Below are positions 1-64,000 of a stretch of 64,000 bases of DNA, one piece after another. The stretch covers positions 8,838-72,837 of the forward strand of contig NZ_QXEV01000006.1 in the NCBI RefSeq assembly GCF_003550015.1, read 5' to 3'. This stretch comes from Anaeroplasma bactoclasticum (GTDB taxonomy: Bacteria; Bacillota_I; Bacilli_A; Acholeplasmatales; Anaeroplasmataceae). Position 1 is the first letter of the stretch, and the number at the start of each line of letters is the position of its first letter. Made by a program: the position numbers and the translations under genes. The notes under the pieces were generated by a model that was given only the letters and a program-made list of their open reading frames with translations, made no database searches and was not told where the DNA came from.

Positions 1-360
1 AGCTGAAGAAACTGAAGAAGTTGCTGAAGAAGCACCAGTTGAAGAGGCAGAAGAACCAGAAGCTGAGGAAACTGAAGAAGTCGCTGAAGAAGCACCAACT
101 GAAGAGGTAGAGGAACCAGAAGCTGAAGAAACTGAAGAAGCTCTTGACGAAGCACCAGCTGAAGAGGCAGAGGAGCCAAAAGCTGAAGAAACCGAAGAAG
201 TTGCCGAAGAAGCACCAACTGAAGATGTAGAAGAACCAGTAGCTGAAGAAAATGAAGAAGTTGCTGAAGAAGCACCAGCTGAAGAGGCAGAAGAACCAGA
301 GACTGAGGAAACTGAAGAAGTCGCTGAAGAAACACCAGTTGAAGAGGTAGAGGAACCAGA
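1..360 (+). repeat. 60-bp coding tandem repeat, about 6 copies
   Basis: Each 60-base block starts close to AGCTGAAGAAACTGAAGAAG and ends near GAAGAACCAGA. Copies differ by a few substitutions, and the frame is preserved because 60 is a multiple of three. A partial related unit recurs at about 555-640. Confidence 0.9.
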
Positions 361-874
361 GGCTGAAGAACCAGAAGCTGAAGAGGAAGAACCTAAAGAA
401 GAAACTGAAGAGGAAAAGGCTGCAAGAATCCGTGCTGAAAGAATTGCTGCTTTAAGAGCTCGTGCTAGAGCAATGAAGGAGCAAGAGGAACCAAAAGAGG
501 AATCAGAAGCGGCTGAGGAACCTAAACAAGCTGAAGAACCAGTCGAAGAGGAAGAATCCCCAGTAGCTGAAGAAGTTGCTGAAGAAGCACCAGTTGAAGA
601 AGAGCCAGAAGCTGAGGAAACTGAAGAAGTAGTTGAGGATGAACCAACTGAAGAGGAAGAAGCTCCTGAAGAAACTGAGGAAACTGATACTCAGGAAGAG
701 GAAGCACCAAAACCTCAAAAGAAACCTGCTACATCAAAACCAGCAGAAAAGAAAGCAGCTAAGCGTCCTGCAGTTAAGAAGGCAACTTCTACTGCAAAGA
801 AGCCATCACTTGCTAAGAAGAGAAAAGAATCTGTAAATAGATTAAATGATCTATTAAAATACATTGAGGAATAA
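2..874 (+). CDS. Acidic tandem-repeat protein, 5' truncated by window edge
   Basis: The reading frame is open from base 2 to a TAA at 872-874; the start lies outside the window. The first 360 bases are about six copies of a 60-bp unit encoding a 20-residue Glu-rich repeat of the type AEETEEVAEEAPVEEAEEPE. A short basic helix follows (about 425-475, RIRAERIAALRARARA), then more acidic sequence, then a Lys/Ala/Pro-rich tail and the end SVNRLNDLLKYIEE. The tail contains EKKAAKRPAVKKA, which also occurs in the next gene 17 bases downstream, so the two are probably one operon and functionally linked. No enzyme domain is visible. Low-complexity charged repeats of this kind evolve by slippage, so copy number may vary between strains. 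Function unknown. Confidence 0.75.
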   Translation, partial: AEETEEVAEEAPVEEAEEPEAEETEEVAEEAPTEEVEEPEAEETEEALDEAPAEEAEEPKAEETEEVAEEAPTEDVEEPVAEENEEVAEEAPAEEAEEPETEETEEVAEETPVEEVEEPEAEEPEAEEEEPKEETEEEKAARIRAERIAALRARARAMKEQEEPKEESEAAEEPKQAEEPVEEEESPVAEEVAEEAPVEEEPEAEETEEVVEDEPTEEEEAPEETEETDTQEEEAPKPQKKPATSKPAEKKAAKRPAVKKATSTAKKPSLAKKRKESVNRLNDLLKYIEE

Positions 875-890
875 TCAGGAGGTAAGGATC

Positions 891-2780
891 ATGGCTAAGT
901 TACAAAAGAATTTAATTAACAAAGAAGAATTACTTGCTGATATCGAAAGAATCAAAAAGTCTAAAGATAGTGATGAAATTGATGCCATTATGGCAAAATA
1001 CGAAAAGGGATTAGCAGAAATGGACCGTAGAAGGGCTAAACAGGCTGCTACTCCTGAAAAGCCAAAAACAGGCAGATATAATGGTAAGTATGAAGTATAT
1101 CCTGCTGCAGATGGCTATGCATATCGCTTAAAGGCATCTAATGGTGAAATACTTGCTACATCTGAAATTTATACAACTAGAGATGGTGTAATTAAGGCTA
1201 TCGATACAGTAAAGAAGAATGTTGAGACTGGAGAAATCCGTGTATTCTCTGATAAACATGGTAAATTTAAATTTAAGCTTGTTGCACAGAATCATAGAGT
1301 ATTAGTATTCAGTTCTAATTATTCACAAGAAGCAGGTGCTCAAAGAGCATCAGAATCATTCAAAAAGTTTGCGCTTAAGGCTGATATTGTAGACATTGAT
1401 CTAAAGGATGATGATTTAGCTCATGCAACTAAGATTAAGATTGCATCTTATGAGGATAAAACTGGCGGTAAGTATGAACTTGATGTAGATGATGGTGATT
1501 ATAGCTGGGTATTAAAGGCATCTAATGGTGAAATCTTAGTTCAAATGGAAGGCTATACATCTAAACCTTCTGCATTAGCTTCTATTGAAAAATTTAAGCA
1601 ATATGTAGCTGAAGGAACATTCAAGGCTATTAAAGATAAGAGTAATCATTCATTATTTAAGCTATATACACAATCAAATCGTGTTGCTGCAGTTGGTGAG
1701 GCATATTCCACAAAGACTGCTGCGATTTCTGCAGCTAATTCTGTAGTAGCTTTCTATAAGCTTGCTGAACTTGTTGATTTAGAAGAAATTGCAAAGAAGG
1801 AAGCTCGTAAGCAGGCTGCTAAGGAAAAGAGAGCAGAAAAGAAGGCTCTTGAAGCTAAACAAGAAGAAGTAAAGCAGGATGAACCAGAGAAGAAAGCTGC
1901 AAAGCGTCCTCAAGAAAAGAAGACTGAACCAAAGCCAGAAGAACCAGAAAAGAAGGCAGCAAAGCGACCTGCAGTAAAGAAGGCTGAAACTAAGGATCAA
2001 CCAAAGACAGGTAGATATAATGGTAAATACGAAGTATATCAGGCAGCAGATGGCTATGCATATCGCTTAAAGGCATCTAATGGTGAGGTTTTAGCAACAT
2101 CAGAAATCTATTCAACTAGAGATGGTGTATTAAGAGCAATCAATACTGTTAAGAAGAATATTGAAACAGGAGAGCTTCGTGTATTTGCAGATAAGAAGGG
2201 CAAATTTAAATTTAAATTGACATCAAGTAATCATAGAGTATTATTAATTTCTGCAAATTATGCTCAAGAATCAGGTGCTAAGAATGCAACTGAATCCTTC
2301 AAGAAGTTTGCACTTAAGGCAGATATTGTTGATATTGAACTTAAGGATGACGATTTAGCTTCCGCAACAGCAGTTAAGATTACATCTAATGAAGATAAAA
2401 CTGGCGGTAAGTATGAAATTGAAGAATCTAATGGTGAATTTAGCTGGGATTTAAAAGCATCTAATGGTGAAATTCTAGTTCAAATGGAAGGCTATACATC
2501 TAAAGCATCTACATTAGCTTCTATCGAAAAGTTCAAACAATATGTAGCTGAAGGAACATTCAAGTCTATTAAGGATAAGACTGGTCATTATCAGTATAAG
2601 TTATATACAAAATCTAATAGAGTTGCTGCTGTAGGCGAATCTTATAAAACTAAGACAAGTGCTGTTTCTGCTGCAAACTCTGTAGTATCCTTCTATAAGA
2701 TGGCAGAGGTTGTCGATCTTAATCAATTAGCTAAGGCTGAAGCTAAAGCTAAGAAGGATGCAGCTAAGTCAAAGAAGTAA
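891..2780 (+). CDS. Multi-copy DUF1508 (YegP-like) domain protein
   Basis: A 629-residue protein. The ATG at 891 is chosen because AGGAGG (877-882) sits correctly before it; an upstream TTG has no such site. After an N-terminal helical segment (about 1-55) come four related units of about 50 residues (around 61-110, 115-160, 170-215 and 220-270). Units 1 and 3 carry the DUF1508 signature RLKASNGEI or LKASNGEIL followed by a Tyr-Thr-Ser/Arg segment. A Lys/Glu/Pro linker (about 290-368, including two EKKAAKRP motifs) leads to a second set of four (about 370-580). The halves are highly similar, so the gene arose by internal duplication. DUF1508 proteins such as YegP usually have two units, so eight is exceptional. 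The role of the family is not established. A terminator follows. Confidence 0.85.
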   Translation: MAKLQKNLINKEELLADIERIKKSKDSDEIDAIMAKYEKGLAEMDRRRAKQAATPEKPKTGRYNGKYEVYPAADGYAYRLKASNGEILATSEIYTTRDGVIKAIDTVKKNVETGEIRVFSDKHGKFKFKLVAQNHRVLVFSSNYSQEAGAQRASESFKKFALKADIVDIDLKDDDLAHATKIKIASYEDKTGGKYELDVDDGDYSWVLKASNGEILVQMEGYTSKPSALASIEKFKQYVAEGTFKAIKDKSNHSLFKLYTQSNRVAAVGEAYSTKTAAISAANSVVAFYKLAELVDLEEIAKKEARKQAAKEKRAEKKALEAKQEEVKQDEPEKKAAKRPQEKKTEPKPEEPEKKAAKRPAVKKAETKDQPKTGRYNGKYEVYQAADGYAYRLKASNGEVLATSEIYSTRDGVLRAINTVKKNIETGELRVFADKKGKFKFKLTSSNHRVLLISANYAQESGAKNATESFKKFALKADIVDIELKDDDLASATAVKITSNEDKTGGKYEIEESNGEFSWDLKASNGEILVQMEGYTSKASTLASIEKFKQYVAEGTFKSIKDKTGHYQYKLYTKSNRVAAVGESYKTKTSAVSAANSVVSFYKMAEVVDLNQLAKAEAKAKKDAAKSKK

Positions 2781-2804
2781 TTCTAAACTTTAACATTAAA
2801 GATT

Positions 2805-2830
2805 AAAGGGGGATAGTCCCCCTTTCTTCT
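2805..2830 (+). terminator. Rho-independent terminator after the DUF1508 gene
   Basis: A perfect 9-bp stem AAAGGGGGA/TCCCCCTTT with loop TAG, followed by a short T-rich stretch. Confidence 0.85.
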
Positions 2831-2851
2831 ATCTATTTTGAGGTGATTCAT

Positions 2852-3979
2852 ATGTTAGATATAAATATTCCAGATGGAATAATCAAAGGTATAATTTCTG
2901 GAAAGAAAGATAAAAATCAAAAGAATGAAAAGGTAAAATTAGATACTATTCTTATTAAAAATGAAGAAGTATTACAGTTAGCTTGCTATACGGATAAGCA
3001 GGTATTCCATAAGAATTTGAAAAGTGAAGAAGTATCTTTAGAAATTATTCGATTATTAACAGAAGAGTTTAATAATGCAGAATTATACACAAAGGATTAT
3101 ATTTATAGCTATAGAATCACATCAAAAGGTAAGGTCTTATCAAATAAAAGAAAATCAAAAGAGGTTTCTTTAGTTCCACTATCCCACAATAAAAAGAAGA
3201 ATTATATTCTTGAGGATGGCCTATTAGTTCCTGCACTTGTAGATTTAGGAATTCAAACACCAGATGGTAAAGTTACTAAAGCGGGATATGATAAATTTAA
3301 ACAAATTAATCGATTCTTAGAAATAATTGATGATTCTATAAAAGATGAAAAAGAGTTAAATATTATTGATTTTGGTTGCGGAAAGAGCTACTTAACATTT
3401 ATTCTTTATTATTATTTCGTAGAAATAAAAAAGATGAATGTTAATATTACTGGCTTAGATTTAAAAGAAGATGTTATTGATCATTGCAATGAAATTGCAG
3501 AAAAATATGGTTATACAAGGTTAAAATTCTATAAAGGCGATATCGCAAAATATAAGGAAAATAATGATATTGATATGATTGTTACATTGCATGCTTGTGA
3601 TACTGCAACAGATTATGCCTTATATCATGCAATTACTATGAATGTAAAATATATATTTTCTGTTCCATGCTGCCAGCATGAAATTAATTTAGAGCTAGAT
3701 TCATCGAATTTCCATTTAATTAACAAATATGGAATTTTAAAGGAAAGATTTTCAGCTATATTAACAGATGCTATAAGAGCGAATATCTTACAATACTATG
3801 GATATAAAACACAAGTAATGGAATTTGTTGATTTTGAAAATTCACCAAAGAATTTGCTTATACGTGCAGTAAAGACAAATAACTCTAAGAATGAAAAGAT
3901 AAAAGAGGAAATTGAAGCTTTATTAGAAGAGTATAAAATTAAACAAACACTTTATAGTCTTTTGTTTACAAAAGAGTAG
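2852..3979 (+). CDS. Class I SAM-dependent methyltransferase (PF13679-like)
   Basis: A 375-residue protein. The ATG at 2852 is chosen because GAGG at 2840-2843 lies eight bases ahead; a GTG at 2843 would overlap that site. The first 150 residues have no recognised domain. A Rossmann-type methyltransferase follows: the SAM-binding motif DFGCGKSYLTF at about residues 172-182, an acidic motif ending in GLDL, and HACDTATDYALY in the position of the catalytic loop. HACDTATD is typical of the PF13679 group, which includes poorly characterised RNA or protein methyltransferases. It stands alone between two terminators. The substrate cannot be assigned. Confidence 0.8.
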   Translation: MLDINIPDGIIKGIISGKKDKNQKNEKVKLDTILIKNEEVLQLACYTDKQVFHKNLKSEEVSLEIIRLLTEEFNNAELYTKDYIYSYRITSKGKVLSNKRKSKEVSLVPLSHNKKKNYILEDGLLVPALVDLGIQTPDGKVTKAGYDKFKQINRFLEIIDDSIKDEKELNIIDFGCGKSYLTFILYYYFVEIKKMNVNITGLDLKEDVIDHCNEIAEKYGYTRLKFYKGDIAKYKENNDIDMIVTLHACDTATDYALYHAITMNVKYIFSVPCCQHEINLELDSSNFHLINKYGILKERFSAILTDAIRANILQYYGYKTQVMEFVDFENSPKNLLIRAVKTNNSKNEKIKEEIEALLEEYKIKQTLYSLLFTKE

Positions 3980-3982
3980 TAG

Positions 3983-4015
3983 AATACTGGAGTTCCTTCC
4001 AGTATTTTCTTTTAT
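3983..4015 (+). terminator. Rho-independent terminator
   Basis: Stem AATACTGGA/TCCAGTATT with a 6-base loop, followed by TTCTTTTATTTT. Confidence 0.9.
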
Positions 4016-4058
4016 TTTCGTTTTTGGGCAATTTGCACAAAAAATCCAGGGCGTTCTA

Positions 4059-4087
4059 TTGACTATTGAATATACAAATGTTAAAAT
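4059..4087 (+). promoter_or_regulatory. Promoter of the sugar ABC operon
   Basis: TTGACT (4059-4064), a 17-base spacer, then TAAAAT (4082-4087). Near-consensus sigma-A promoter; the transcript should start near 4094. The 5' leader to the first gene is about 80 bases. Confidence 0.8.
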
Positions 4088-4095
4088 GAGTTATA

Positions 4096-4109
4096 TGAAA
4101 ACGCTATTA
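4096..4109 (+). promoter_or_regulatory. cre-like catabolite repression box
   Basis: TGAAAACGCTATTA matches 13 of 14 positions of the Firmicutes CcpA consensus TGWAANCGNTNWCA. It lies across or just after the predicted transcription start, where bound CcpA blocks transcription. Whether this organism has CcpA cannot be seen here. Confidence 0.6.
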
Positions 4110-4173
4110 TGGGGGTAGTGCGCCCTAAATAGCAAATATAAATATTTGGTGATTGATTATTAGGTGTACATAT

Positions 4174-4965
4174 ATGAATAAAAGTGTAGTAAAGTATATG
4201 GCAATAGATCTTATTGTACTTACGCTTATTGGGTGCTTACTTGAGGGCTTAGTCGCAAGATTTATTGGTTTTGTTTTAGACGCTGCACCAACCATTTCGT
4301 TTTCATTATTAATTGTCTTTGTAGCAGTAGCAAGATGGAAATTATGGGGGTTAATTCCTATACCATTCTTGGTGTTATCTACTATTATCGGTGGACAATT
4401 TAGTGAAATAACGTATTATGCAGCATTTTATAACTTTTCAAATTGGCAGTTAATCCTATCTATGCTACTTGGATTATCTACCATTGGATTAAATGTTATC
4501 GTATTTAGAAATCACAAAACAAATAAGATTATGAAAACTACCTGGCAAATGTTATTAATCTTAGTTGTTGATTATATTCTCTACTGTGGAGTACAGTTCA
4601 TCTTCTATAGAATTTTTACAACAGGAGGATTAACTAGTGTAGCAAACATTCCTGTTACATATTTTTCAAAAGATGAAAATGGAAATAGAGTAGAACTTGT
4701 GAAAAACCTAGCTAGCTATGTTGAATTCGGCTTTGTTTACAATTTATTTGGACTTGCCGTTGGAGTGGTTGGCTCATTAGTACTTAGGTCTCAAGGAGCT
4801 TTAAATAATGCAATAGATAAGCTCATTGACGATAAAAAACAAAGAGAGGCTGAACTCGAGTATATGAAATCGTTCGGGAAATTCAATTTCAGTGATGAGA
4901 GTGAGGCAGAATCTCAACAGGATGAATCAAATATTAAAAAAGAAGATCAAGATTCATCGATGTAG
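4174..4965 (+). CDS. Predicted multi-spanning membrane protein, first gene of the ABC operon
   Basis: 263 residues. The start at 4174 is supported by TAGGTG seven bases ahead. About six hydrophobic spans cover residues 8-215, with an aromatic-rich middle and a hydrophilic acidic C-terminal tail (about 215-263) that should lie in the cytoplasm. No known permease motif is present. It is the promoter-proximal gene, 20 bases before the LplB-type permease. The placement suggests an accessory or regulatory part of the importer, but no function is recognised. Confidence 0.7.
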   Translation: MNKSVVKYMAIDLIVLTLIGCLLEGLVARFIGFVLDAAPTISFSLLIVFVAVARWKLWGLIPIPFLVLSTIIGGQFSEITYYAAFYNFSNWQLILSMLLGLSTIGLNVIVFRNHKTNKIMKTTWQMLLILVVDYILYCGVQFIFYRIFTTGGLTSVANIPVTYFSKDENGNRVELVKNLASYVEFGFVYNLFGLAVGVVGSLVLRSQGALNNAIDKLIDDKKQREAELEYMKSFGKFNFSDESEAESQQDESNIKKEDQDSSM

Positions 4966-4985
4966 TAGAAAAGGATGGTGTGTTT

Positions 4986-6050
4986 ATGCAAAATGTAGTT
5001 GTTGAAACTAATCAAGACGTTGTTGATGAAGTCGAACGTACAAAATGGAAACGTACATTACACGCCCTAGCGAGAGACTGGAGATTATATGTCCTTTTAA
5101 TCCCTATGATTGCGTTTGTATTCTGTTTTAAATACTTACCAATTAGAGGCCTTTTGACCGGTTTCAAATGGGGTAATGATAACGATTTGGTTTACAATAA
5201 CCAATGGTGTGGTTTATATTGGTTTAACCAGATTTTCTTTGGAACTTCATCATCTATGTTCTGGAGAGCATTCCGTAATACTTTCGTAAATAGTATGTAT
5301 GGATTGATTATAGGATTCCCGATTCCTATTATTTTAGCGTTACTATTTAGTGAAATTAAGACTGGTTGGTATCGTAGCATCGTTCAGGTATGCGCATACT
5401 TACCACACTTCGTTTCTTTAACAGTAGTAACAACAATCATCAGCTTATGGTGTGAAGGTACTATAGTTGCCGGTGGTGCTACAGCCGCAGGTGGTTGGGT
5501 ATATAACATGTGTAAGACTTTTGGATGGTTGAACGTAACAAATGAGGCAGGAGAAGTCTCATACTTACAAGAGAGTATCTTGAGTTATCCTAGATATTTC
5601 AGACCAATATATCAGATTAGTGGTGTATGGCAGGATGCTGGTTATAACTCTATCGTATTCTTTGCAGCTATTTTAGCTATTTCTCCAACAAATTATGAAG
5701 CAGCTCGTATTGATGGTGCTTCTAAGTTACAGCAGATTCGCTATATTACTTTCCCAGGCATGGCTCCTACTTTAGTAATCATGCTAATTATGCGAATCGG
5801 TCAAATTCTAAGTGTTGGATATGAGCAGATTATTCTATTGGTTGGTAATTATTCTAACGCATGGGAAACTGCAGACGTTGTATCTACATTCGTATATCGT
5901 ATGTCCGGTCAGGCAGCTGGTGCAACTGGTGCTGAAGTAGTTCAGCAGCTAGGTATCGTTGCAGACTTATTCAACTCTATTCTTGCGATGTTCCTAGTAT
6001 TAGGTGCTAACGCAATCAGTAGACGTGTATCCTCTACGTCATTATTCTAA
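4986..6050 (+). CDS. Sugar ABC transporter permease, LplB family
   Basis: 354 residues. The ATG at 4986 follows the AAGGATGG ribosome site; a GTG two codons earlier is possible. It starts with a cytoplasmic N-terminus and DWRLYVLLIPMIAF, the usual first helix of LplB/YteP-type permeases, followed by five more spans. The EAA loop that docks on the ATPase is visible as EAARIDGASKLQQIRYITFP at about residue 236. Typical LplB proteins are about 300 residues; the extra length is a periplasmic insert around residues 155-200. It should form a heterodimer with the next gene's product and import a carbohydrate, probably an oligosaccharide. The exact sugar is not visible. Confidence 0.9.
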   Translation: MQNVVVETNQDVVDEVERTKWKRTLHALARDWRLYVLLIPMIAFVFCFKYLPIRGLLTGFKWGNDNDLVYNNQWCGLYWFNQIFFGTSSSMFWRAFRNTFVNSMYGLIIGFPIPIILALLFSEIKTGWYRSIVQVCAYLPHFVSLTVVTTIISLWCEGTIVAGGATAAGGWVYNMCKTFGWLNVTNEAGEVSYLQESILSYPRYFRPIYQISGVWQDAGYNSIVFFAAILAISPTNYEAARIDGASKLQQIRYITFPGMAPTLVIMLIMRIGQILSVGYEQIILLVGNYSNAWETADVVSTFVYRMSGQAAGATGAEVVQQLGIVADLFNSILAMFLVLGANAISRRVSSTSLF

Positions 6051-6066
6051 TTTTGGAGGTAAAGCG

Positions 6067-6945
6067 ATGAAAAGATTAGACAAATCCGAAATAGTATTTA
6101 AGCTTTTGGCTTATATTCTATTAACAATATTTGCTTTATGCTGTTTATATCCATTTATCTTCATTGTTATGAATTCTATTTCCTTTAAGGATTTTGTAGA
6201 TGATGGTAAGGTTAATGTAATCCCAATGGGATTCCAGCTTAACGCATACGTTGATGTATTCCAGAATAAGCAATTCTGGTTAGCATATTGTAATGCATTC
6301 TATATTACAATTTATGGTACAGCAATTTCCATGTTAGTTGGTATTTGCGGTGCATATGCATTATCTAAGACAAGATTAATTTTCGGTCGTGGATTTAACT
6401 TCTTATTAACAGTAACATTATGGTTCAGTGCTGGTATTATTCCAACTTACCAGAATTATGTAATGTTCCGTGATGGATTATTCTCAGGAAATGGCCGTGT
6501 ATTCTTCATCTTTGCTTTAGGTGTTAATGCATTTAATATCATCCTTTTAAGAAATTATTTCCAGAGTGTACCTCAGGAAATAGAAGAAGCTGCTACAATT
6601 GATGGAGCAACTGAATTCCAGATTTTAACTAGAGTTTATATTCCTATTTCCAAATCCTCTATTGTTACAGTAGCAATGTTCTATGCTGTAGAATTCTGGA
6701 ATGGTTATTTATGGGCACAGATGTTATTAGGTGAAAATGATTTACCTTTAACACCATTTATTAAATTATATTTGGATAAGACAATTGCGAACATTGAGGA
6801 ATCCGGTGGTGGAAAGCTAAGCTATTCTACATATTCCTTAAGATATGCATTCATCGTATGTTCTATCGTTCCAGTTATTCTAATTTATCCAAAGATTCAA
6901 AAATATTTTGCATCCGGCGTTAATGTCGGCGGTGTAAAGGAATAG
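6067..6945 (+). CDS. Sugar ABC transporter permease, LplC/YtcP family
   Basis: 292 residues starting at ATG 6067, six bases after a perfect GGAGGT. Six hydrophobic spans are present. The EAA loop reads EIEEAATIDGATEFQILTRV at about residues 176-195, and the C-terminus runs LIYPKIQKYFASGVNVGGVKE, a hallmark ending of this permease group in which the GV.GGVKE tail is conserved. It pairs with the upstream LplB-type permease, and the solute-binding lipoprotein begins 10 bases downstream. Confidence 0.92.
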   Translation: MKRLDKSEIVFKLLAYILLTIFALCCLYPFIFIVMNSISFKDFVDDGKVNVIPMGFQLNAYVDVFQNKQFWLAYCNAFYITIYGTAISMLVGICGAYALSKTRLIFGRGFNFLLTVTLWFSAGIIPTYQNYVMFRDGLFSGNGRVFFIFALGVNAFNIILLRNYFQSVPQEIEEAATIDGATEFQILTRVYIPISKSSIVTVAMFYAVEFWNGYLWAQMLLGENDLPLTPFIKLYLDKTIANIEESGGGKLSYSTYSLRYAFIVCSIVPVILIYPKIQKYFASGVNVGGVKE

Positions 6946-6955
6946 GAGGAGCAAC

Positions 6956-9328
6956 ATGAAGAAGAAAATATTATTCTCTGGTGTTTCTGCTCTTGCAGTT
7001 TTAGCTTTAGCAAGCTGTGGTTCTGATCCAGTTCCAGAAGGAAGCTATAAGAAAGGTACTGATAGTGGTACTTATGTTTTATCTGATTATACAGAAACAG
7101 TAGACTACGCTAAGCTAGATAAAGAAGATGTCGATATCTATGTAAACTATGAAGGTGAATCTGGAATTACATTCCGTGGTGCTTCATGGTTTAACTCCAT
7201 TGATAATAAGACATATACTCAGGGTTCATTATTACCTACATGGGCAAGAATTGCTGAATTAACAAAAACAGATATTCATGAAGCATGTGGTTATACAGCA
7301 ACATCTATTGATAATGCTTATAATTCTATTGCAACTGCAGGTTATAAGAGTGAAACAGATGCATCTAGAAGCATTGATTTATTCTATAACTCTACAGATA
7401 ACTTAAAGAAGGCTGGTAATTCTGGTACATTAGTTGACTTATATCCAGAGATTTATCCAGAAGAAGGCGAATCCAAGATGCCTTACTTAAAGGCATACTT
7501 AGATGCTAATCCTTCTATTAAGCAGTCTATTATGGTAAGTGGTAAGCATATTTACTATACTCCATACTTAGATGGTAATAATGATGTTGAAAATACATTC
7601 ATTATGGATACTGAAATAGTAACAAAGCTATTTGCTGATGCTGATGCTGGTGATACTTCTAAAAAGAATGGTGGAACTAATCCAGATGCTAATGTATTAA
7701 AGAGTGGTTCATATACTCCATTCATTACTGAAGAGGAAGGAACTGTTAAGGTTTCTAAGAATGGTGTAGCTACATCATATGCACTTGTAGAGAAACCAAA
7801 TATTATTACTCAGCAAAATGATTTATTAAATGGTGATGGATGTACTGGTAAGGAATTACTTACTCAGTTAAAGACTTACATCACTGAAAAGTATGCAAGC
7901 TTATTTGCAGATGGTACATATGAATCTCCAGCAGATTTATATATTTCTGAGGCTGCAGCATATAACACAGATGAGCTTATTGCTTTAATGAGAGTAATTA
8001 AGGCTAACCCAGGTGTTATTACAGGTAGTGAAGATAATGAGGTTGAAGTATTCTTCCCAAGAGGTGAAACAAGCTCTGCAATTGAATCTATTTATGATTT
8101 AGCACAGCTTTGGGGTGTTCAGGGTGTTGATTCTGAAAATGGAAATTATTATTTCGCAGCAGATGGTACATTAAATGCTCTTGAAACAACATTTGCTTCT
8201 TATGATGTATTAAATTACATTTCTGCTATTTATAGTGAAGGATTAATCCTTGATAATTTCTATGTATCAAGTGCTACATCTACATCTACAAGATATTATG
8301 ACCGTTTCTTCAAGAAGGATACTGAAACTTCTGCAGGTTATGGTTTCATGATGTATGATGATCCATCTATTATTGCTCAGGCAAATGAGTCTGAAAAAGC
8401 AAATACTAAGGGCATTAGATCTGTATTACCTCCAAGAACTTATTGGGCAACTGCAGGAAATACAGCAAAGCAGCATTTATACGACGAGAATGGTGCAACA
8501 ATTACTACAAATAAGACATTAACTCGTTATTATGAATCTAATAGATCACTTCAAACAACATCTTGGTCTATTCCTACAAGCGCTGATAACAAAGAAGCAG
8601 CACTTCGTATTATGGATTTCATGTATTCTGGTTTAGGTCAGTTAATCCAAAACTATGGTCCAGAAGCATATTGGAAAGATAGCTACAATAAAGAGACTAA
8701 AGAAATAACTCCAAAAGCAACTGCTGAATTGATTACAGGAGAAGAAAATGCAATTATTAGCGATGATGTAAGACTTGAGCTTGTATGCTCACAGGCAGAT
8801 TTCTGGAGCTTCATGAGAGGCTACATTGGTGCTACTCATGGTGTTGGTTATGTTCGTCTTTCTGGTTTAAATCTACAGGTTACAAATTCCAATGGACGTG
8901 TTGGTTTAAAGAATATTGAAAATGCGATTTTAGCTGGTGTATTAATGCACGCTACATCTAATGCTATAGATGCAGCAACAGCATCTCAGTATACATGGTG
9001 TAGAAGTGTTCCTACAGAGTTTGTAACATCTGTTACAGATACTAAGGGATTATGGGATAGCATTTCTGGATTCTGGGCTAAGGATAAGATTAAGAAGAAC
9101 GAAGGTTGGGTTAACCTAATTTGTACTTCTTATGATTTAGGTACAGCAACTAGAATCTATGAAGGAATAGATGAGAATATTTATACCATTAAGACTGCTA
9201 CAAATGGTAAGAAGACAACTTATAAGGCTACATATGCTGAAATGGCTTCTTATGATAGTGAGTCCTTATGGGCATTAGCTAGATCTTTAGATGATGAATG
9301 CATTCCAAGTTATGCAAAAAAGAACTAA
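6956..9328 (+). CDS. Large extracellular solute-binding lipoprotein of the ABC importer
   Basis: 790 residues. The N-terminus is a lipoprotein signal peptide, MKKKILFSGVSALAVLALASCG, with lipobox LASC, so the mature protein begins at Cys21 and is tethered outside the membrane. It follows GGAGGAG and directly trails the two permeases. Binding proteins of the LplA/YtcQ type are usually 480-560 residues, so this one carries roughly 250 additional residues. It is rich in Tyr, Asp and Thr, as expected for a sugar-binding surface. The ligand is likely a plant or host glycan oligomer; no glycosidase lies in this operon to narrow it. Confidence 0.85.
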   Translation: MKKKILFSGVSALAVLALASCGSDPVPEGSYKKGTDSGTYVLSDYTETVDYAKLDKEDVDIYVNYEGESGITFRGASWFNSIDNKTYTQGSLLPTWARIAELTKTDIHEACGYTATSIDNAYNSIATAGYKSETDASRSIDLFYNSTDNLKKAGNSGTLVDLYPEIYPEEGESKMPYLKAYLDANPSIKQSIMVSGKHIYYTPYLDGNNDVENTFIMDTEIVTKLFADADAGDTSKKNGGTNPDANVLKSGSYTPFITEEEGTVKVSKNGVATSYALVEKPNIITQQNDLLNGDGCTGKELLTQLKTYITEKYASLFADGTYESPADLYISEAAAYNTDELIALMRVIKANPGVITGSEDNEVEVFFPRGETSSAIESIYDLAQLWGVQGVDSENGNYYFAADGTLNALETTFASYDVLNYISAIYSEGLILDNFYVSSATSTSTRYYDRFFKKDTETSAGYGFMMYDDPSIIAQANESEKANTKGIRSVLPPRTYWATAGNTAKQHLYDENGATITTNKTLTRYYESNRSLQTTSWSIPTSADNKEAALRIMDFMYSGLGQLIQNYGPEAYWKDSYNKETKEITPKATAELITGEENAIISDDVRLELVCSQADFWSFMRGYIGATHGVGYVRLSGLNLQVTNSNGRVGLKNIENAILAGVLMHATSNAIDAATASQYTWCRSVPTEFVTSVTDTKGLWDSISGFWAKDKIKKNEGWVNLICTSYDLGTATRIYEGIDENIYTIKTATNGKKTTYKATYAEMASYDSESLWALARSLDDECIPSYAKKN

Positions 9329-9353
9329 ACTACTTAAAATCGGAGGTTAAAAA

Positions 9354-10094
9354 ATGAAAAAATTATTGAAACATATGAAACTCATTCATTTAATATTTCT
9401 GATCTTAGGTGGAGCTGTTGTTCTATCTGCATTACCATTTAAAACACAATATAATACGATTTATGTAAATGTTGATTCTAATGGTATTGAAAATGCCTCA
9501 AGAGAAATGACAAATGCTATAAATCAAGATCAGACATTATTATATGATTATTATGAATTAATCGGAGATAACTTCGATAATCATAAAGAAGTTGTTTACA
9601 ATTTCCAGCAAAACTTGAATACTGTAAACAATGTAATTCTTGCGTTTGGTATGGTAATTATAGTTGCCGCATTGGTACTATTCTTATTCCAAAACCACAA
9701 GAGAAAGATTTATTATGGTACAAATGTAGTAATGAGTGTACTTGCAACACTTGCTACTGTTGGATTTGGTGTAGTTGTAATTATTCAGCTACTTGGTGCA
9801 ATGGGAACCTTAGGTTCTAATATGGAATTATTTAATTCTGTAGCTGTACTCCAAAATTCTGATATGAGAACGGCTGCCTACCAGGCTGCAGAGCAAGCAG
9901 GTGCCGCAGGGGCTAAAGATGCCTTAGCAAATTATTTCTATGTTACAAGTACTACATTAGTTATGTATATGATTGGTGTCATTGTTACAATTGTATACGC
10001 CTTATTTATCTTAATCTTAACATTTGCTAAGTTTAAGAGAACTAAGGAAAGAAGACAAGAAATTTTAAGTAAGGCGGTAGAGAATAATGATTAA
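9354..10094 (+). CDS. Accessory 4-TM membrane protein A of the ABC operon
   Basis: 246 residues, start ATG 9354 behind GGAGG. Predicted spans are about 12-29, 91-112, 120-147 and 197-224. The first two are separated by an external domain of about 60 residues containing the amphipathic segment ENASREMTNAINQ. A second Ala-rich external stretch (EQAGAAGAKDALANYF) precedes the last span, and the C-terminus is a charged cytoplasmic tail. It overlaps the next gene by 8 bases, implying translational coupling. No database family is recognised. Its topology resembles that of the gene at 11825, so the two may be diverged paralogs. Confidence 0.7.
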   Translation: MKKLLKHMKLIHLIFLILGGAVVLSALPFKTQYNTIYVNVDSNGIENASREMTNAINQDQTLLYDYYELIGDNFDNHKEVVYNFQQNLNTVNNVILAFGMVIIVAALVLFLFQNHKRKIYYGTNVVMSVLATLATVGFGVVVIIQLLGAMGTLGSNMELFNSVAVLQNSDMRTAAYQAAEQAGAAGAKDALANYFYVTSTTLVMYMIGVIVTIVYALFILILTFAKFKRTKERRQEILSKAVENND

Positions 10095-10692
10095 TGAACT
10101 AGAAAAGAAATCATCATTTAATGCGATGTCCGATTTGGAAATCACAAAGAATTCTATCGAAATGCTAAGATATAGAAATAATCGTTTGGCTTATATCCTA
10201 GGTTTATCTGGTGTAGCTTTAAGCTTATTTGCAGCGTTTATTTGTATGAATAGTATGAATCCTGAAAATTTCCAGGTCATCTTTAAAATTATTCTAAATG
10301 TATTTATTCTGTTATTTGGATTCCTATGCTGCGAAAAAGCAAAGACTTACCAGGTAAGAGGTTCATTCTACTTAATTGGTTTAGGTGTTATTTGCTTATT
10401 CCGTATTCTATGGATTCCTCTACAGCTGATGACAAATTATAGTGCTTATACAACTGCAAAGGCTGCAAATGACGTTGATGCAATGAATGAAGCAGCAAAG
10501 TTCTTAGGCGCAACAATCATTAACTCCGATGGTCAGGTTAACTGGTTACCAGCTGATGGTACAGTTAGAGGATTAATGGCAATTATTCTATTAGTTGCTG
10601 CTGGTATCTTAATGATTATCGGTGGTGTAATTGGCTTCTTAAAGGCTAAGAAGTTATCAGCATACCTAGACAGTTTAAAGGAAACAAAGTAA
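10087..10692 (+). CDS. Accessory 4-TM membrane protein B of the ABC operon
   Basis: 201 residues beginning inside the end of the previous gene. The N-terminal 30 residues are cytoplasmic and charged. Hydrophobic spans are near 33-53, 60-80, 93-112 and 160-185, with an external loop (about 113-158) between the last two. It ends with a basic cytoplasmic tail. Fifteen bases separate it from the ATPase gene. No known family is recognised; context implies a role with the importer. Confidence 0.68.
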   Translation: MINELEKKSSFNAMSDLEITKNSIEMLRYRNNRLAYILGLSGVALSLFAAFICMNSMNPENFQVIFKIILNVFILLFGFLCCEKAKTYQVRGSFYLIGLGVICLFRILWIPLQLMTNYSAYTTAKAANDVDAMNEAAKFLGATIINSDGQVNWLPADGTVRGLMAIILLVAAGILMIIGGVIGFLKAKKLSAYLDSLKETK

Positions 10693-10707
10693 GGGAGGAA
10701 TCAAAAT

Positions 10708-11811
10708 ATGGCACAAGAAGTAATCTTAAAGGACGTCAACAAGGTTTATCCAAATGGCTTCCATGCAGTATATGATTTTAATATCGAAATTCAGAAGGGT
10801 GAATTTATCGTATTATGTGGTCCTTCTGGATGTGGTAAATCCACAACATTACGTATGATTGCTGGTTTAGAGGAAATCTCTTCCGGTGAATTATTAATTA
10901 ATAATAAGAAGGTAAACAACGTAGCACCTGCAGATAGAGATATCGCAATGGTATTCCAAAATTATGCATTATATGCTCACATGACTGTTTACCATAATAT
11001 GGCATTCTCATTAACTATTCGTAAGATTGACCCAGTTGAAATTCATGCAAGAGTTATGAAGGCTGCTGATATCTTAGGCTTAATTCCTTATCTAAATAGA
11101 AAGCCAAAGCAGCTATCTGGTGGTCAGCGTCAGAGAGTTGCCTTAGGTAGAGCAATAGTTCGTAACCCTGTAGTATTCTTATTAGATGAGCCACTTTCTA
11201 ACCTAGATGCTAAGCTAAGAGGCTCCATGAGAAAAGAATTAATGCAGTTACATGAAAGATTAAATACTACATTCATTTATGTAACACATGACCAGGTTGA
11301 AGCTTTAACACTAGCAACAAGAATTGTTGTTATGAAGGATGGTTATGTTAAGCAGATTGCATCACCTAAGGAAATGTTTGATAAGCCAGAGGATTTATTC
11401 GTTGCTGGTTTCATCGGTACTCCACCAATGAATATTGTTGATGGTACAATTGATGCAAACTTAGAGTATTTTACTCATGATGCAACAGGTGTACAGTTAA
11501 AGCTTACTGAGCATCAGACTGAAATTTTAGGTTCTTATGCTGGAAAACAGGTTAAGTTTGGTATTCGTCCTGAATATGTATATATTGATGAAAAGAGCCT
11601 TGCAAAATTCAAGGATTCTACAGTTCATATGAGTATCGATTATACTGAATATTTAGGCGCATATAATTTAGTTTATGCTAAGTTTGGTGAGGATCCTTTT
11701 GTTGCTAAGGTAACAGAGAGAAACCAAATTGAAGTGACTGAAGCTGATTTCGCTTTAGATATGGAGAAGGCACATTTCTTCGATGTAGAAACAACAAAGA
11801 GAATCAGATAA
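10708..11811 (+). CDS. ABC transporter ATPase, MsmX/UgpC family
   Basis: 367 residues, start ATG 10708 behind AGGGAGG. It contains Walker A GPSGCGKST (38-46), a Q-loop in VFQNYALYAHM, signature LSGGQRQRVALGRA, Walker B VVFLLDEPLSNLD with the D-loop, and the H-loop THDQ. The last 120 residues form the TOBE/regulatory domain of the MalK-MsmX class. It powers carbohydrate import through the LplB/LplC-type permeases. In Bacillus the multipurpose ATPase MsmX lies away from its permeases; here it is inside the operon, which suggests a dedicated partner, though sharing with other importers is possible. Confidence 0.93.
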   Translation: MAQEVILKDVNKVYPNGFHAVYDFNIEIQKGEFIVLCGPSGCGKSTTLRMIAGLEEISSGELLINNKKVNNVAPADRDIAMVFQNYALYAHMTVYHNMAFSLTIRKIDPVEIHARVMKAADILGLIPYLNRKPKQLSGGQRQRVALGRAIVRNPVVFLLDEPLSNLDAKLRGSMRKELMQLHERLNTTFIYVTHDQVEALTLATRIVVMKDGYVKQIASPKEMFDKPEDLFVAGFIGTPPMNIVDGTIDANLEYFTHDATGVQLKLTEHQTEILGSYAGKQVKFGIRPEYVYIDEKSLAKFKDSTVHMSIDYTEYLGAYNLVYAKFGEDPFVAKVTERNQIEVTEADFALDMEKAHFFDVETTKRIR

Positions 11812-11824
11812 GGAGGTACCTATT

Positions 11825-12490
11825 ATGGATCAAAGTAGATATGAAGAGGTCCCTAAGAAGGAAGGAAAAGCTGGTAAGGCTTTTAAGAACTTCGGCAAGT
11901 ACCTTAAGACAGTTATGAAAAGTATTGTAGAAAGCTTTAAATATAACAAGATGAAGCTTCCTGCATTCTTATTAGGTATCGGTGGAGTAATCATTGGTTT
12001 ATTCCTATCCGTTCATGCTGCAACAATTCAGCAGCTTACTTATACATATTCTTATGTAGATCAATCTGGTGAAGAGCTTGTTAAGTATACTGCAAACCTA
12101 CCTGGTATGCCTTATGACTATACAGGTGTAGTTATCTTCATTTTAATGTTACTTGGTATTTTAAATATCTTTATTGCACTTGCATTCAATAGTAAGCAAA
12201 ACAAGGGTTCTGTAGTTTCTGCTACAATTATCACTGTTGTTATGATTGGCTTAACTATTGCTTATGTATATGCAATTACATATTTTAAGCAATATCATGA
12301 TTCAGGTATTGAAGTTAACGGAACATTATATAAGCTAGATTTAGCTGGCGGTGGATATGAGGCTAATTTCGAAGGCAATTATATGAAATCTATGATTGTA
12401 TTATTCATCGCTGATGCATTATCTTTAGTTGCATGTGTATTAGGCTTTATTCATTATAATCGTGCATACGAGAAGGGCGACGAAAGATAA
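11825..12490 (+). CDS. Accessory 4-TM membrane protein C of the ABC operon
   Basis: 221 residues, start ATG 11825 behind AAGGAGGT. A Lys-rich cytoplasmic N-terminus of about 40 residues is followed by spans near 46-65, 97-118, 130-152 and 183-205. The external domain between spans 1 and 2 is about 30 residues and Tyr/Thr-rich. The layout (span, external part, hairpin pair, external part, span) matches the protein at 9354. No recognised family. Confidence 0.68.
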   Translation: MDQSRYEEVPKKEGKAGKAFKNFGKYLKTVMKSIVESFKYNKMKLPAFLLGIGGVIIGLFLSVHAATIQQLTYTYSYVDQSGEELVKYTANLPGMPYDYTGVVIFILMLLGILNIFIALAFNSKQNKGSVVSATIITVVMIGLTIAYVYAITYFKQYHDSGIEVNGTLYKLDLAGGGYEANFEGNYMKSMIVLFIADALSLVACVLGFIHYNRAYEKGDER

Positions 12491-12492
12491 TT

Positions 12493-13092
12493 ATGAAGAA
12501 AAATAGAACGGAAGAAAATGAAGAATTTGATGAATATGGTGAGATTGAACCTTACCAAGTAGACAAATTCTCGAAAATCCCATCTGGGGTTATCATTACA
12601 TTTGCGAAGTTCTGGGCAGCTGCGGCTGCCGTTTTCTTCATTTTAATCGGTGGTTTAGATTTAGGAATTGATTTTTCTAAAGAAACTCAAGATATCTATG
12701 AGGATTATGCGATTACAATTAAAGCAATTATATTAGTATCTTTATTTTTAGCTATTCTATTAAACTATGGTATTAAGCATCTAGCCCACCTAATGAACAA
12801 TAGAAGAAATAATACAAAGAAATGGATGGTTTTGAATCTAAAGGGATTCTTTGGATTCTTAGCCTATTTAGTATACTGTATTGTTACAATGATAATTATG
12901 TTTGTGCTAGTTTCTCTATTTAGCTACTATAAGCTTGTTCCATCATTTTTAGATAATGGAGGAATTGGTATTGAACCATTCTCCTACGGTTTAGGCTTTA
13001 TATTAGTTGATGGAGTATTCTTAGTTATAAAAAATTATCTTGTAAAGCTATATCAGTATTTAAGATACAGAAGAATGATACAGATGGTATAA
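12493..13092 (+). CDS. Accessory 4-TM membrane protein D, last gene of the ABC operon
   Basis: 199 residues starting three bases after the preceding stop, so probably translationally coupled. The N-terminal 30 residues are acidic. Spans lie near 33-55, 66-88, 112-140 and 162-178, with a short basic tail. No family is recognised. A strong terminator follows, closing the operon. Confidence 0.66.
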   Translation: MKKNRTEENEEFDEYGEIEPYQVDKFSKIPSGVIITFAKFWAAAAAVFFILIGGLDLGIDFSKETQDIYEDYAITIKAIILVSLFLAILLNYGIKHLAHLMNNRRNNTKKWMVLNLKGFFGFLAYLVYCIVTMIIMFVLVSLFSYYKLVPSFLDNGGIGIEPFSYGLGFILVDGVFLVIKNYLVKLYQYLRYRRMIQMV

Positions 13093-13120
13093 AAAGCTCT
13101 CTTTTGAGGGCTTTTTGCAT
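13091..13120 (+). terminator. Terminator of the sugar ABC operon
   Basis: An 11-bp stem AAAAAGCTCTC/GAGGGCTTTTT (one G-T pair) with loop TTTT. Its T tract overlaps the -35 of the next promoter. Confidence 0.92.
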
Positions 13121-13143
13121 TTTCATGGCCTTTGTTATATAAT
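13115..13143 (+). promoter_or_regulatory. Promoter of the lipoprotein gene
   Basis: TTGCAT (13115-13120), 17 bases, TATAAT (13138-13143). Confidence 0.75.
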
Positions 13144-13170
13144 TCTTATTGGTTTTTGAGGAGTGTAATT

Positions 13171-14283
13171 ATGAAAAAGAGTTTAAAATTTATATTATTA
13201 GCTTTTATAGCTTTATTTTCTATTTCTTTAGCATCTTGTGGTGAACATGCTCATAATTTTGGTGCATTACATGAAAAAGTAAATCCTACATTTTTAACGG
13301 ATGGTAATATAGCATATTATGAATGTATGGATTGCCATAAGTATTTTGATGCAAATAAAAATGAAGTAGATACTATTGTATTAAATAAATACTCAAAAGA
13401 GATTTCTTTAAGTGTGAATTATGAAACTAAGGCAGATTTTATAGTTTTAGAAGAAGATGATAATCATATTTCATGGGAAGCAAAGGACTTAAATTTATTA
13501 AGAGATGATGGGCTTAGAATAGTAGATAAGAAGAATAATAGAATAGTTCATAAATTTATCCCAGATACAACATCAAACATTACCGAAAGATGTAGTATTC
13601 ATAATGATGTATCAAATGCATCTATATCTTTAACTTATACATTAAACGGATTATATCTTTCTGTATCAGGAAGGGAAGAATTGGTTGTTCAATTTAATTA
13701 TGAATCTAAATTAACAGATATGATTCAAAGTGAATCAAATGAGAATTTATATGAACTTAATAACGTTAGGTTAAAGAAGGATTCATTATTGAATATACAC
13801 TTTATGAATGGAGTTTATTTCACAATGGGAAAAGCAAACAGTAATTTCCGTTCCTATATGGTAGATGATATTATGTATTTACAGTGTTTAACTGATGGTA
13901 TTTATAACATTTCATTTAATACATATGGTAGAGATGTATTTATTGAATTAGTAGAAGAAATCCCTCATTATACATATTATTTCCATCAATATGAATATAG
14001 TGGTGGAAATAAAGAGATGGAAGAAACTCAAGATTCTAATGAAGTGGTTCTAAGGAATTATTATCTTCTAAATAACCAGTATTATTATGTATTAAAAATG
14101 AATGATAAGGATACAGAGGATAGTGCTCCTTATGGAGTGCTAGATAGTGATTCCCTACTTTTAGGAGAAACTATAGATTTTGGAGTAACTAAGATGTTTA
14201 AAGTGAATGATAATGCGTATTATGATATTTACTTTAATACAGAAACAAATGAATTCAGATTAGTTTTAATAGAAGAAGAGTAA
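13171..14283 (+). CDS. Lipoprotein with a CxxC element, function unknown
   Basis: 370 residues, start ATG 13171 behind GAGGAG. Signal peptide with lipobox SLASC and a lipid-modified Cys at about position 22. Mature residues 3-50 contain HNFGALHEKV...GNIAYYECMDCHKYFD, a two-cysteine (CMDC) element that recurs in cell-surface proteins of gut Firmicutes and may bind a metal. The remaining roughly 300 residues look beta-rich, with repeated Tyr/Asn strands, and resemble no family I can name. It has its own promoter and terminator, so it is a single-gene unit rather than part of the transporter operon. Confidence 0.72.
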   Translation: MKKSLKFILLAFIALFSISLASCGEHAHNFGALHEKVNPTFLTDGNIAYYECMDCHKYFDANKNEVDTIVLNKYSKEISLSVNYETKADFIVLEEDDNHISWEAKDLNLLRDDGLRIVDKKNNRIVHKFIPDTTSNITERCSIHNDVSNASISLTYTLNGLYLSVSGREELVVQFNYESKLTDMIQSESNENLYELNNVRLKKDSLLNIHFMNGVYFTMGKANSNFRSYMVDDIMYLQCLTDGIYNISFNTYGRDVFIELVEEIPHYTYYFHQYEYSGGNKEMEETQDSNEVVLRNYYLLNNQYYYVLKMNDKDTEDSAPYGVLDSDSLLLGETIDFGVTKMFKVNDNAYYDIYFNTETNEFRLVLIEEE

Positions 14284-14294
14284 ATTTATACAAG

Positions 14295-14320
14295 GAGGGA
14301 CTATAAAGTTCCTCTTTTAT
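14295..14320 (+). terminator. Terminator after the lipoprotein gene
   Basis: Stem GAGGGAC/GTTCCTC with one G-T pair, loop TATAAA, then TTTTATATTTA. Confidence 0.8.
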
Positions 14321-14378
14321 ATTTATATGAAATATAAATAAAAACGTTTTCTATAATCTCGGAATATATATGTATTCG

Positions 14379-14387
14379 TGTTATAAT
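14379..14387 (+). promoter_or_regulatory. Extended -10 promoter for rpiB-upp-atp
   Basis: TGTTATAAT, an extended -10 element (TGnTATAAT). No convincing -35 is visible. It is the only evident promoter ahead of the run of genes to 22761. Confidence 0.6.
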
Positions 14388-14430
14388 TGATTTGATGGTT
14401 TTAAAATTATTTAAGAAAGGATATTCGTCT

Positions 14431-14877
14431 ATGAAAATATCAATTGGATGTGATCATTCTGCTTTAGAACTTAAGAATTCTATAATTGCATATCTAAAGG
14501 CAAAGGGACATGAAATCATAGACCGTGGAACTTATACAAAGGATTCTTGTGACTATACCGATTATGGATATTTAGTTGCAAAGGATATTAAGGATAAGGT
14601 TTGTGATCGTGGTATTGTTATTTGCTATACAGGAATTGGTATGTCTATCATTGCCAATAAGGTCAAGGGTGTAAGATGTGCTCTTGTTATGGATAAGGAT
14701 GCTGCAAAGCTTACAAGAGAGCATAATGATTCAAATTGTTTAGCACTATCTGCAAAATATACAGGTGATGCTTACGCAAAAGAGATTGTCGATACTTGGC
14801 TTGAAACAGAATTCTCTTTTAATGAGAGACATGCAAGAAGAATTGCTAAGATTAGTAAATATGAGGAGGAGTTTTAA
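14431..14877 (+). CDS. rpiB: Ribose-5-phosphate isomerase B
   Basis: 148 residues. The ATG at 14431 is chosen because AAGAAAGG precedes it and the next residues [11 protein letters not shown] are the conserved RpiB start. It interconverts ribose 5-phosphate and ribulose 5-phosphate in the cytoplasm. The active-site Cys is in ICYTGIGMS, where most RpiB proteins have CGTGIGMS, and the phosphate-binding REHNDSN motif is present. Two bases separate it from upp. The rpiB-upp-atp order is common in Bacilli, linking PRPP precursor supply, uracil salvage and energy genes. RpiB-like allose-6-phosphate isomerases cannot be fully excluded. Confidence 0.92.
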
Positions 14878-14879
14878 AC

Positions 14880-15503
14880 ATGAGTGTTACAGTTTTAAAC
14901 CATTCTTTAATAAAGCATAAGCTTACAAATATTCGAAAGACACAAACAACTACAAAGGATTTCTATCAGAATGTCAATGAGATTGCAGGTCTTATGGCTT
15001 ATGAAATCACAAGAGATTTTCCACTTAAGCCAGTGGAGATTGAAACTCCAATTTGCAAAAGCGTTCAGTATGAGCTTGCAAATGAGGTTGTCATTGTACC
15101 AATTCTAAGAGCTGGACTTGGTATGGTGGATGGAATTCGTAGTATGATTCCTACAGCTAAGGTTGGCTTTATCGGTCTATATAGAGATGAAGAAACTTTA
15201 GAGCCTCATGAGTATTATGCAAAATTCCCAGAGACAGTTAAGAATTCCATTGTATTACTAGTTGACCCAATGCTTGCGACAGGCGGTAGTGCATCTTCTG
15301 CAATTACAATGCTAAAGAAAAGAGGATGCAAGGATATTCGTTATGTAGGTTTAGTTGCTGCACCAGAGGGTGTAAGAACACTACAAAAGGATCATCCAGA
15401 TGTTCCAATTTATTTAGCTGCATTAGATGAGAAGCTAAATGAGAATGGATATATCGTTCCAGGCCTTGGAGATTGTGGAGACCGTTTATTCGGAACTAGA
15501 TAG
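14880..15503 (+). CDS. upp: Uracil phosphoribosyltransferase
   Basis: 207 residues, the usual family length, start ATG 14880 behind GAGGAGG. It converts uracil and PRPP to UMP. The PRPP loop is visible as DPMLATGGS and the uracil-binding C-terminus as [16 protein letters not shown]. The stop codon overlaps the GTG start of the next gene, tying it to the ATP synthase operon. Confidence 0.96.
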
Positions 15504-15763
15504 TGAAGCTTGATAAAGCGGCAAAGACTTACACCTTAGCCACACAAGGAATATTCTCAATGGTTGCATTCACTGGTCTTGGCTTTCTTATTGGTTGGTT
15601 AATCAATAAGGAATCGGTATGGCCAGTAATATTAGCCGTTTTAGGATTATTAATTGGCTTATTTTCATTTGTTAGCTATCTTTTATATCTTATAAAGGAA
15701 GATGAAAAAGAAAAGAAAAAAAGCCAAAATAAGGAGCCAGATGATAATGGAAAAGAAGAATAA
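15503..15763 (+). CDS. AtpZ/AtpI-type small membrane protein
   Basis: 86 residues with a GTG start overlapping the upp stop. It has two membrane spans (about 16-35 and 41-64) with an intervening turn, and a Lys/Glu-rich cytoplasmic tail. This is the pattern of the small F1Fo-associated AtpZ-like proteins (ATPase_gene1 family), thought to aid c-ring assembly or Mg2+ supply. The assignment rests on topology and position at the head of the atp operon. Confidence 0.65.
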   Translation: MKLDKAAKTYTLATQGIFSMVAFTGLGFLIGWLINKESVWPVILAVLGLLIGLFSFVSYLLYLIKEDEKEKKKSQNKEPDDNGKEE

Positions 15764-16148
15764 TATATATCTCTTTTCAATATCCTTCCTTATTATCCTT
15801 ATTACATCTACTATATTAGGTGTATGTGGGCTACTTTGGTGGTATTATCCTATAGGGGCAACAATAGGTATTATTACACATGTATTAATGCTTATTCAAA
15901 ATAAAAGATTTTTTAGAATTCAAAACAATGAATTTGAAAAAGCCTTATTTCACCCTAAGAAGGATGCAATTTTGTGGTATGGTCTTAGAATACTTGTTGT
16001 TGTTATAGGTCTAGCATTAGTATTTATATTAGCTAGATTAAATCACTCCGATCGTTATCTTGAGATATCCTTGATGGTTATTGGTGGAGTATTAACGATT
16101 AAGGTTGTATTTATTGTAATTTTATTAATTAAAAAAGAAGGAAGGTGA
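15741..16148 (+). CDS. AtpI-like ATP synthase subunit I
   Basis: 135 residues. The ATG at 15741 is chosen because AAGGA ends five bases earlier; the frame is open further upstream and another ATG is at 15747. It overlaps the preceding gene by 23 bases. Four hydrophobic spans lie near residues 9-28, 33-50, 74-95 and 105-128, as in AtpI proteins, which help assemble the c ring. Sequence conservation of AtpI is low, so the name rests on topology and position just before the a subunit. Confidence 0.65.
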   Translation: MIMEKKNNIYLFSISFLIILITSTILGVCGLLWWYYPIGATIGIITHVLMLIQNKRFFRIQNNEFEKALFHPKKDAILWYGLRILVVVIGLALVFILARLNHSDRYLEISLMVIGGVLTIKVVFIVILLIKKEGR

Positions 16149-16152
16149 AATC

Positions 16153-16839
16153 TTGAATTGGAGTTCACTTGGTACCTATTGGCAGGATATGAAGGGGCCT
16201 GTACAGGCATCCTTAATTATCATTGGTGCATTAATCATTTTCTTTCTAATATTATTCTTTATATTAAAGAAAGTGGATCCTTTGAAAAAAACACCTTTGT
16301 GGTTGGTACCATTTTTATGGATTGTTGATCTATTGAATGGATTTGTAAAAGAGAATATCGGAAAAAGATGGAAATCCTATTCCCCTTGGTTTTTAACCTT
16401 GGTTATCTATATATTCTTTGCGAACATATCCGCGGTATACTTATTAGATAATCCAACCTCTTATGTAATCATTACCTTTGCGCTTGCGTTATGTACATTC
16501 TTTGTAATTCAAGCTACAGGTATTGTATCGAATGGAGTTTTAGGATATTTTAAAGGATTCTTAGATCCGAATCCTGTAATGCTTCCTATGAATATTGTTT
16601 CAGAGTTTACTCTACCAATATCCTTAGCATTACGTCTATTTGGTAATGTCATTTCTGGTACAGCTATTTCCATATTGATTAAGCAAATGTTTGGAGGCTG
16701 GGCTGTAATACCAATGCCATTTATCAATTTATTGTTCGATATTGCATTCTCGATTATTCAGGTTGCAGTATTTGTCATTCTGTCTGTTATCTTTACTTCT
16801 ATGAAGATTAAAGATGAAGAAAAAATATATTCAAAATAA
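16153..16839 (+). CDS. atpB: ATP synthase subunit a
   Basis: 228 residues, TTG start at 16153 behind GAAGGTG. The stator subunit that carries ions to and from the c ring. The essential arginine is Arg161 in the signature LALRLFGNVISGT. Five or six spans are visible, and a re-entrant proline-rich stretch precedes the Arg helix. It is somewhat shorter than the E. coli protein (271), normal for Firmicutes. Confidence 0.93.
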   Translation: MNWSSLGTYWQDMKGPVQASLIIIGALIIFFLILFFILKKVDPLKKTPLWLVPFLWIVDLLNGFVKENIGKRWKSYSPWFLTLVIYIFFANISAVYLLDNPTSYVIITFALALCTFFVIQATGIVSNGVLGYFKGFLDPNPVMLPMNIVSEFTLPISLALRLFGNVISGTAISILIKQMFGGWAVIPMPFINLLFDIAFSIIQVAVFVILSVIFTSMKIKDEEKIYSK

Positions 16840-16859
16840 TTTAAAAGGAGAAAAAAATT

Positions 16860-17138
16860 ATGAATTTCATGACTATTTTTAATACTGTTTTAACATTCCT
16901 AGCTGAAATGAGCGTAGGTGATGGTTTAAGATATATCGGTGCTGGTTTAGCTGTATTTACAGGTTTCGCTGCAGCTATTGGTGAAGGTAATGTTGCTGCA
17001 CACGCTGTAGATGCAATGGCACGTCAGCCTGAAATGGCAGGTAATATCCGTACAACAATGTTAATTGGTCAGGCTGTTTCTGAAACAACTGGTCTATACG
17101 GTTTAATTATCGCAATTCTAATTGTATTCGCTGCATAA
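16860..17138 (+). CDS. atpE: ATP synthase subunit c, probable Na+-binding type
   Basis: 92 residues behind a strong AAAAGGAG site, fitting high expression. Two helices with the polar loop ARQPE between them. The ion-binding carboxylate is Glu75 on helix 2, in AVSETTGLY. Compared with the Na+-translocating Ilyobacter c subunit (Gln32, Glu65, Ser66, Thr67, Tyr70), this protein has Glu42, Glu75, Thr76, Thr77 and Tyr80, with the same 33-residue spacing. A Glu in place of Gln32 is the two-carboxylate arrangement described for Fusobacterium. This suggests Na+ coupling, by inference from motif only. An N-terminal extension of about 10 residues precedes helix 1. Confidence 0.93.
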   Translation: MNFMTIFNTVLTFLAEMSVGDGLRYIGAGLAVFTGFAAAIGEGNVAAHAVDAMARQPEMAGNIRTTMLIGQAVSETTGLYGLIIAILIVFAA

Positions 17139-17188
17139 GACAAAAAATAAAAAGAAAGGAAGCTACATTGTAGCTATGGCAAAACAAT

Positions 17189-17770
17189 ATGTTTTTAAGT
17201 ATTGATAGTGCTGTTAAAGCAATTAAAGCTGCAATTACAGAAGGCTTAGGTCCTATAGCTCTTATATCAAACCCTGAGGAATTGCTAAAAGCACTTCCTG
17301 GAGATTTTACAGACCTAATCGTACAGCTTTGTGCCACCTTTATTTTATTTATTGCTGTCCGTTTCTTGTTTTGGAAGCCTATTACAAATATCATTGAGAC
17401 TAGAAGAGCCGCAATTGATAAGGAATTAGAGGAAGCTAAAATTGCTAAAGAGAATGCAGTTTTAGTTGAAGAGAATTTAAAGGCTGAGCTTGATAAGGCT
17501 AAGCTTGATGTAAAAGCAATGCTAGACCAAGCAGAAAAGGAAGCTAATCTTAAGAGAGAGGAAATTGTTAATTCCGCTAAGGAAGAGGCAAAGCGCCGTA
17601 TGGAAAATCTTGAGATTGAGCTAGAACAAGAAAAGAAGAATATGGAGCATGACATCAAAAAAGAAATTGTCGATATTGCCTTTAAGGCTGCTGAGAAGAT
17701 TGTTCAAAGAGAAATCGATCAGGATAAGTATTTAGATGTTGTTGAGGATATTCTTAAAGGAGGCTGCTAA
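17189..17770 (+). CDS. atpF: ATP synthase subunit b
   Basis: 193 residues. A single span at about 47-70 (DLIVQLCATFILFIAVRFLFW) is followed by KPITNIIETRRAAID and a long charged coiled coil to about 170, as in all b subunits; it forms the peripheral stalk. The N-terminus before the span is longer than usual, about 45 residues. The start is uncertain: ATG 17189 has no ribosome site directly ahead. The AAGAAAGGA at 17152-17160 is followed by a 6-bp hairpin and a 9-codon overlapping frame beginning at 17176, discussed as a finding. Confidence 0.9.
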   Translation: MFLSIDSAVKAIKAAITEGLGPIALISNPEELLKALPGDFTDLIVQLCATFILFIAVRFLFWKPITNIIETRRAAIDKELEEAKIAKENAVLVEENLKAELDKAKLDVKAMLDQAEKEANLKREEIVNSAKEEAKRRMENLEIELEQEKKNMEHDIKKEIVDIAFKAAEKIVQREIDQDKYLDVVEDILKGGC

Positions 17771-17772
17771 GG

Positions 17773-18285
17773 GTGGTTGAATTTGAGTATGCGAAGGCAG
17801 TCTTTGATTTAGCAAAGGAAAATAATAAGGTATCTGTGTTTACAGAATGCTTTAATGCAGTATGTGAAACATTAGAGCCTAACTTTTTAGAAATTATGTC
17901 TTCTCCTTTTGTCAATAAAGATGAAAAGAAGAAGATTATTGATAAGGTTTATCATTCATTAGATTTAGTATTTATTCATTTCTTATATGTTTTAATTGAT
18001 CATAATCGTTTTGATCGTATAAGAGTGATAGCTAAGGAATATGAAACCTTAGTATTACAGGATAATAATGTATTAAGAGTAAAGATTATTTCTGCAAATG
18101 AATTAAAAAAAGCACAGCTTCAAGATTTAAAGAAGTCTTTATCTATAAAATATCCTGGAAAAACAATTGAAATTGAAAATAAAATTAATCCAAATCTTAT
18201 CGGAGGAGTACAAATTATTACAGATGAAAAATCCTTAGATGCATCTGTAAAGGGTACCCTAGATAGGATTAGAGAATCTTTATAG
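17773..18285 (+). CDS. atpH: ATP synthase subunit delta
   Basis: 170 residues with a GTG start; AAAGGAGG lies inside the end of atpF. The delta/OSCP domain is recognised from EYAKAVFDLAKEN at the N-terminus and GGVQIITDEKSLDASVKGTLDRI at the C-terminus. It joins the b stalk to the top of F1. Confidence 0.93.
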   Translation: MVEFEYAKAVFDLAKENNKVSVFTECFNAVCETLEPNFLEIMSSPFVNKDEKKKIIDKVYHSLDLVFIHFLYVLIDHNRFDRIRVIAKEYETLVLQDNNVLRVKIISANELKKAQLQDLKKSLSIKYPGKTIEIENKINPNLIGGVQIITDEKSLDASVKGTLDRIRESL

Positions 18286-18294
18286 GAGGGAAAC

Positions 18295-19803
18295 ATGGCA
18301 AATATTAATTTATCTGAAATATCTGGACTTATTAAAGAACAAATTAAAGCTTATAAGGAAGATATTACAACAGAAAATGTAGGACATGTTGTACAGGTTG
18401 GTGATGGTATTGCCTTAGTTCACGGACTAGACAAGGCTATGGCCTCTGAGCTTTTAGTTTTCCCAAATGACGTATATGGTATGGTTCAAAACCTTGAAGA
18501 GAACTGTGTAGGTGTAATCCTACTTGGTGAATGTGACAAGGTTAAAGAAGGAGACTTAGTTAAGTCTACTGGTAGAATTCTTGAAATCCCTGTTGGTGAG
18601 GATTTCATTGGACGTGTTATTAATCCACTTGGACAGCCAATTGATGGTTTAGGTGTAATTAAAGAAAATGGAAGACGTCCAATTGAACAAAAGGCAACAG
18701 GTGTAATGGATAGACAAAGTGTTAATCAGCCATTACAAACTGGTATTAAGGTTTTGGATGCCCTAGTTCCTATTGGAAGAGGACAAAGAGAGCTTATTAT
18801 CGGTGACCGTCAAACTGGTAAAACTTCTATTGCGGTAGATACAATTTTAAATCAGAAGGATCAAGATGTGATTTGTATTTATGTAGCAATTGGTCAAAAG
18901 GAATCTACAGTTTCTAATGTATATGAAACTTTAAAGGATAATGATGCAATGAAATATTCTATTATTGTTTCTGCATCTGCATCCAATCCTGCCCCAATGC
19001 TTTATTTAGCACCATATTCTGGTGTTACATTAGCAGAATATTTTATGTTCCAGGGCAAGGATGTATTAATCATTTATGATGACTTATCTAAGCATGCGGT
19101 AGCATATCGTGAAATGTCATTATTATTACATAGACCACCAGGAAGAGAAGCCTTCCCAGGAGATGTATTCTATCTACATTCCAGATTACTTGAGCGTGCG
19201 GCTAAGCTTAATGATGAATTAGGTGGAGGCTCTATTACAGCACTTCCTATCATTGAGACTCAGGCTGGTGATATTTCTGCATATATTCCAACAAATGTAA
19301 TTTCTATTACAGATGGTCAGATTTTCTTACAGAGTGATTATTTCTATAAAGGAATTCGTCCTGCAATTAATGCTGGTTTATCTGTATCAAGAGTTGGTGG
19401 TGCTGCCCAGACTAAGGCAGTAAAGAAGGTATCTGGTACACTAAGACTAGATTTAGCATCCTATCATGAGCTTGAATCCTTCACTCAGTTTGGTTCTGAT
19501 CTTGATGCAGTAACAAAGGCTAAGCTAGATAGAGGTAAGAGAACTCAAGAGGTATTAAAGCAGGATTTACATAAGACATTAGACATGGAAGAAGAGGCAA
19601 TGATTTTATATGCATTAACTCATGGCTTCTTGGATTCCATTCCTGTAGAATCCTTAGCTAAATATGAGGAATCCTTATATTTAGATATGAAAACATCTAA
19701 AGAAGGTAAGGCTTTAGCTGAAACATTAAGATTAACGAAGAGCTTACCTGATCAGGCTAAGATGGATCAATATTTAACTGAATTTAATAAGAAATTCATG
19801 TAA
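18295..19803 (+). CDS. atpA: ATP synthase subunit alpha
   Basis: 502 residues, start ATG 18295 behind TAGGAGGG. Beta-barrel N-domain, then a nucleotide-binding domain with Walker [10 protein letters not shown] (about 170) and the alpha signature [17 protein letters not shown] near 362. It forms the non-catalytic sites of the F1 hexamer. Full family length with no oddities. Confidence 0.97.
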
Positions 19804-19814
19804 GGGGTGAGTCT

Positions 19815-22101
<2,287 letters not shown>

Positions 22102-22102
<1 letters not shown>

Positions 22103-22494
22103 TGAGAATTGTTGTTTCCACACATCAAGGCGTATTATATAACGAAGAAGTAGACTATGTAGTGGTACATAGTGATACGGATGGAGAATACGCTGTATTA
22201 AAGGATCACGTTCCCGTTGTATCTGTTATGGATACAGGTTATGTAAAGCTTGTTAAGGGTAAGGATGAATTTTATGTAGTAATCCAAAGTGGAATCTTTG
22301 AATTTAACAATAATGAGGCTGTTGTATTAGTACAAGAGGCGATTATTGGTAGAACTGCAGAAGCAGCAAAAGAAAATCTTGAAAAGATTCGTAAGGAAAG
22401 ACTTGAAAAGAATAGACAAGAATCTACAGATTTCACACAAATGGAAAAAGAGCTTCACGAAAATATAAAAAAGAGTGGAGCAGGCCAATTATAA
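22102..22494 (+). CDS. atpC: ATP synthase subunit epsilon
   Basis: 130 residues starting within the atpD stop. Beta-sandwich N-domain (STHQGVLYNEEVDYVVVHSDTDGEYAVLKDHVPVV) and a C-terminal helical hairpin rich in Lys/Glu. It is the inhibitory central-stalk subunit. The operon terminator follows at once. Confidence 0.92.
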
Positions 22495-22500
22495 AAAAAG

Positions 22501-22526
22501 AAATGCCATTTTTATGGCATTTTTTT
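22501..22526 (+). terminator. Terminator after atpC
   Basis: Stem AAATGCCAT/ATGGCATTT, loop TTTT, then TTTTT. It ends directly at the GGAGG of the next gene, so some readthrough is likely. Confidence 0.9.
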
Positions 22527-22536
22527 GGAGGTAAAC

Positions 22537-22761
22537 ATGATATTTGCAATAAACGTATATAATTTAATTTTTACATGTGTATATTTATTTTCATTTGTAA
22601 TTTCCTATTTTGTCATTTTACATACAAACTTTGAAAAGCTATTTAAGCAAGGCCAAGTAGTTGCAATACGTATTGGCCAAATATTAATAGCCTTAGCACT
22701 AGCCTATTTAGTTACATCAGGAATTATGGGACTAGTATCCTCTACACAATTTACAGTTTAA
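22537..22761 (+). CDS. DUF1146 family membrane protein (YwzB-like)
   Basis: 74 residues, ATG 22537 behind TTTGGAGG. Two membrane spans (about 4-27 and 44-66). Length, topology and position directly after atpC match the DUF1146 / YwzB proteins of Bacilli, whose function is unknown. Confidence 0.8.
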   Translation: MIFAINVYNLIFTCVYLFSFVISYFVILHTNFEKLFKQGQVVAIRIGQILIALALAYLVTSGIMGLVSSTQFTV

Positions 22762-22763
22762 TT

Positions 22764-22785
22764 GCCCGTATTTACGGGCTTTTAT
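22764..22785 (+). terminator. Terminator after the DUF1146 gene
   Basis: Stem GCCCGT/ACGGGC, loop ATTT, followed by TTTTATT. Confidence 0.88.
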
Positions 22786-22810
22786 TCATTTATTACTTTT
22801 TTATTATCAT

Positions 22811-22961
22811 ATTATTTAATTACTTTTAATTTCAGGTTATAATTTAATAAATAATACGATAGAAAGAAGATGAATAATATGTCAGTAACCCTAAACCAAG
22901 GATTAAGGAATTACCAAGAGGCAGTTACACACAAAATAGGTTCTTTAAATGTCACAATTAA
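22811..22961 (+). repeat. 151-bp direct repeat, copy 1 (Rhs promoter and gene start)
   Basis: This covers the -10 TATAAT (22838-22843), the leader and the first 30 codons of the Rhs gene. It is repeated at 30182-30332 with one mismatch (22953 C versus 30324 T). Confidence 0.95.
22838..22843 (+). promoter_or_regulatory. -10 element of the Rhs gene
   Basis: TATAAT 27 bases before the start codon; the -35 region is only A/T-rich. The same sequence stands before the orphan Rhs tip (30209-30214), and a relative (29003-29008) stands before the gene at 29034. Confidence 0.55.
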
Positions 22962-25900
22962 CTTATGTCCATCTGCTTCAAATATTCTAATACAAATACC
23001 CACATTGAATACTATTGGTGTACATATTATGTCACCAATTCTTATCTATAATTATCAATTAAGAAGTAGTGGTGGAGTATTTTGGGGAACTAAATTAAAT
23101 TACTTCCCAACACTATATAAGAATGGGAATGATTTTTATATTCATAATCCAGATGGAATGATAGATCATTATTCTGGATATAATAATATGAATTTAGAAA
23201 CAGATTCTTATATATCCTATACATACCCTGGAAGAGATTTATATACATTAATCGATAAATATGGAAATAAAATAGAATATTTAGAATGTAATTATAGCCT
23301 TCCATATAGAATTCTTTATAAGAATGGTATGACTATCAATATTCAATCATCTTCAAATATTCCAATGAAAATAGATAATGTATGTGGAGATGAAATATAC
23401 TTTTCTTATAATGGGTCTTATATAACAAATTTAATCTATTATAAAAATAATGTAATAAAATATAAGACATATCTTTCATATACAAATAATAAACTATCTG
23501 GTGTAGAAACTAAAGTAGTAGATAATAATATAGAAACCACTATAGAATACTATACTATTACAGAATCAACAAACTCTTTAGTAGTAAAAGATGAAATAAT
23601 GAATTATAGTTATACTTATACACTTAATAATGATAATCAAGTAATATCTTTTTGTGATTCATATTATCCAACAAATATTACTTCATTATCCTATAGTGAT
23701 ACTATAGCAACAATTACAGATATCTTTGGTAAAACAATCAAATACTATTTCAGTAATGGCTTACCGACATTTATTTAGATTCTTTAGGATATATAAATGA
23801 AAAATGTTATGATTATATAACAAAAAGAATTAAAGAAGAAAATAGATATCCTTATCTTTATCCAAAACCTAATTTATTACAAGTAGATTTGAGTGGATTT
23901 ACAGAGTCTAACGATATAAGTAGATATTCTTACACAGAAACAGATTCAAATTATGATTTTATAACTAATAAGTATAAACTTGAAGGAATTGATGGTTATG
24001 AAATGTACACATTTCCTCTAAATGGTAAGTACTTAGATACAATACAGTTTATATTTTATACAAAGGTATTAAATGGTGGATATGAGAATAAATTTAATGC
24101 AGCCTTATCTTTAGGAGGAAAGCTTCATGCAAGAAGTATTGATTTAAATTATAATGAAGGATATCAAATGATATCAATAGAGGTTGTGGCAGATGAAACC
24201 TTTACATATGTGACACTAGCTTTTTATTTAAAAAATGTAGAAGCTATAGTTGGTAGCCTTTCTGTAATAAAGAATACAGGAGTAAAAACCTATACATATA
24301 CAGATTCTAATTTAACAAATTATGATTCTAAATATCTAAAAAGAGATATGAGTTATGATAATAATTTGGTAGAAAGTAGTATAGGTACAAATCTACCATC
24401 TACCAATTATAGATATGATGGTAGAAATAACATCATAAAAGAAGAAAAACCATATTTATTAGATATAAATAATACATATACACCATCAAATCAATTATTA
24501 ACAAAAGAATTACTAGGTAATAATTCTAATAAAATAAAAGAAGAATGTATATATGATACAAATCATTTCTTACATAAGAAAAAAGATTCATTATTAAAAG
24601 AAACTACATATACCTATGATTCTTTATTAAATATATTATCTATAACTAAAACAAATAAAACAATTACTTATGGATATAATACAAAGAATATGATTTCAAG
24701 TGTATCCATTTCAAATGGAAACACATATAGTTTTATTTATGATATAAAAGATAATTTGGATAGTATATCTATTAATAATGAAACAATAGGTTCTTATTCT
24801 TATGATTCTTATGGAAGAATAGCATCTTCCTCTTATGGATTTTCATTTATATATGATGTAGATAAGCTAACTTCTATAAAATATAATAATTCTACTATTT
24901 ATTCTATTGAATATGATACAAAGGATAGAATAGAAGAAATCAAAGATTTATATAATAATACATTAGAAGAATATATTTATGATGATGAAGATAAGTTAGA
25001 AGAAAAGAATATAAGAGACTTAAATGCAAGATATGATTATTCAGATTCTTTAGTAGGAGATATCTTATATACTTTAGGAAATCACAAGGAATATCATTCT
25101 TATAATTCTATTCAAAAATCTTTTAATACGTCAAAAGAAGCTATCTTACATCAATTTGAAAAAGAAGGATATGTAGGAGAATATAGAGAAAACTATAAGC
25201 TTAAATATAAAAATGATTTAAAACTACCTAATTACACTTTTACATTTGAAAGATTTGAAGATAATTATATTCCTTAAATAATGCCAACGGATACGTTATC
25301 ATATACATCAAGTGATAAGATAATGATAGGATTCTGGTTTAAGCAAGAAGAATCAAGTTTTTCACATTTACTGACTATAAATCAAAATAATGTATATATC
25401 GGAGTATTTCTTGACTTAATGGATCGTCTACATTTAATAATAGAATATAATAGTCATCCAGAGGATAATATAAACGTATGGATGAATAAAACAGTTATAA
25501 GCAATTCTTGGTATTATTTCGGATTAGAGTATTATGATGATGGAAATGAAAGAAAGCTTTTATTTGAATTAAATGATGAAATAATAGAAGGTCCTCTTAG
25601 TGCTCCTATAACTACACCAGTTACTTATCATATTGGATATAAATACTATGAAGGTGTAAAAACTGAGGTTTTCCAGGGAGGAATATCCAATTTAATGCTT
25701 GGTAAAGATGACGTAGATGAAGGATATATTTATTCTTATTATTTATATACAAAGAATTATATTTATAATCGCAGATTTGAAAACTTCCAAAGTAAACCAT
25801 ATGTATCTACAAATACATATATGGATTTAAATATGGATTATGATTTGATTCCACTAGAGAATAATTTAAAATCTATAAATGGAATTATGCCTGTTCGATT

Positions 25901-28037
25901 TGATGTAAATCAAGATTTAATGTATGACGCAGCTAAGAATTTTATTTATACTGACTATTATGAAAGATATTGTTATTTAGCTTATGGTAATAAGCTCGTA
26001 TATGATTTTAATTTTCGAAATAACGGAACAGTATTCTTTAAGGGCGTTATACTTGAAGATAAGGATACTCAGTATTTTTTAACAATTAAAAATGAATTTG
26101 GTTTAAGTATCTCTATTTATAGAAATCAGAATAAGCATATTATATTAAAGTATGATTATTATACGTTTGATACAGGGTATATCCAAAGTCTAGGTTCTTT
26201 TACAATGGGATTATCCTATAATGAGGTAGTAAATAATAATACAAGAAGTATAACCGTATTTTACAACAATAGTACATTTACACGCTCTTTACCGCTTTCG
26301 ACTTCATTTACAAATACTAAAGTATATTTAGGAACAGATAGTAATGGTAATAATGCCTTAATGGGAATGATTATGGATGTAGCATATAAAAAGGAATATG
26401 TAACATCAATTCCATCTTCTATTTCTACTTTAGAAGAATATCATAAGAACTATTATTATGATTCCTTTGGAAGAATGGAACAAAAAAGAATATTTAATAA
26501 TTCCATAGGAATATTAAGACATACTTATTCTTATAAGAATAGAAGTAGTGATAATACCTATACATCCTTACAAGTAAATAAGGAAACTATAAAGATTTTT
26601 AATGTTTATCATGAAAGAAATTATAGTCTAGATTCCTTAGGAAGAGTAACATCAATTACAGATTCAACATTTGGTAATCATAGTTATTCATATAATGCAT
26701 TGGGATATTTATCATCAGATGATAATAAATCATTAACTTATGATAATAATGGTAATATATTATCTTATGGAACAAATACATATATCTATGATAATATATC
26801 TAGATTAGTATCATATAATAATAATTCAATCACATATGATACTACTCATCCATTCTTAATGAAAACATTTAATGGTTATACTTACTTCTATCAGGGTAAG
26901 AGATTAGTAACAGCTACTAAAAATAATAAGACTATTAATTTCACCCATGATTTAGAAGGCTTAATCATAAAAAAAGAAGTTGTAGAAAATAATACTACAA
27001 CTACTACAAATTATTATTATGATAATAGAAGACTAGTAAAGGAAGTTAAAGGTAATGATGTAATTAGTTATTTCTATGACAATAATAATCAATTATATGG
27101 ATATAAAGAAAATAATACTGTATACTTCTATATAAGAGATGTATTAGGTAATATTATAGGTATTTTAAGTAAAAGTGGTGTATTAGTATCTAAATTTGAT
27201 TATGATGCCTTTGGTAACATCATAAATCAAACAGGAACAGTAATTTCTAATTTTAGATATAAAGGCTATTATTATGATACAGATTTAGAATTATATTATT
27301 TAAAATCTAGATTCTATAATCCTGTATTATTAAGATTTATTACACCAGATTCTATAGAATACCTAGATTCATCTAGTATTATTGGATTAAACCTATATGC
27401 ATATTGTGGTAATGATCCAGTGATGTATGTGGACGGAGACGGAACGTTTGCAATTACAGCTACTGCACTTTTAATTGGTGGTCTTATTGCTGGTGGTATT
27501 GGTGCAGGAATAGGTTTAGGCACTGCGATATATAAAGATTATAAAGAAGATGGGATTTTCTTTAATGGCGATTGGACTGATTATCTTGGCCGTACTCTAG
27601 GAGGTTTTGTTACAGGCTTTGGTATTGGTGTCGCAACTGTTCTTGGAGCTGGAGTAGGTGCGGCTGCTCTGGGAGGAACTACAGCTAGTTTATTTTCTTC
27701 GACCGGTCTATCACTATCTATGGGTAGTGCGGTTGGCATCGGAAGTGGATTTGCTTTTGCAACTGGTATGGCAGGATATACTACACGTGCACTAATTAGT
27801 AGAAGTGAATCGTATAGTGTTTGTAATATGTTCTTAGAGGGCGGTATGAATGCAGTAAGTGGTGCTTTATCTGTTCTCGGGGGAGCACTTGGAGGTTATG
27901 CTGGAGTTCATAATACAGTGTTTACTAGATTACTTTCACAAAAAGGTGATTTATTATATAGAATACTTATTGAAAATATGTTTACTGTAGGATTTAAAAT
28001 ATCTTTAGCTGTTTTGAAAGCATTAATTGAGGGGTAA
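22870..28037 (+). pseudogene. Rhs/YD-repeat polymorphic toxin, broken by one frameshift and one stop
   Basis: Three open segments form one ancestral gene of about 1720 codons. Segment 1 (22870-23778) starts MNNMSVTLNQ and has no signal peptide. Near 23769-23777 the frame shifts by one base; the peptide continues as LDSLGYINEKCYDY into segment 2 (to 25277). There an in-frame TAA (25275-25277) stops it, and segment 3 (25281-28037) continues in the same frame. Segment 3 begins with a concanavalin-like (LamG-type) domain, then YD repeats such as YDSFGRM, YNALGYL and YDNNGNI. The Rhs core end, RFYNPVLLRFITPDS...NLYAYCGNDP, precedes the variable tip. The tip (from about 27442, 198 residues) is Gly/Ala-rich and hydrophobic, as in membrane-inserting pretoxin regions. 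The start could also be 22879. If the breaks are real, the toxin is inactive. Confidence 0.85.
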
Positions 28038-28040
28038 ATA

Positions 28041-28463
28041 ATGAAACGTTATAGGTTTGATTCTATTATAAAAGGAACTTTTAATATGATTGGATGTATA
28101 TTATTTATTGTTCCTTCCATTTATTTTGTTTTAACGCTTTCAATTGATAAGTCATTTAATTTTCATGCACTAGTTTTAGCGGGAAGCGGTATTATAGTGA
28201 TAGTTATTGGATTTCTAACACGAATATTGTTACGAAAAACTAAATACTGTGTTAGATTTGCTGAAGGAAGTATATTTTATAGTAATAAGCATTTTTATAA
28301 TTTTAGTCTCAAATATGTTAAGTTTTATATATCTATTATTGAGCCATCTCTAGTTATTCCAAAATTATATATTAATGATGGTGCAAAAAGTTTAGTTGTT
28401 TATTTAACAAAAAAAGATGTTAAAAAATTGATTGCTGAAAATTATGAGATTAAGATCATATAA
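28041..28463 (+). CDS. Two-TM protein, candidate immunity partner of the first Rhs tip
   Basis: 140 residues, ATG 28041, three bases after the Rhs stop and behind GAGGGG. Two spans at about 12-33 and 44-64 are followed by a 75-residue soluble domain. No family is recognised. The position immediately behind an Rhs variable tip is where immunity genes lie, and a membrane location would suit a membrane-active tip; this is inference from context only. Confidence 0.6.
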   Translation: MKRYRFDSIIKGTFNMIGCILFIVPSIYFVLTLSIDKSFNFHALVLAGSGIIVIVIGFLTRILLRKTKYCVRFAEGSIFYSNKHFYNFSLKYVKFYISIIEPSLVIPKLYINDGAKSLVVYLTKKDVKKLIAENYEIKII

Positions 28464-28486
28464 ACAGTAATGTTTTAGGTAATAAT

Positions 28487-28744
28487 ATGAACAATATCCA
28501 ACAACGATTAACTAATATTTTTCAAGAATATGGTATATCTAATTATGAGATTGAATAGTATCCTAAGATTTTTGGCAATATTGTTTGTTCATTTGAGTAC
28601 AAAGGGCAAAAATACAATTTTATAAATGATAGAGGAGAAATAATACTTAATCACAAATATATTGATGATATAAAGAATTATAATTCTAAAATGTTACCAA
28701 TTGACGTTTTAGAAAAAATGATTATTGAAATATTAGAAAAATAA
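28487..28744 (+). pseudogene. Small gene with in-frame TAG, possible immunity relic
   Basis: ATG 28487 opens 23 codons (MNNIQQRLTNIFQEYGISNY...) to a TAG at 28556-28558. The same frame continues for 61 more codons (YPKIFGNIVCSFEYKG...EKMIIEILEK) to TAA at 28742-28744. The two halves read as one soluble protein of about 85 residues. Small soluble proteins behind Rhs tips are often extra immunity genes. Either a pseudogene or a sequencing error; no family recognised. Confidence 0.6.
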
Positions 28745-28754
28745 CAATTGTATT

Positions 28755-28792
28755 AAGGTATAGGAAAAGGAAATTTTTTTATACCTTTTTTC
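28755..28792 (+). terminator. Terminator closing the first Rhs unit
   Basis: Stem AAGGTATA/TATACCTT with a 17-base loop, followed by TTTTTTC. The rest of 28793-28990 is A/T-rich with nothing recognisable. Confidence 0.65.
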
Positions 28793-29002
28793 TTTGGTTT
28801 TACATTACACTTGTATTAACTAAGGAATATAGAACGATTTCTATGTTTCTTTTTTAATATTATTTACAATTCTAATGAGTCACTAAAGTATATCATTAAT
28901 GGATTTCATGAAATATAAGTCAAGAATTGTTTTAATGATTTATTATTTCAATTTTAAGCCATAATTCATCCTCATAATCTTTTATTGCTTTCTATTTAAG
29001 GT

Positions 29003-29008
29003 TATAAT
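29003..29008 (+). promoter_or_regulatory. -10 element sharing the Rhs 5' module
   Basis: TATAAT inside AGGTTATAATTAAATAAATA, close to the Rhs AGGTTATAATTTAATAAATA; GAAAGAAGATGAAT also follows in both. Confidence 0.5.
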
Positions 29009-29033
29009 TAAATAAATACATGGTGGAAAGAAG

Positions 29034-30134
29034 ATGAATGCTATGAATGCAAGGGATTTATTTGAAAAATACAATAAAAAAAGTGATGAGAAATTAGGCT
29101 TATTATTAAAATATAATACAGATAAGTTTATTTCATATTTCAATAGATTTATAGAAAAAGAATTCATTACTATGCCAAAGGTATATCAAATGATAAATAT
29201 TCTTACGATTAGATTTATTAATATTATTGATGACCATGAATATGATGTATTTAGGGATTTCTTAACATCCTTTAATATAGAACCATGTAGTGAAAAGGAA
29301 TATTTAGATACATATGATATACTTTTAACAAGTGATGATGACTTAATGGAAAAAGTAGAGAATATGTTTAAATCCTATTTTCAGTTTTATTATGAGAGTG
29401 TAAAAAGATTAGATTTTGATTTAAATGTATTGGTAGATTTTTGTTTATTGCTTTCTATTAATTATAGCGAGGATAAAGGAAGAGGCTTCTTAGATAGTGA
29501 TACATTAAATTTCTTTGAATTTATGGTAGAAGAATTAAATGATGAATATGACTTAAATCGTTATATGATTTATGATGAAGAGGATTTAAACCAATTTGGT
29601 AAAGTATGTAAAGACTTTATCCAAATGGATGATTTCTTTATGCTAAGAACGATTACTTTAGGTCATATAGATAATTATAAATTAAAGAGATTTAATGGAG
29701 AAATTACAATTAAAAATGAATTTGGCATATTCTTTGATGATAAGGCATATAAGGTTAATGTTACTGTAGGTGTACTTAAGGAATCTGAATACACCATGAA
29801 AGACATTGAAGATTATATAGGGCAACTACCAGAAGAACTTACAAATAGAATTGCAGTAGATGGTAAAACCATTGATGAATTTACAAAAAGATATCACTAT
29901 ATTATTAATCCAGATTATATAGATGATATTGAAGTAGAAGATGAATATGTAACTGTATATTTTAATAAAGAACAAGGTTTTAAATTAGAAGAACCTGTAA
30001 GTAAAACATTCTTTGAAATAGGCCTACTTTATGTATATAATGCCTATGAGGATGATAATGGTGATTTATTCTTTGATTGTGATAAGGATAATCAAGAAAA
30101 AGCAATCCACCTATATAACAAACTACATGAATAA
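29034..30134 (+). CDS. Hypothetical acidic soluble protein inside the Rhs locus
   Basis: 366 residues; ATG 29034 or 29043. It has no signal peptide or span and is rich in Asp/Glu/Tyr/Phe. It is probably alpha-helical in the first 200 residues (for example FEFMVEELNDEYDLNRY), then mixed, with a run GEITIKNEFGIFFDDKAYKVNVTV. I recognise no family. Its promoter and leader resemble those of the Rhs gene, and it lies between the two Rhs units, so it is probably locus cargo (accessory, immunity or chaperone). It has its own terminator. Confidence 0.7.
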   Translation: MNAMNARDLFEKYNKKSDEKLGLLLKYNTDKFISYFNRFIEKEFITMPKVYQMINILTIRFINIIDDHEYDVFRDFLTSFNIEPCSEKEYLDTYDILLTSDDDLMEKVENMFKSYFQFYYESVKRLDFDLNVLVDFCLLLSINYSEDKGRGFLDSDTLNFFEFMVEELNDEYDLNRYMIYDEEDLNQFGKVCKDFIQMDDFFMLRTITLGHIDNYKLKRFNGEITIKNEFGIFFDDKAYKVNVTVGVLKESEYTMKDIEDYIGQLPEELTNRIAVDGKTIDEFTKRYHYIINPDYIDDIEVEDEYVTVYFNKEQGFKLEEPVSKTFFEIGLLYVYNAYEDDNGDLFFDCDKDNQEKAIHLYNKLHE

Positions 30135-30141
30135 TATATTT

Positions 30142-30168
30142 AATCTCCTTTATTGGAGATTTTTTATA
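30142..30168 (+). terminator. Terminator after the 366-residue protein gene
   Basis: Stem AATCTCC/GGAGATT, loop TTTATT, then TTTTTATATT. Confidence 0.85.
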
Positions 30169-30181
30169 TTTTTACTCCTCA

Positions 30182-30332
30182 ATTATTTAATTACTTTTAA
30201 TTTCAGGTTATAATTTAATAAATAATACGATAGAAAGAAGATGAATAATATGTCAGTAACCCTAAACCAAGGATTAAGGAATTACCAAGAGGCAGTTACA
30301 CACAAAATAGGTTCTTTAAATGTTACAATTAA
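30182..30332 (+). repeat. 151-bp direct repeat, copy 2 (duplicated Rhs start)
   Basis: 150 of 151 bases match 22811-22961. The identity stops abruptly at 30333, where sequence homologous to the far 3' part of the Rhs gene begins. Confidence 0.95.
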
Positions 30333-30348
30333 TCTAATAGAAAGTTAA
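30241..30348 (+). pseudogene. Truncated Rhs N-terminus (35 codons)
   Basis: ATG 30241 repeats the first codons of the long Rhs gene (MNNMSVTLNQGL...) and then runs out of frame into the tip sequence, ending IES and TAA (30346-30348). The join deletes about 4 kb of Rhs core relative to the full gene. Confidence 0.85.
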
Positions 30349-31229
30349 TAAAGGAAGTATGTGGTAACACAACAATTAGCTATTTCTATGATAATAATAA
30401 TCAATTATATGGATATAAGGAGAATAATACTGTATACTTTTATATAAGGGATATCTTAGGTAATATCATAGGAATAATGGATGATAATGGAACATTATTA
30501 TCTAAGTTTGATTATGATTCTTTCGGTAACATCATAAATCAAACTGGAACAATAATATCTAATTTTAGATATAAAGGATATTATTATGATACAGATATAG
30601 AATTATATTATCTAAAGAGTAGATTCTATAATCCTGTATTATTAAGATTTATTACACCAGATTCTATAGAATACCTAGATTCATCTAGTATTATTGGATT
30701 AAATCTATATGCATATTGTGGTAATGATCCTATAAATAGGGTAGATGAGAATGGAAACTGGTGGATTCTAGCATTTATAATCGCTGTTGCTGTAGTTGCT
30801 ACAATAAATGATGTTTGTAAACTAGTAGCTGGCAAAGTAAAAGCTACAAGTACTGGCGGCAATGTACAAATTGTAAATTCATCCGAAATTCACACTCCAT
30901 GGGTTCGGTTGGGGTACTCATTTTATTTGAATCATATAAATCCTGATACACGTGATGTCATACAAGGGACTTCGTTTGGTATGGAATTTGAATGGTTTGC
31001 TCATAATGTGGCATATACAGGATTAAGTATTTTAGAATACGTTGGTGTTGACTCAGTTTTCGGAAAAACTGTTGAAAGTTTAAAAAATGAGGCTCAAACT
31101 GTTGATTTTGGACCTACAATTTATAATGATACTCATGACTGGTTTTCGTTTGAAATGGAACGGGCATATACTGCTTCAAATCCTCTTTTTGCACTGATTG
31201 ATTTTTGGATATGGGGGTTTTGTTATTGA
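30333..31229 (+). pseudogene. Orphan Rhs C-terminal tip with a second toxin domain
   Basis: The frame opens at 30333 without a start codon; the first ATG is at 30477. Residues encoded to about 30757 match the end of the long Rhs gene closely, through RFYNPVLLRFITPDS and YAYCGNDP. From PINRVDENG on, the 157-residue tip is unrelated to the first one. It has a hydrophobic stretch (WWILAFIIAVAVVATI), then a soluble domain with EFEWFAHNVAYTGLSI and FGPTIYNDTHDWFSFEMERAY. No nuclease or other motif is recognised. This is the typical displaced orphan tip of Rhs loci, silent unless recombined onto a full core. Confidence 0.8.
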
Positions 31230-32065
31230 GTAGAAAAAAAAAGTTTTTAATAATTTTCTTTAGTATTCTTTCGATACTTGTTTTATACTTTACTACAATC
31301 ATCATAGTTGGTGTTATAATTGAGAATAGTCAAAATGAAATTATTGAAAAATACTTATCATCTATTCCCAATGATAATCATTTTATATATAAATATTTTG
31401 ATTCATCAATAATATATGAAAATGAATATTTAAATTTAGAAAAATACATTGATAAAAAGGATATATATGTAGAATATGTAAATGAGAATTATTTAATATA
31501 TTCCAAAAGGAAATCTCATACGTATTCTTATTATGTAATTGATAGTGATGGAAACTCATATTTCTTGTTTAAAAAAGATGAACGAGTACGATGGAATTAT
31601 TATAATGAAGGAAATTTCTATATTGAAGGGCAAAATGAATTTTATAGTTATGACATTAACCAAAATGATTTAATTACCATTACTTATGATGAGTATTTTT
31701 CTGCCAATGATAATAAGTATCAAGCAGTTCAATATGATAAAAAACAATTAAAAATTACTGATGTAGATAATGGATTATATAAGTATTTTTCTTTAGATCA
31801 TTATCAACAAAATGATATTATAGAAAAATTATTGGGTCTTCAGAAAAAATTGGAAATGCATAATTTTTTAGTTGTTGGAGAGGATATTTATATACTAGTT
31901 TATGTTAACTATACTTATGCAGTTGTAATTAAATATGATTTTCAAATGGAAACAATTTCTTTTGTTGATAAAATTATAAACGGCTACAAAGATGACAAAA
32001 CGATAATGTTTTATCTTGAAAATCAAAAATGTTATCCTTTAGATGCTATAATTTCTAAAAAGTAA
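31226..32065 (+). CDS. Membrane-anchored protein, candidate immunity partner of the orphan tip
   Basis: 279 residues with TTG start 31226, whose bases overlap the TGA of the orphan tip (TTGA); GGGGG lies eight bases ahead. ATG 31211 is an alternative with a poorer ribosome site. One N-terminal span (about 8-30, FLIIFFSILSILVLYFTTII) is followed by an external domain of about 250 residues rich in Tyr/Asp/Asn. Stop-start overlap with an Rhs tip is the usual toxin-immunity arrangement. No family recognised. Confidence 0.62.
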   Translation: MSRKKKFLIIFFSILSILVLYFTTIIIVGVIIENSQNEIIEKYLSSIPNDNHFIYKYFDSSIIYENEYLNLEKYIDKKDIYVEYVNENYLIYSKRKSHTYSYYVIDSDGNSYFLFKKDERVRWNYYNEGNFYIEGQNEFYSYDINQNDLITITYDEYFSANDNKYQAVQYDKKQLKITDVDNGLYKYFSLDHYQQNDIIEKLLGLQKKLEMHNFLVVGEDIYILVYVNYTYAVVIKYDFQMETISFVDKIINGYKDDKTIMFYLENQKCYPLDAIISKK

Positions 32066-32195
32066 GAAAACTCCAATATTGGAATAATAAAAGAGTAGAT
32101 TTTATATTTTGGGATTATACTATATCTATTAGAATCATTCTTTGGTGATATCTCGTAATATATGTAAATTAAAAAAATAAAATATTATTCATAAT

Positions 32196-32221
32196 AAAAA
32201 GCCTAGTTTTCTAGGCTTTTT
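32196..32221. terminator. Bidirectional terminator between the Rhs locus and ispH
   Basis: A perfect stem AAAAAGCCTAG/CTAGGCTTTTT with loop TTTT; it has T tracts on both strands and overlaps the ispH stop. The stretch 32066-32195 before it holds only a short palindrome, TCCAATATTGGA. Confidence 0.92.
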
Positions 32222-33069
32222 AGATAGTCTATGATCTCATCTACAATATAGGATGGAGTAGATGCACCACTAGATATATTTATTTTTTTAACACCAATTA
32301 AAGATTCCTTTGGTAATGATTTTAAATCTTCAATTAGAATAGTCTTTATTCCTCTTTCTATAGAAACGGAATAAAGCTTTTTTGTATTGGATGATTTTTT
32401 GTCGCCAACTACAATACATAAATCAGCATCTGGTTGATTTTCCATAGCCATTTGTCTTACTGTAGTTGCATTACATATCTTATCATCAATGATAGAATTA
32501 GGATATATTCTTTTGATTTCATCAAATATTATCTTTGTTTCAAAAATAGATAATGTGGTTTGATTAGTAGCATAAACTTTATCATTTTTGATATTCAAGG
32601 ATTTAATATCTTCAATAGTACTTACAAAATGAATCTTATCAGATATTCCTATAACACCCTCACATTCTGGGTGATTTTTTGTGCCTATATAAATACAAGC
32701 ATATCCTAAATCTAGATGCTCCTTTATCTTATTATGTACTAAAAGTACATATGGACATGTTGCATCTATAATAGATAGTCCTTTTTCTTTAGCCTTTTTA
32801 TAAACTAATGGAGAAACACCATGAGCAGAAAATATTACTGTCCCCTTATTAATTTTATCTAAAAGAAGTAATCTAGATAATCCTTTTTCTTCAATAGTTA
32901 TAATTCCTAATTTTTCTAAATCAGAAATTACATGAGAATTATGAATAATTTGTCCTAGCATATAAATAGGCTTAGAAATAGAATCATTCTTTGCTGCATC
33001 CATTGCCATTTTAATGGCATGGGTTACTCCACCACAATATCCTTGAGGTTCTATTTTATGGATGATCAT
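32203..33069 (-). CDS. ispH: 4-hydroxy-3-methylbut-2-enyl diphosphate reductase
   Basis: 288 residues, near the 280-320 normal for the family. It is the last step of the MEP isoprenoid pathway, making IPP and DMAPP. The three iron-sulfur cysteines are Cys12 (GYCGGV), Cys105 (DATCPYV) and Cys199 (ICNATTVRQ). The substrate-binding HPECEG, TNQTTLS and SAHGVS motifs are present. It overlaps the uppS end by four bases. The pair links isoprenoid synthesis with use of the product for cell-wall lipid carrier. Confidence 0.95.
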   Translation of the reverse strand: MIIHKIEPQGYCGGVTHAIKMAMDAAKNDSISKPIYMLGQIIHNSHVISDLEKLGIITIEEKGLSRLLLLDKINKGTVIFSAHGVSPLVYKKAKEKGLSIIDATCPYVLLVHNKIKEHLDLGYACIYIGTKNHPECEGVIGISDKIHFVSTIEDIKSLNIKNDKVYATNQTTLSIFETKIIFDEIKRIYPNSIIDDKICNATTVRQMAMENQPDADLCIVVGDKKSSNTKKLYSVSIERGIKTILIEDLKSLPKESLIGVKKINISSGASTPSYIVDEIIDYLKSLEN

Positions 33070-33791
33070 TTGGATAATCCACCAAACCTTCTATCTCTAG
33101 ATTGGAAATCAATTAAAGCCTTCTTTAATTCATCTGGATTGAAATCTGGGAATAATGTATCTGTAAAATATAATTCACTATAGGCTGCTTGCCATAATAA
33201 GAAATTAGATAATCTACATTCACCAGAAGTACGTATTAATAAATCTAGCTTTGGATAATCTTTTGTAAATAAATGATTTGTAATAAGCTCTGGTGTAATA
33301 TCATCAACCTTAATTTTATCTTCTTTAGCTAAGGAAGCAATTTCTTTTACAACAGTAGTAATTTCATCATAGGAACCATAATCAATACATAAGGTTAATA
33401 CCATACCTGTATGATCCTTAGTTGATTCAACTGCATTATTTAAAGTATCGGATAGAATTGCAGGAATTCTATCCTTTCTTCCTATTACCTCATAACGAAT
33501 ATTGGTATCTGTAACTAATTGCTTAAAGAATTTTTTAAAGAATTGGCTTGGTGCCTTCATTAAATATCCAACCTCATCCGATGGTCTTTTCCAGTTTTCT
33601 GTTGAAAAGCAGTAAACTGTCATATATTTAACACCAATTGAATCTGCATATTTTGCAATATCTCTTAAGGTAAATGCACCATGACGATGGCCATACATTC
33701 TAGGCATATGTCTTTTTTTAGCCCATCTACCATTTCCATCTAATATAATTCCAATATGTTCTGGAATTCGTGTCATATCAAGTTCTGCCAT
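33066..33791 (-). CDS. uppS: Isoprenyl transferase (undecaprenyl diphosphate synthase)
   Basis: 241 residues, ATG at 33791 behind AGGAGG. It condenses IPP onto farnesyl diphosphate to make the C55 carrier for peptidoglycan. The Mg2+-binding Asp18 is in ILDGNGRWAKKR, and the conserved RTSGECRLSNFLLWQ (RxSGExRxSNFLxWQ) and SELYFTDTLFPDF segments are intact. It leads an operon with ispH and implies the organism makes a peptidoglycan or polysaccharide wall. Confidence 0.95.
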   Translation of the reverse strand: MAELDMTRIPEHIGIILDGNGRWAKKRHMPRMYGHRHGAFTLRDIAKYADSIGVKYMTVYCFSTENWKRPSDEVGYLMKAPSQFFKKFFKQLVTDTNIRYEVIGRKDRIPAILSDTLNNAVESTKDHTGMVLTLCIDYGSYDEITTVVKEIASLAKEDKIKVDDITPELITNHLFTKDYPKLDLLIRTSGECRLSNFLLWQAAYSELYFTDTLFPDFNPDELKKALIDFQSRDRRFGGLSK

Positions 33792-33815
33792 AATAGTCCT
33801 CCTAAATCATAAACG

Positions 33816-33824
33816 ATTATAACA
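33816..33824 (-). promoter_or_regulatory. Extended -10 promoter for uppS-ispH
   Basis: On the minus strand this reads TGTTATAAT, 25 bases ahead of the uppS start; no clear -35. Confidence 0.6.
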
Positions 33825-33940
33825 TACCTATAAAAGAAATACTATTTAAGTTTCGAAAACCTATATAAATAAGATGCAAAAAGAGCTATTTTTTAAGATA
33901 AATATACCAATATTTATCTCTTTTATTAGTTCTTTATTTG

Positions 33941-33949
33941 TGATACAAT
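33941..33949 (+). promoter_or_regulatory. Extended -10 promoter for nusB-recN
   Basis: TGATACAAT, an extended -10 about 29 bases ahead of nusB; the -35 is weak. Confidence 0.55.
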
Positions 33950-33977
33950 ATACTTGATTTTAAATATGGAGTAAATT

Positions 33978-34370
33978 ATGACAAGAAGAGAAGCAAGAGT
34001 TTTGTGTATGCAAATTTTATATAATGCAGATTTTAGTGAGATTTCTATTGATGAATCATTAAAGAATGTTGTTGAAGGTGAAGTTTCTCCTATGGTAGAA
34101 GATTTCTTAAAGCTAGTTAAGGATAATTTAGAAAAAATAGATTCTATTATTGAAGCATCCTTAGTAAACTATACCTTATCACGTCTAAATAAGGTAGATA
34201 AGGCAATTATTCGTCTAGCAACTGCAGAAATGCTAGATGGTAAGACACCTAAAAAGATTATCATTAATGAAGCATTAGAAATCACTAAAGAGTATTCTGA
34301 TCAAGGAGATCATAAAGCAACAAGCTTTAATAATCGTTTATTAGAAAATATTAGTAAAAACTTGAATTAA
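33978..34370 (+). CDS. nusB: Transcription antitermination factor NusB
   Basis: 130 residues, ATG 33978. It starts TRREARVLCMQILYNADF, the classic NusB opening, and has NEALEITKEYSDQGDHKATSFNNRLLENI near the end, matching the conserved NEAVELAK.Y....FVN motif. It binds boxA RNA with S10 to allow full rRNA transcription. First gene of a five-gene block. Confidence 0.93.
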   Translation: MTRREARVLCMQILYNADFSEISIDESLKNVVEGEVSPMVEDFLKLVKDNLEKIDSIIEASLVNYTLSRLNKVDKAIIRLATAEMLDGKTPKKIIINEALEITKEYSDQGDHKATSFNNRLLENISKNLN

Positions 34371-34386
34371 TGAAAGAGGTATTTGT

Positions 34387-35595
34387 ATGGAAGAACGATA
34401 TTTAACCGTTACTGCCTTAACAAAATACATTAAATATAAGTTTGACCACGACCATAATCTTGAAGAGGTACTTCTAGAAGGAGAGGTATCGAATTTTAAG
34501 CATAATTCCCGTGGTCATTTTTATTTCACATTAAAAGATGAAAATGCTCAAATATCAGCTACTATGTTTCAATCCTATGCGAAGAATGTAAAATTTGAAC
34601 CAGAAGATGGAATGAAGGTATTTGTAAAAGGCGTTGTTACTGTATATGAACCATCAGGTACATATCAAATTAATGTTCGTGAAATGAAATCCGATGGAGT
34701 TGGAGATTTATATTTAGCGTATGAAAAGCTAAAGGCAGAGCTTGAAAAGGAAGGATTATTTGATCCAAATCATAAAAAGCCAATCCCAAGATTCCCAAAA
34801 ACTATTGGTGTAATCACATCCCCAACTGGTGCCGCAATTAGAGATATTATCAACACTGTAGGAAGAAGATATCCTCTTGCGCATATTATCTTATATCCTG
34901 CAATCGTCCAAGGAGATGATGCTAAGGATAATATAGCTATGCAAATTAAAAAAGCGAATTTAGATGGTCTTGCGGATGTATTAATTGTAGGGCGTGGCGG
35001 AGGCTCTATTGAGGATTTATGGGCATTTAATGAGAAAGTAGTCGCTTATGCTATTTATGATTCTATAATTCCTATAATTTCTGCAGTAGGTCATGAAATT
35101 GATTTTACTATCGCAGATTTTGTTGCTGACCAAAGAGCTGCTACACCAACTGCAGCTGCAGAAATTGCAACACCTAATGTTTTAGTTTTAAAGGAAAACA
35201 TTATAAGCAATGTTAAGCAAATGGAAAAAAGAATACGTCAGATGCTTTATAATAAGCAATTAATGATGGCACAGCTAGATAAAAGATTAGAATCTAGAAA
35301 TCCTTTATCTATTTTAAGACATAAAGAAGAATTATTAGAATCGGATATTGAAAGATTAAATATGAGAATATATAGAATATTAGAATCAAAAAAGCATCAA
35401 TATGAAATCTTAAGAAGAAGCTTAGATTCTAATAATCCTTTAGCAATTATGGATAAGGGATATTCTATATCTAGTGTTAATGATAAGATTGTTACTAGTG
35501 TTAAAGATATAAAGATTGATGATACAATGACAACTAAGATGAAAAATGGTGTTGTTGTTAGTAAGGTTATGGAGGTTTTGGAAAATGGAAAATGA
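34387..35595 (+). CDS. xseA: Exodeoxyribonuclease VII large subunit
   Basis: 402 residues, ATG 34387 behind GAAAGAGG. N-terminal OB fold (LLEGEVSNFKHNSRGHFYFTLKD), central nuclease domain with GRGGGSIEDLWAFNE and SAVGHEIDFTIADFVADQRA, then a long coiled coil (about 270-345). It degrades single-stranded DNA together with XseB, whose start codon lies inside its last codons. Confidence 0.95.
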   Translation: MEERYLTVTALTKYIKYKFDHDHNLEEVLLEGEVSNFKHNSRGHFYFTLKDENAQISATMFQSYAKNVKFEPEDGMKVFVKGVVTVYEPSGTYQINVREMKSDGVGDLYLAYEKLKAELEKEGLFDPNHKKPIPRFPKTIGVITSPTGAAIRDIINTVGRRYPLAHIILYPAIVQGDDAKDNIAMQIKKANLDGLADVLIVGRGGGSIEDLWAFNEKVVAYAIYDSIIPIISAVGHEIDFTIADFVADQRAATPTAAAEIATPNVLVLKENIISNVKQMEKRIRQMLYNKQLMMAQLDKRLESRNPLSILRHKEELLESDIERLNMRIYRILESKKHQYEILRRSLDSNNPLAIMDKGYSISSVNDKIVTSVKDIKIDDTMTTKMKNGVVVSKVMEVLENGK

Positions 35596-35806
35596 GAAGG
35601 AAATGACATTTGAAGAATGTATAACTGCCCTAGAGAATATTTTAAAGGATTTAGAACGTCAGGATATCTCTTTAGAGGATTCCGTTAAAGCATATACTAA
35701 AGGCTTAGAGCTATCTAAAAAATGTAATGAAATACTATCCACAAATGAAAAGCTAGTTGTAGAAAAAATGACAGAATCTGGACTTGTGGATTTTACCCAG
35801 GAATAA
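35585..35806 (+). CDS. xseB: Exodeoxyribonuclease VII small subunit
   Basis: 73 residues. The ATG at 35585 is chosen by the preceding TGGAGG; it overlaps xseA by 11 bases. MTFEECITALENILKDLERQDISLEDSVKAYTKGLEL is the conserved helical core that binds the XseA coiled coil. Confidence 0.94.
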   Translation: MENEKEMTFEECITALENILKDLERQDISLEDSVKAYTKGLELSKKCNEILSTNEKLVVEKMTESGLVDFTQE

Positions 35807-35807
35807 A

Positions 35808-36563
35808 ATGAGATTAGATCAGTATTTAGTTGAAAAGGGATTCTTTGAATCTAGAAATAAAGCCAAAGCAGCAATAGATGATGGACATATTTCTATAAAT
35901 GATAAGATTATTACAAAATCATCTTATGATGTTTTAGATAGTGATACTATAAAAATAGTAGGAGATATCTGCCCCTTTGTATCTAGAGGAGGATATAAGC
36001 TTTTAGCTGCAATTCAATCCTTTTATCTAGATTTTAATGGGAAAACAATTGTAGATATTGGTGCATCTACAGGTGGATTTACCGATTGTGCACTTCAAAA
36101 TGGTGCAGCTAAGGTTTATTCTATTGATGTAGGAACAAACCAATTAGCTGAAAAATTAAGAAATGATTCTAGAGTAATTTCCCTAGAACAAACCAATATT
36201 CAAGATATTCCATATTTCCCTGAAAAAATAGATTATTTTGTTATGGATGTATCCTTTGTATCTATTGAATATTTAATGAAGGATATTCATAAATTTATTA
36301 CAGATGATAATAAGCTTGTATGTCTTATTAAGCCTCAATTTGAGGTTGGTAAGGTCCATATGAAAAATGGCATTGTGAAAGAAAGAACGATTCATATTAA
36401 TGTCATTGAAAACATTATGAAAGATTTAGAGCAATATGGCTTAGGAATATCTAAGCTTATTCCATCCCCTATATTAGGTGGTTCTGGGAATAAGGAATTC
36501 TTATGCTTAATTGAAAGAAACATCAAAACAAAGATTAATGTAGTAGAAGCTATAAAGGAGTGA
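35808..36563 (+). CDS. tlyA: TlyA family rRNA (cytidine-2'-O)-methyltransferase
   Basis: 251 residues, ATG 35808 one base after the xseB stop. N-terminal S4 RNA-binding domain (MRLDQYLVEKGFFESRNKAKAAIDDGHISIN) and an FtsJ-type methyltransferase with SAM motif VDIGASTGGFTDCALQNGA. It lies between xseB and recN as in many Firmicutes. TlyA methylates ribosomal RNA in mycobacteria; activity in Bacilli is inferred. Confidence 0.9.
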   Translation: MRLDQYLVEKGFFESRNKAKAAIDDGHISINDKIITKSSYDVLDSDTIKIVGDICPFVSRGGYKLLAAIQSFYLDFNGKTIVDIGASTGGFTDCALQNGAAKVYSIDVGTNQLAEKLRNDSRVISLEQTNIQDIPYFPEKIDYFVMDVSFVSIEYLMKDIHKFITDDNKLVCLIKPQFEVGKVHMKNGIVKERTIHINVIENIMKDLEQYGLGISKLIPSPILGGSGNKEFLCLIERNIKTKINVVEAIKE

Positions 36564-36568
36564 TTTTC

Positions 36569-38245
36569 TTGTTAAAATCCTTAAGTGTAAAAGACTTCGC
36601 CATAATAGAAGATTTAACTGTAAATTTTAATAGTGGTATGACTGTATTAACTGGTGAAACTGGTGCAGGTAAATCCTTAATCATTGATACAATATCCCTA
36701 CTTTTAGGTGCAAGAGCAGATTCTGATATGATTAGATATGGTAAAACTTCAGCAACTGTTATAGGTATATTTGATTACAAGAATGAATTAGATTCTATCT
36801 TTGATTCCTTCGGAATAAAAAAAGAAGAAATCAAAATAGAAAGAGTAATATCGGATTCATCTAAAAATTCTGTTAAGGTAAATGGAGTATTAGTAACATT
36901 AGCTCAATTAAGGCAGATTGCTAAATATTTAGCGGATATTCATGTTCAAAATGATACTTATCGACTATTTAACCCAGATATATATTTATCTATGCTAGAC
37001 TCTATTTCAGATTCTAAATATCAAAAATATATGGCATCCTATTCCAAAAGCTTATTTCAATATTTAGATGCAATAAAAGATTATGAAAAGGTTGTTAAGG
37101 GAAAAAAGAATTTAGATGAAAGATTAGAATTCTTAAAATACGAAAAAGAAGAGCTAGAAGCATTAGAATTATATCCAAATATGGATAAGGAATTAGAAGA
37201 GGTTATTGGAAGATTATCTAATTTTGATAAGATTCAAAACAATTTAAGTGAAGCATATAACTATTTAGATGGAAATATATCACCAATAGATCAATTATAT
37301 GAAGCTGCAAAGGCACTTGAGACTATTAGTGAATATGATGAGAAATACAAAGAAAATGCATCAAAACTTTTAGATTGTTATTACATTAGTGATGAAATTA
37401 AATCATCTATAAGAGATAATTTAGACTCCCTAGATTATGATGAGGATGAATTAAATCGCTCTATAGAAAAGATGAATGATTTATCTAAGGTAATGGATAA
37501 ATATAAAAAGAATGTAGATGAATTAATTCTATATTTAAAAGAAATTACTTTATCTATAGATATGGCAGAAAACTATGATGAAGCATTAAAGGAATATAGA
37601 TGTAAGGTAGATGATAGCTTTAATGCATTAAAGATTAACTCTATCGCCTTAAGCGATTATAGGAAAAAAATCGCTTTAAGCTTAGAAGATGGTATCATTA
37701 AAGAATGTAAGGATTTAGATTTACAAAATACTATATTTAAAGTATCATTTAATGAAGTGGATTATAGTGATTCCTTAAATAAGGCTATATTTAGAGAAGA
37801 TGGAGTAGATTCTATTGATTTTTTAATTAGCTTTAATAAGGGTGAACCACTTAAGCCACTTTATAAGGTAGCTTCTGGGGGTGAAGCATCTAGAATTATG
37901 CTAGCATTTAAAACATTCTTCTCTAAGGTAAGTAATGTATCTTTGATGGTATTTGATGAAATAGATACTGGTGTATCTGGTGCAACAGCAAAGAAAATAG
38001 CGAATAAAATGAAAAAAATCGCAGACTCTATGCAGGTTTTATGTATTACCCATCTACCACAGGTTGCAGCGATTGGAGACTATCATAAGCATATTTACAA
38101 AGTAGAAGAAAATGGTAGAACAAAAACTGAAATTAAAGATTTAGATGAAAAGGGAAGAATAGAAGAAATAGCATTAATGCTATCTGGAGATTCTATTTCC
38201 TTATACGCACTTGAGCATGCAAGAGAATTATTAAAAAAGGACTGA
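36569..38245 (+). CDS. recN: DNA repair protein RecN
   Basis: 558 residues. TTG at 36569 is chosen because AAAGGAG ends eight bases ahead; a GTG at 36560 overlaps that site. SMC-like ATPase: Walker A GETGAGKSLIIDT, a central coiled coil, ABC signature ASGGEASRIMLAFK, and Walker B SLMVFDEIDTGVSG. It acts early in double-strand break repair. It ends in a shared terminator. Confidence 0.95.
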   Translation: MLKSLSVKDFAIIEDLTVNFNSGMTVLTGETGAGKSLIIDTISLLLGARADSDMIRYGKTSATVIGIFDYKNELDSIFDSFGIKKEEIKIERVISDSSKNSVKVNGVLVTLAQLRQIAKYLADIHVQNDTYRLFNPDIYLSMLDSISDSKYQKYMASYSKSLFQYLDAIKDYEKVVKGKKNLDERLEFLKYEKEELEALELYPNMDKELEEVIGRLSNFDKIQNNLSEAYNYLDGNISPIDQLYEAAKALETISEYDEKYKENASKLLDCYYISDEIKSSIRDNLDSLDYDEDELNRSIEKMNDLSKVMDKYKKNVDELILYLKEITLSIDMAENYDEALKEYRCKVDDSFNALKINSIALSDYRKKIALSLEDGIIKECKDLDLQNTIFKVSFNEVDYSDSLNKAIFREDGVDSIDFLISFNKGEPLKPLYKVASGGEASRIMLAFKTFFSKVSNVSLMVFDEIDTGVSGATAKKIANKMKKIADSMQVLCITHLPQVAAIGDYHKHIYKVEENGRTKTEIKDLDEKGRIEEIALMLSGDSISLYALEHARELLKKD

Positions 38246-38262
38246 AATAATCAGTCCTTTTT
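38234..38262. terminator. Bidirectional terminator between recN and the Cof gene
   Basis: A perfect 12-bp stem AAAAAGGACTGA/TCAGTCCTTTTT with loop AATAA. Both flanking stop codons lie in the stem. Confidence 0.93.
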
Positions 38263-39063
38263 AAGTACAAGCTTATTTATAGCATAAGCTACACCACTAT
38301 GTTCATTATCTAATGTGATGAAATCTGCTTTTTCTTTAACCTCGGGATAAGCATTTTCCATCGCAACACCAATACCAGAAGCTAAAATCATTGGTAAATC
38401 ATTACCGGCATCTCCTATAGCCATAGTATCTTTTAGTGGAATAATTAAGTGATTGGCTAAGGCAACTAGAGCTTTACCCTTATCAGTATTTTTATTTAAG
38501 AATTCTAAGAATATTGTAGAGCTTCTAAGCATAGAATATTCTTGGTAATATTTAGGATTAACTTCCTTCATTACTCTTGTAACATTTTCTTCATTATCTA
38601 CAAGCATTGCTTTAATGAATAAATCATCATCCTTGATAGTCTCAAAATCACAAATATGATCTATTGTATGATTTATGGTAGCCTCAACATCAGTATATGG
38701 GTTATGGTCTACAGTAATTAGTTCTTCATTAATTCGAAATGCATGATAATGTACACCTAATCTTTTAGATTCATAATATAATTCTTTAACAACTTTACCA
38801 TCAATAGAAGAGCTAAATATAGTTTCTCCTGTACCTACATTAAATACCTTTGCGCCATTATAAATGATGACATAATCATCCTTAGTGGTTAAGCCTAATT
38901 CCTTTAATGTTGGCATAACACCAGATAATGGTCTTCCTGTTGAAATAACTATTTTTATACCCATATCATGGCATATTTTTAATGCCTCTTTATTTTCTTT
39001 AGATATATTTTTCTTTGCATCAAATAGTGTTCCATCTAAATCTATTGTTATTATTTTAATCAT
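38251..39063 (-). CDS. Cof-type HAD-IIB phosphatase
   Basis: 270 residues. The ATG at 39063 is chosen because it follows GAGGGATT and opens IKIITIDLDGTLFD, the HAD motif I (DLDGT). Motif II is ISTGRPLSGV, the IIB cap spans about 85-190, and motif IV is AIGDAGNDLPMILASGIGVAMENA. These enzymes dephosphorylate sugar phosphates, FMN or pyridoxal phosphate; the substrate is not predictable. Confidence 0.9.
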   Translation of the reverse strand: MIKIITIDLDGTLFDAKKNISKENKEALKICHDMGIKIVISTGRPLSGVMPTLKELGLTTKDDYVIIYNGAKVFNVGTGETIFSSSIDGKVVKELYYESKRLGVHYHAFRINEELITVDHNPYTDVEATINHTIDHICDFETIKDDDLFIKAMLVDNEENVTRVMKEVNPKYYQEYSMLRSSTIFLEFLNKNTDKGKALVALANHLIIPLKDTMAIGDAGNDLPMILASGIGVAMENAYPEVKEKADFITLDNEHSGVAYAINKLVLKKD

Positions 39064-39075
39064 ATAATCCCTCAC

Positions 39076-39099
39076 AAAAAAAGACTCCATAAGGAGTCT
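39076..39099 (-). terminator. Terminator of the small membrane gene
   Basis: On the minus strand: AGACTCC, loop TTAT, GGAGTCT, then TTTTTTT. It separates the small gene from the Cof gene downstream. Confidence 0.85.
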
Positions 39100-39106
39100 A
39101 AATATC

Positions 39107-39286
39107 TTATAGCTTTCCCATGCATGCCATGATAATAAGTGAGATAATTCCACTTAATGCCATCGCAAGTGCTAAAGTAACGATAATAATCTTTCCAGCC
39201 TTAGAAGAAACAGGATTTTTATATTTCTTTTTGCTATCGTTATTTTTATCTTCTTTAATATACTTATTGTTTTTATCTTGTGCCAT
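39107..39286 (-). CDS. Small single-span membrane protein (DUF4044-like)
   Basis: 59 residues; ATG 39286 behind AGGTGAAG. A Lys/Asn-rich cytoplasmic N-terminus of about 30 residues is followed by one span (IIIVTLALAMALSGIISLIIMACMG) reaching the C-terminus. Length and layout resemble the tiny DUF4044 proteins of Bacilli, but this is a weak match made by eye. Confidence 0.6.
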   Translation of the reverse strand: MAQDKNNKYIKEDKNNDSKKKYKNPVSSKAGKIIIVTLALAMALSGIISLIIMACMGKL

Positions 39287-39310
39287 ATTCTTCACCTACT
39301 TACAAAAAAA

Positions 39311-39319
39311 TGCTATAAT
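39311..39319 (+). promoter_or_regulatory. Extended -10 promoter for dinB
   Basis: TGCTATAAT about 50 bases before the GTG start; no SOS-box-like palindrome is evident nearby. Confidence 0.55.
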
Positions 39320-39369
39320 AAATATCGTTATGATTATATACTAAAATTTTTAAAAAAGGAAGATGCCAA

Positions 39370-40563
39370 GTGAAAGAAAATACATCCAAAATTATATTTC
39401 ATATAGACATGAATGCATTCTTTTGCTCTGTCGCATGCATTTTAAGGCCAGAGCTACGTGGCATTCCTTTTGCTATTGGAAGAGAAAACACAACGAAGGG
39501 TGTTTTATCTACTGCATCCTATGAGGCTAGAGCGTATGGAATACATTCAGCTATGCCAACAATAGAAGCAAAAAGAATATTACCTTCTTTAACTATTGTT
39601 CATTTAGATTATAAAATATATCAACAATATCATATGAAGTTTTTATCTATTATAAGAGAATATACCAATAAGCTTGAGATTGCATCTATAGATGAATGCT
39701 ATTGTGATATGACTTTAGCTTGTAAGAATAAGCATCCAATAGTATTAGCTAAAGAAATACAATCAAGAATATTAAAAGAGCATGGCCTTCCATGCTCTAT
39801 TGGAATATCTTATACCTTGTTTTTAGCTAAAATGGCATCCGATATGAAAAAGCCTCTAGGTGTAACGGTTATTACCAAAGGTAATATAAGACATATGCTT
39901 GGGCCTTTATCGGTAGAAGATATTTATGGTATTGGTAAAAGAACAAGTCCTATTTTAATTCATGCAGGAATTAAAACGATTGATGATTTTATGAATCCAA
40001 TAAATAAGGATAAGGTAATAGATCTTGTTGGTATAAATACATATCAATATGTAAGAAGCCATGTGCTTGGCTTATCTAGTGATATTGTTGACCCAGATAG
40101 ATATGCAAAATCCCAATCTATATCGACATCCCAAACCTATGATGTACATAAAGAATCCTTATCGGATATGCTATATGAATTAAGAGGAATGACTAGAAGC
40201 GTTGTTGCAAGAATGAAAGAGGAGAAATCTTTATGTAAAACTGTAACTATAACATTAAGAGATTCTGATTTTGTAACGATTACAAGACAAACGAAATTAG
40301 ATGATTATAGTGATGATTTTGATTTAATTTATTCTGTTGTAACGGATTTAACAGAAGAGAATGTAGATAGTGAAAAGACATATCGATTACTAGGTGTTGG
40401 TGTATCTGGATTAATAGAAAAGGATAAGCTACCAAAGGAGTATAATTTGTTTACTGTAGATGATGTGATGAAAAAAGAAATCATCATTGATGAGATGATA
40501 CAGGATTTTCAAAAAAAGTATGGCAAAACTGCGTTATTCCGAAAAAAAGAAAAACAAGGTTGA
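39370..40563 (+). CDS. dinB: Y-family DNA polymerase IV
   Basis: 397 residues, GTG start at 39370 behind AAAAAAGGAAG. Palm-domain motifs HIDMNAFFCSVA (metal-binding Asp) and SIDECYCDMT (catalytic Asp-Glu) are intact. They are followed by the thumb (YGIGKRTSPILIHAGIKTIDDF) and little-finger domains. It performs error-prone translesion synthesis. No beta-clamp-binding motif could be picked with confidence at the C-terminus. Confidence 0.93.
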   Translation: MKENTSKIIFHIDMNAFFCSVACILRPELRGIPFAIGRENTTKGVLSTASYEARAYGIHSAMPTIEAKRILPSLTIVHLDYKIYQQYHMKFLSIIREYTNKLEIASIDECYCDMTLACKNKHPIVLAKEIQSRILKEHGLPCSIGISYTLFLAKMASDMKKPLGVTVITKGNIRHMLGPLSVEDIYGIGKRTSPILIHAGIKTIDDFMNPINKDKVIDLVGINTYQYVRSHVLGLSSDIVDPDRYAKSQSISTSQTYDVHKESLSDMLYELRGMTRSVVARMKEEKSLCKTVTITLRDSDFVTITRQTKLDDYSDDFDLIYSVVTDLTEENVDSEKTYRLLGVGVSGLIEKDKLPKEYNLFTVDDVMKKEIIIDEMIQDFQKKYGKTALFRKKEKQG

Positions 40564-40605
40564 TTTATTGAATGAAAAAATATAAAATAGGGTGAAAATT
40601 AGTTG

Positions 40606-40630
40606 TTGACAAAATTATTAATTTTGTAAC
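40606..40630 (+). promoter_or_regulatory. -35 element and 19-bp perfect palindrome before the helicase gene
   Basis: TTGACA (40606-40611) overlaps the palindrome ACAAAATTATTAATTTTGT (40609-40627, nine-base arms). A good -10 at the proper distance is not obvious. The palindrome looks like a repressor operator. Confidence 0.5.
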
Positions 40631-40650
40631 GGATAGAAGGAGGCGAAGTT

Positions 40651-41964
40651 ATGGTATTTGATGGACTTGAGCTTAAGGATTATATTGTAAGAGCCTTGAA
40701 GGATTTAAGATTTGAAAGCTTTACAGAGGTTCAAAAGGCTGTATTTAATAAAATGACTTCTGAAAAGAATATTTTAGCTAAATCCAAAACAGGTTCTGGA
40801 AAAACACATGCGTTTTTAATTCCAATATTCCAAGATTTAGAAGAAAAAGTAAATAAGGTTCAAGCTACAATTGTAGCTCCTACTAAGGAGCTTGCAATGC
40901 AAATCTATAAAATGGCTCAGCATATTGCTTCTTTTAGCCCTGATCGTATAGATATTAAGCTTTATAGTGGTGGTACAGATAGATTAAAGGAAGTTGATAA
41001 GCTTGAATTAAATCAGCCACAAATTGTTATTGGTACACCAGGTAAGATTAAGGATTTATCGATTACAACAAATGCACTAAAGATTTATACTTCTAAATAC
41101 TTTATTGTAGATGAAGTAGATATGACATTTGAAAATGGCTTCCAAGAGGATTTAGATAGCATTACAGAGGTTGTTAAGGATGCTAGATGCATGTTCTTTA
41201 GTGCTACGATTGCAGAAAAGATTTTACCTTACTTAAAGAAATATATGACGAATGTTGAATTCGTTGATATTAATAATACAAATGATCAAAAGATTGAGCA
41301 TATATGGATTCCTTTAAAGCATAAGGAAAGATTTGATGTATTAAGTATGCTACTTAAAACAATTCAACCATATTTATGTATTATATTTGCAAATAAAAAA
41401 GAAACAGTTATAGAACTTCAGGGTAAGCTTGCAGCTGAAGGTTATTTTGTTGGAGCTATGCATGGAGATTTAACTCCAAGAGAAAGAAAAAGAGTTTTAA
41501 ATGACTGCAAAGCCTTAAAATATCAATATTTAGTTGCTACAGACTTAGCAGCTAGAGGAATTGATATTGAGGGTGTATCTCATATTATCAATTATGAGCT
41601 TCCTAAGGATTATGAGTTCTATTTACATAGATCTGGTAGAACAGGAAGAATGCATAAGGATGGTATTGTTTATTCTTTATATGAAGATATTGATGATGAG
41701 TATTTAGATTCCTTAAATAAGAAGAAGATTAAACCAAGCTATTATGAATTTAAGCAAGAGGAGCTTGTACCTTATAAGGGAAGAAATACAAGAGCGGATA
41801 GAATAAAACCAAAAACAGATTATCAAAAGGAAGCTGCTAAATATATTCCTGAGGCTAAAAAAGTAAAGCCAGGATATAAGAAAAAGCGCCAAGCTCAAAT
41901 TGATGATTTAGCAAGCCGCTTAAAGAGAAATGATCAAAAGAAAAAGAAAAGAGAGAATAGATAA
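40651..41964 (+). CDS. DEAD-box RNA helicase, CshB-like
   Basis: 437 residues, ATG 40651 behind AAGGAGG. Q-motif region FTEVQKAVF, motif I KTGSGKTHAFLIP, motif Ia PTKELAMQ, motif II DEVD (Val instead of the usual Ala), motif III SAT, and motifs V and VI ATDLAARGIDIEG and HRSGRTGRM. A basic C-terminal tail (about 375-437) probably binds RNA. Likely roles are ribosome assembly or RNA decay in the cold, by analogy with CshB. Confidence 0.92.
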   Translation: MVFDGLELKDYIVRALKDLRFESFTEVQKAVFNKMTSEKNILAKSKTGSGKTHAFLIPIFQDLEEKVNKVQATIVAPTKELAMQIYKMAQHIASFSPDRIDIKLYSGGTDRLKEVDKLELNQPQIVIGTPGKIKDLSITTNALKIYTSKYFIVDEVDMTFENGFQEDLDSITEVVKDARCMFFSATIAEKILPYLKKYMTNVEFVDINNTNDQKIEHIWIPLKHKERFDVLSMLLKTIQPYLCIIFANKKETVIELQGKLAAEGYFVGAMHGDLTPRERKRVLNDCKALKYQYLVATDLAARGIDIEGVSHIINYELPKDYEFYLHRSGRTGRMHKDGIVYSLYEDIDDEYLDSLNKKKIKPSYYEFKQEELVPYKGRNTRADRIKPKTDYQKEAAKYIPEAKKVKPGYKKKRQAQIDDLASRLKRNDQKKKKRENR

Positions 41965-41966
41965 GT

Positions 41967-42854
41967 ATGAGAGAATATGTTATTGTTACGGATTCTACTT
42001 GTGATCTAACCGATGAGATGGTGAAGGAATTAGGAGTAGAAGTATTACCTTTATGTTTTACTATTGATGGAAAAGAATATAAAAATTATTTAGATGGAAG
42101 AGAAATAAAGCTTCATGAATTCTATAATAAGATGATTGAAGGTCATACTCCAAAGACTGCCCAGTTAAATGTAAATTTCATTATGGAGTCTTTTAAGCCT
42201 TTCTTAGATAAAGGATTAGATATTTTATATATTTCATTTTCTAGTGGACTTTCTGGTTCTTGTAATGCAGTAAGACTTGCAAAAGAACAGCTACTTGATG
42301 AATATAATGATAGAAAGATTGAAATAGTTGATTCCTTATGTGCATCTGGTGGAGAAGGCTTATTAGTATGGATGACTGCTATGAATAAAAAGGCAGGAGC
42401 TTCCTTAGAAGAAAACAGCAAGTACGCTGATGATTTAAAGCTTCATGTAAAGCATAGCTTTACTGTTGCAGACTTAGAGTATTTAAAGCGTGGCGGAAGA
42501 ATTAAAGCAACTGCAGCCTTTGCAGCAAAGCTTTTAAATATTAAGCCTGTATTACATGTAGATAATTTAGGTCATTTAGTTGCATTATCTAAAAAGCATG
42601 GAAGAAGAGCAGCATTAAATGCTACCTGTGAAAATGCCTTAGCTGGTATTGATACATCTAAAAAATTTATTACAATTATATCTCATGCTGACTCTTTAGA
42701 GGATGCAGAATATTGTAAAGAATATATGGAAGCAAAATATAAAGAAATGAATTTTGATTCTAAGGTTGTTTTAACAAATATTGGACCTGTTATTGGTGCT
42801 CATAGTGGTCCTGGTACAATTGCCGTATTTACAATTACAGATAAAAGAGCATAA
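41967..42854 (+). CDS. DegV family fatty-acid-binding protein
   Basis: 295 residues, ATG 41967, two bases after the helicase stop. N-terminal VTDSTCDLTDEM, central ISFSSGLSGSCNAVRLA and C-terminal IGPVIGAHSGPGTIAVF are the DegV/FakB signatures. FakB proteins bind a fatty acid for phosphorylation by FakA. The acyl specificity is not readable. Confidence 0.92.
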   Translation: MREYVIVTDSTCDLTDEMVKELGVEVLPLCFTIDGKEYKNYLDGREIKLHEFYNKMIEGHTPKTAQLNVNFIMESFKPFLDKGLDILYISFSSGLSGSCNAVRLAKEQLLDEYNDRKIEIVDSLCASGGEGLLVWMTAMNKKAGASLEENSKYADDLKLHVKHSFTVADLEYLKRGGRIKATAAFAAKLLNIKPVLHVDNLGHLVALSKKHGRRAALNATCENALAGIDTSKKFITIISHADSLEDAEYCKEYMEAKYKEMNFDSKVVLTNIGPVIGAHSGPGTIAVFTITDKRA

Positions 42855-42861
42855 CAAAAAT

Positions 42862-42895
42862 TCCCTAGTTTAATAAAACTAGGGATTTCTTTTTA
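42862..42895. terminator. Terminator between degV and glgC
   Basis: A perfect 10-bp stem TCCCTAGTTT/AAACTAGGGA with loop AATA, then TTTCTTTTT; the minus strand has a shorter T tract. Confidence 0.9.
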
Positions 42896-44137
42896 TAGCT
42901 TTGGTGTACCAATGGAATCACCAGAAGTAATATGCTTTACTGTGATTTCCTTAGGTTTAGCAGATGAGAAGATACGAACATTTCTTTCAATAATTAAGCC
43001 CTCAGGTAAAATAAGCTTTTTACCAATGACATTTAAACCACTAGAAAGTAGCTTTGGATTATCCTTATTTGGAGTAAAATCTTTTCCTGTTCCAATGATG
43101 GAGTAATCACCAACAACAGTATTCTTATCAATGATTGTTTTTTCAATCTTACAGTTATCACCAATGATTACATCATTTAAAATGACAGAATCACGAATTG
43201 TTGTATTTTTACCAACAACTACACCTGGAGATAATACAGAATGAATTACCTCACCATTAATGATACATCCATTAGAGATTAAGGATGTTTGAATAGAAGC
43301 ATGACGTCCTACCTTAACTGGAGGTAAATCCTCGCTCTTTGTATAAATCTTCCATTTAGGATCATATAAATCAAGTGCGGAATCACCAGTTAATTCTAGG
43401 TTAGATTCTAAGTAAGAATCATATGTTCCTACATCCTGCCAATAATCATAGAATTCGTATGCGAATACGTTCTTTTTTTCAATCATTTCTGGAATTAGAT
43501 GGAATCCGAAATCTAAATCATCGATATCTGGATGAGATTCAATGGCTTCAATTAAGGCATCTGTAGAGAATACATAAATACCCATAGATGCTTTATTAGA
43601 AGCAGGCTTTTTAGGCTTTTCAACGAATCTCTTAATTCTTAAATTTTCATCTGTTTCCAAAATACCATAACGAGAAGCCTCTTCCATAGGAACGATTTTC
43701 GCTGCAATAGTTAAATCAGCTCCTGTACGCTTATGCTGTTCAATCATCTTAGAATAATCCATCTTATAGATTTGATCTCCAGACATAATTAATACATATT
43801 TAGAAGCATAACGCTTAACGAAATCTAGATTTTTTCTTACTGCATCTGCAGTACCGTTATACCAAGAATTGTTTGGCTGAAGAAGTGTAACAAATGAATC
43901 TCTTCTATCTAAGTCCCATGGCTTACCTACACCGATATGCTCATTTAATGATAATGGTAAATATTGTGTTAAAATACCAATTTGGAAAATTCCTGAATTT
44001 GTACAGTTAGATAATGCAAAATCAATAATTCTAAATTTTCCTGCAAAAGGTACGGCTGGCTTAGAACGCTTTTCAGATAAGATATCTAATCTAGAACCAC
44101 GTCCACCAGCTAAGATTAATGCTAATGTCTCACTCAT
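42893..44137 (-). CDS. glgC: Glucose-1-phosphate adenylyltransferase
   Basis: 414 residues, start ATG at 44137. It makes ADP-glucose for glycogen synthesis. The nucleotide-binding LILAGGRGSRLDILSEKRSKPAVPF, the FRIIDFALSN segment and GSGDQ-like VLIMSGDQIYKMDY are present. The C-terminal half is a left-handed beta-helix of hexapeptide repeats (about 290-390). It lies 15 bases downstream of glgA in the same operon. No glgB, glgD or glgP is adjacent, so branching and breakdown genes must be elsewhere. Confidence 0.94.
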   Translation of the reverse strand: MSETLALILAGGRGSRLDILSEKRSKPAVPFAGKFRIIDFALSNCTNSGIFQIGILTQYLPLSLNEHIGVGKPWDLDRRDSFVTLLQPNNSWYNGTADAVRKNLDFVKRYASKYVLIMSGDQIYKMDYSKMIEQHKRTGADLTIAAKIVPMEEASRYGILETDENLRIKRFVEKPKKPASNKASMGIYVFSTDALIEAIESHPDIDDLDFGFHLIPEMIEKKNVFAYEFYDYWQDVGTYDSYLESNLELTGDSALDLYDPKWKIYTKSEDLPPVKVGRHASIQTSLISNGCIINGEVIHSVLSPGVVVGKNTTIRDSVILNDVIIGDNCKIEKTIIDKNTVVGDYSIIGTGKDFTPNKDNPKLLSSGLNVIGKKLILPEGLIIERNVRIFSSAKPKEITVKHITSGDSIGTPKL

Positions 44138-44152
44138 AATAATTCCCTTTCC

Positions 44153-45571
44153 CTACTGTGATAATTTGCGATATAAATCCATATAAACTAAAGCGGAAGC
44201 ATTCCAGCTAAAGTCCATTTCCATGGCTTGCTTAATAAGCTTTTTCCAATCATCCTTATGGTTGTTATATGTATCAATTGCCAAATACATAACTTCCTTT
44301 AATGCTCCTGCATCATAATTGGTGAAGGAAAAGCCTGTACCAGCACCATTAAAATGGTTATATGGTATAACTGTATCCTTTAATCCCCCCGTCTCCCTAA
44401 CAAGTGGAAGAGTACCGTATCTCATTGCAATCAATTGTCCAAGTCCACATGGCTCAAACCTTGATGGCATTAAGAATAAATCTGCTCCTGCGTAAATCTT
44501 TTGCGCAACCCTATCAGAATATCCAATATAGCTTTTGAAGCGTTCTGGATATCTAGCTTCTAATGAACGGAAGTAGTCTTCGTAATTTTGATTGCCACTA
44601 CCCATTAGAATAAATTTAGCATTGGAATTTACGATGATATCATCCATAATTGGCATTAATAAATCAATTCCTTTTTGATCTACTAATCTTGTAACCATAC
44701 CAAATAATGGACAATCCTCTTTTGTATCTAATCCAAATTCCTCAAGTAATGCCTTTTTATTTCCTTTCTTTCCAGAAACGAAAGTAGCAATAGAGTACTT
44801 TTTGAATATATACTTATCTGTTTCTGGGTTATATCGATCGGTGTCGATACCATTTAAAATTCCATGGAAATCAAAATAACGTAATCCTAATACATTATTC
44901 ATATTGTATCCATAAAAATCAGTTAATACCTCATTTTTATATGTTGGAGATACAGTTGTGATAATGTCTGATTCCATAATTGCAGTTTTCATGAAATTGA
45001 TACAGCCATCAAATTCAATAGAATTAGAATATGGCATATATAAAATCGACATCATATCCATTGGGAATATTCCCTGATACTGGATATTGTGAATGCTATA
45101 AACTGTACGAATTCTATTATAAACATTGTAAGAATAATAATTCTTTTTCAAAATATATGGAATAAGTCCAGTTTGCCAATCGTTACAGTGAATGACATCT
45201 GGGAAAAAATCTACAACCCTTAATGCCTCAAGTACGGCAAAATCAAAGAACGCAAATCTTTCTCCATCATCACCATAACCATATAATCTTTCCCTCGAAA
45301 AATACTTGTCTGAATCAACGAAATAATAATCGATATCATCTCTTATCGCATGGAATATACCAGCATATTCAGGAGAAGAACCCATTCTTACATAGTTGTA
45401 CCCTTTATAATAGGCAATATTTTGATCCTTTATGGATTTATAATATGGCATAATAACTCTTACATCTACACCATTTTTCTTTAATGCCTTAGGTAGAGCA
45501 CCAATAACATCAGCTAAACCTCCGGTCTTAGCGAATGGCGCACCTTCGCTTGCAACAAGTAATACTTTCAT
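44153..45571 (-). CDS. glgA: Glycogen synthase
   Basis: 472 residues, the standard length, start ATG at 45571 behind AAAGGGGTG. GT5-family GT-B enzyme: the ADP-glucose-binding KTGGLADV is at residues 15-22, the second domain has FGMVTRLVDQKGIDLLM, and the catalytic FEPCGLGQLIAMRYGTLPLV region is intact. It extends alpha-1,4-glucan from ADP-glucose. First gene of the glgA-glgC operon. Confidence 0.95.
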   Translation of the reverse strand: MKVLLVASEGAPFAKTGGLADVIGALPKALKKNGVDVRVIMPYYKSIKDQNIAYYKGYNYVRMGSSPEYAGIFHAIRDDIDYYFVDSDKYFSRERLYGYGDDGERFAFFDFAVLEALRVVDFFPDVIHCNDWQTGLIPYILKKNYYSYNVYNRIRTVYSIHNIQYQGIFPMDMMSILYMPYSNSIEFDGCINFMKTAIMESDIITTVSPTYKNEVLTDFYGYNMNNVLGLRYFDFHGILNGIDTDRYNPETDKYIFKKYSIATFVSGKKGNKKALLEEFGLDTKEDCPLFGMVTRLVDQKGIDLLMPIMDDIIVNSNAKFILMGSGNQNYEDYFRSLEARYPERFKSYIGYSDRVAQKIYAGADLFLMPSRFEPCGLGQLIAMRYGTLPLVRETGGLKDTVIPYNHFNGAGTGFSFTNYDAGALKEVMYLAIDTYNNHKDDWKKLIKQAMEMDFSWNASALVYMDLYRKLSQ

Positions 45572-45613
45572 TGTAGCACCCCTTTCCTAAGATATTATAT
45601 ATCTTCACTTTTA

Positions 45614-45642
45614 ATTATATGCTTCCTTGCTATATCATTCAA
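45614..45642 (-). promoter_or_regulatory. Promoter of glgA-glgC
   Basis: On the minus strand: TTGAAT (45642-45637), 17 bases, TATAAT (45619-45614). A second TATAAT closer to the gene (45599-45594) lacks a -35. Confidence 0.65.
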
Positions 45643-45752
45643 GTTAAATTTACGAAAAAAGCGAACAAAAATAATTGTGTTTTTTTCGAAAACAATCCGA
45701 AAAAATCAAATTATTACGGAAATAAGTTAATGATAAAAAATCTAATTTTCTA

Positions 45753-45781
45753 TTGCGTTAGTAATAAGATTTTGATATAAT
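45753..45781 (+). promoter_or_regulatory. Promoter of the 45839 gene
   Basis: TTGCGT (45753-45758), 17 bases, TATAAT (45776-45781), with the extended TGA just ahead of the -10. Confidence 0.75.
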
Positions 45782-45838
45782 GATAAGGCATAATGTTTAA
45801 TTGTGAATAGAATATATTCTATTAAGGAGTTTATATAT

Positions 45839-46477
45839 ATGGCATCAAAAAGTAGAAGAAATAAAGTAAAATTTAAATGGACAAAGGAGTTAATCTTCTT
45901 AATTGTATTCGTTGTAGCTATCGGTGCAGTTTCCTTAACTTTAGGACTTGTAAAGAAGTTCTCTGGTAGAGATATTAAAGCTGTAAATGAAGCAATCGCT
46001 CAATTTAACTCATCTGAGTCTCAAACAGTATATACAATTGATACAAACAAGAATGTTTTTAAGACAATTTCTTATGATGGATTAGTTTCCCAAAAAGAAA
46101 GCTCTGATTATACATATGTATGGTATGGAACATTAACATCTGCAGATTATTTAAGATACTTATATCAAATTAATGAATATGCAGAGCAGTATGAAGTAAG
46201 TACTGTATATCTATATTATGCAGATTATGTACAGGATGCTATCAATAATGATACACAGAATACAGAAAGCTATAAGACAACTCTTAAGACTATGGAAGAT
46301 AAGCTTAATGCAGGTAGAACAGATGCTGAGCCAATTGACTTAGAAAAGTATGCAGCTTTATTTGTATTTAAGGATGGTAAGCTTGTTTATAATTCCCAGA
46401 TTGCAAATGAATCTGATCAGTACAATTGGGAAAATCAGTTTGTAAAGGCATTTGGTCTTTCTAAACAAGGTGAATAA
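45839..46477 (+). CDS. Membrane-anchored protein, possible thioredoxin fold without cysteines
   Basis: 212 residues, ATG 45839 ten bases after AAGGAG. A basic N-terminus and one span (about 16-38, ELIFLIVFVVAIGAVSLTLGLV) are followed by an external domain. The pattern YVWYGTLTSADYLRYLYQINEY...VSTVYLYYADYVQ, a helical stretch, and then LEKYAALFVFKDGKLVY resembles the strand-helix order of thioredoxin-like proteins, but no CxxC is present. The fold is a guess and the function unknown. It has its own promoter and terminator. Confidence 0.65.
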   Translation: MASKSRRNKVKFKWTKELIFLIVFVVAIGAVSLTLGLVKKFSGRDIKAVNEAIAQFNSSESQTVYTIDTNKNVFKTISYDGLVSQKESSDYTYVWYGTLTSADYLRYLYQINEYAEQYEVSTVYLYYADYVQDAINNDTQNTESYKTTLKTMEDKLNAGRTDAEPIDLEKYAALFVFKDGKLVYNSQIANESDQYNWENQFVKAFGLSKQGE

Positions 46478-46484
46478 TTATTCT

Positions 46485-46515
46485 GGCTGAGGTTTAATCT
46501 CAGCCTTACTTTTTA
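46485..46515 (+). terminator. Terminator before argS
   Basis: Stem GGCTGAG/CTCAGCC with a 7-base loop, then TTACTTTTT. Confidence 0.85.
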
Positions 46516-46527
46516 AAGGAGAATATC

Positions 46528-48231
46528 ATGATAGAACAAATTAAATTATCATTAAAAGAAAAATTAGAAGCTTATTATAAAGAAAAATACTCTATGGAGC
46601 TTTCCATCGTTGTTGAAACACCAAAGAAGGCTGAAATGGGAGATATCTCAATCCCTATGTTTACAGTAGTTAAGGCATTAAGAAAGCCTATGCCTGAAAT
46701 TGTAGCTGAGGCTCTTGAAGAAATTAAGTCCTTAGACTTACCTATTTTAAATGTATCTAATGCAGGAGCATTCGTAAATTTATTTGTAGATAAGGCTAAA
46801 TTATCAGCAAAGATTATTCAAAATGCTGTATCAGAAGGTGAGGCATATGGTAATAGTACTATTGGTAATGGTAAGACTATTGTATTAGATTATTCTTCTC
46901 CAAATATTGCAAAATCCTTCTCTGTAGGACATTTAAGAAGTACTATGATTGGTAATTCTTTAAAGCTTATTTTACAAAAGTGTGGATATAATACAGTTGC
47001 AATTAACTATTTAGGTGACTGGGGTACTCAGTTTGGTAAGATGATTGTAGCTATTGAAAAATGGGGCGATATTGATGTAATTAAAAAAGACCCAATCAAT
47101 GAGCTTGCAAGCCTTTATGTAAGAGTAAATAATGAAGAAAAGGATCATCCTGAAATTGCAGAAGAAGCTAGAGAAGCCTTCCGTAAGATTGAGCTTGGTG
47201 AGCCTAAATATGTAGAAATGTGGAAATGGATTAGAGAAGAATCCTTAAAGGAATCTGAACAAATCTATGATTTATTAGGTGTTACTTTTGATTCTTATAA
47301 TGGTGAAGCATTCTATAATGATAAGATGGAACCAATTGTAAATGAATTAGAGGAAAAGAAGATTCTAGAAGAAGATCAGGGTGCATTAGTTGTACGTCTA
47401 TCCGATGATATTCCACCTGCATTAATTAAAAGAAGCGATGGTGGTACATTATATATCACAAGAGATTTAGCTGCAGTATTTTGGAGAAAGAAGGAATACA
47501 ATTTCTCTAAAGCATTCTATGTTGTAGGTGGTGAGCAAAAGCTACACTTCCAGCAGCTTAAGGGTGTATTATCTAAAATGGGATATCAGGACTTATCTGA
47601 TTCTATCATGCATGTTAATTTCGGTATGGTATTAAAGGATGGTAAGAAGATGTCTACACGTAAGGGTAATGTAGTTAAGCTATATGATATCCTTATGCAG
47701 GCAATTGATGCTGCAAAGAAGCAAATCGAAGAAAAGAATCCTAATATGGAAAACAAGGATGAAATTGCAGTTAAGGTTGGATGTGGTGCAGTTGTATTCA
47801 ATGATTTAAAGAATTTCCGTGCACTAGATTATGAATTTGACATTAACGCAATGGTTCGTTTTGAAGGTCAAACTGGTCCATATTTACAGTATACAGGTGT
47901 AAGAATTGCATCTATCCTAAGAGATAAAACATTTGATGTAAACAATATTGATGCTAAGTTATTTGAAAAACCTCATTATTTTGAAATTGTTAAGCAAATT
48001 GCATCCTTCCGTCAAACAATTGAGAAGGCTTCTGAAGAAGCATCTCCAAGCGTTGTAGCTAAGTATTTATTATCCTTAGCTTCAAGCTTTAATAAGTTCT
48101 ATTCCTTAGAAAAAATTAATGCAGAAGATGAAGTAGTTAGAAATACTAACTTTGCTTTAGCAAAGTCAGTTCGTGTAATTTTAAATGAAGGTTTAAGATT
48201 ATTAGGCATTAATTATTTAGATGAAATGTAA
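46528..48231 (+). CDS. argS: Arginyl-tRNA synthetase
   Basis: 567 residues, ATG 46528 behind AAAGGAG. Class I synthetase: the Add-1 domain is at the N-terminus. The HIGH region is FSVGHLRST, a variant seen in part of the ArgS family. The KMSKS equivalent is KKMSTRKGN, and the anticodon-binding region begins GQTGPYLQYTGVRI. It charges tRNA-Arg. It is monocistronic or precedes the tRNA-Leu gene. Confidence 0.96.
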   Translation: MIEQIKLSLKEKLEAYYKEKYSMELSIVVETPKKAEMGDISIPMFTVVKALRKPMPEIVAEALEEIKSLDLPILNVSNAGAFVNLFVDKAKLSAKIIQNAVSEGEAYGNSTIGNGKTIVLDYSSPNIAKSFSVGHLRSTMIGNSLKLILQKCGYNTVAINYLGDWGTQFGKMIVAIEKWGDIDVIKKDPINELASLYVRVNNEEKDHPEIAEEAREAFRKIELGEPKYVEMWKWIREESLKESEQIYDLLGVTFDSYNGEAFYNDKMEPIVNELEEKKILEEDQGALVVRLSDDIPPALIKRSDGGTLYITRDLAAVFWRKKEYNFSKAFYVVGGEQKLHFQQLKGVLSKMGYQDLSDSIMHVNFGMVLKDGKKMSTRKGNVVKLYDILMQAIDAAKKQIEEKNPNMENKDEIAVKVGCGAVVFNDLKNFRALDYEFDINAMVRFEGQTGPYLQYTGVRIASILRDKTFDVNNIDAKLFEKPHYFEIVKQIASFRQTIEKASEEASPSVVAKYLLSLASSFNKFYSLEKINAEDEVVRNTNFALAKSVRVILNEGLRLLGINYLDEM

Positions 48232-48242
48232 TTCATTAAAAC

Positions 48243-48271
48243 TTGAAAAACAGGACTATAAATGATAAAAT
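48243..48271 (+). promoter_or_regulatory. Promoter of tRNA-Leu
   Basis: TTGAAA (48243-48248), 17 bases, TAAAAT (48266-48271), with an extended TGA. Start expected near 48278, just ahead of the tRNA. Confidence 0.65.
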
Positions 48272-48279
48272 AGTCCTGT
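48250..48279 (+). terminator. Hairpin after argS, terminator-like
   Basis: Stem ACAGGACTA/TAGTCCTGT with a 12-base loop, but only a weak T tract. It overlaps the tRNA promoter. Confidence 0.5.
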
Positions 48280-48284
48280 CATTT

Positions 48285-48370
48285 GCCCAGATGGCGTAAT
48301 GGTAGCCGCGGCGGACTCAAAATCCGCTGGTAGTGATACCGTGTGGGTTCGAATCCCATTCTGGGCACCA
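48285..48370 (+). tRNA. tRNA-Leu (anticodon CAA)
   Basis: Acceptor arms GCCCAGA/TCTGGGC, anticodon loop CTCAAAA with anticodon CAA, a long class II variable arm (TGGTAGTGATACCGT), T loop TTCGAATC, and an encoded CCA end. It reads UUG codons. Confidence 0.95.
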
Positions 48371-48383
48371 TTAGAGTTAAGTA

Positions 48384-48418
48384 TAGCTGATACCAAAATA
48401 TCGGCTATTTTTTCTTTT
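48384..48418 (+). terminator. Terminator after tRNA-Leu
   Basis: Stem TAGCTGATA/TATCGGCTA with one G-T pair, loop CCAAAA, then TTTTTTCTTTTTT. Between this and 48630 I see only A/T-rich sequence with two AATCGTTAA direct repeats (48500-48508 and 48518-48526). Confidence 0.88.
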
Positions 48419-48633
48419 TTAAGGCATAAATACTGCAAATATTAATTATTTAAAGAATATTTCAGCCATAAGTATATAGAGTATTTATTTATAAAATTAA
48501 ATCGTTAACTGATTATTAATCGTTAAACTACTATTTATTATATATAGGCATATATATGAATATATTATTTTTAAAGTATACTCTTACATGACATGGGAAA
48601 AACGTGACCAATATAGAAATTACCACTATTTTT

Positions 48634-48642
48634 TGATATAAT
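48634..48642 (+). promoter_or_regulatory. Extended -10 promoter of the YoaP-like gene
   Basis: TGATATAAT, 36 bases before the start codon; no clear -35. Confidence 0.55.
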
Positions 48643-48677
48643 GTTGTTAGAAGTATTTATTCAAAGGTGGTGTCAAA

Positions 48678-49433
48678 ATGGAATATATTATTGTTAATAA
48701 AGATAATTTAGAAAAAGAACATATATGCTGTGCGATATCTAATAATAATGATATTCAAGTGTCATCGAAAAAGAATTGGTTAAAAGATAGATTTGATGAT
48801 GGACTAGTATTTTTAAAATCTATCGAAAGAGGTAAATGCTTTATAGAATATATACCAGCAGAAAACGCCTGGAATCCATTAGATGCAAATGGTTACATGT
48901 ATATAGATTGTTTATGGGTATCAGGATCATTTAAAGGTCATGGCTATTCAAATGATTTATTAGATGCTTGCATTAAAGATTCTAAGACAAAAGGTAAACT
49001 TGGCTTATGCATCTTATCTAGCAAAAAGAAATTACCATTTTTAGCTGACCCAAAATATTTAAAGTATAAAGGTTTTGAAGTAGCAGATGAAGCTGATAAT
49101 GGAATACAGTTATGGTACTTCCCATTTGACAAGAATGCATCAAAACCAATGTTTAAAGAATGTGCAAAACATCCTCGTATTGAAGAATCTGGCTATGTTC
49201 TATATTATACAAATCAATGTCCTTTTAATGGTAAGTATGTGCCAATTGTAGAAGCAACTGCTAAAGAACATAATATTCCATTTAAGGCAGTTCATATAAC
49301 TACTAAAGAAGAAGCTCAAAATGCTCAGACACCTATTACTACATATGCACTTTTTAAAGATGGTAAATATATAACTAATGAACAAATGAATGATACAAAG
49401 TTCTTAAAACTAGTGTCAAATAAAAAACTCTAG
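48678..49433 (+). CDS. GNAT acetyltransferase with C-terminal YoaP domain
   Basis: 251 residues, ATG 48678 behind AAAGGTGG. N-terminal GNAT domain (about 1-150) with the acetyl-CoA loop region VSGSFKGHGYSNDLLDACI, then a YoaP-like domain with YYTNQCPFNGKYVPIVEATAKEHNI. This recalls a thioredoxin-type strand with a single Cys (CPF). The two-part layout is that of the Bacillus YoaP family, whose substrate is unknown. It marks the left edge of the accessory island. Confidence 0.82.
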   Translation: MEYIIVNKDNLEKEHICCAISNNNDIQVSSKKNWLKDRFDDGLVFLKSIERGKCFIEYIPAENAWNPLDANGYMYIDCLWVSGSFKGHGYSNDLLDACIKDSKTKGKLGLCILSSKKKLPFLADPKYLKYKGFEVADEADNGIQLWYFPFDKNASKPMFKECAKHPRIEESGYVLYYTNQCPFNGKYVPIVEATAKEHNIPFKAVHITTKEEAQNAQTPITTYALFKDGKYITNEQMNDTKFLKLVSNKKL

Positions 49434-49455
49434 CCTTATAAAACTAGAGTTCAAT
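49426..49455 (+). terminator. Terminator of the YoaP-like gene
   Basis: Stem AACTCTAG/CTAGAGTT with a 10-base loop. The TAG codons on both strands lie in the stem. Confidence 0.65.
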
Positions 49456-49640
49456 ATTTATTGTTGAGCCATCTTTGAAATTGAATTCGAGGTGGCTATC
49501 TTTATATACTTTTATGTTGATGATTGTTAAATTGAAGAGTTTATCGTAAAATTCTAAATTTAATGTATCGGTAGCTATAATCTCATTGATAAATGCTTGA
49601 AGTTTAATCGATTGTCTATTCCTATCGACTTGTAGCCATT
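49444..49640 (-). pseudogene. C-terminal scrap of a serine recombinase
   Basis: On the minus strand an open stretch encodes QVDRNRQSIKLQAFINEI...TLNLEFYDKLFNLTIINIKV...LEFNFKDGSTINIEL, ending in TAG at 49446-49444. The spacing of the F..KLF..TI..I.V segment and the final F.FKDG..I.I is the usual C-terminus of large serine recombinases. No start or catalytic domain remains. It stops within a few bases of an HVETV repeat, as expected for an integrase gene beside its attachment site. Confidence 0.55.
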
Positions 49641-49645
49641 ATATT

Positions 49646-49702
49646 CATGTTGAGACGGTATGTTCGTTATCTTTAAAAGATATCCACCAAGAAAAGAACT
49701 AA
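49646..49702 (+). repeat. HVETV-end repeat, copy 1
   Basis: CATGTTGAGACGGTATG then coding HVETVCSLSLKDIHQEKN and TAA (49700-49702). No upstream coding region belongs to it; it reads as a transplanted 3' gene end. Confidence 0.75.
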
Positions 49703-49807
49703 GTAATTATACTAGATATAATTAAATAGAAAAGATTATTATCTGACTATGAAGATGTTACATGCAATTTATTATTTGGAAAAGTAGATTATAAAACTGT
49801 AAAAGAT

Positions 49808-49856
49808 TCTCCTAAAATCTTGATTAATCTCCTAAAATTCTATATAATTTAGGAGA
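49808..49856 (+). promoter_or_regulatory. Fic promoter with three TCTCCTAAAAT boxes
   Basis: Promoter TTGATT (49820-49825), 17 bases, TATAAT (49843-49848). Boxes TCTCCTAAAAT are at 49808-49818 and 49828-49838 (20 bp apart), and the inverted AATTTAGGAGA is at 49846-49856. They flank the -35 and cover the -10, so bound regulator would block transcription. Confidence 0.75.
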
Positions 49857-49880
49857 AAAAAGGATGTGTAGGTGAAAAAT

Positions 49881-50927
49881 ATGAGAATTTTTGATTATTC
49901 TAAAATTAAAGATAGACAATGGGATAAGGAAATTATTAATTATATTGGATTGATTCATGAATGCAAAGGTAGACAGCAATTGTATTTGGCACAAAAACCT
50001 GATGAACTTTATAGATTAGTTGAAATTGCCAAAAGACAGTCCACTGAAGCATCTAATGAAATAGAAGGAATTAGAACTACACAAGCTAGATTGAAACAAT
50101 TAATTTCAGATAAAACGACTCCTAAAAATAGAGATGAAAAGGAAATATTAGGATATAGAAATGTATTAAATATAATACATGAAAACTATGAATATATTCC
50201 TATTCGATCTAATTATATTTTGCAATTACACAAGGAACTATATTCCTTTATGGATGTTAGTTATGGTGGAAAATTCAAAAATACACCCAATGAAATTGAT
50301 GCAACATTAGAGGACGGAAGTAGAGTATGCATATTTAAACCATTAGAACCATTTGAAACACCTGATGCCATTAGGGATATATGTGATGAATATGATAAAG
50401 CTATATCTAACTATGATATTGATCCTCTTATCGTCATTCCTATTTTTATTCATGATTTTTTATGTATACATCCATTTAATGATGGTAATGGTAGAATGTC
50501 TCGTTTACTAACAACCCTTTTATTATATAGAAGTGGCTACGTAGTAGGAAAATACATCTCGTTAGAAAAAAAGATTCAAATAACTAAGAATGAGTATTAT
50601 AATGCATTAAGCTCATCATCAAAAAATTGGATGGAAGAAACAAATGATGAAACTCCATTTATAAAATATTTACTAGGTACAATATTAGCTGCATATAGAG
50701 ATTTTGAAGAAAGGGTTAATTTAGTTTCTAAGAAATTAACATCAAAAGAAATGGTTGTGAATGCAATAAATACTAAATTTGGTAAATTTACAAAATCAGA
50801 CATATTGGAATTATGCCCAGAAATTGGAAGAGCAACGGTTGAAAATGTACTAAAGGAATTAGTAGAAGATGGTGTAATTGATAGAGTTGGTTCTGGTAGA
50901 TCAACTGCGTATTTAAGAAAGAATTAA
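49881..50927 (+). CDS. Fic family protein with class II inhibitory helix and winged helix
   Basis: 348 residues. ATG 49881 is chosen because GGTG precedes it by six bases; GTG 49872 is an alternative. The N-terminal part contains SNEIEGI, fitting the (S/T)xxxE(G/N) inhibitory motif of class II Fic proteins. The Fic core has HPFNDGNGRMSR (HPFxDGNGRxxR), so AMP-transfer chemistry should be intact. The C-terminal 75 residues (TKSDILELCPEIGRATVENVLKELVEDGVIDRV) form a winged helix, likely the DNA-binding part acting on the boxes around the gene. Such proteins are usually self-regulating; the target of AMPylation is unknown. Confidence 0.88.
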   Translation: MRIFDYSKIKDRQWDKEIINYIGLIHECKGRQQLYLAQKPDELYRLVEIAKRQSTEASNEIEGIRTTQARLKQLISDKTTPKNRDEKEILGYRNVLNIIHENYEYIPIRSNYILQLHKELYSFMDVSYGGKFKNTPNEIDATLEDGSRVCIFKPLEPFETPDAIRDICDEYDKAISNYDIDPLIVIPIFIHDFLCIHPFNDGNGRMSRLLTTLLLYRSGYVVGKYISLEKKIQITKNEYYNALSSSSKNWMEETNDETPFIKYLLGTILAAYRDFEERVNLVSKKLTSKEMVVNAINTKFGKFTKSDILELCPEIGRATVENVLKELVEDGVIDRVGSGRSTAYLRKN

Positions 50928-50976
50928 TCTCCTAACAAAAAGAATTATTCTCCTAGATTGTCGAATTTTTAGGAGA
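50928..50976 (+). promoter_or_regulatory. Second set of TCTCCTA boxes downstream of the Fic gene
   Basis: TCTCCTA at 50928-50934 and 50949-50955, and inverted TAGGAGA at 50970-50976, each 21 bp apart. This mirrors the upstream set. No good promoter is visible between them. Confidence 0.65.
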
Positions 50977-51130
50977 AAGATTACAATTTACATATATTGA
51001 TGCCTTAAAAAAGTTATTTCCAAAAGCAATTGAAAACTTTCAGTATTTAATAGATATGTATGTTACAAATTTCCATATACATATTTATAAAAGTGATATC
51101 TTTTCTGTGGGTTTCAAAGGCACACGTTGA
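50963..51130 (+). pseudogene. Short coding scrap ending at HVETV copy 2
   Basis: An open stretch without a start encodes LQFTYIDALKKLFPKAIENFQYLI...IFSVGFKGTR and ends at a TGA formed by the GTTGA of the repeat core. No family recognised. The segment TTTCAAAGRC before the core is shared with copy 6. Confidence 0.35.
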
Positions 51131-51170
51131 GACGGTATGCACATTATCTTTAGGAGTGCTCCACAAATAA
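51123..51170 (+). repeat. HVETV-end repeat, copy 2
   Basis: Codes HVETVCTLSLGVLHK and TAA (51168-51170). The 25 bases ahead (TTTCTGTGGGTTTCAAAG) match those ahead of copy 6. Confidence 0.78.
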
Positions 51171-51179
51171 CAGGTATGA

Positions 51180-51215
51180 AACTATAGGTTATAATAATGG
51201 CCTATAGTTTTTTTG
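51180..51215 (+). terminator. Terminator after HVETV copy 2
   Basis: Stem AACTATAGG/CCTATAGTT with a 12-base loop, then TTTTT. Confidence 0.85.
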
Positions 51216-51274
51216 AAAAGGCAAAGTAGACTTTAAATCTACTCAATTGCATAATAAACTTAGAGGGTAAGAAA

Positions 51275-52066
51275 ATGAAAAATATAGTAGTTAAAGATAA
51301 AATAATTAATGTAACAGGTGTTAATGACATGATTATGTCTCATTAACTGATATTGCAAGATTTAAAACCGATGGTGAAACAAATCCGGTAATTGCAAATT
51401 GGATGTGAAAAGTAGATACATTAGAGTTTTTAAAATTATGGGAACAGATAAACAATATTAATTTTAAACCCACCGATTTCGAGGGGTTTAAGAGTAAACC
51501 TGGAGAAAATGCTTTTACAATTTCACAAAAAAAATGGATTGAACTAACAAATGCTATTGGTATTAGAGTCAAATCTGGAAAAAATGGTGGCACATTTGCT
51601 CATAGAGATTGCCTTGGAATTCGCAAGTTGGATTTCAGCCGAAGTTAAATTGTATATAATTAAAGAATTTCAAAGACTAAAAGTAGAAGAAAGTGAACAA
51701 CTTGAATGGCAAGGTAAGAGATTATTAACAAAAATTAACTATTTGATTCATACTGATGCAATCAAAACATATTGAATTCCAGTTGAATTGACAGAAGTTC
51801 AAAAGTCTTTTATATATGCAAGTGAAGCTGATATGCTAAATGTTGCTTTGTTTGGTATGAGAGCAAAAGAATGGGAGGATAACAATCCTAATAAGAAAGG
51901 AAATATTAGAGATTGTGCTTCAACTATAGAACTAGCAATTCTTTCTAATCTTGAATACCATAATTCATTATTAATTAAAGATGGAATTAATCAAAAAGAA
52001 AGAAGAATGAGACGGTATGTATCTTTTTTTGATGATGACTATGACGAAGAGGAAGATGAATGGTAA
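51275..52066 (+). pseudogene. KilA-N domain protein, multiply broken
   Basis: ATG 51275 starts MKNIVVKDKIINVTGVND and then shifts frame. The pieces that follow read SLTDIARFKTDGETNPVIANWM, TGA, KVDTLEFLKLWEQINNINFKP...KKWIELTNAIGI...GGTFAH, a second frameshift, IALEFASWISAEVKLYIIKEFQRLK...INYLIHTDAIKTY, TGA, and IPVELTEVQKSFIYASEADMLNVALFGMRAKEW. This is the full KilA-N plus C-terminal domain layout found in phage and mobile-element proteins. At least two frameshifts and two TGA stops show it is dead. Its 3' end contains TGAGACGGTATGT (52008-52020), the core of the HVETV repeats, and continues YVSFFDDDYDEEEDEW. Confidence 0.85.
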
Positions 52067-52132
52067 GATTATATCATTCAATGTGCAACAAACCTGCAAT
52101 TAAAAATGTCATAATTGAAAAAATTATTTTTT

Positions 52133-52183
52133 AATCTTTACAGTGATAAGATTGTGATGTATAATCTAAGCAGTGTTAAGATT
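52133..52183 (+). promoter_or_regulatory. TetR/EFR1 promoter with two 21-bp operators
   Basis: Promoter TTTACA (52137-52142), 17 bases, TATAAT (52160-52165). Two related 21-bp sites with AATCT and AAGATT ends lie at 52133-52153 and 52163-52183; both contain CAGTG and TAAGATT. They are 30 bp apart and cover the -35 and the area just after the -10. Likely autorepression by the TetR gene that follows. Confidence 0.75.
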
Positions 52184-52195
52184 AGGAGAACTAAT

Positions 52196-52762
52196 ATGGA
52201 AAAAAAACAATATCATCATGGCAATTTAAAAAATGATTTAATAGAAAATGGATTAGAATTAATAGATAAATATGGAGTTGAAAGCTTATCAATGCGTAAA
52301 CTAGCTGAAAAAATAGGGGTTAGTAATGCTGCTCCATATGCTCATTTTGAAAATAAAGAAGCATTTTTAGATTCTATTCAAGAATATATTACAAATAAAT
52401 TAACTAATGTATTAAAAGATATATATGATCATTGTAATGATAATTCAAGAATAATTCTTGAGCTTGGAAAAGGCTATATTTGTTTTTTTTATAACAATCC
52501 ACTTTATTATCAGTTTTTATTTATAAGAAGGACAATTGGTATTAGTACATATCCGCCTTTTGTATTTTTTAAAACTGTTGCCTCAAAAATATTGGAAGAA
52601 AAGTATAAAGGTGAAATAAGTACTAAAAATATTGATAATAAAATAATAGTTATGTGGGCTATGGTTCATGGCTTATCACAGGCTAATAATATAAAATCTA
52701 TTATTTCTAGTGATGATATAGAAAAAGAAATTGAAGATATATTATGTTCAATCGAAATTTAG
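52196..52762 (+). CDS. TetR/AcrR family regulator
   Basis: 188 residues, ATG 52196 behind TAGGAGA. The DNA-binding region is complete: YHHGNLKNDLIENGLELIDKYGVESLSMRKLAEKIGVSNAAPYAHFENKEAFLDSI. The ligand domain is variable, and YHHGNLK is typical of one TetR subgroup. It overlaps no gene but ends 11 bases before the EFR1 start, so it probably controls its own operon through the two operators upstream. Confidence 0.88.
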   Translation: MEKKQYHHGNLKNDLIENGLELIDKYGVESLSMRKLAEKIGVSNAAPYAHFENKEAFLDSIQEYITNKLTNVLKDIYDHCNDNSRIILELGKGYICFFYNNPLYYQFLFIRRTIGISTYPPFVFFKTVASKILEEKYKGEISTKNIDNKIIVMWAMVHGLSQANNIKSIISSDDIEKEIEDILCSIEI

Positions 52763-52773
52763 GAGGTTGTATT

Positions 52774-53538
52774 ATGCTAGGTGTTTATTTAAGTGGTACT
52801 GGTAATACTAAACATTGTATAGAAAAATTATTATCATTAATTGATAAAGAAAGTGTTATTGTTCCTATTGAAAATAATGACTCAATTAATTTGATAAAAG
52901 AAAACAAAACAATTTATTTGGCTTACCCAACTCAATTTTCTAATATACCTTATATGGTAAGGGATTTTATTAAAAAAAATAAGGATATATGGAAGGGGAA
53001 AAATATATTTTTATTAACAACAATGGGAGCTTTTTCTGGTGATGGAACAGGTTGTGCGAAAAGAATTTTAAGGAAATATGGAGCTAAGATTATTGGTGGA
53101 TTACAAATACATATGCCTGACGCAGTGGCAGATAGTAAAATGTTAAAAAAGACATTTGAGGAAAATCAAAGAATAATAATGGAGGCTGATAAAAAAATAG
53201 AAATAGCATCAAAAAACATTATTAATAAAAAATATCCAAAAGAAGGACTTAGCTTTTTTTCACACTTGTTGGGATTGTTTGGACAACGTTTATATTTTTT
53301 TAATAAAACAAATAAATATAGTAAAAAATTAAAAATTAATAATGACTGTATAGAATGTGGACTATGCGTGAAAAATTGTCCAATGAGTAATTTAATAATT
53401 AAAAATGGTAAGGTAGTATCATTAAATAAATGTACTATGTGTTATCGTTGTATTAGCCAATGTCCTAAAAAGGCAATTACTTTGCTTGGAAAGAAAGTAT
53501 ATGAACAATGTAGATTTGAGAAATATTGTAAAAAATAA
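52774..53538 (+). CDS. EFR1 family ferrodoxin (flavodoxin plus two 4Fe-4S)
   Basis: 254 residues, ATG 52774 behind TAGGAGG. The N-terminal flavodoxin-like domain opens GVYLSGTGNTKHCIEKLL, the FMN phosphate loop. The C-terminal bacterial ferredoxin domain holds two clusters, CIECGLCVKNCP and CTMCYRCISQCP. EFR1 proteins transfer electrons, but their partners are unknown. Co-operonic with a TetR regulator, a recurrent pairing in gut Firmicutes. Confidence 0.88.
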   Translation: MLGVYLSGTGNTKHCIEKLLSLIDKESVIVPIENNDSINLIKENKTIYLAYPTQFSNIPYMVRDFIKKNKDIWKGKNIFLLTTMGAFSGDGTGCAKRILRKYGAKIIGGLQIHMPDAVADSKMLKKTFEENQRIIMEADKKIEIASKNIINKKYPKEGLSFFSHLLGLFGQRLYFFNKTNKYSKKLKINNDCIECGLCVKNCPMSNLIIKNGKVVSLNKCTMCYRCISQCPKKAITLLGKKVYEQCRFEKYCKK

Positions 53539-53579
53539 ATATGTTTTTTAAAATTATGATATAGTTACTAACAATTGAG

Positions 53580-53696
53580 TACTTAAATAAATTAGGAGTT
53601 TTGTATGAATATAGACAATTTAGAAAAGGTGGTATTGTGCATCAGGAAAGATACTATGATAAAGATGGTATTCCTCATCTTGACATAGACTATTGA
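53580..53696 (+). pseudogene. Scrap of a phage-type protein
   Basis: In one frame the sequence reads EYRQFRKGGIVHQERYYDKDGIPHLDIDY followed by TGA. ERYYDKDG.PHLDIDY resembles the C-terminal region of phage structural or toxin-like proteins that continue with TNHGNPK. It has no start and runs into the next HVETV repeat. Confidence 0.4.
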
Positions 53697-53710
53697 ATTA
53701 TGTCATATCA

Positions 53711-53755
53711 CACGTTGAGACGGTTGTTCAATTGCTCTACCGACCCCAAAAATGA
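53711..53755 (+). repeat. HVETV-end repeat, copy 3
   Basis: CACGTTGAGACGGTTG, coding HVETVVQLLYRPQK and TGA (53753-53755). HVETVV is the standard spelling in RlmD/RumA proteins, so this copy is closest to a genuine methyltransferase end. Confidence 0.7.
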
Positions 53756-53888
53756 TAAGTCTACTAAATAAATGGCTTAACTATGCCGATTTTGATTGTT
53801 TGTTGGTCCACCAGAAGATACGGCACTCGAAACCGTCAAGATGTACAAATCAGGCGGTTGTCTAGTTTTAGTTATATATTTAAAGTAA

Positions 53889-54080
53889 AAAAAATCACAA
53901 GAATATGTTAAGTCTAAATATGGCTTAAATATTCATTCAGTGTATATTGCAGAAATAAAAAGAAAGCATGGTCTAGATATGCAAAGCTATAGAACTATAG
54001 ATGATGCAAGACATATTTATTGCCCTCCTGAAAAGGCAAATGCAATTGAAGATGCATTAAAACATTTTAATTTGATATAA
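53889..54080 (+). pseudogene. Fragment resembling the C-terminal extension of RlmD methyltransferases
   Basis: An open frame from 53889 (no start) encodes SQEYVKSKYGLNIHSVYIAEIKRKHGLDM...YCPPEKANAIEDALKHFNLI, then TAA (54078-54080). From memory, sequences of this kind (YV.EKYGLKV..LYIAQ.KRK.G, then CPPEKE.AI..AL.HF.MI) follow the HVETVVLL motif in many clostridial 23S rRNA uracil methyltransferases. Its position 140 bases behind copy 3 fits. Between them, 53756-53888 is unassigned. Confidence 0.5.
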
Positions 54081-54083
54081 TTA

Positions 54084-54112
54084 GGTCAAGAGATTTCTTG
54101 ATCTTTTTATTT
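54084..54112 (+). terminator. Terminator before HVETV copy 4
   Basis: Stem GGTCAAGA/TCTTGATC, loop GATT, then TTTTTATTT. Confidence 0.85.
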
Positions 54113-54119
54113 AGTATAT

Positions 54120-54210
54120 ATATATATATTTACAAATATTTTGTGGTCAGTAGAATTAATGCAAACACGTTGATAGTGTCGTGCTTAGGACCACGGAAAA
54201 AAGGTAGCGC
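54120..54210 (+). repeat. HVETV-end repeat, copy 4 (diverged) with shared upstream flank
   Basis: CACGTTGATAGTGTCG at 54166 codes HVDSVVLRTTEKR and TAG. The preceding TATATATTTACAAATATTTTG...GGTC.GTAGAAT.AATG.AAAC is shared with copy 5 at 56385-56425. No intact gene is seen between 54080 and 54271. Confidence 0.6.
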
Positions 54211-54271
54211 ACATTTGGCTACGGAAACAGTAGTAGGTCATTTGTCTTTCGACCTAAAAGGTTGGGACTTT

Positions 54272-54787
54272 TTATATTGTCTTGTATTCAATTTCCTTAT
54301 TTAAAAACTTAGCAAGGTATTCAGGCGAATCTTGCATGCCCCTTCTTACCCATTCATTAGTAAGACCAACTATTGAACCTGAAACTCTTGCTGAAGAATA
54401 AGACTGTTCTTTATCAAAAACGTTTCTCCCGTTTATAGCAGAGTCAAAAATGTGCTTTTCAAATATATGTGATAGACCTTTCTGATAGATAAGTAAGATT
54501 ACATCCTTTAAAGATAAAAGATATTGAAAAAGGCTTACGCTCACATTTTTTTCTTCTTTTAAAAAAGTATTGTAGTTTTCATCCCACCATTTTTTTGATT
54601 TTCTCATGAAAAATTGATAGATAATGTCATCCATATCATTGTAATTTCTATAAAACGTGCATCTTGATACCCAGGCCTTATCGCATAATTCAGATATTGA
54701 TATATCTTTATATTCTTTTTCTTTAAGTAGATTAAATATGGCGGTTTCCAATTGGTCTACAACAACTATATCTTTTCTTCTTGGCAT
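54272..54787 (-). CDS. TetR family regulator
   Basis: 171 residues. The ATG at 54787 is chosen because AAGGAGGAG precedes it; the open frame runs 27 codons further. The helix-turn-helix reads ISELCDKAWVSRCTFYRNYNDMDDIIYQFF near residues 29-58. The ligand-binding half is that of small TetR proteins with a TetR_C_33-like region. It is divergent from the broken pectinacetylesterase gene. A palindrome-like ACAAAACATACGCGTTTGT lies between them (about 54809-54827) and may be its operator. Confidence 0.85.
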   Translation of the reverse strand: MPRRKDIVVVDQLETAIFNLLKEKEYKDISISELCDKAWVSRCTFYRNYNDMDDIIYQFFMRKSKKWWDENYNTFLKEEKNVSVSLFQYLLSLKDVILLIYQKGLSHIFEKHIFDSAINGRNVFDKEQSYSSARVSGSIVGLTNEWVRRGMQDSPEYLAKFLNKEIEYKTI

Positions 54788-54874
54788 TTGATTCTCCTCC
54801 TTATGATACAAAACATACGCGTTTGTACTTTTATTATTATTTAGGCTCAAACAATAGATAAAATCCAAATGTTA

Positions 54875-54883
54875 TGATACAAT
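54875..54883 (+). promoter_or_regulatory. Extended -10 promoter for the pectinacetylesterase gene
   Basis: TGATACAAT, 43 bases before the ATG at 54927; the -35 is unclear. AAAAAGGAG follows as the ribosome site. Confidence 0.5.
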
Positions 54884-54926
54884 TGTAGCATAAAATACAA
54901 ACAAACGCAACAAAAAGGAGCAATTT

Positions 54927-56063
54927 ATGGCAGAACAAGTTAAAAGAAGAAAAAAATAGTGGATCATTCCATTAGTCATTGTTGGCGTAATCGCCACTCT
55001 TGGCATTGTGGCTTTTGTGTTACTAAAAAATACTATTTTAATGTAATTTCCAGAATTAAAAGGTGAACCTAATATTGGAACTTATTATGATGTCAGCCCT
55101 GAAGGCGCCTTGACTTCTACTGGAAAACAGTGGCATGGAATATTCAAAAAAGGCAGCGAAAACAAGACAGTTGTGTATTTCTTTGGTGGCGGAGTAAGTA
55201 TTACTGAGGAAACATCTAAACGCGGCAAGGAATTTTATGCTGTTGATATGACAGCCCAGGATTTCGTAGCTAAAGGCGGAATCGGTAGCGACGCAGATGC
55301 CAACCCGTTCAAAGATTGGAATTTTGTTATTGTCCCATATGCAACAGGAGATTTCCATAGTGGAACAGCTGAATTTAAATACACTGAAAATGGTAAAGAA
55401 AAAACGATATATCACCAAGGATATAAGAATTATTCATTATTGATGGAATCAGTTCTTAAATATGTAGAAGAATCAGATTCTTTATTGGTGACTGGTTTTT
55501 CCGCTGGAGGATTTGCAACATCATTACTCGCAGATGATGTTATCAACTATTTCCCACAAGCAAATAATATTACCGTCTGCGTTGATAGTTCTTTACTTTT
55601 ATATGACGGGTGGAAAGAAAGCGCCACAAATTTATGGAAGAGTCCGAAAGAAATATCAGATCGATTATCAACCAACAATATTGTTTTGGATAGCTTAACC
55701 GCATTACATGAAAAACGTGGCAATCAAGTAAAAATCCTTTTCGATTGCTCTTATAGAGATGACACTTTACAACAATATCAAGCCTACATTTATTATGGAA
55801 AAATGGAGAAAAGTAAAGCCAATGGAGATTTATTCCAAAAGGATTTAAAAGATATGGTTAATGGGTTACAAACAAATATTCCTAATGTTGGTATTTATAT
55901 TTGGGACTATAAAGCTGATTCATCAACAAAAAATACGCAGCATACGATTATTCCCAGCGATTTCTTAGTTAAGTTAGAAGCAGAGAAAAGTGTTGCAGAT
56001 TGGTTAATTGATGCCGTTAATGGGAATGTAAAAACATATGGTCTTAACTTATTAGATAAGTAG
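54927..56063 (+). pseudogene. Pectinacetylesterase/NOTUM family hydrolase with two in-frame stops
   Basis: ATG 54927 opens MAEQVKRRKK, then TAG (54957-54959), then the membrane anchor WIIPLVIVGVIATLGIVAFVLL, then TAA (55044-55046), then the catalytic domain to TAG at 56061. No frameshift is needed, so only two stop codons break it. The catalytic domain has FFGGGVSI, the PYATGDFHSG motif, the nucleophile GFSAGGFATSLL and a C-terminal QHTII His, all family hallmarks. Such enzymes remove acetyl or acyl groups from glycans or proteins. The domain from TTG 55110 or a nearby codon could still be expressed without its anchor. Confidence 0.85.
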
Positions 56064-56072
56064 GAGAATCAA

Positions 56073-56165
56073 ATGATGGAAGAAGAAAAAGTAATTAAGA
56101 AAAAAAGCAAAAAAAGATGGATTATTCCTCTTTCTATCGTTGGTGGTTTGGTTTTAACGTTTTGA
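56073..56165 (+). pseudogene. N-terminal remnant of a second pectinacetylesterase-like gene
   Basis: ATG 56073 behind TAGGAG codes 30 residues, MMEEEKVIKKKSKKRWIIPLSIVGGLVLTF, then TGA. The basic stretch and WIIPL.IVG anchor repeat the start of the gene just upstream, indicating a tandem duplicate whose body has been deleted. Confidence 0.6.
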
Positions 56166-56255
56166 TGAGATGATACTTATCTTGAAGCAAAAATGTATTG
56201 ATTAAATACTTTTATAATCAATCTTGTCCATTTATTGTTGATTCCTTTTGCAATA

Positions 56256-56295
56256 GGGTGTTTCAAGGGTGTTTCAAAATTTAAGGGGTGTTTCA
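56256..56295 (+). repeat. GGGTGTTTCA triple repeat
   Basis: GGGTGTTTCA occurs at 56256-56265, 56267-56276 and 56286-56295. No gene is evident in 56166-56335. Confidence 0.7.
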
Positions 56296-56335
56296 TTTGT
56301 ATTACCATAGTTGTCATTATACATTAAGAAACAAT

Positions 56336-56370
56336 AGGATTGATACAAAAAAAATCAATCCTTTTTTTCA
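56336..56370 (+). terminator. Terminator before HVETV copy 5
   Basis: Stem AGGATTGAT/ATCAATCCT with an A-rich loop, then TTTTTTT. Confidence 0.88.
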
Positions 56371-56375
56371 TTTAG

Positions 56376-56470
56376 TAGATATATATTTACAAATATTTTG
56401 GGGTCTGTAGAATGAATGTAAACCCGTTGAGACGGTATGCCTACTTTCACGGAAAAATTTTGAAAAATAA
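56376..56470 (+). repeat. HVETV-end repeat, copy 5
   Basis: CCGTTGAGACGGTATGC, coding (P)VETVCLLSRKNFEK and TAA (56468-56470); LLSRK is again RlmD-like. Its upstream flank matches that of copy 4. The first His codon is CCC here. Confidence 0.72.
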
Positions 56471-56688
56471 GTCTAGTAAGTAATTATATATAATATAATT
56501 AAATTTAAGTTAATGATCTATGATTTACAAAAAGTTATAGGTCATTTTTATTCTTAAATAATTCTAGATTAATTGAATATATAATTAATAAGTATTATTA
56601 AATGTATTGAAAAATGCAATATAAATGACAAAAGTGGTTGGAAAAATGCAACTTATGCCATCAAAATGGGTTGGAAAAATGTAATAAA

Positions 56689-56785
56689 TGCTCTTTATCT
56701 TTAGGAGTGCTCCACCAAGAAAAGAAATAATTTAATTATATATAATTAATAGCTTATGATGAATATTGTTATCATAGGCTTTTTC
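56689..56785 (+). repeat. 97-bp direct repeat, left copy (tail of an HVETV end plus terminator)
   Basis: It starts TGCTCTTTATCTTTAGGAG, coding CSLSLGVLHQEKK and TAA, and continues into the hairpin AGCTTATGAT...ATCATAGGCT. One base differs from the copy at 57555-57651. Upstream, 56471-56688 holds two GGTTGGAAAAATG repeats and no gene. Confidence 0.88.
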
Positions 56786-56879
56786 AAATATAGAAAGTCA
56801 TAATATAGAGATAATCGCTTAGTTATCATTAGATGTTCTATCACCCCATAGGTTTTAAATTATAAACATAAAACAACTA

Positions 56880-56915
56880 TTGCAGTTATGTCATAATTAT
56901 GCTATAATTATGTCA
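56880..56915 (+). promoter_or_regulatory. Toxin-antitoxin promoter and operator
   Basis: TTGCAG (56880-56885), 17 bases, TATAAT (56903-56908) with an extended TGC. A near-perfect inverted repeat (TGTCATAATTAT at 56889-56900, GCT, ATAATTATGTCA at 56904-56915) covers the -10, as in autoregulated TA operons. Confidence 0.78.
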
Positions 56916-56931
56916 GAAAGAAGGTATTTTT

Positions 56932-57189
56932 ATGCAAATATTACCTATTAAGGATTTAAGAGATACTAATAAAATATCCGATTTATGTAATGAGACTAAT
57001 GAACCTATATTTATAACCAAAAATGGTTATGGTGATATGGTTGTAATGAGTATTAAAACATATGAAGAAAAATTAGAAAGAATTGAAATGTATGAAGCTA
57101 TTATTGAAGGACTTCAAAATGTCAATGATGGTAAAATTAAAAATGGACCTTCTGCCATTGAGGAGTTAAAGAAGAAATATGATTTATAG
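56932..57189 (+). CDS. Type II antitoxin, Phd/YefM family
   Basis: 85 residues, ATG 56932 behind AGAAAGAAGG. The N-terminal DNA-binding part is MQILPIKDLRDTNKISDLCNETNEPIFITKNGYGDMVVMSIKTYEE, the Phd/YefM signature; the C-terminal helix binds the toxin. The gene overlaps the toxin start by 11 bases. Confidence 0.9.
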   Translation: MQILPIKDLRDTNKISDLCNETNEPIFITKNGYGDMVVMSIKTYEEKLERIEMYEAIIEGLQNVNDGKIKNGPSAIEELKKKYDL

Positions 57190-57478
57190 TTATGAGTTAA
57201 CTGACTTAGTAATAAAAGATATAGATGATACTTTAAACTATATTTCTAATAAATTATGCAATAAAAAAGCTGCGATTGACCTGATGAATAACATAGAGGC
57301 TTGCATTAATAATATATGTGCATTTCCTTTATCTTATTCAAATTGTAACTATTATTTAATTAAAGATGATTCTATTAGACATGCAGTAATTAAAAATTAT
57401 ATTCTTGTTTTTAAAATTTATGATAATAAGATAATATTTTTAAGATTTAAATACTCAAAGCAAAATAAAATTTTATAA
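57179..57478 (+). CDS. RelE/ParE superfamily toxin
   Basis: 99 residues, ATG 57179 inside the antitoxin end. It matches the RelE/ParE fold: ELTDLVIKDIDDTLNYISNKL, a helical hairpin, then IRHAVIKNYILVFKIYDNKIIFLRFKYSKQN, the usual final strands. It would block translation or gyrase when free; the sequence does not decide which. The TA pair sits between the two 97-bp repeats. Confidence 0.85.
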   Translation: MIYSYELTDLVIKDIDDTLNYISNKLCNKKAAIDLMNNIEACINNICAFPLSYSNCNYYLIKDDSIRHAVIKNYILVFKIYDNKIIFLRFKYSKQNKIL

Positions 57479-57507
57479 GAATCAGGTGTTTTACTTGATT
57501 CTTTTTT
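57478..57507 (+). terminator. Terminator of the TA operon
   Basis: Ten-base stem AGAATCAGGT/ACTTGATTCT with one G-T pair, then TTTTT. Confidence 0.82.
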
Positions 57508-57540
57508 AATGAGATAACTTTTTTGTGGGTTTCAAAGACT

Positions 57541-57651
57541 CATGTTGAGACGGTATGCTCTTTATCTTTAGGAGTGCTCCACCAAGAAAAGAAATAATTT
57601 AATTATATATAATTAATAGCTTATGATGAATACTGTTATCATAGGCTTTTC
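57541..57651 (+). repeat. HVETV-end repeat, copy 6, with the right 97-bp repeat
   Basis: CATGTTGAGACGGTATGC, coding HVETVCSLSLGVLHQEKK and TAA (57595-57597), then the AGCTTATGAT hairpin. Bases 57555-57651 match 56689-56785. It is the most complete copy, with upstream flank (as copy 2), core, tail and terminator. Confidence 0.85.
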
Positions 57652-57722
57652 TTTTATAATAATAGAACATGATATAAAGTTTATATATGCTTAAATGATA
57701 TATACCTAGGTATAAATAAATC

Positions 57723-57774
57723 TTGACATCTATAAATTTTTTATATATACTTTAATTGACCGACAGCCTGTCGG
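57723..57774 (+). promoter_or_regulatory. TetR promoter and CCGACAG palindrome operator
   Basis: TTGACA (57723-57728), 17 bases, TATACT (57746-57751). The 15-bp palindrome CCGACAGCCTGTCGG (57760-57774) lies at the start of the transcript. Confidence 0.82.
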
Positions 57775-57831
57775 CTATAAAGATGAATAAGTAGGTATAT
57801 CTATCAATTGTATCTATGGAGGGGGTATACG

Positions 57832-58458
57832 ATGAGAGTTGTGAAGGATGCTCTAGAGAGAAAAAATGAAATATTGGATGTAGCTGAAGAGCTATTTGTT
57901 ACTAAAGGATATGATAAGACTAGTACAAATGATATCCTTGAAAGAGTAGATATCGCTAGAGGAACACTTTATTATCATTTTAAATCTAAGGAAGATATAT
58001 TAAATGCCATAATCGAAAGGATTAATCTATCTTTAATAGCTAAAGCTAAAGCGATAGCTAAAGATACTTCGATTTCGATACCAGATAGGATTGTAATGAC
58101 AATTGCTGGTCTTAATGTAGATACAGAGATAGGACATGAAATTATTGATGAGGTTCATAAACCTCAAAATGCTTTGATGCATCAAAAGATGCAAAATGAT
58201 CTTGTTGGAAAAATCGTTCCTATCTTAACAGGACTTGTTATAGAGGGAAATGAACAAAAAATATTCAATGTTAAGTATCCAAAGGAAACTGTTGAAATGC
58301 TTATACTTTATTCATGTATTGTATTTGATGATGACTATGATGATATAAAAGAAAATAAGGATAAGAGAATAGAAGCATTCCTACATAATATGGAGTGCCT
58401 ATTTGGAGCAGAAAAAGGTAGCTTACAAAAGGTAATGATAAAGCTATTTAGAAGATAA
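57832..58458 (+). CDS. TetR/AcrR family regulator of the MFS exporter
   Basis: 208 residues. ATG 57832 is chosen because GGAGGGGG precedes it. The helix-turn-helix region is KNEILDVAEELFVTKGYDKTSTNDILERVDIARGTLYYHFKSKEDILNAII (about 9-58). It should bind the CCGACAG palindromes found before itself and before the downstream MFS gene, and release DNA on meeting a drug or metabolite exported by that pump. Confidence 0.9.
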   Translation: MRVVKDALERKNEILDVAEELFVTKGYDKTSTNDILERVDIARGTLYYHFKSKEDILNAIIERINLSLIAKAKAIAKDTSISIPDRIVMTIAGLNVDTEIGHEIIDEVHKPQNALMHQKMQNDLVGKIVPILTGLVIEGNEQKIFNVKYPKETVEMLILYSCIVFDDDYDDIKENKDKRIEAFLHNMECLFGAEKGSLQKVMIKLFRR

Positions 58459-58468
58459 TAGTTAAAAA

Positions 58469-58499
58469 TTAAGGGAACCAAGATAATAGGTTCCCTTAA
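58469..58499 (+). terminator. Hairpin between the tetR and MFS genes
   Basis: A perfect 11-bp stem TTAAGGGAACC/GGTTCCCTTAA with a 9-base loop, but no T tract, so termination is uncertain. Confidence 0.5.
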
Positions 58500-58512
58500 A
58501 AAACAAACTAAT

Positions 58513-58529
58513 ACCGACAGACAGTCGGT
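58513..58529 (+). promoter_or_regulatory. Second TetR operator before the MFS gene
   Basis: ACCGACAGACAGTCGGT, a 17-bp imperfect palindrome matching the 57760 operator in its CCGAC and GTCGG arms. It lies 19 bases ahead of the start codon. Confidence 0.75.
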
Positions 58530-58547
58530 CACAAAAGGAGAATTAAT

Positions 58548-59783
58548 ATGCAAAAATCAAATTATCGTAAATTTTTAATACTTTGGTCTGGAGATCTTAT
58601 ATCACAAATTGGTGGAGGTCTTACAAGCTTTGGACTTGGAGTTTATGTTTTTAATATTACAGGAAGTGCCGCTATGATGGCAATTGTAACACTTTTAGGT
58701 TTTTTGCCAACACTTTTACTTTCTATACCAGCAGGTGCTTTAGCTGATAAATATGATAGAAGAATACTTATGATGATAGGTGATGGATTTTCAGCAATCG
58801 GAATTATATATATACTAGTTTCTATGATGCTTGGAGATGTAGCAATTTGGCAAATATGCCTTGGCGTATCTATTAGCTCTATATTTTCATCCTTGCTTGA
58901 GCCCTCATATAGAGCTACTGTTACAGATATGTTATCAGAAGAAGAATATACTAAAGCAAATGGTTTAACATCTTTATCTGCTAGTGCTAGGTATCTAGTA
59001 TCACCGTTAATAGCTGGATTACTTCTTGGAGCTTATGATATAAAGCTACTTCTAATAATTGATATATGCACATTCTTTGTAACCTTCTTTACAACTGCAC
59101 TTGTAAAAAAAAGCATCAAAAAAGAGAGAATTAAAAAGAATGAGCGCTTTTTATCAATTTTATCTCAAGGATGGAGGGAGGTTCATGCAAGAAAGGGTAT
59201 CTTCTTACTTATAATTGTTTCATCTCTTATATCAATGTGTATAGGAGTTATTCAAATATTGTCAGAACCTATGATTTTATCATTTGCAGATTCAAAAACA
59301 CTTGGTATTACTGAAACAGTATGTGCACTAGGTATGCTAGCAACAGCGCTTATAACTGGTATAGTTGGTATAAGTAAGCATCATTCAGCAATCCTTTCAA
59401 TATCATTGATTTTAGCAGGATTGTTTATGATTGGATTTTCAATTATAGAAAATATTATAGTGATTTCTATTTTTGGTTTCCTTTTCTTTGCAATGCTACC
59501 TCTTGCCAATTCTTGCTTAGATTATCTTGTAAGAATAAATATACCAAATGAGTTACAGGGACGTGTTTGGGGCTTTATAGGATTTATATCACAATTAGGC
59601 TATATTCCTGCTTATGCAATGTCTGGAATTCTTGCAGACTCAATAGGAAGTGGCTTTGATATTGGAGTTGGAAGAGGCTCTGCCATAGTAACTATGGTAT
59701 CTGGAATTATGCTTATGATAATTTGTGCTAGCTTATTATTTTCTAAGAGAATCAAAAGCCTTGAGTCAATCACACTACCTTGA
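58548..59783 (+). CDS. MFS efflux transporter
   Basis: 411 residues, ATG 58548 behind AAAAGGAG. Twelve predicted spans, with MFS motif A in GALADKYDRRILM (about residues 62-74) and a repeat of the pattern near LQGRVWGFIGF. The group resembles multidrug or macrolide exporters (Tet(V)/MefA-like), but the substrate is not readable. It is controlled by the adjacent TetR through the shared operator. Its 3' end runs into mobile-element debris. Confidence 0.88.
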   Translation: MQKSNYRKFLILWSGDLISQIGGGLTSFGLGVYVFNITGSAAMMAIVTLLGFLPTLLLSIPAGALADKYDRRILMMIGDGFSAIGIIYILVSMMLGDVAIWQICLGVSISSIFSSLLEPSYRATVTDMLSEEEYTKANGLTSLSASARYLVSPLIAGLLLGAYDIKLLLIIDICTFFVTFFTTALVKKSIKKERIKKNERFLSILSQGWREVHARKGIFLLIIVSSLISMCIGVIQILSEPMILSFADSKTLGITETVCALGMLATALITGIVGISKHHSAILSISLILAGLFMIGFSIIENIIVISIFGFLFFAMLPLANSCLDYLVRINIPNELQGRVWGFIGFISQLGYIPAYAMSGILADSIGSGFDIGVGRGSAIVTMVSGIMLMIICASLLFSKRIKSLESITLP

Positions 59784-60006
59784 TTTTTTTGATAATCGAG
59801 CATTTTCTGATAATAATCCCAATGGACCTTGTTATTGTACTTCGTCGAACCAAGATGAAAAAACTATAAAGCAAATGGTTAGTGAGTTCCAAGCGAATGG
59901 TGTAAAAGAAACCATTAGAAAATATGCAGTAGAGATGCTTGATAAGCCTCATATTTCATTTGTTTTTTTTCTTTGTTTAAAATGTGTTGGTCACATAAAC
60001 CACTAA
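59779..60006 (+). pseudogene. Fragment of an unidentified mobile-element protein
   Basis: A frame without a proper start encodes LDFFDNRAFSDNNPNGPCYC..NQDEKTIKQMVSEF...IRKYAVEMLDKPHISFVFF. The tight Cys-Tyr-Cys and DNNPNGP pattern looks like a real protein, but I cannot name it. It abuts the MFS stop and is followed by a minus-strand scrap (about 60075-59983) reading KRKTTRRQLSKPMEQAKNEM. No complete gene lies in 59784-60221. Confidence 0.4.
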
Positions 60007-60157
60007 CTACTAGCATTTCATTCTTGGCTTGTTCCATTGGCTTAGATAATTGACGTCTAGTAGTTTTTCTTTTACTAGAAGAAGATTTGAAATAAGAAGT
60101 TCTTTATCTTTAAGAAGAATGTTTAACCAAACCTATTTTTTTTATGAAGTATAGTTA

Positions 60158-60209
60158 TTGACAAGTTTACTTTGCATAATTATAATATATGTGACAAGTA
60201 CACTTGGCA
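60158..60209 (+). promoter_or_regulatory. Consensus promoter with paired TGACAAGT operators (flavodoxin operon)
   Basis: TTGACA (60158-60163), 17 bases, TATAAT (60181-60186), a perfect consensus. TGACAAGTTTACTTTGCA (60159-60176) and TGACAAGTACACTTGGCA (60192-60209) match at 15 of 18 bases and lie 33 bp apart, one on the -35 and one at the start of the transcript. Confidence 0.85.
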
Positions 60210-60221
60210 AGGGGTGAAAAT

Positions 60222-60674
60222 ATGAAAAAATTGTTTATTTATTATTCTTATACAGGAAATGGGGATATTGTTGCAGAACACTTAAAATCCTTAGGCTATG
60301 AAATAAGAAAAGTAGAAGCGAATTATAAGCTTAGTAAGAATTTATTCTTATCCATGATGAAGGGTGGCTTTGATGGTTTTAGAGGGAAAAAGCCAAAGCT
60401 TAATAACTATGATAATAATATAGATGATTATGAAGAGGTTATTATTGGTTCACCTATATGGAATGGAAGATTAGCTCCTGTATGTAATTCTATTTTGAAT
60501 GAAACCAATCTATCGAATAAGCATGTTTCATTTATTTTATATAGTGGAAGTGGAGAAGCTAAAGTTGCTATTAAGAAAATATCTAAATTATTTAAAAATG
60601 CTAAAGTGGTTGTTTTAAAGGAACCTAAGAAATATACAAATGAAGTAGAAAAGGTTGGTTTGATCAATGAATAA
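60222..60674 (+). CDS. Flavodoxin-like protein
   Basis: 150 residues; ATG 60222 behind AAGGGGTG. The FMN phosphate loop is YYSYTGNGDIVAEHL at the N-terminus, and the second flavin loop region is IIGSPIWNGRLAPVCN. It likely serves as a quinone/NAD(P)H-type or redox partner flavoprotein. It overlaps the next gene by 8 bases. Confidence 0.85.
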   Translation: MKKLFIYYSYTGNGDIVAEHLKSLGYEIRKVEANYKLSKNLFLSMMKGGFDGFRGKKPKLNNYDNNIDDYEEVIIGSPIWNGRLAPVCNSILNETNLSNKHVSFILYSGSGEAKVAIKKISKLFKNAKVVVLKEPKKYTNEVEKVGLINE

Positions 60675-61008
60675 GGATGAAATTTTATCTAAAGCAAAAG
60701 ATGAAGGTAAGGGTATAGATATCGCAGATATCGATGCTCAGCATATTGGTTATGCAAAGGCTTGCCATATTGGTATTGCATTAATTGCTATTTGGAATAT
60801 AGCGGAATTTATGCTATATAAAACCTATAGCTTTGGCTTTTTAATGGCTATATTTGGAATGGAAGCAACAGCTTTCTTAATGAAGTATTTAAAACTTAAG
60901 AAAACTCATGAATTAATTGTTTTTATCATTTATAGTTTGGGTTTTGTACTTTTTTTAGTATTATGGATATTACAGCTTGTAGGAGTGATTGCTAGATGCA
61001 AAGCTTAA
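60667..61008 (+). CDS. Small membrane protein paired with an XRE regulator
   Basis: 113 residues, ATG 60667. A charged N-terminus (NKDEILSKAKDEGKGI) is followed by three spans at about 30-50, 53-70 and 82-108. The KDEIL opening and the overlapping XRE gene match a DUF6442-like pair seen in Firmicutes (match by eye). Function unknown; possibly the target or sensor of the regulator. Confidence 0.7.
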   Translation: MNKDEILSKAKDEGKGIDIADIDAQHIGYAKACHIGIALIAIWNIAEFMLYKTYSFGFLMAIFGMEATAFLMKYLKLKKTHELIVFIIYSLGFVLFLVLWILQLVGVIARCKA

Positions 61009-61202
61009 AATTACTAAATAGAGTTCAAGAGATAAGAAAACAAAAAGGCTTATCTCAAGAAAAGCTAGCTTCTATGATTGGCGTTTCAAGAAATACAATA
61101 TCATCAATTGAAACAGGGCAATATGAGCCAACAGCTAAAATTGCATTACTTTTATGTATTGCTTTAGATTTAAAATTTGAGGATTTATTTTATTTTAAAT
61201 AA
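60996..61202 (+). CDS. XRE family helix-turn-helix regulator
   Basis: 68 residues beginning 13 bases inside the previous gene. The whole protein is one HTH_3 domain: VQEIRKQKGLSQEKLASMIGVSRNTISSIETGQYEPTAKIALLLCIALDLKFEDLF. It could control the upstream TGACAAGT promoter, but that site type is not specifically known for this family. Confidence 0.88.
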   Translation: MQSLKLLNRVQEIRKQKGLSQEKLASMIGVSRNTISSIETGQYEPTAKIALLLCIALDLKFEDLFYFK

Positions 61203-61219
61203 ATCAATTTGGGGGAATT

Positions 61220-62446
61220 ATGAAAATTATAGTTATTGGACCATCTGGTGCTGGTAAATCAGAATATTCAAGAAAGCTACAAAAGATCTTTAATGTTGAA
61301 TTATTTCATTTAGATAATATTTGGTGGAATAGTGATAAAACACATATTACTAGAGATGAATTTGACGTTAAGCTAGATGGTATATTAAAGAAGAAGGATT
61401 GGATTATCGATGGAGATTATTCAAGAACCTATGAAAGAAGAATGGAAGAATCAGATTGTATATTCTTCTTAAAATATCCTATAGAGGTATGCCTTGAGGG
61501 GGCAAAATCTAGAGTAGGAAAGAAAAGAACTGACCTACCTTGGGTTGAGGATACCTTTGATTTAGAATTCAAGGAATGGATAGAAAATTGGTATGATTCT
61601 AATTTAGATAGATTAAATGCCTTATTAGATAAATTTAAGGAAACAAAGAAGGTTTATATATTTACATCTAGAGATGAAGCGAATCATTTCTTATTAGAGG
61701 ATGTTTTCCTATTAAAGGAAGAATTATTAAAAAATGATATTAATAAGATGAATCATACTCTAACATCATTTTGGAATAATGCTATTAAATTAGAGGATTC
61801 GGAGAAGGAAGAATATTTGAGTGATTCAAATAGAAGTGTATTTGATATTGTTCCATCAAAAAAGCTATATGATGCAGTAATGCTTTTAAAGGATAAGGAA
61901 AATGTATTAGACTATGGTGCAGGTAGTGGCTGGGCATCAATTTCCTTAGCACTGAATGGTGCTAAAAATATTACTGCAGTGGATTTAGGAGATAATATCA
62001 TTAATAGTATTCTATTTTATGAAAAGGCATATAATGCAAGGGGCATTCATGCTTATAAAATAGATGAAAATTGGCTAAAGACAGTTCCAAGTAAATCCTA
62101 TGATGGTATTATTTGCAGTAATGTATTAGATGTAATCCCAGAAGAAACAAAGGATTCAATTATCAAAGAATTTGCAAGATTATTAAAGAGGGATTCCTTA
62201 CTTATTGTTGGATTAAATTATTATATTTCTAAAGAGCAAGCAGAAGAGAGTAAATTAGATTTTATACAAGATAAATACCTATTTGTTGATGGAATCTTAC
62301 GCCTTGCAAGCTATTCGGATTCCGCCTGGGAAAGCTTCTTTTTACCTTATTTTGAAATAGTATTCTTAGATCATTTCAAATGGGAAGGAGAAAATACAGA
62401 AAAAAGAAGATTATTTGTTTTAAAGAGGAGGGAAAATGAAATCTAG
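61220..62446 (+). CDS. Fusion of an adenylate-kinase-like P-loop kinase and a class I methyltransferase
   Basis: 408 residues, ATG 61220 behind TTGGGGGAA. Residues 1-170 are a nucleoside-kinase-like P-loop domain with Walker A GPSGAGKSEYSRKL and the HLDNIWW and WIIDGDYSRTYERRM regions typical of the FlaR/topology-modulation group. From about 174 (MNHTLTSFWNNAIK) a SAM-dependent methyltransferase follows, with DYGAGSGWASISLAL near 232 and CSNVLDVIPEE at about 296. The frame is continuous with no internal ribosome site. I know these two domains as separate proteins; the fusion is unusual. The substrate is unknown. Confidence 0.82.
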   Translation: MKIIVIGPSGAGKSEYSRKLQKIFNVELFHLDNIWWNSDKTHITRDEFDVKLDGILKKKDWIIDGDYSRTYERRMEESDCIFFLKYPIEVCLEGAKSRVGKKRTDLPWVEDTFDLEFKEWIENWYDSNLDRLNALLDKFKETKKVYIFTSRDEANHFLLEDVFLLKEELLKNDINKMNHTLTSFWNNAIKLEDSEKEEYLSDSNRSVFDIVPSKKLYDAVMLLKDKENVLDYGAGSGWASISLALNGAKNITAVDLGDNIINSILFYEKAYNARGIHAYKIDENWLKTVPSKSYDGIICSNVLDVIPEETKDSIIKEFARLLKRDSLLIVGLNYYISKEQAEESKLDFIQDKYLFVDGILRLASYSDSAWESFFLPYFEIVFLDHFKWEGENTEKRRLFVLKRRENEI

Positions 62447-63476
62447 GAATACTATATTAAAGGACTCAGAAATTTCCTTAAAAGTAATTTCTCTACCCGA
62501 TTTAAATACCTTAACAGATATATTACTTGATTCTAAGGTTAAAGAAACCTATATGATACCGGATATGGATAAGAATGATGCAATTAATTTTTCTAAAAGA
62601 TTAATGGATTTATCCAATAATTTAGATTTATTTATCTATGGTATATATGCAAATAACAATCTAATAGGTTTATTGAACCAAGTAGATAGAAATGAATATG
62701 AAATAGAGCTTGGCTATTTTATTTCATCAAAATATTGGAATAAAGGATATGCTACTATAGCCTTAAAATTAGCTATTGATGAATTATTTCGTATAGGCTA
62801 TAAAAGAGTAATGGCTGCCCATTTTGAAAATAATATTGCCTCTGCAAGGGTTATGCAAAAGTGTGGTATGCAAAAAATCGATAAAATAGAAGAATTAGAA
62901 TATAGAGGTATCCTACATAAATGTATTTATTATGCAATTGATGGAAATAATGAATCCATTATTGGAGATAATATTATTTTAAGATGTGCACAAGATAATG
63001 ATTATTTAAGTATGCTTAAGGTTTGGGGAGATAAAGATGTATATCAGTGGATGCTATTTACCCCAACTGTAGAAGAAAGTGATGCAAAAGAAAGAAATAA
63101 AAGAAGCATGGAATATCAAAAGTCACATTATGCTTATTATATAGCTAAAAAAGATACCAATAAGCCTATTGGGCTATGTGCTATTAAAGAATATGAGGAT
63201 GGTAAGATTAAGGAATCTGGTATCGCAATAGCTAAAGAATACCAAGGCTTAGGCTATGGGAAAGAGGTATTAAAGCTATTGCTTGATTTAGCATTTAATA
63301 AACTAGATGCAAAATCATTCCAATATGGTTATTTTATCGATAATATAAAATCTAAGCGTCTTGCAGAATATTTTCATTTTCAATATGAAGGTATAGAAGA
63401 AATGGTAAGACCTCATGATCAAGAAAAAAAGATTATTGAATTATGTGTTTTAAAAAGAGAAGATTACATTAAATAG
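62436..63476 (+). CDS. Tandem GNAT acetyltransferase
   Basis: 346 residues, ATG 62436 overlapping the previous stop by 11 bases, behind GAGGAGGG. Two RimJ/RimL-like GNAT domains lie in tandem: residues 1-170 with ELGYFISSKYWNKGYATIALKLAI and FENNIASARVMQKCGMQK, and about 175-346 with ESGIAIAKEYQGLGYGKEVLKLLL. Both have acetyl-CoA-binding loops. It may modify proteins, antibiotics or amines; no specificity is readable. It is translationally coupled to the kinase-methyltransferase. Confidence 0.85.
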   Translation: MKSRNTILKDSEISLKVISLPDLNTLTDILLDSKVKETYMIPDMDKNDAINFSKRLMDLSNNLDLFIYGIYANNNLIGLLNQVDRNEYEIELGYFISSKYWNKGYATIALKLAIDELFRIGYKRVMAAHFENNIASARVMQKCGMQKIDKIEELEYRGILHKCIYYAIDGNNESIIGDNIILRCAQDNDYLSMLKVWGDKDVYQWMLFTPTVEESDAKERNKRSMEYQKSHYAYYIAKKDTNKPIGLCAIKEYEDGKIKESGIAIAKEYQGLGYGKEVLKLLLDLAFNKLDAKSFQYGYFIDNIKSKRLAEYFHFQYEGIEEMVRPHDQEKKIIELCVLKREDYIK

Positions 63477-63506
63477 AAGGTTTTTAAGGAAGCCTTCTTT
63501 TATTTA
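63475..63506 (+). terminator. Terminator after the GNAT gene
   Basis: Stem AGAAGG/CCTTCT with a 12-base loop, then TTTATTT. The stem is short. Confidence 0.6.
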
Positions 63507-63531
63507 CATTTTTCTATATCTATTTTATAAT
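63503..63531 (+). promoter_or_regulatory. Promoter of the last gene
   Basis: TTTACA (63503-63508), 17 bases, TATAAT (63526-63531). Confidence 0.75.
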
Positions 63532-63551
63532 GATATTAAGGGGATGAAGCT

Positions 63552-64000
63552 ATGGATACCAAAAAAGAAAGATATATACCAAAAACATTAGCCATTATTG
63601 CGTTCGTTTTAGTATTTGTATGTCTTGGTGCTGCAATTACTTTGGATATAGTTATCTTTTTTGAAAAGATACTATCCTTCATTTTTGCGATTTTTGCATC
63701 CGCATTCATGTTCTTTATATTCTTTATTGGTTTTATATTATCTTTATTTTTGGTTTTTGGATTCTATATTTATGAGTCGAATGGCTTTTGGCCACTAACC
63801 CTTTCTATAGAGGTTTATAAAAGTATAACAGGAGATGTAGTAATTACTCCAGAACAAATCCAAATATATCAAATAGGAAGAAGTGCTATTTTAGTTTTTG
63901 CCTTTTTATCTTTTATACTTGCGATTATATCTTCTAAGATGGATAAAAATAGAAGAAAACGTGGAGATTTAAATGTAAGAAGAGTAAAGCCATTTAATGT
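63552..64000 (+). CDS. Membrane protein, 3' truncated by window edge
   Basis: ATG 63552 behind AAGGGGATG opens a frame with no stop before the window ends (149 full codons). It starts MDTKKERYIPKTLAIIAFVLV. Spans lie at about 11-31, 37-72 (a long hydrophobic Phe-rich stretch, probably two helices) and 113-131, with an external loop near 75-110 and a basic cytoplasmic tail (KMDKNRRKRGDLNVRRVK). No family recognised. Confidence 0.65.
   Translation, partial: MDTKKERYIPKTLAIIAFVLVFVCLGAAITLDIVIFFEKILSFIFAIFASAFMFFIFFIGFILSLFLVFGFYIYESNGFWPLTLSIEVYKSITGDVVITPEQIQIYQIGRSAILVFAFLSFILAIISSKMDKNRRKRGDLNVRRVKPFN

Follow-up and report, generated by a model that had tools for sequence, protein, structure and literature searches.

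The window analysed here is a stretch of 64,000 nucleotides of Anaeroplasma bactoclasticum, and all positions without a contig name are counted from its first letter. Between 22811 and 32065 it holds a main Rhs gene with its tip and presumed immunity gene, a further gene behind an Rhs-like promoter, and a shortened second Rhs copy (the stub), in which an Rhs promoter and start precede a core end, an orphan tip and a partner gene:

22811..22869, + strand: promoter region of the main Rhs gene (TATAAT at 22838-22843, RBS-like GAAAGAAG)
22870..28037, + strand: main Rhs gene, broken into the frames 22870-23778, 23775-25277 and 25278-28037 (TIGR03696, E=5e-20)
27438..28037, + strand: tip 1 of the main Rhs gene, after the hyperconserved core end (YAYCGNDP, 27398-27421)
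28041..28463, + strand: presumed immunity gene 1, a 140-aa membrane-protein-like ORF 3 nt past the tip-1 stop
28969..29033, + strand: Rhs-like promoter copy before gene 29034, with about 80% identity to 22807-22875 and 30176-30246
29034..30134, + strand: gene 29034, a 366-aa ORF of no known family
30142..30161, + strand: terminator-like hairpin between gene 29034 and the stub
30182..30332, + strand: kept Rhs promoter and first 30 codons of the stub (TATAAT at 30209-30214, ATG at 30241)
30241..30348, + strand: start ORF of the stub, 35 aa, with TAA at 30346-30348
30333..30338, + strand: deletion junction of start and core end (the starts compared at AATCTA, the core ends at ATAGAA)
30336..30740, + strand: Rhs core end of the stub (TIGR03696, E=3e-21), in a frame that differs from the start frame
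30741..31229, + strand: tip 2 (orphan tip), without similarity to tip 1
31226..32065, + strand: presumed immunity gene 2 (partner 2), whose TTG start overlaps the tip-2 stop by 4 nt

Both the main gene and the stub lie above the cut-off of 32.5 bits for the RHS-repeat-associated core (TIGR03696). The main gene is disrupted: the reading frame breaks off at 23773-23778 and an in-frame TAA follows at 25275-25277, whereas paralogs on contigs C39 and C53 are open at both sites. Each lesion is at or near the downstream edge of a tract highly identical to a paralog, and the lesions may represent true decay, sloppy recombination or assembly error. The original prediction missed this breakage, as well as the repetition of the Rhs start across the genome and the third promoter copy before gene 29034.

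The candidate immunity gene 1 encodes a hydrophobic N-terminus. Behind it, at 28488-28742, there is a small interrupted frame with a stop at about 28557, possibly another immunity crumb. Gene 29034 was absent from the 26 other genomes of the genus searched, and it is thus useless for placing the locus. An Rfam scan of the locus gave nothing credible, a mir-9 match far below the cut-off being due to chance. The Rhs N-terminus had no match in a scan of named genomes. EssC (TIGR03928) had no match above cut-off in the genus, and its sub-threshold matches appeared also in the E. coli and B. subtilis controls.

Structure of the stub

It had been predicted that the stub opens with a duplicate of the Rhs promoter and first 30 codons, and the alignment bears this out: 22811-22961 and 30182-30332 are identical at 150 of 151 bases (E = 2e-75 against chance). 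The longest exact run is 142 bases, and the promoter region of the main gene (22811..22869, identical to 30182-30240) lies inside it. These exact 142-bp direct repeats bound a 7.37-kb unit consisting of the main Rhs gene, partner 1 and gene 29034. The two core ends are also repeats of each other (E = 2e-130). They show 90% identity between 27062-27418 and 30374-30730 over 359 aligned columns, or 87% over 396 in a second alignment, and have 84 exact bases in common. Start and core end of the stub are therefore unequally diverged from the main gene (99.3% against 87-90%).

About 4.06 kb present in the main gene (22961 to 27023) is absent from the stub between start and core end. Alignment and reading frames together confirm a second part of the prediction, namely that the start was joined out of frame to an Rhs core end with about 4 kb missing. 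By sequence comparison, start and core end have about 2 nt in common at the junction, which argues for a non-homologous deletion and not for recombination between core ends.

The stub keeps about 31-33 codons of the start, and the start frame stops 0.9 kb ahead of partner 2, so that translational coupling is inapplicable here. The frame of core end and tip 2 opens only after the TAA at 30330-30332, with its first ATG at 30477. The tip frame is thus intact but detached from the start. It is open over 162 codons, and partner 2 is open over 279, encoding a 279-aa product with one N-terminal transmembrane-like segment. No Pfam family was found for tip 2 or for the partner genes, immunity gene 1 included.

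Downstream of the main rhs gene, then, there is a core-end fragment followed by a tip unlike the main tip, which are the marks of an orphan Rhs-CT. No similarity to tip 1 was found for the tip after YAYCGNDP, as had been claimed, and the orphan tip with its partner gene 3′ of Rhs matches the known orphan-tip arrangement. Just upstream of the stub core end stand an Rhs promoter, an RBS-like sequence and an out-of-frame start. Tip 2 has one relative among 55 genomes of the family, at G019:C39 (49% over 86 aa), where G019 is the nearest sampled species; it lies directly after a core end and precedes a gene unrelated to partner 2. Right after this relative and its partner (L040:1555-2021), a second core-end fragment with another tip is found, in the classic orphan form without a start.

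Rhs starts in the genome and the genus

The Rhs promoter and start occur at six places of this genome, on contigs C6 (twice; the contig of the window), C4, C21 (twice) and C39. Together with the third promoter copy, this indicates a family of Rhs units and not a single local duplication, and the suggestion that the start of the stub is a local scar of its neighbour's tip swap loses its ground. Within codons 1-28, most copies have 75-83 of 84 bases in common, against only 61-64 for the C39 copy and 59-65 for the starts of G019 and of another genome, G022. In most pairs the homology begins about 60 nt 5′ of the ATG, just past the terminator of the preceding gene.

The paralogs are mosaics. For example, identity between the main gene on C6 and the C39 gene is 68-75% over 22887-23245, rises to about 97% over 23306-23665 and drops to 53-80% after 23845; the main gene also has 237 exact bases in common with C21. 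Sharp tracts of near-identity between Rhs paralogs were seen at 23246-23845 and 24950-25274. Near-identity of starts can thus reflect conversion as well as recency. The original prediction had offered both, and the mosaics speak for conversion, recent spread being possible too. At the end of C53, the last 60 bases of the reverse strand carry the sequence after an Rhs tip, which we take to resemble the beginning of a group II intron, although Rfam gave no confirmation of such an intron.

When 27 genomes of the genus were searched, the close start type was found in three, namely this genome (G000), G019 and G022. Five starts are truncated: the window stub, C21:7959 and C4:87559 in this genome, and G019:C13 and G019:C49. 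C21:7959 keeps about 38 codons in frame with 57 codons of a tip tail, and ends 3 nt before a 212-aa membrane-type ORF. At C4:87559, 86 codons are left, and 3 nt separate the end of the start frame from a membrane-type ORF of 211 aa. At G019:C13, 28 codons are kept out of frame with the core end, which is followed by a tip of 211 aa and then an ORF of 155 aa. In G019:C49, about 66-71 codons remain and continue in frame into a homologue of the C21 tip tail, and the start frame overlaps a 209-aa ORF homologous to the 212-aa ORF of C21. In three stubs (C4, C21 and G019:C49), the start frame therefore either enters an immunity-like gene or stops 3-7 nt short of one, and at these three places an immunity gene without a functional effector is present in form. 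G019:C59 was considered as a sixth truncated start and rejected, as it merely reaches a contig end.

The stubs on C6, C21, G019:C13 and G019:C49 differ in their junctions, flanks and chromosomal sites, so that at least three separate deletions are indicated. All five breakpoints fall at codons 28-87 of about 1,722, for which P is ~3e-7 if breakpoints are uniform and independent, a value that serves as a guide only since it rests on five copies, some possibly related. The promoter and an RBS-like sequence are retained in all stubs. For the pair C21 and G019:C49, which does not include the window stub, dN/dS is about 0.21 for the immunity-like gene, a sign of selection on it, but similarly low (0.15) for the tip tail. 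Immunity-like genes of the C21 type and the C4 type, or their relatives, adjoin each other in G019 and possibly in G006 (L041:3591-4512, L210:983-2553), an arrangement suggesting that two immunity genes may serve a single tip family.

The surroundings of the Rhs copies also differ from those in relatives. In 12 other members of the genus, dxs, usually with a GNAT gene, adjoins ispH without Rhs in between, and the G019:C49 stub occupies this dxs(-GNAT)/ispH site. Here, the dxs-GNAT pair on C39 leads into an Rhs gene and ispH follows the window stub; the upstream regions of C39 and G019:C49 align over 1.38 kb. In G019, G010 and G007, yigZ and cca come next to the end of atp-DUF1146, either immediately or with one or two small genes between, and in G022 yigZ comes after two other genes. 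In this genome, yigZ and cca are found on C14, preceded by Rhs crumbs, and the order on C6 (22480-32250) is atp-DUF1146, the Rhs cluster and ispH. Judged from the gene order of relatives, C6 combines the left flank of one Rhs locus with the right flank of a second, possibly through an Rhs-mediated rearrangement or through misassembly. The GC skew keeps its sign across the join, which speaks against a simple inversion inside one replichore without being decisive.

Origin and possible role of the stub

The reading we prefer, at a probability of roughly 0.5, is that 30182-32065 is the remnant of a second Rhs unit whose kept start serves expression of the partner (immunity) gene. This unit, once complete and with a promoter of its own, would be one member of the family dispersed in this genome and would have lost about 4 kb by a non-homologous deletion, so that codon 31 was fused out of frame to the core end. 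Its toxin tip would then no longer be read from the Rhs start, and the toxin would be silenced. Behind the terminator at 30142-30161, promoter and start would persist as a leader for a transcript of tip and partner, and the function retained would be the supply of a membrane-anchored partner (immunity) protein against kin with an active tip. The unrelated partner gene of the tip-2 relative in G019 and the 0.9 kb between the start frame and partner 2 count against this reading. As far as can be judged from the DNA, immunity is likely retained at the window stub. It is a more tentative idea, and one on the doubtful side, that in this lineage Rhs genes have been hollowed out again and again and selected in this form, with a leader of 28-87 codons, the toxin silenced or trimmed, and immunity expressed from the Rhs promoter, retired weapons thereby becoming shields.

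The stub may instead be functionless debris of a deleted Rhs copy, its start kept by chance or because of deletion hot spots. The broken frame of the main Rhs gene fits such decay, as do the crumbs of core, tip and immunity genes at C14, C4 and G019:C49. However, the break falls no later than codon 87 in five out of five truncated starts, all of which retain promoter and RBS-like sequence; the long frames of tip 2 and partner 2 have stayed open; and the immunity-like gene of two other stubs has a low dN/dS. We consider pure decay rather unlikely.

The exact direct repeats could also mark the 7.37-kb unit as a cassette, which either integrated by a single crossover of a circle at an existing stub or can loop out. 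Circular intermediates have been proposed for Rhs tips (PMC2935791), and the mosaics show that Rhs paralogs recombine. A plain tandem array of Rhs units accounts for the same order, however, and no circle or excision product was seen, which leaves the cassette improbable.

The original prediction regarded the locus as a snapshot of tip replacement, in which recombination gave the main gene a new tip and displaced the old one, together with part of the gene, to the downstream side. An orphan tip that comes with a core end and a partner gene behind a main Rhs gene is indeed the arrangement described for tip displacement (PMC2935791, PMC3967940), and the exact bases common to both core ends speak for it too. 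But displacement moves core end and tip only; it neither needs nor creates a promoter and start ahead of the orphan. The unequal divergence of start and core end and the short shared sequence at the junction also stand against it, other stubs in the genus need no adjacent main gene, and the main gene now has a frameshift and a stop. The snapshot is upheld only in part, and displacement has little chance of being the origin of this stub.

An error of short-read assembly, by which wrong flanks or a false junction were joined at Rhs repeats, is hardly probable. In its favour, contigs C21, C39 and C53 end inside Rhs sequence, C6 joins atp-DUF1146 to ispH in place of the two separate orders of relatives (atp-DUF1146-yigZ and dxs-GNAT-ispH), and each of the two lesions of the main gene is found at the edge of a paralog-like tract. 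On the other side, the roughly 2 nt common at the junction make repeat collapse an unlikely source, and independent stubs whose junctions differ occur within contigs both in this genome and in G019.

Comparison with known orphan modules

Orphan Rhs tip/immunity modules and C-terminal displacement are known from Enterobacteriaceae (Jackson 2009 PMC2935791; Koskiniemi 2014 PMC3967940). The window stub resembles these orphans in its core-end homology, non-homologous tip, adjacent small gene and position downstream of a main Rhs gene. Orphan modules can also bring their tip into use by recombining with the main gene, and on this point the window offers the 84 exact bases common to the core ends. 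Enterobacterial orphan tips are usually without translation initiation signals (PMC3967940), whereas the window stub has a complete Rhs promoter and start, out of frame, before the orphan, and start truncations recur here at unlinked sites and in another species. The orphan Rhs tip is thus of a known kind, and what differs here is the retained promoter and start in front of it. No description of this retained-start form was found in the literature searched.

Orphan cdiA-CT/cdiI modules are likewise mostly without initiation signals, their immunity genes are fit for expression, and it has been suggested that they are kept as an immunity repertoire (Poole 2011 PMC3150448). They share with the stub a presumably untranslated toxin fragment and a putatively expressible immunity gene, but they belong to CDI and not to Rhs, and the start of the parent gene is not retained there. 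In Vibrio cholerae, T6SS orphan immunity arrays form by insertion of new modules (Kirchberger 2017 PMC5361080). Old immunity genes are kept there too, with the effector displaced and 3′ effector remnants left; here, by contrast, the parent unit is hollowed from inside and its 5′ end is kept. Main and orphan rhs of Salmonella act as toxin-antitoxin loci, with promoters inside the core end (PMC7043789). The likeness lies in tip and immunity without the delivery part (expression being proposed here), and the difference in the 5′ Rhs promoter, which is retained here.

If the preferred reading is true, it would provide a simple route from toxin genes to immunity genes without new promoters, complementing tip displacement. 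The locus would also bear on the dynamics of an Rhs family, with dispersed copies, conversion and possible chromosome rearrangement, in uncultured Mollicutes-like Bacilli, whose Rhs biology has received little study.

Follow-up and report, generated by a model that had tools for sequence, protein, structure and literature searches.

A putatively self-repressing class II fic gene of Anaeroplasma bactoclasticum with a candidate promoterless operator at its stop codon

Background

Why should a single fic gene be enclosed by two sets of short repeated boxes arranged in the same way, one over its promoter and one at its stop codon? The question is raised by a locus of Anaeroplasma bactoclasticum in which the gene for a 348 residue Fic protein (49881-50927, forward strand) lies between two such arrays. 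All coordinates given here refer to the window, the 64,000 nucleotide stretch of contig NZ_QXEV01000006.1 (assembly GCF_003550015.1) that was analysed. A winged helix is present in many Fic proteins, but what it is for is unclear; at this locus, the domain can be tied to a definite family of DNA sites.

Two systems are of particular relevance. CccR of Yersinia pseudotuberculosis, a class II Fic protein with a C-terminal helix-turn-helix, has been measured to repress its own promoter (PMC9755527). LacI obstructs transcription when bound to the O3 operator, which lies close to the 3' end of the lacI gene, and the outcome is truncated mRNA and SsrA-tagged protein (PMC3711431).

Results and discussion

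Arrangement of the boxes around fic

All six TCTCCTA boxes described in an earlier note on this sequence are present. Upstream of fic, direct copies start at 49808 and 49828 and the inverted copy, TAGGAGA, occupies 49850-49856, giving steps of 20 and 22 bp; the existence of this inverted box is not in doubt, but the position of 49846 previously ascribed to it is the start of the longer sequence ATTTAGGAGA. Downstream, direct copies start at 50928 and 50949 and TAGGAGA lies at 50970-50976, with steps of 21 and 21 bp. Each triplet spans exactly 49 bp, and the two arrays, sharing one design, are separated by 1.12 kb. Lone boxes are common enough in the window (16 observed against 10 expected), such that the unusual feature is their arrangement: the inverted pair TCTCCTA-N13..17-TAGGAGA is found at only two sites in the 2.2 Mb draft genome, one on either side of fic, where around 0.03 would be expected from base composition. 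Within the A. bactoclasticum genome, fic is the sole target carrying this paired site.

Boxes 1-3 of the upstream array, given here as 8 bp half-sites, cover a promoter that had not been recorded in the earlier note. This is a near-perfect sigma70 promoter (10 of 12 matches) on the forward strand at 49820-49848, identified by promoter scoring and consisting of a -35 element TTGATT (49820-49825), a 17 bp spacer and a -10 element TATAAT (49843-49848). A box search placed the direct box 1, TTCTCCTA, at 49807-49814, where it stops before the -35 element, and the direct box 2, ATCTCCTA, at 49827-49834, within the spacer, both on the forward strand; the inverted box 3, TAGGAGAA (49850-49857, reverse strand), also recovered by the genome pair scan, directly follows the -10 element. 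The array search added a fourth, weaker inverted box, TAGGTGAA, likewise absent from the earlier note, at 49869-49876 on the reverse strand, where it overlaps the likely ribosome-binding site. Together these four boxes, spaced at 20/23/19, score 42 against a maximum of 33 in shuffled sequence.

The downstream array consists of a direct ATCTCCTA (50927-50934, forward strand), the first base of which is the last base of the TAA stop codon, a direct TTCTCCTA (50948-50955, forward strand) and an inverted TAGGAGAA (50970-50977, reverse strand), and is not accompanied by -10 or -35 elements.

A class II Fic protein with a C-terminal winged helix

The fic product, for which an alternative start at a GTG codon (49872) is possible, matches two profiles above their cut-offs, PF02661 (1.4e-15) and PF22168 (6e-8), the latter over the C-terminal 60 residues, and is predicted to combine a class II Fic AMP-transferase fold with a C-terminal winged helix. 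The Fic motif HPFx(D/E)GN(G/K)R is represented by HPFNDGNGR at residues 197-205 (HPFNDGNGRMSR), which is essentially invariant in 141 homologs, and the inhibitory motif (S/T)xxxE(G/N), located N-terminal to the Fic core, by SNEIEG at residues 58-63, of which the S, N, I, E and G positions are invariant in all 141. Both the catalytic and the self-inhibition motifs thus read as intact and, being essentially invariant, assign the protein by motif to class II.

The earlier note had credited the Fic protein with a winged helix of its own, which is borne out by both the PF22168 match and an AlphaFold model (pLDDT 87), where the C-terminus has the element order of a winged helix, including a predicted recognition helix at residues 317-329 and a wing. 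Of the solved structures, 8uqu comes closest in fold (Z 34, 43% identity over 252 residues), although the list of structural matches is filled by the Fic core and so is of little information on the winged helix alone. This closest solved relative is a Fic family protein of Bordetella bronchiseptica, the deposited structure being of the N-terminal domain, and no paper on DNA binding by it was found in the literature searched. SoFic (3eqx/3zcn, and the PADLOC SoFic model) has the same build of Fic core, N-terminal inhibitory motif and C-terminal winged helix, but only around 20-22% identity to this protein in structural alignments. Two-gene toxin-antitoxin systems such as Phd-Doc and FicTA encode the antitoxin as a separate gene in the operon; by contrast, there is no separate antitoxin gene between the two arrays here, the inhibitory helix sitting inside the Fic protein.

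Upstream arrays among homologous loci

The sample, drawn from genomes and viral contigs, comprised 151 distinct loci homologous to this one. Arrays were sought as four self-similar 8-mers in the order > > < <, with no sequence assumed, and compared with 60 dinucleotide shuffles of each region. The earlier note had proposed box spacing near Fic homologs as a check and an absence of boxes near orthologs as counting against its reading; arrays are in fact present there: 100 of 143 upstream regions contain an array scoring above all 60 shuffles, with a modal geometry of > 20 > 23 < 20 < that is common to lineages with different boxes. The half-sites differ by lineage, including TTCTCCTA, TTCTCCCA, TTCGCCTA, TTCCCTTA, TTCGTCCA, TTCTCACA and TCTGCATA as well as other types, and a second fic gene in the A. 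bactoclasticum genome has a type of its own, TGCATA. In a phylum-wide scan, the related pair TTCTCCCA-N-TGGGAGAA was found in just one genome among 392, at a distance of 36 bp upstream from a fic gene. The upstream promoter is also fixed in position relative to the boxes, its -10 element lying mostly at box 2 + 16 or 17, and has a mean of 9.06 of 12 matches.

The Fic protein as the probable reader of the boxes

Covariation between half-sites and protein was assessed over 348 columns in 103 homologs (effective number 49). The base at box position 5 follows Fic residue 321, C invariably accompanying Glu, while T occurs with Leu or Ala and A with Gly, a tie stronger than at any other of the 348 columns. 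Second in rank is the pairing of K305 with position 5, and sixth that of K325 with position 6. Residues 321 and 325 (codons at 50841-50843 and 50853-50855, forward strand, encoding Glu and Lys in this protein) are one turn apart on the recognition helix predicted from the AlphaFold model, which is encoded at 50829-50867 and is the part of the protein tied to box positions 5 and 6. When mapped on a tree of Fic-core sequences only, three changes are seen both at position 5 and at residue 321, and the two agree on all three occasions, a number of independent switches too small for a sign test, and the association between box position 6 and K325 is weaker and not clean on the same tree. Such parallel changes could in principle stem from the shared ancestry of whole loci, although the columns of the Fic core score lower.

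Binding of the boxes by the Fic winged helix is the simplest reading of this covariation and of the uniqueness of the paired site in the genome, and the Fic protein itself very probably reads them. As binding is here deduced from sequence, an unrelated host regulator might bind the boxes instead, with Fic a mere passenger; this we consider very improbable, because box sequence and Fic recognition helix change together, the genome has no further paired sites and the second fic gene has different boxes of its own. The covariation amounts to a readable residue-to-base rule, and the changing box types could provide mutually independent repressor-operator pairs.

Fic would therefore be expected to bind the TCTCCTA half-sites through its own C-terminal winged helix. 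With four half-sites in the order > > < <, approximately two helical turns apart, covering a sigma70 promoter, the bound protein would shut off its own transcription, as has been shown for CccR. Repression is suggested both by the position of the boxes over the promoter and by the likeness to CccR, which has a C-terminal DNA-binding domain and widely spaced inverted sites over its own promoter in common with this protein. CccR has one inverted pair of 10 bp sites with a 26 bp spacer rather than four 8 bp half-sites at 20/23/20 over the promoter; a single pair of this kind was not found here, this being a detail of CccR that is not known to define the kind. Further differences are that CccR is a secreted effector, with no secretion link seen for this Fic, and that this fic, unlike CccR, has a promoterless second array after its stop codon. 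The self-regulating, toxin-like switch that the earlier note thought plausible is now very likely in its self-regulatory part, given the presence of the winged helix and the covariation of the boxes with its recognition helix, and we are highly confident that the winged helix both reads the boxes and represses its own gene. This fic is thus best described as a putative self-regulated class II Fic of the CccR kind, to which the promoterless stop-codon operator would be a new addition.

The downstream array as a candidate operator

Regions downstream of 110 homologs were searched with each locus's own half-site. An array of three or four boxes of the locus's own type was found in 17, with one other locus (L097) that reached the score cut-off being excluded for having just two convincing boxes. 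Sixteen of these arrays start between -1 and +6 nt relative to the stop codon, and one at +17. Foreign half-sites reach such scores downstream only at L088 and, marginally, at L103; a swap control produced 9 outliers in 2200, which were traced on rerunning to L088, where there is a genuine array of another type. Such stop-codon arrays recur in homologs across several bacterial groups and phage contigs. As only around one sixth of homologs have one, the downstream array is dispensable.

Promoter matches in the downstream arrays have a mean of 6.65 of 12, compared to 9.06 upstream and 7.11 on the control strand, and none of the 17 has a promoter above the control level when both strands are scored. 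This result, along with the conservation of the boxes, runs counter to the idea in the earlier note that the second set may once have driven a lost gene. According to this reading, the array would have served as promoter to a downstream gene, since lost or decayed, under the same regulator, the rhuM pseudogene being one candidate, and a broken rhuM-like gene does follow at ~51.28-52.07 kb; the intervening gap is nevertheless ~300 bp, and unrelated genes follow the other downstream arrays. On the basis of the scoring of both strands, the reading was rejected as scarcely credible. An mRNA hairpin was also put aside as the cause of the downstream repeats, as a stem would leave unexplained the outer boxes, the spacing of the promoter array and the match to the recognition helix.

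In the clade with TTCCCTTA half-sites, pairs of boxes in downstream arrays are 98% identical and the spacers just 40%, a mark of selection on binding sites. In a genus mate (G025, L206), the last 23 codons of fic remain recognisable and are followed by a nearly identical downstream array with all three boxes intact. The lack of a promoter, the conserved boxes and this array that has outlasted its gene all point to the second array being an operator and not a decayed promoter, and we are confident in regarding it as a probable selected operator, albeit a little less so than in the case of autorepression. On the Fic-core tree, downstream arrays appear or disappear at least 13 times; gains and losses are indistinguishable, and the position at the stop codon could have been inherited rather than selected.

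Solo and foreign arrays

Arrays also occur without fic, in a phage (L182, in the order terL-array-portal), at L197 and in the genus mates G024 and G013; that of L197 adjoins a gene whose relative in L196 has a fic. In three cases (L085, L088 and L090), an array of foreign box type lies directly beside a fic of another type, and in L092 the two arrays have their first half in common, spacer included. The solo and foreign-type arrays point to fic being gained and lost at the same sites. Together with the L092 arrays, the frequent changes on the tree and the retention in G025 of only the gene's end and downstream array, they could even indicate that the arrays are flanking direct repeats generated by duplication or re-insertion of an array-fic unit, serving gene loss and gain rather than regulation. 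This we judge to be unlikely, since neutral scars would neither hold boxes at 98% while spacers drop to 40% nor lose the promoter alone, and no credible fic remnants were found behind the downstream arrays.

In several phage contigs (L137, L139, L140, L143 and L158), fic directly precedes a gene that looks portal-like by eye, judging from the start of its protein, and the solo array of L182 adjoins such a gene as well; a conserved AAGCATCT...AGGTGCTTTT hairpin is often found between fic and portal in these contigs. A viral scan for TTCTCCCA pairs gave no count of solo arrays of that type, as the loci examined contain unrelated hairpins and no fic. L272 and other unrelated viral contigs have up to six such TTCTCCCA...TGGGAGAA hairpins, ~0.5-1.5 kb apart, with conserved flanks.

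How the second operator might act

Sequence by itself is compatible with a polymerase roadblock, looping or a decoy. As a roadblock, Fic bound behind the stop codon would halt RNA polymerase as it reaches the stop codon of fic or shortly before, and the stalled transcription would yield truncated or non-stop fic mRNA, thereby forming a second layer of negative feedback. Neither looping nor titration explains why the position at the stop codon is fixed, whereas a roadblock would. The genome contains tmRNA, as do nearly all bacteria. The roadblock is proposed tentatively, as somewhat short of probable, by analogy with LacI at O3: in each case the repressor gene has an operator at its 3' end, although the proteins belong to different families, the array here has three or four half-sites and lies within a few bases of the stop, and the effect has been measured for LacI-O3 while being proposed here.

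DNA looping, which the earlier note had raised on the grounds of there being sites at both ends, would involve Fic on the two arrays bridging the 1.1 kb between them and tightening repression of the promoter with no block to polymerase. In keeping with this, the arrays share one design, the closest relative studied by experiment functions as a dimer (PMC9755527) and loop-assisted repression is established for LacI (PMC3711431). Looping offers no reason for the second array being at the stop codon in nearly all cases, however; most homologs manage without a downstream array, and tetramers of this Fic would be hypothetical. Looping between the two ends of fic is possible, but as a replacement for the roadblock, which fits the fixed position better, we find it doubtful. 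Bridging of the arrays may instead help the roadblock, as looping does in the case of LacI.

Taken as a whole, the explanation that we moderately favour is that of a self-contained, self-repressing fic with a second, promoterless operator and a polymerase block at the stop codon. Rather more speculatively, and probably going too far, the Fic family might include a general arrangement in which a promoterless operator copy sits on the stop codon, the bound enzyme makes its own mRNA non-stop and this is cleared via tmRNA, with the arrays persisting after the gene is gone, as solo sites in phages and chromosomes at which fic genes differing in specificity are gained and lost. If the proposal is true, stop-codon arrays would be a naturally recurring example of self-regulation by a protein at the end of the gene that encodes it, for which LacI has so far been the best-known case.

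Surroundings of the locus

The fic gene and both arrays are themselves enclosed by 51 bp direct repeats on the forward strand (49646-49696 and 51123-51173; 76% identical). The sequence TTGAGACGGTATG is found at 49650, 51127, 52007, 56427 and 57545, five copies within 8 kb, one with a mismatch, with just one further one-mismatch site elsewhere in the genome. These copies enclose fic with its arrays and a small toxin-antitoxin-like pair (56932-57478), hinting that an att-like site here has repeatedly received insertions or accreted cassettes. In frame, TTGAGACGGTATG encodes HVETVCSLS, loosely like the C-terminus of rumA-type proteins, and streptococcal ICEs are known to insert at rumA (PMC4701971). 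An origin of the 51 bp repeats as the tail of the genome's own rumA genes was rejected, as the ends of these genes are only loosely similar.

The broken KilA-N/RhuM-like gene at 51276-52066 contains PADLOC PDC-S22 fragments; an intact relative is found in the genus mate G013 (L202, 170-1051), with a solo TCTCCTA array ~230 bp behind it. Elsewhere in the window, 22870-31229 contains a run of RHS/YD-repeat-like ORFs, named by eye, the C-terminal part of which is partly duplicated.
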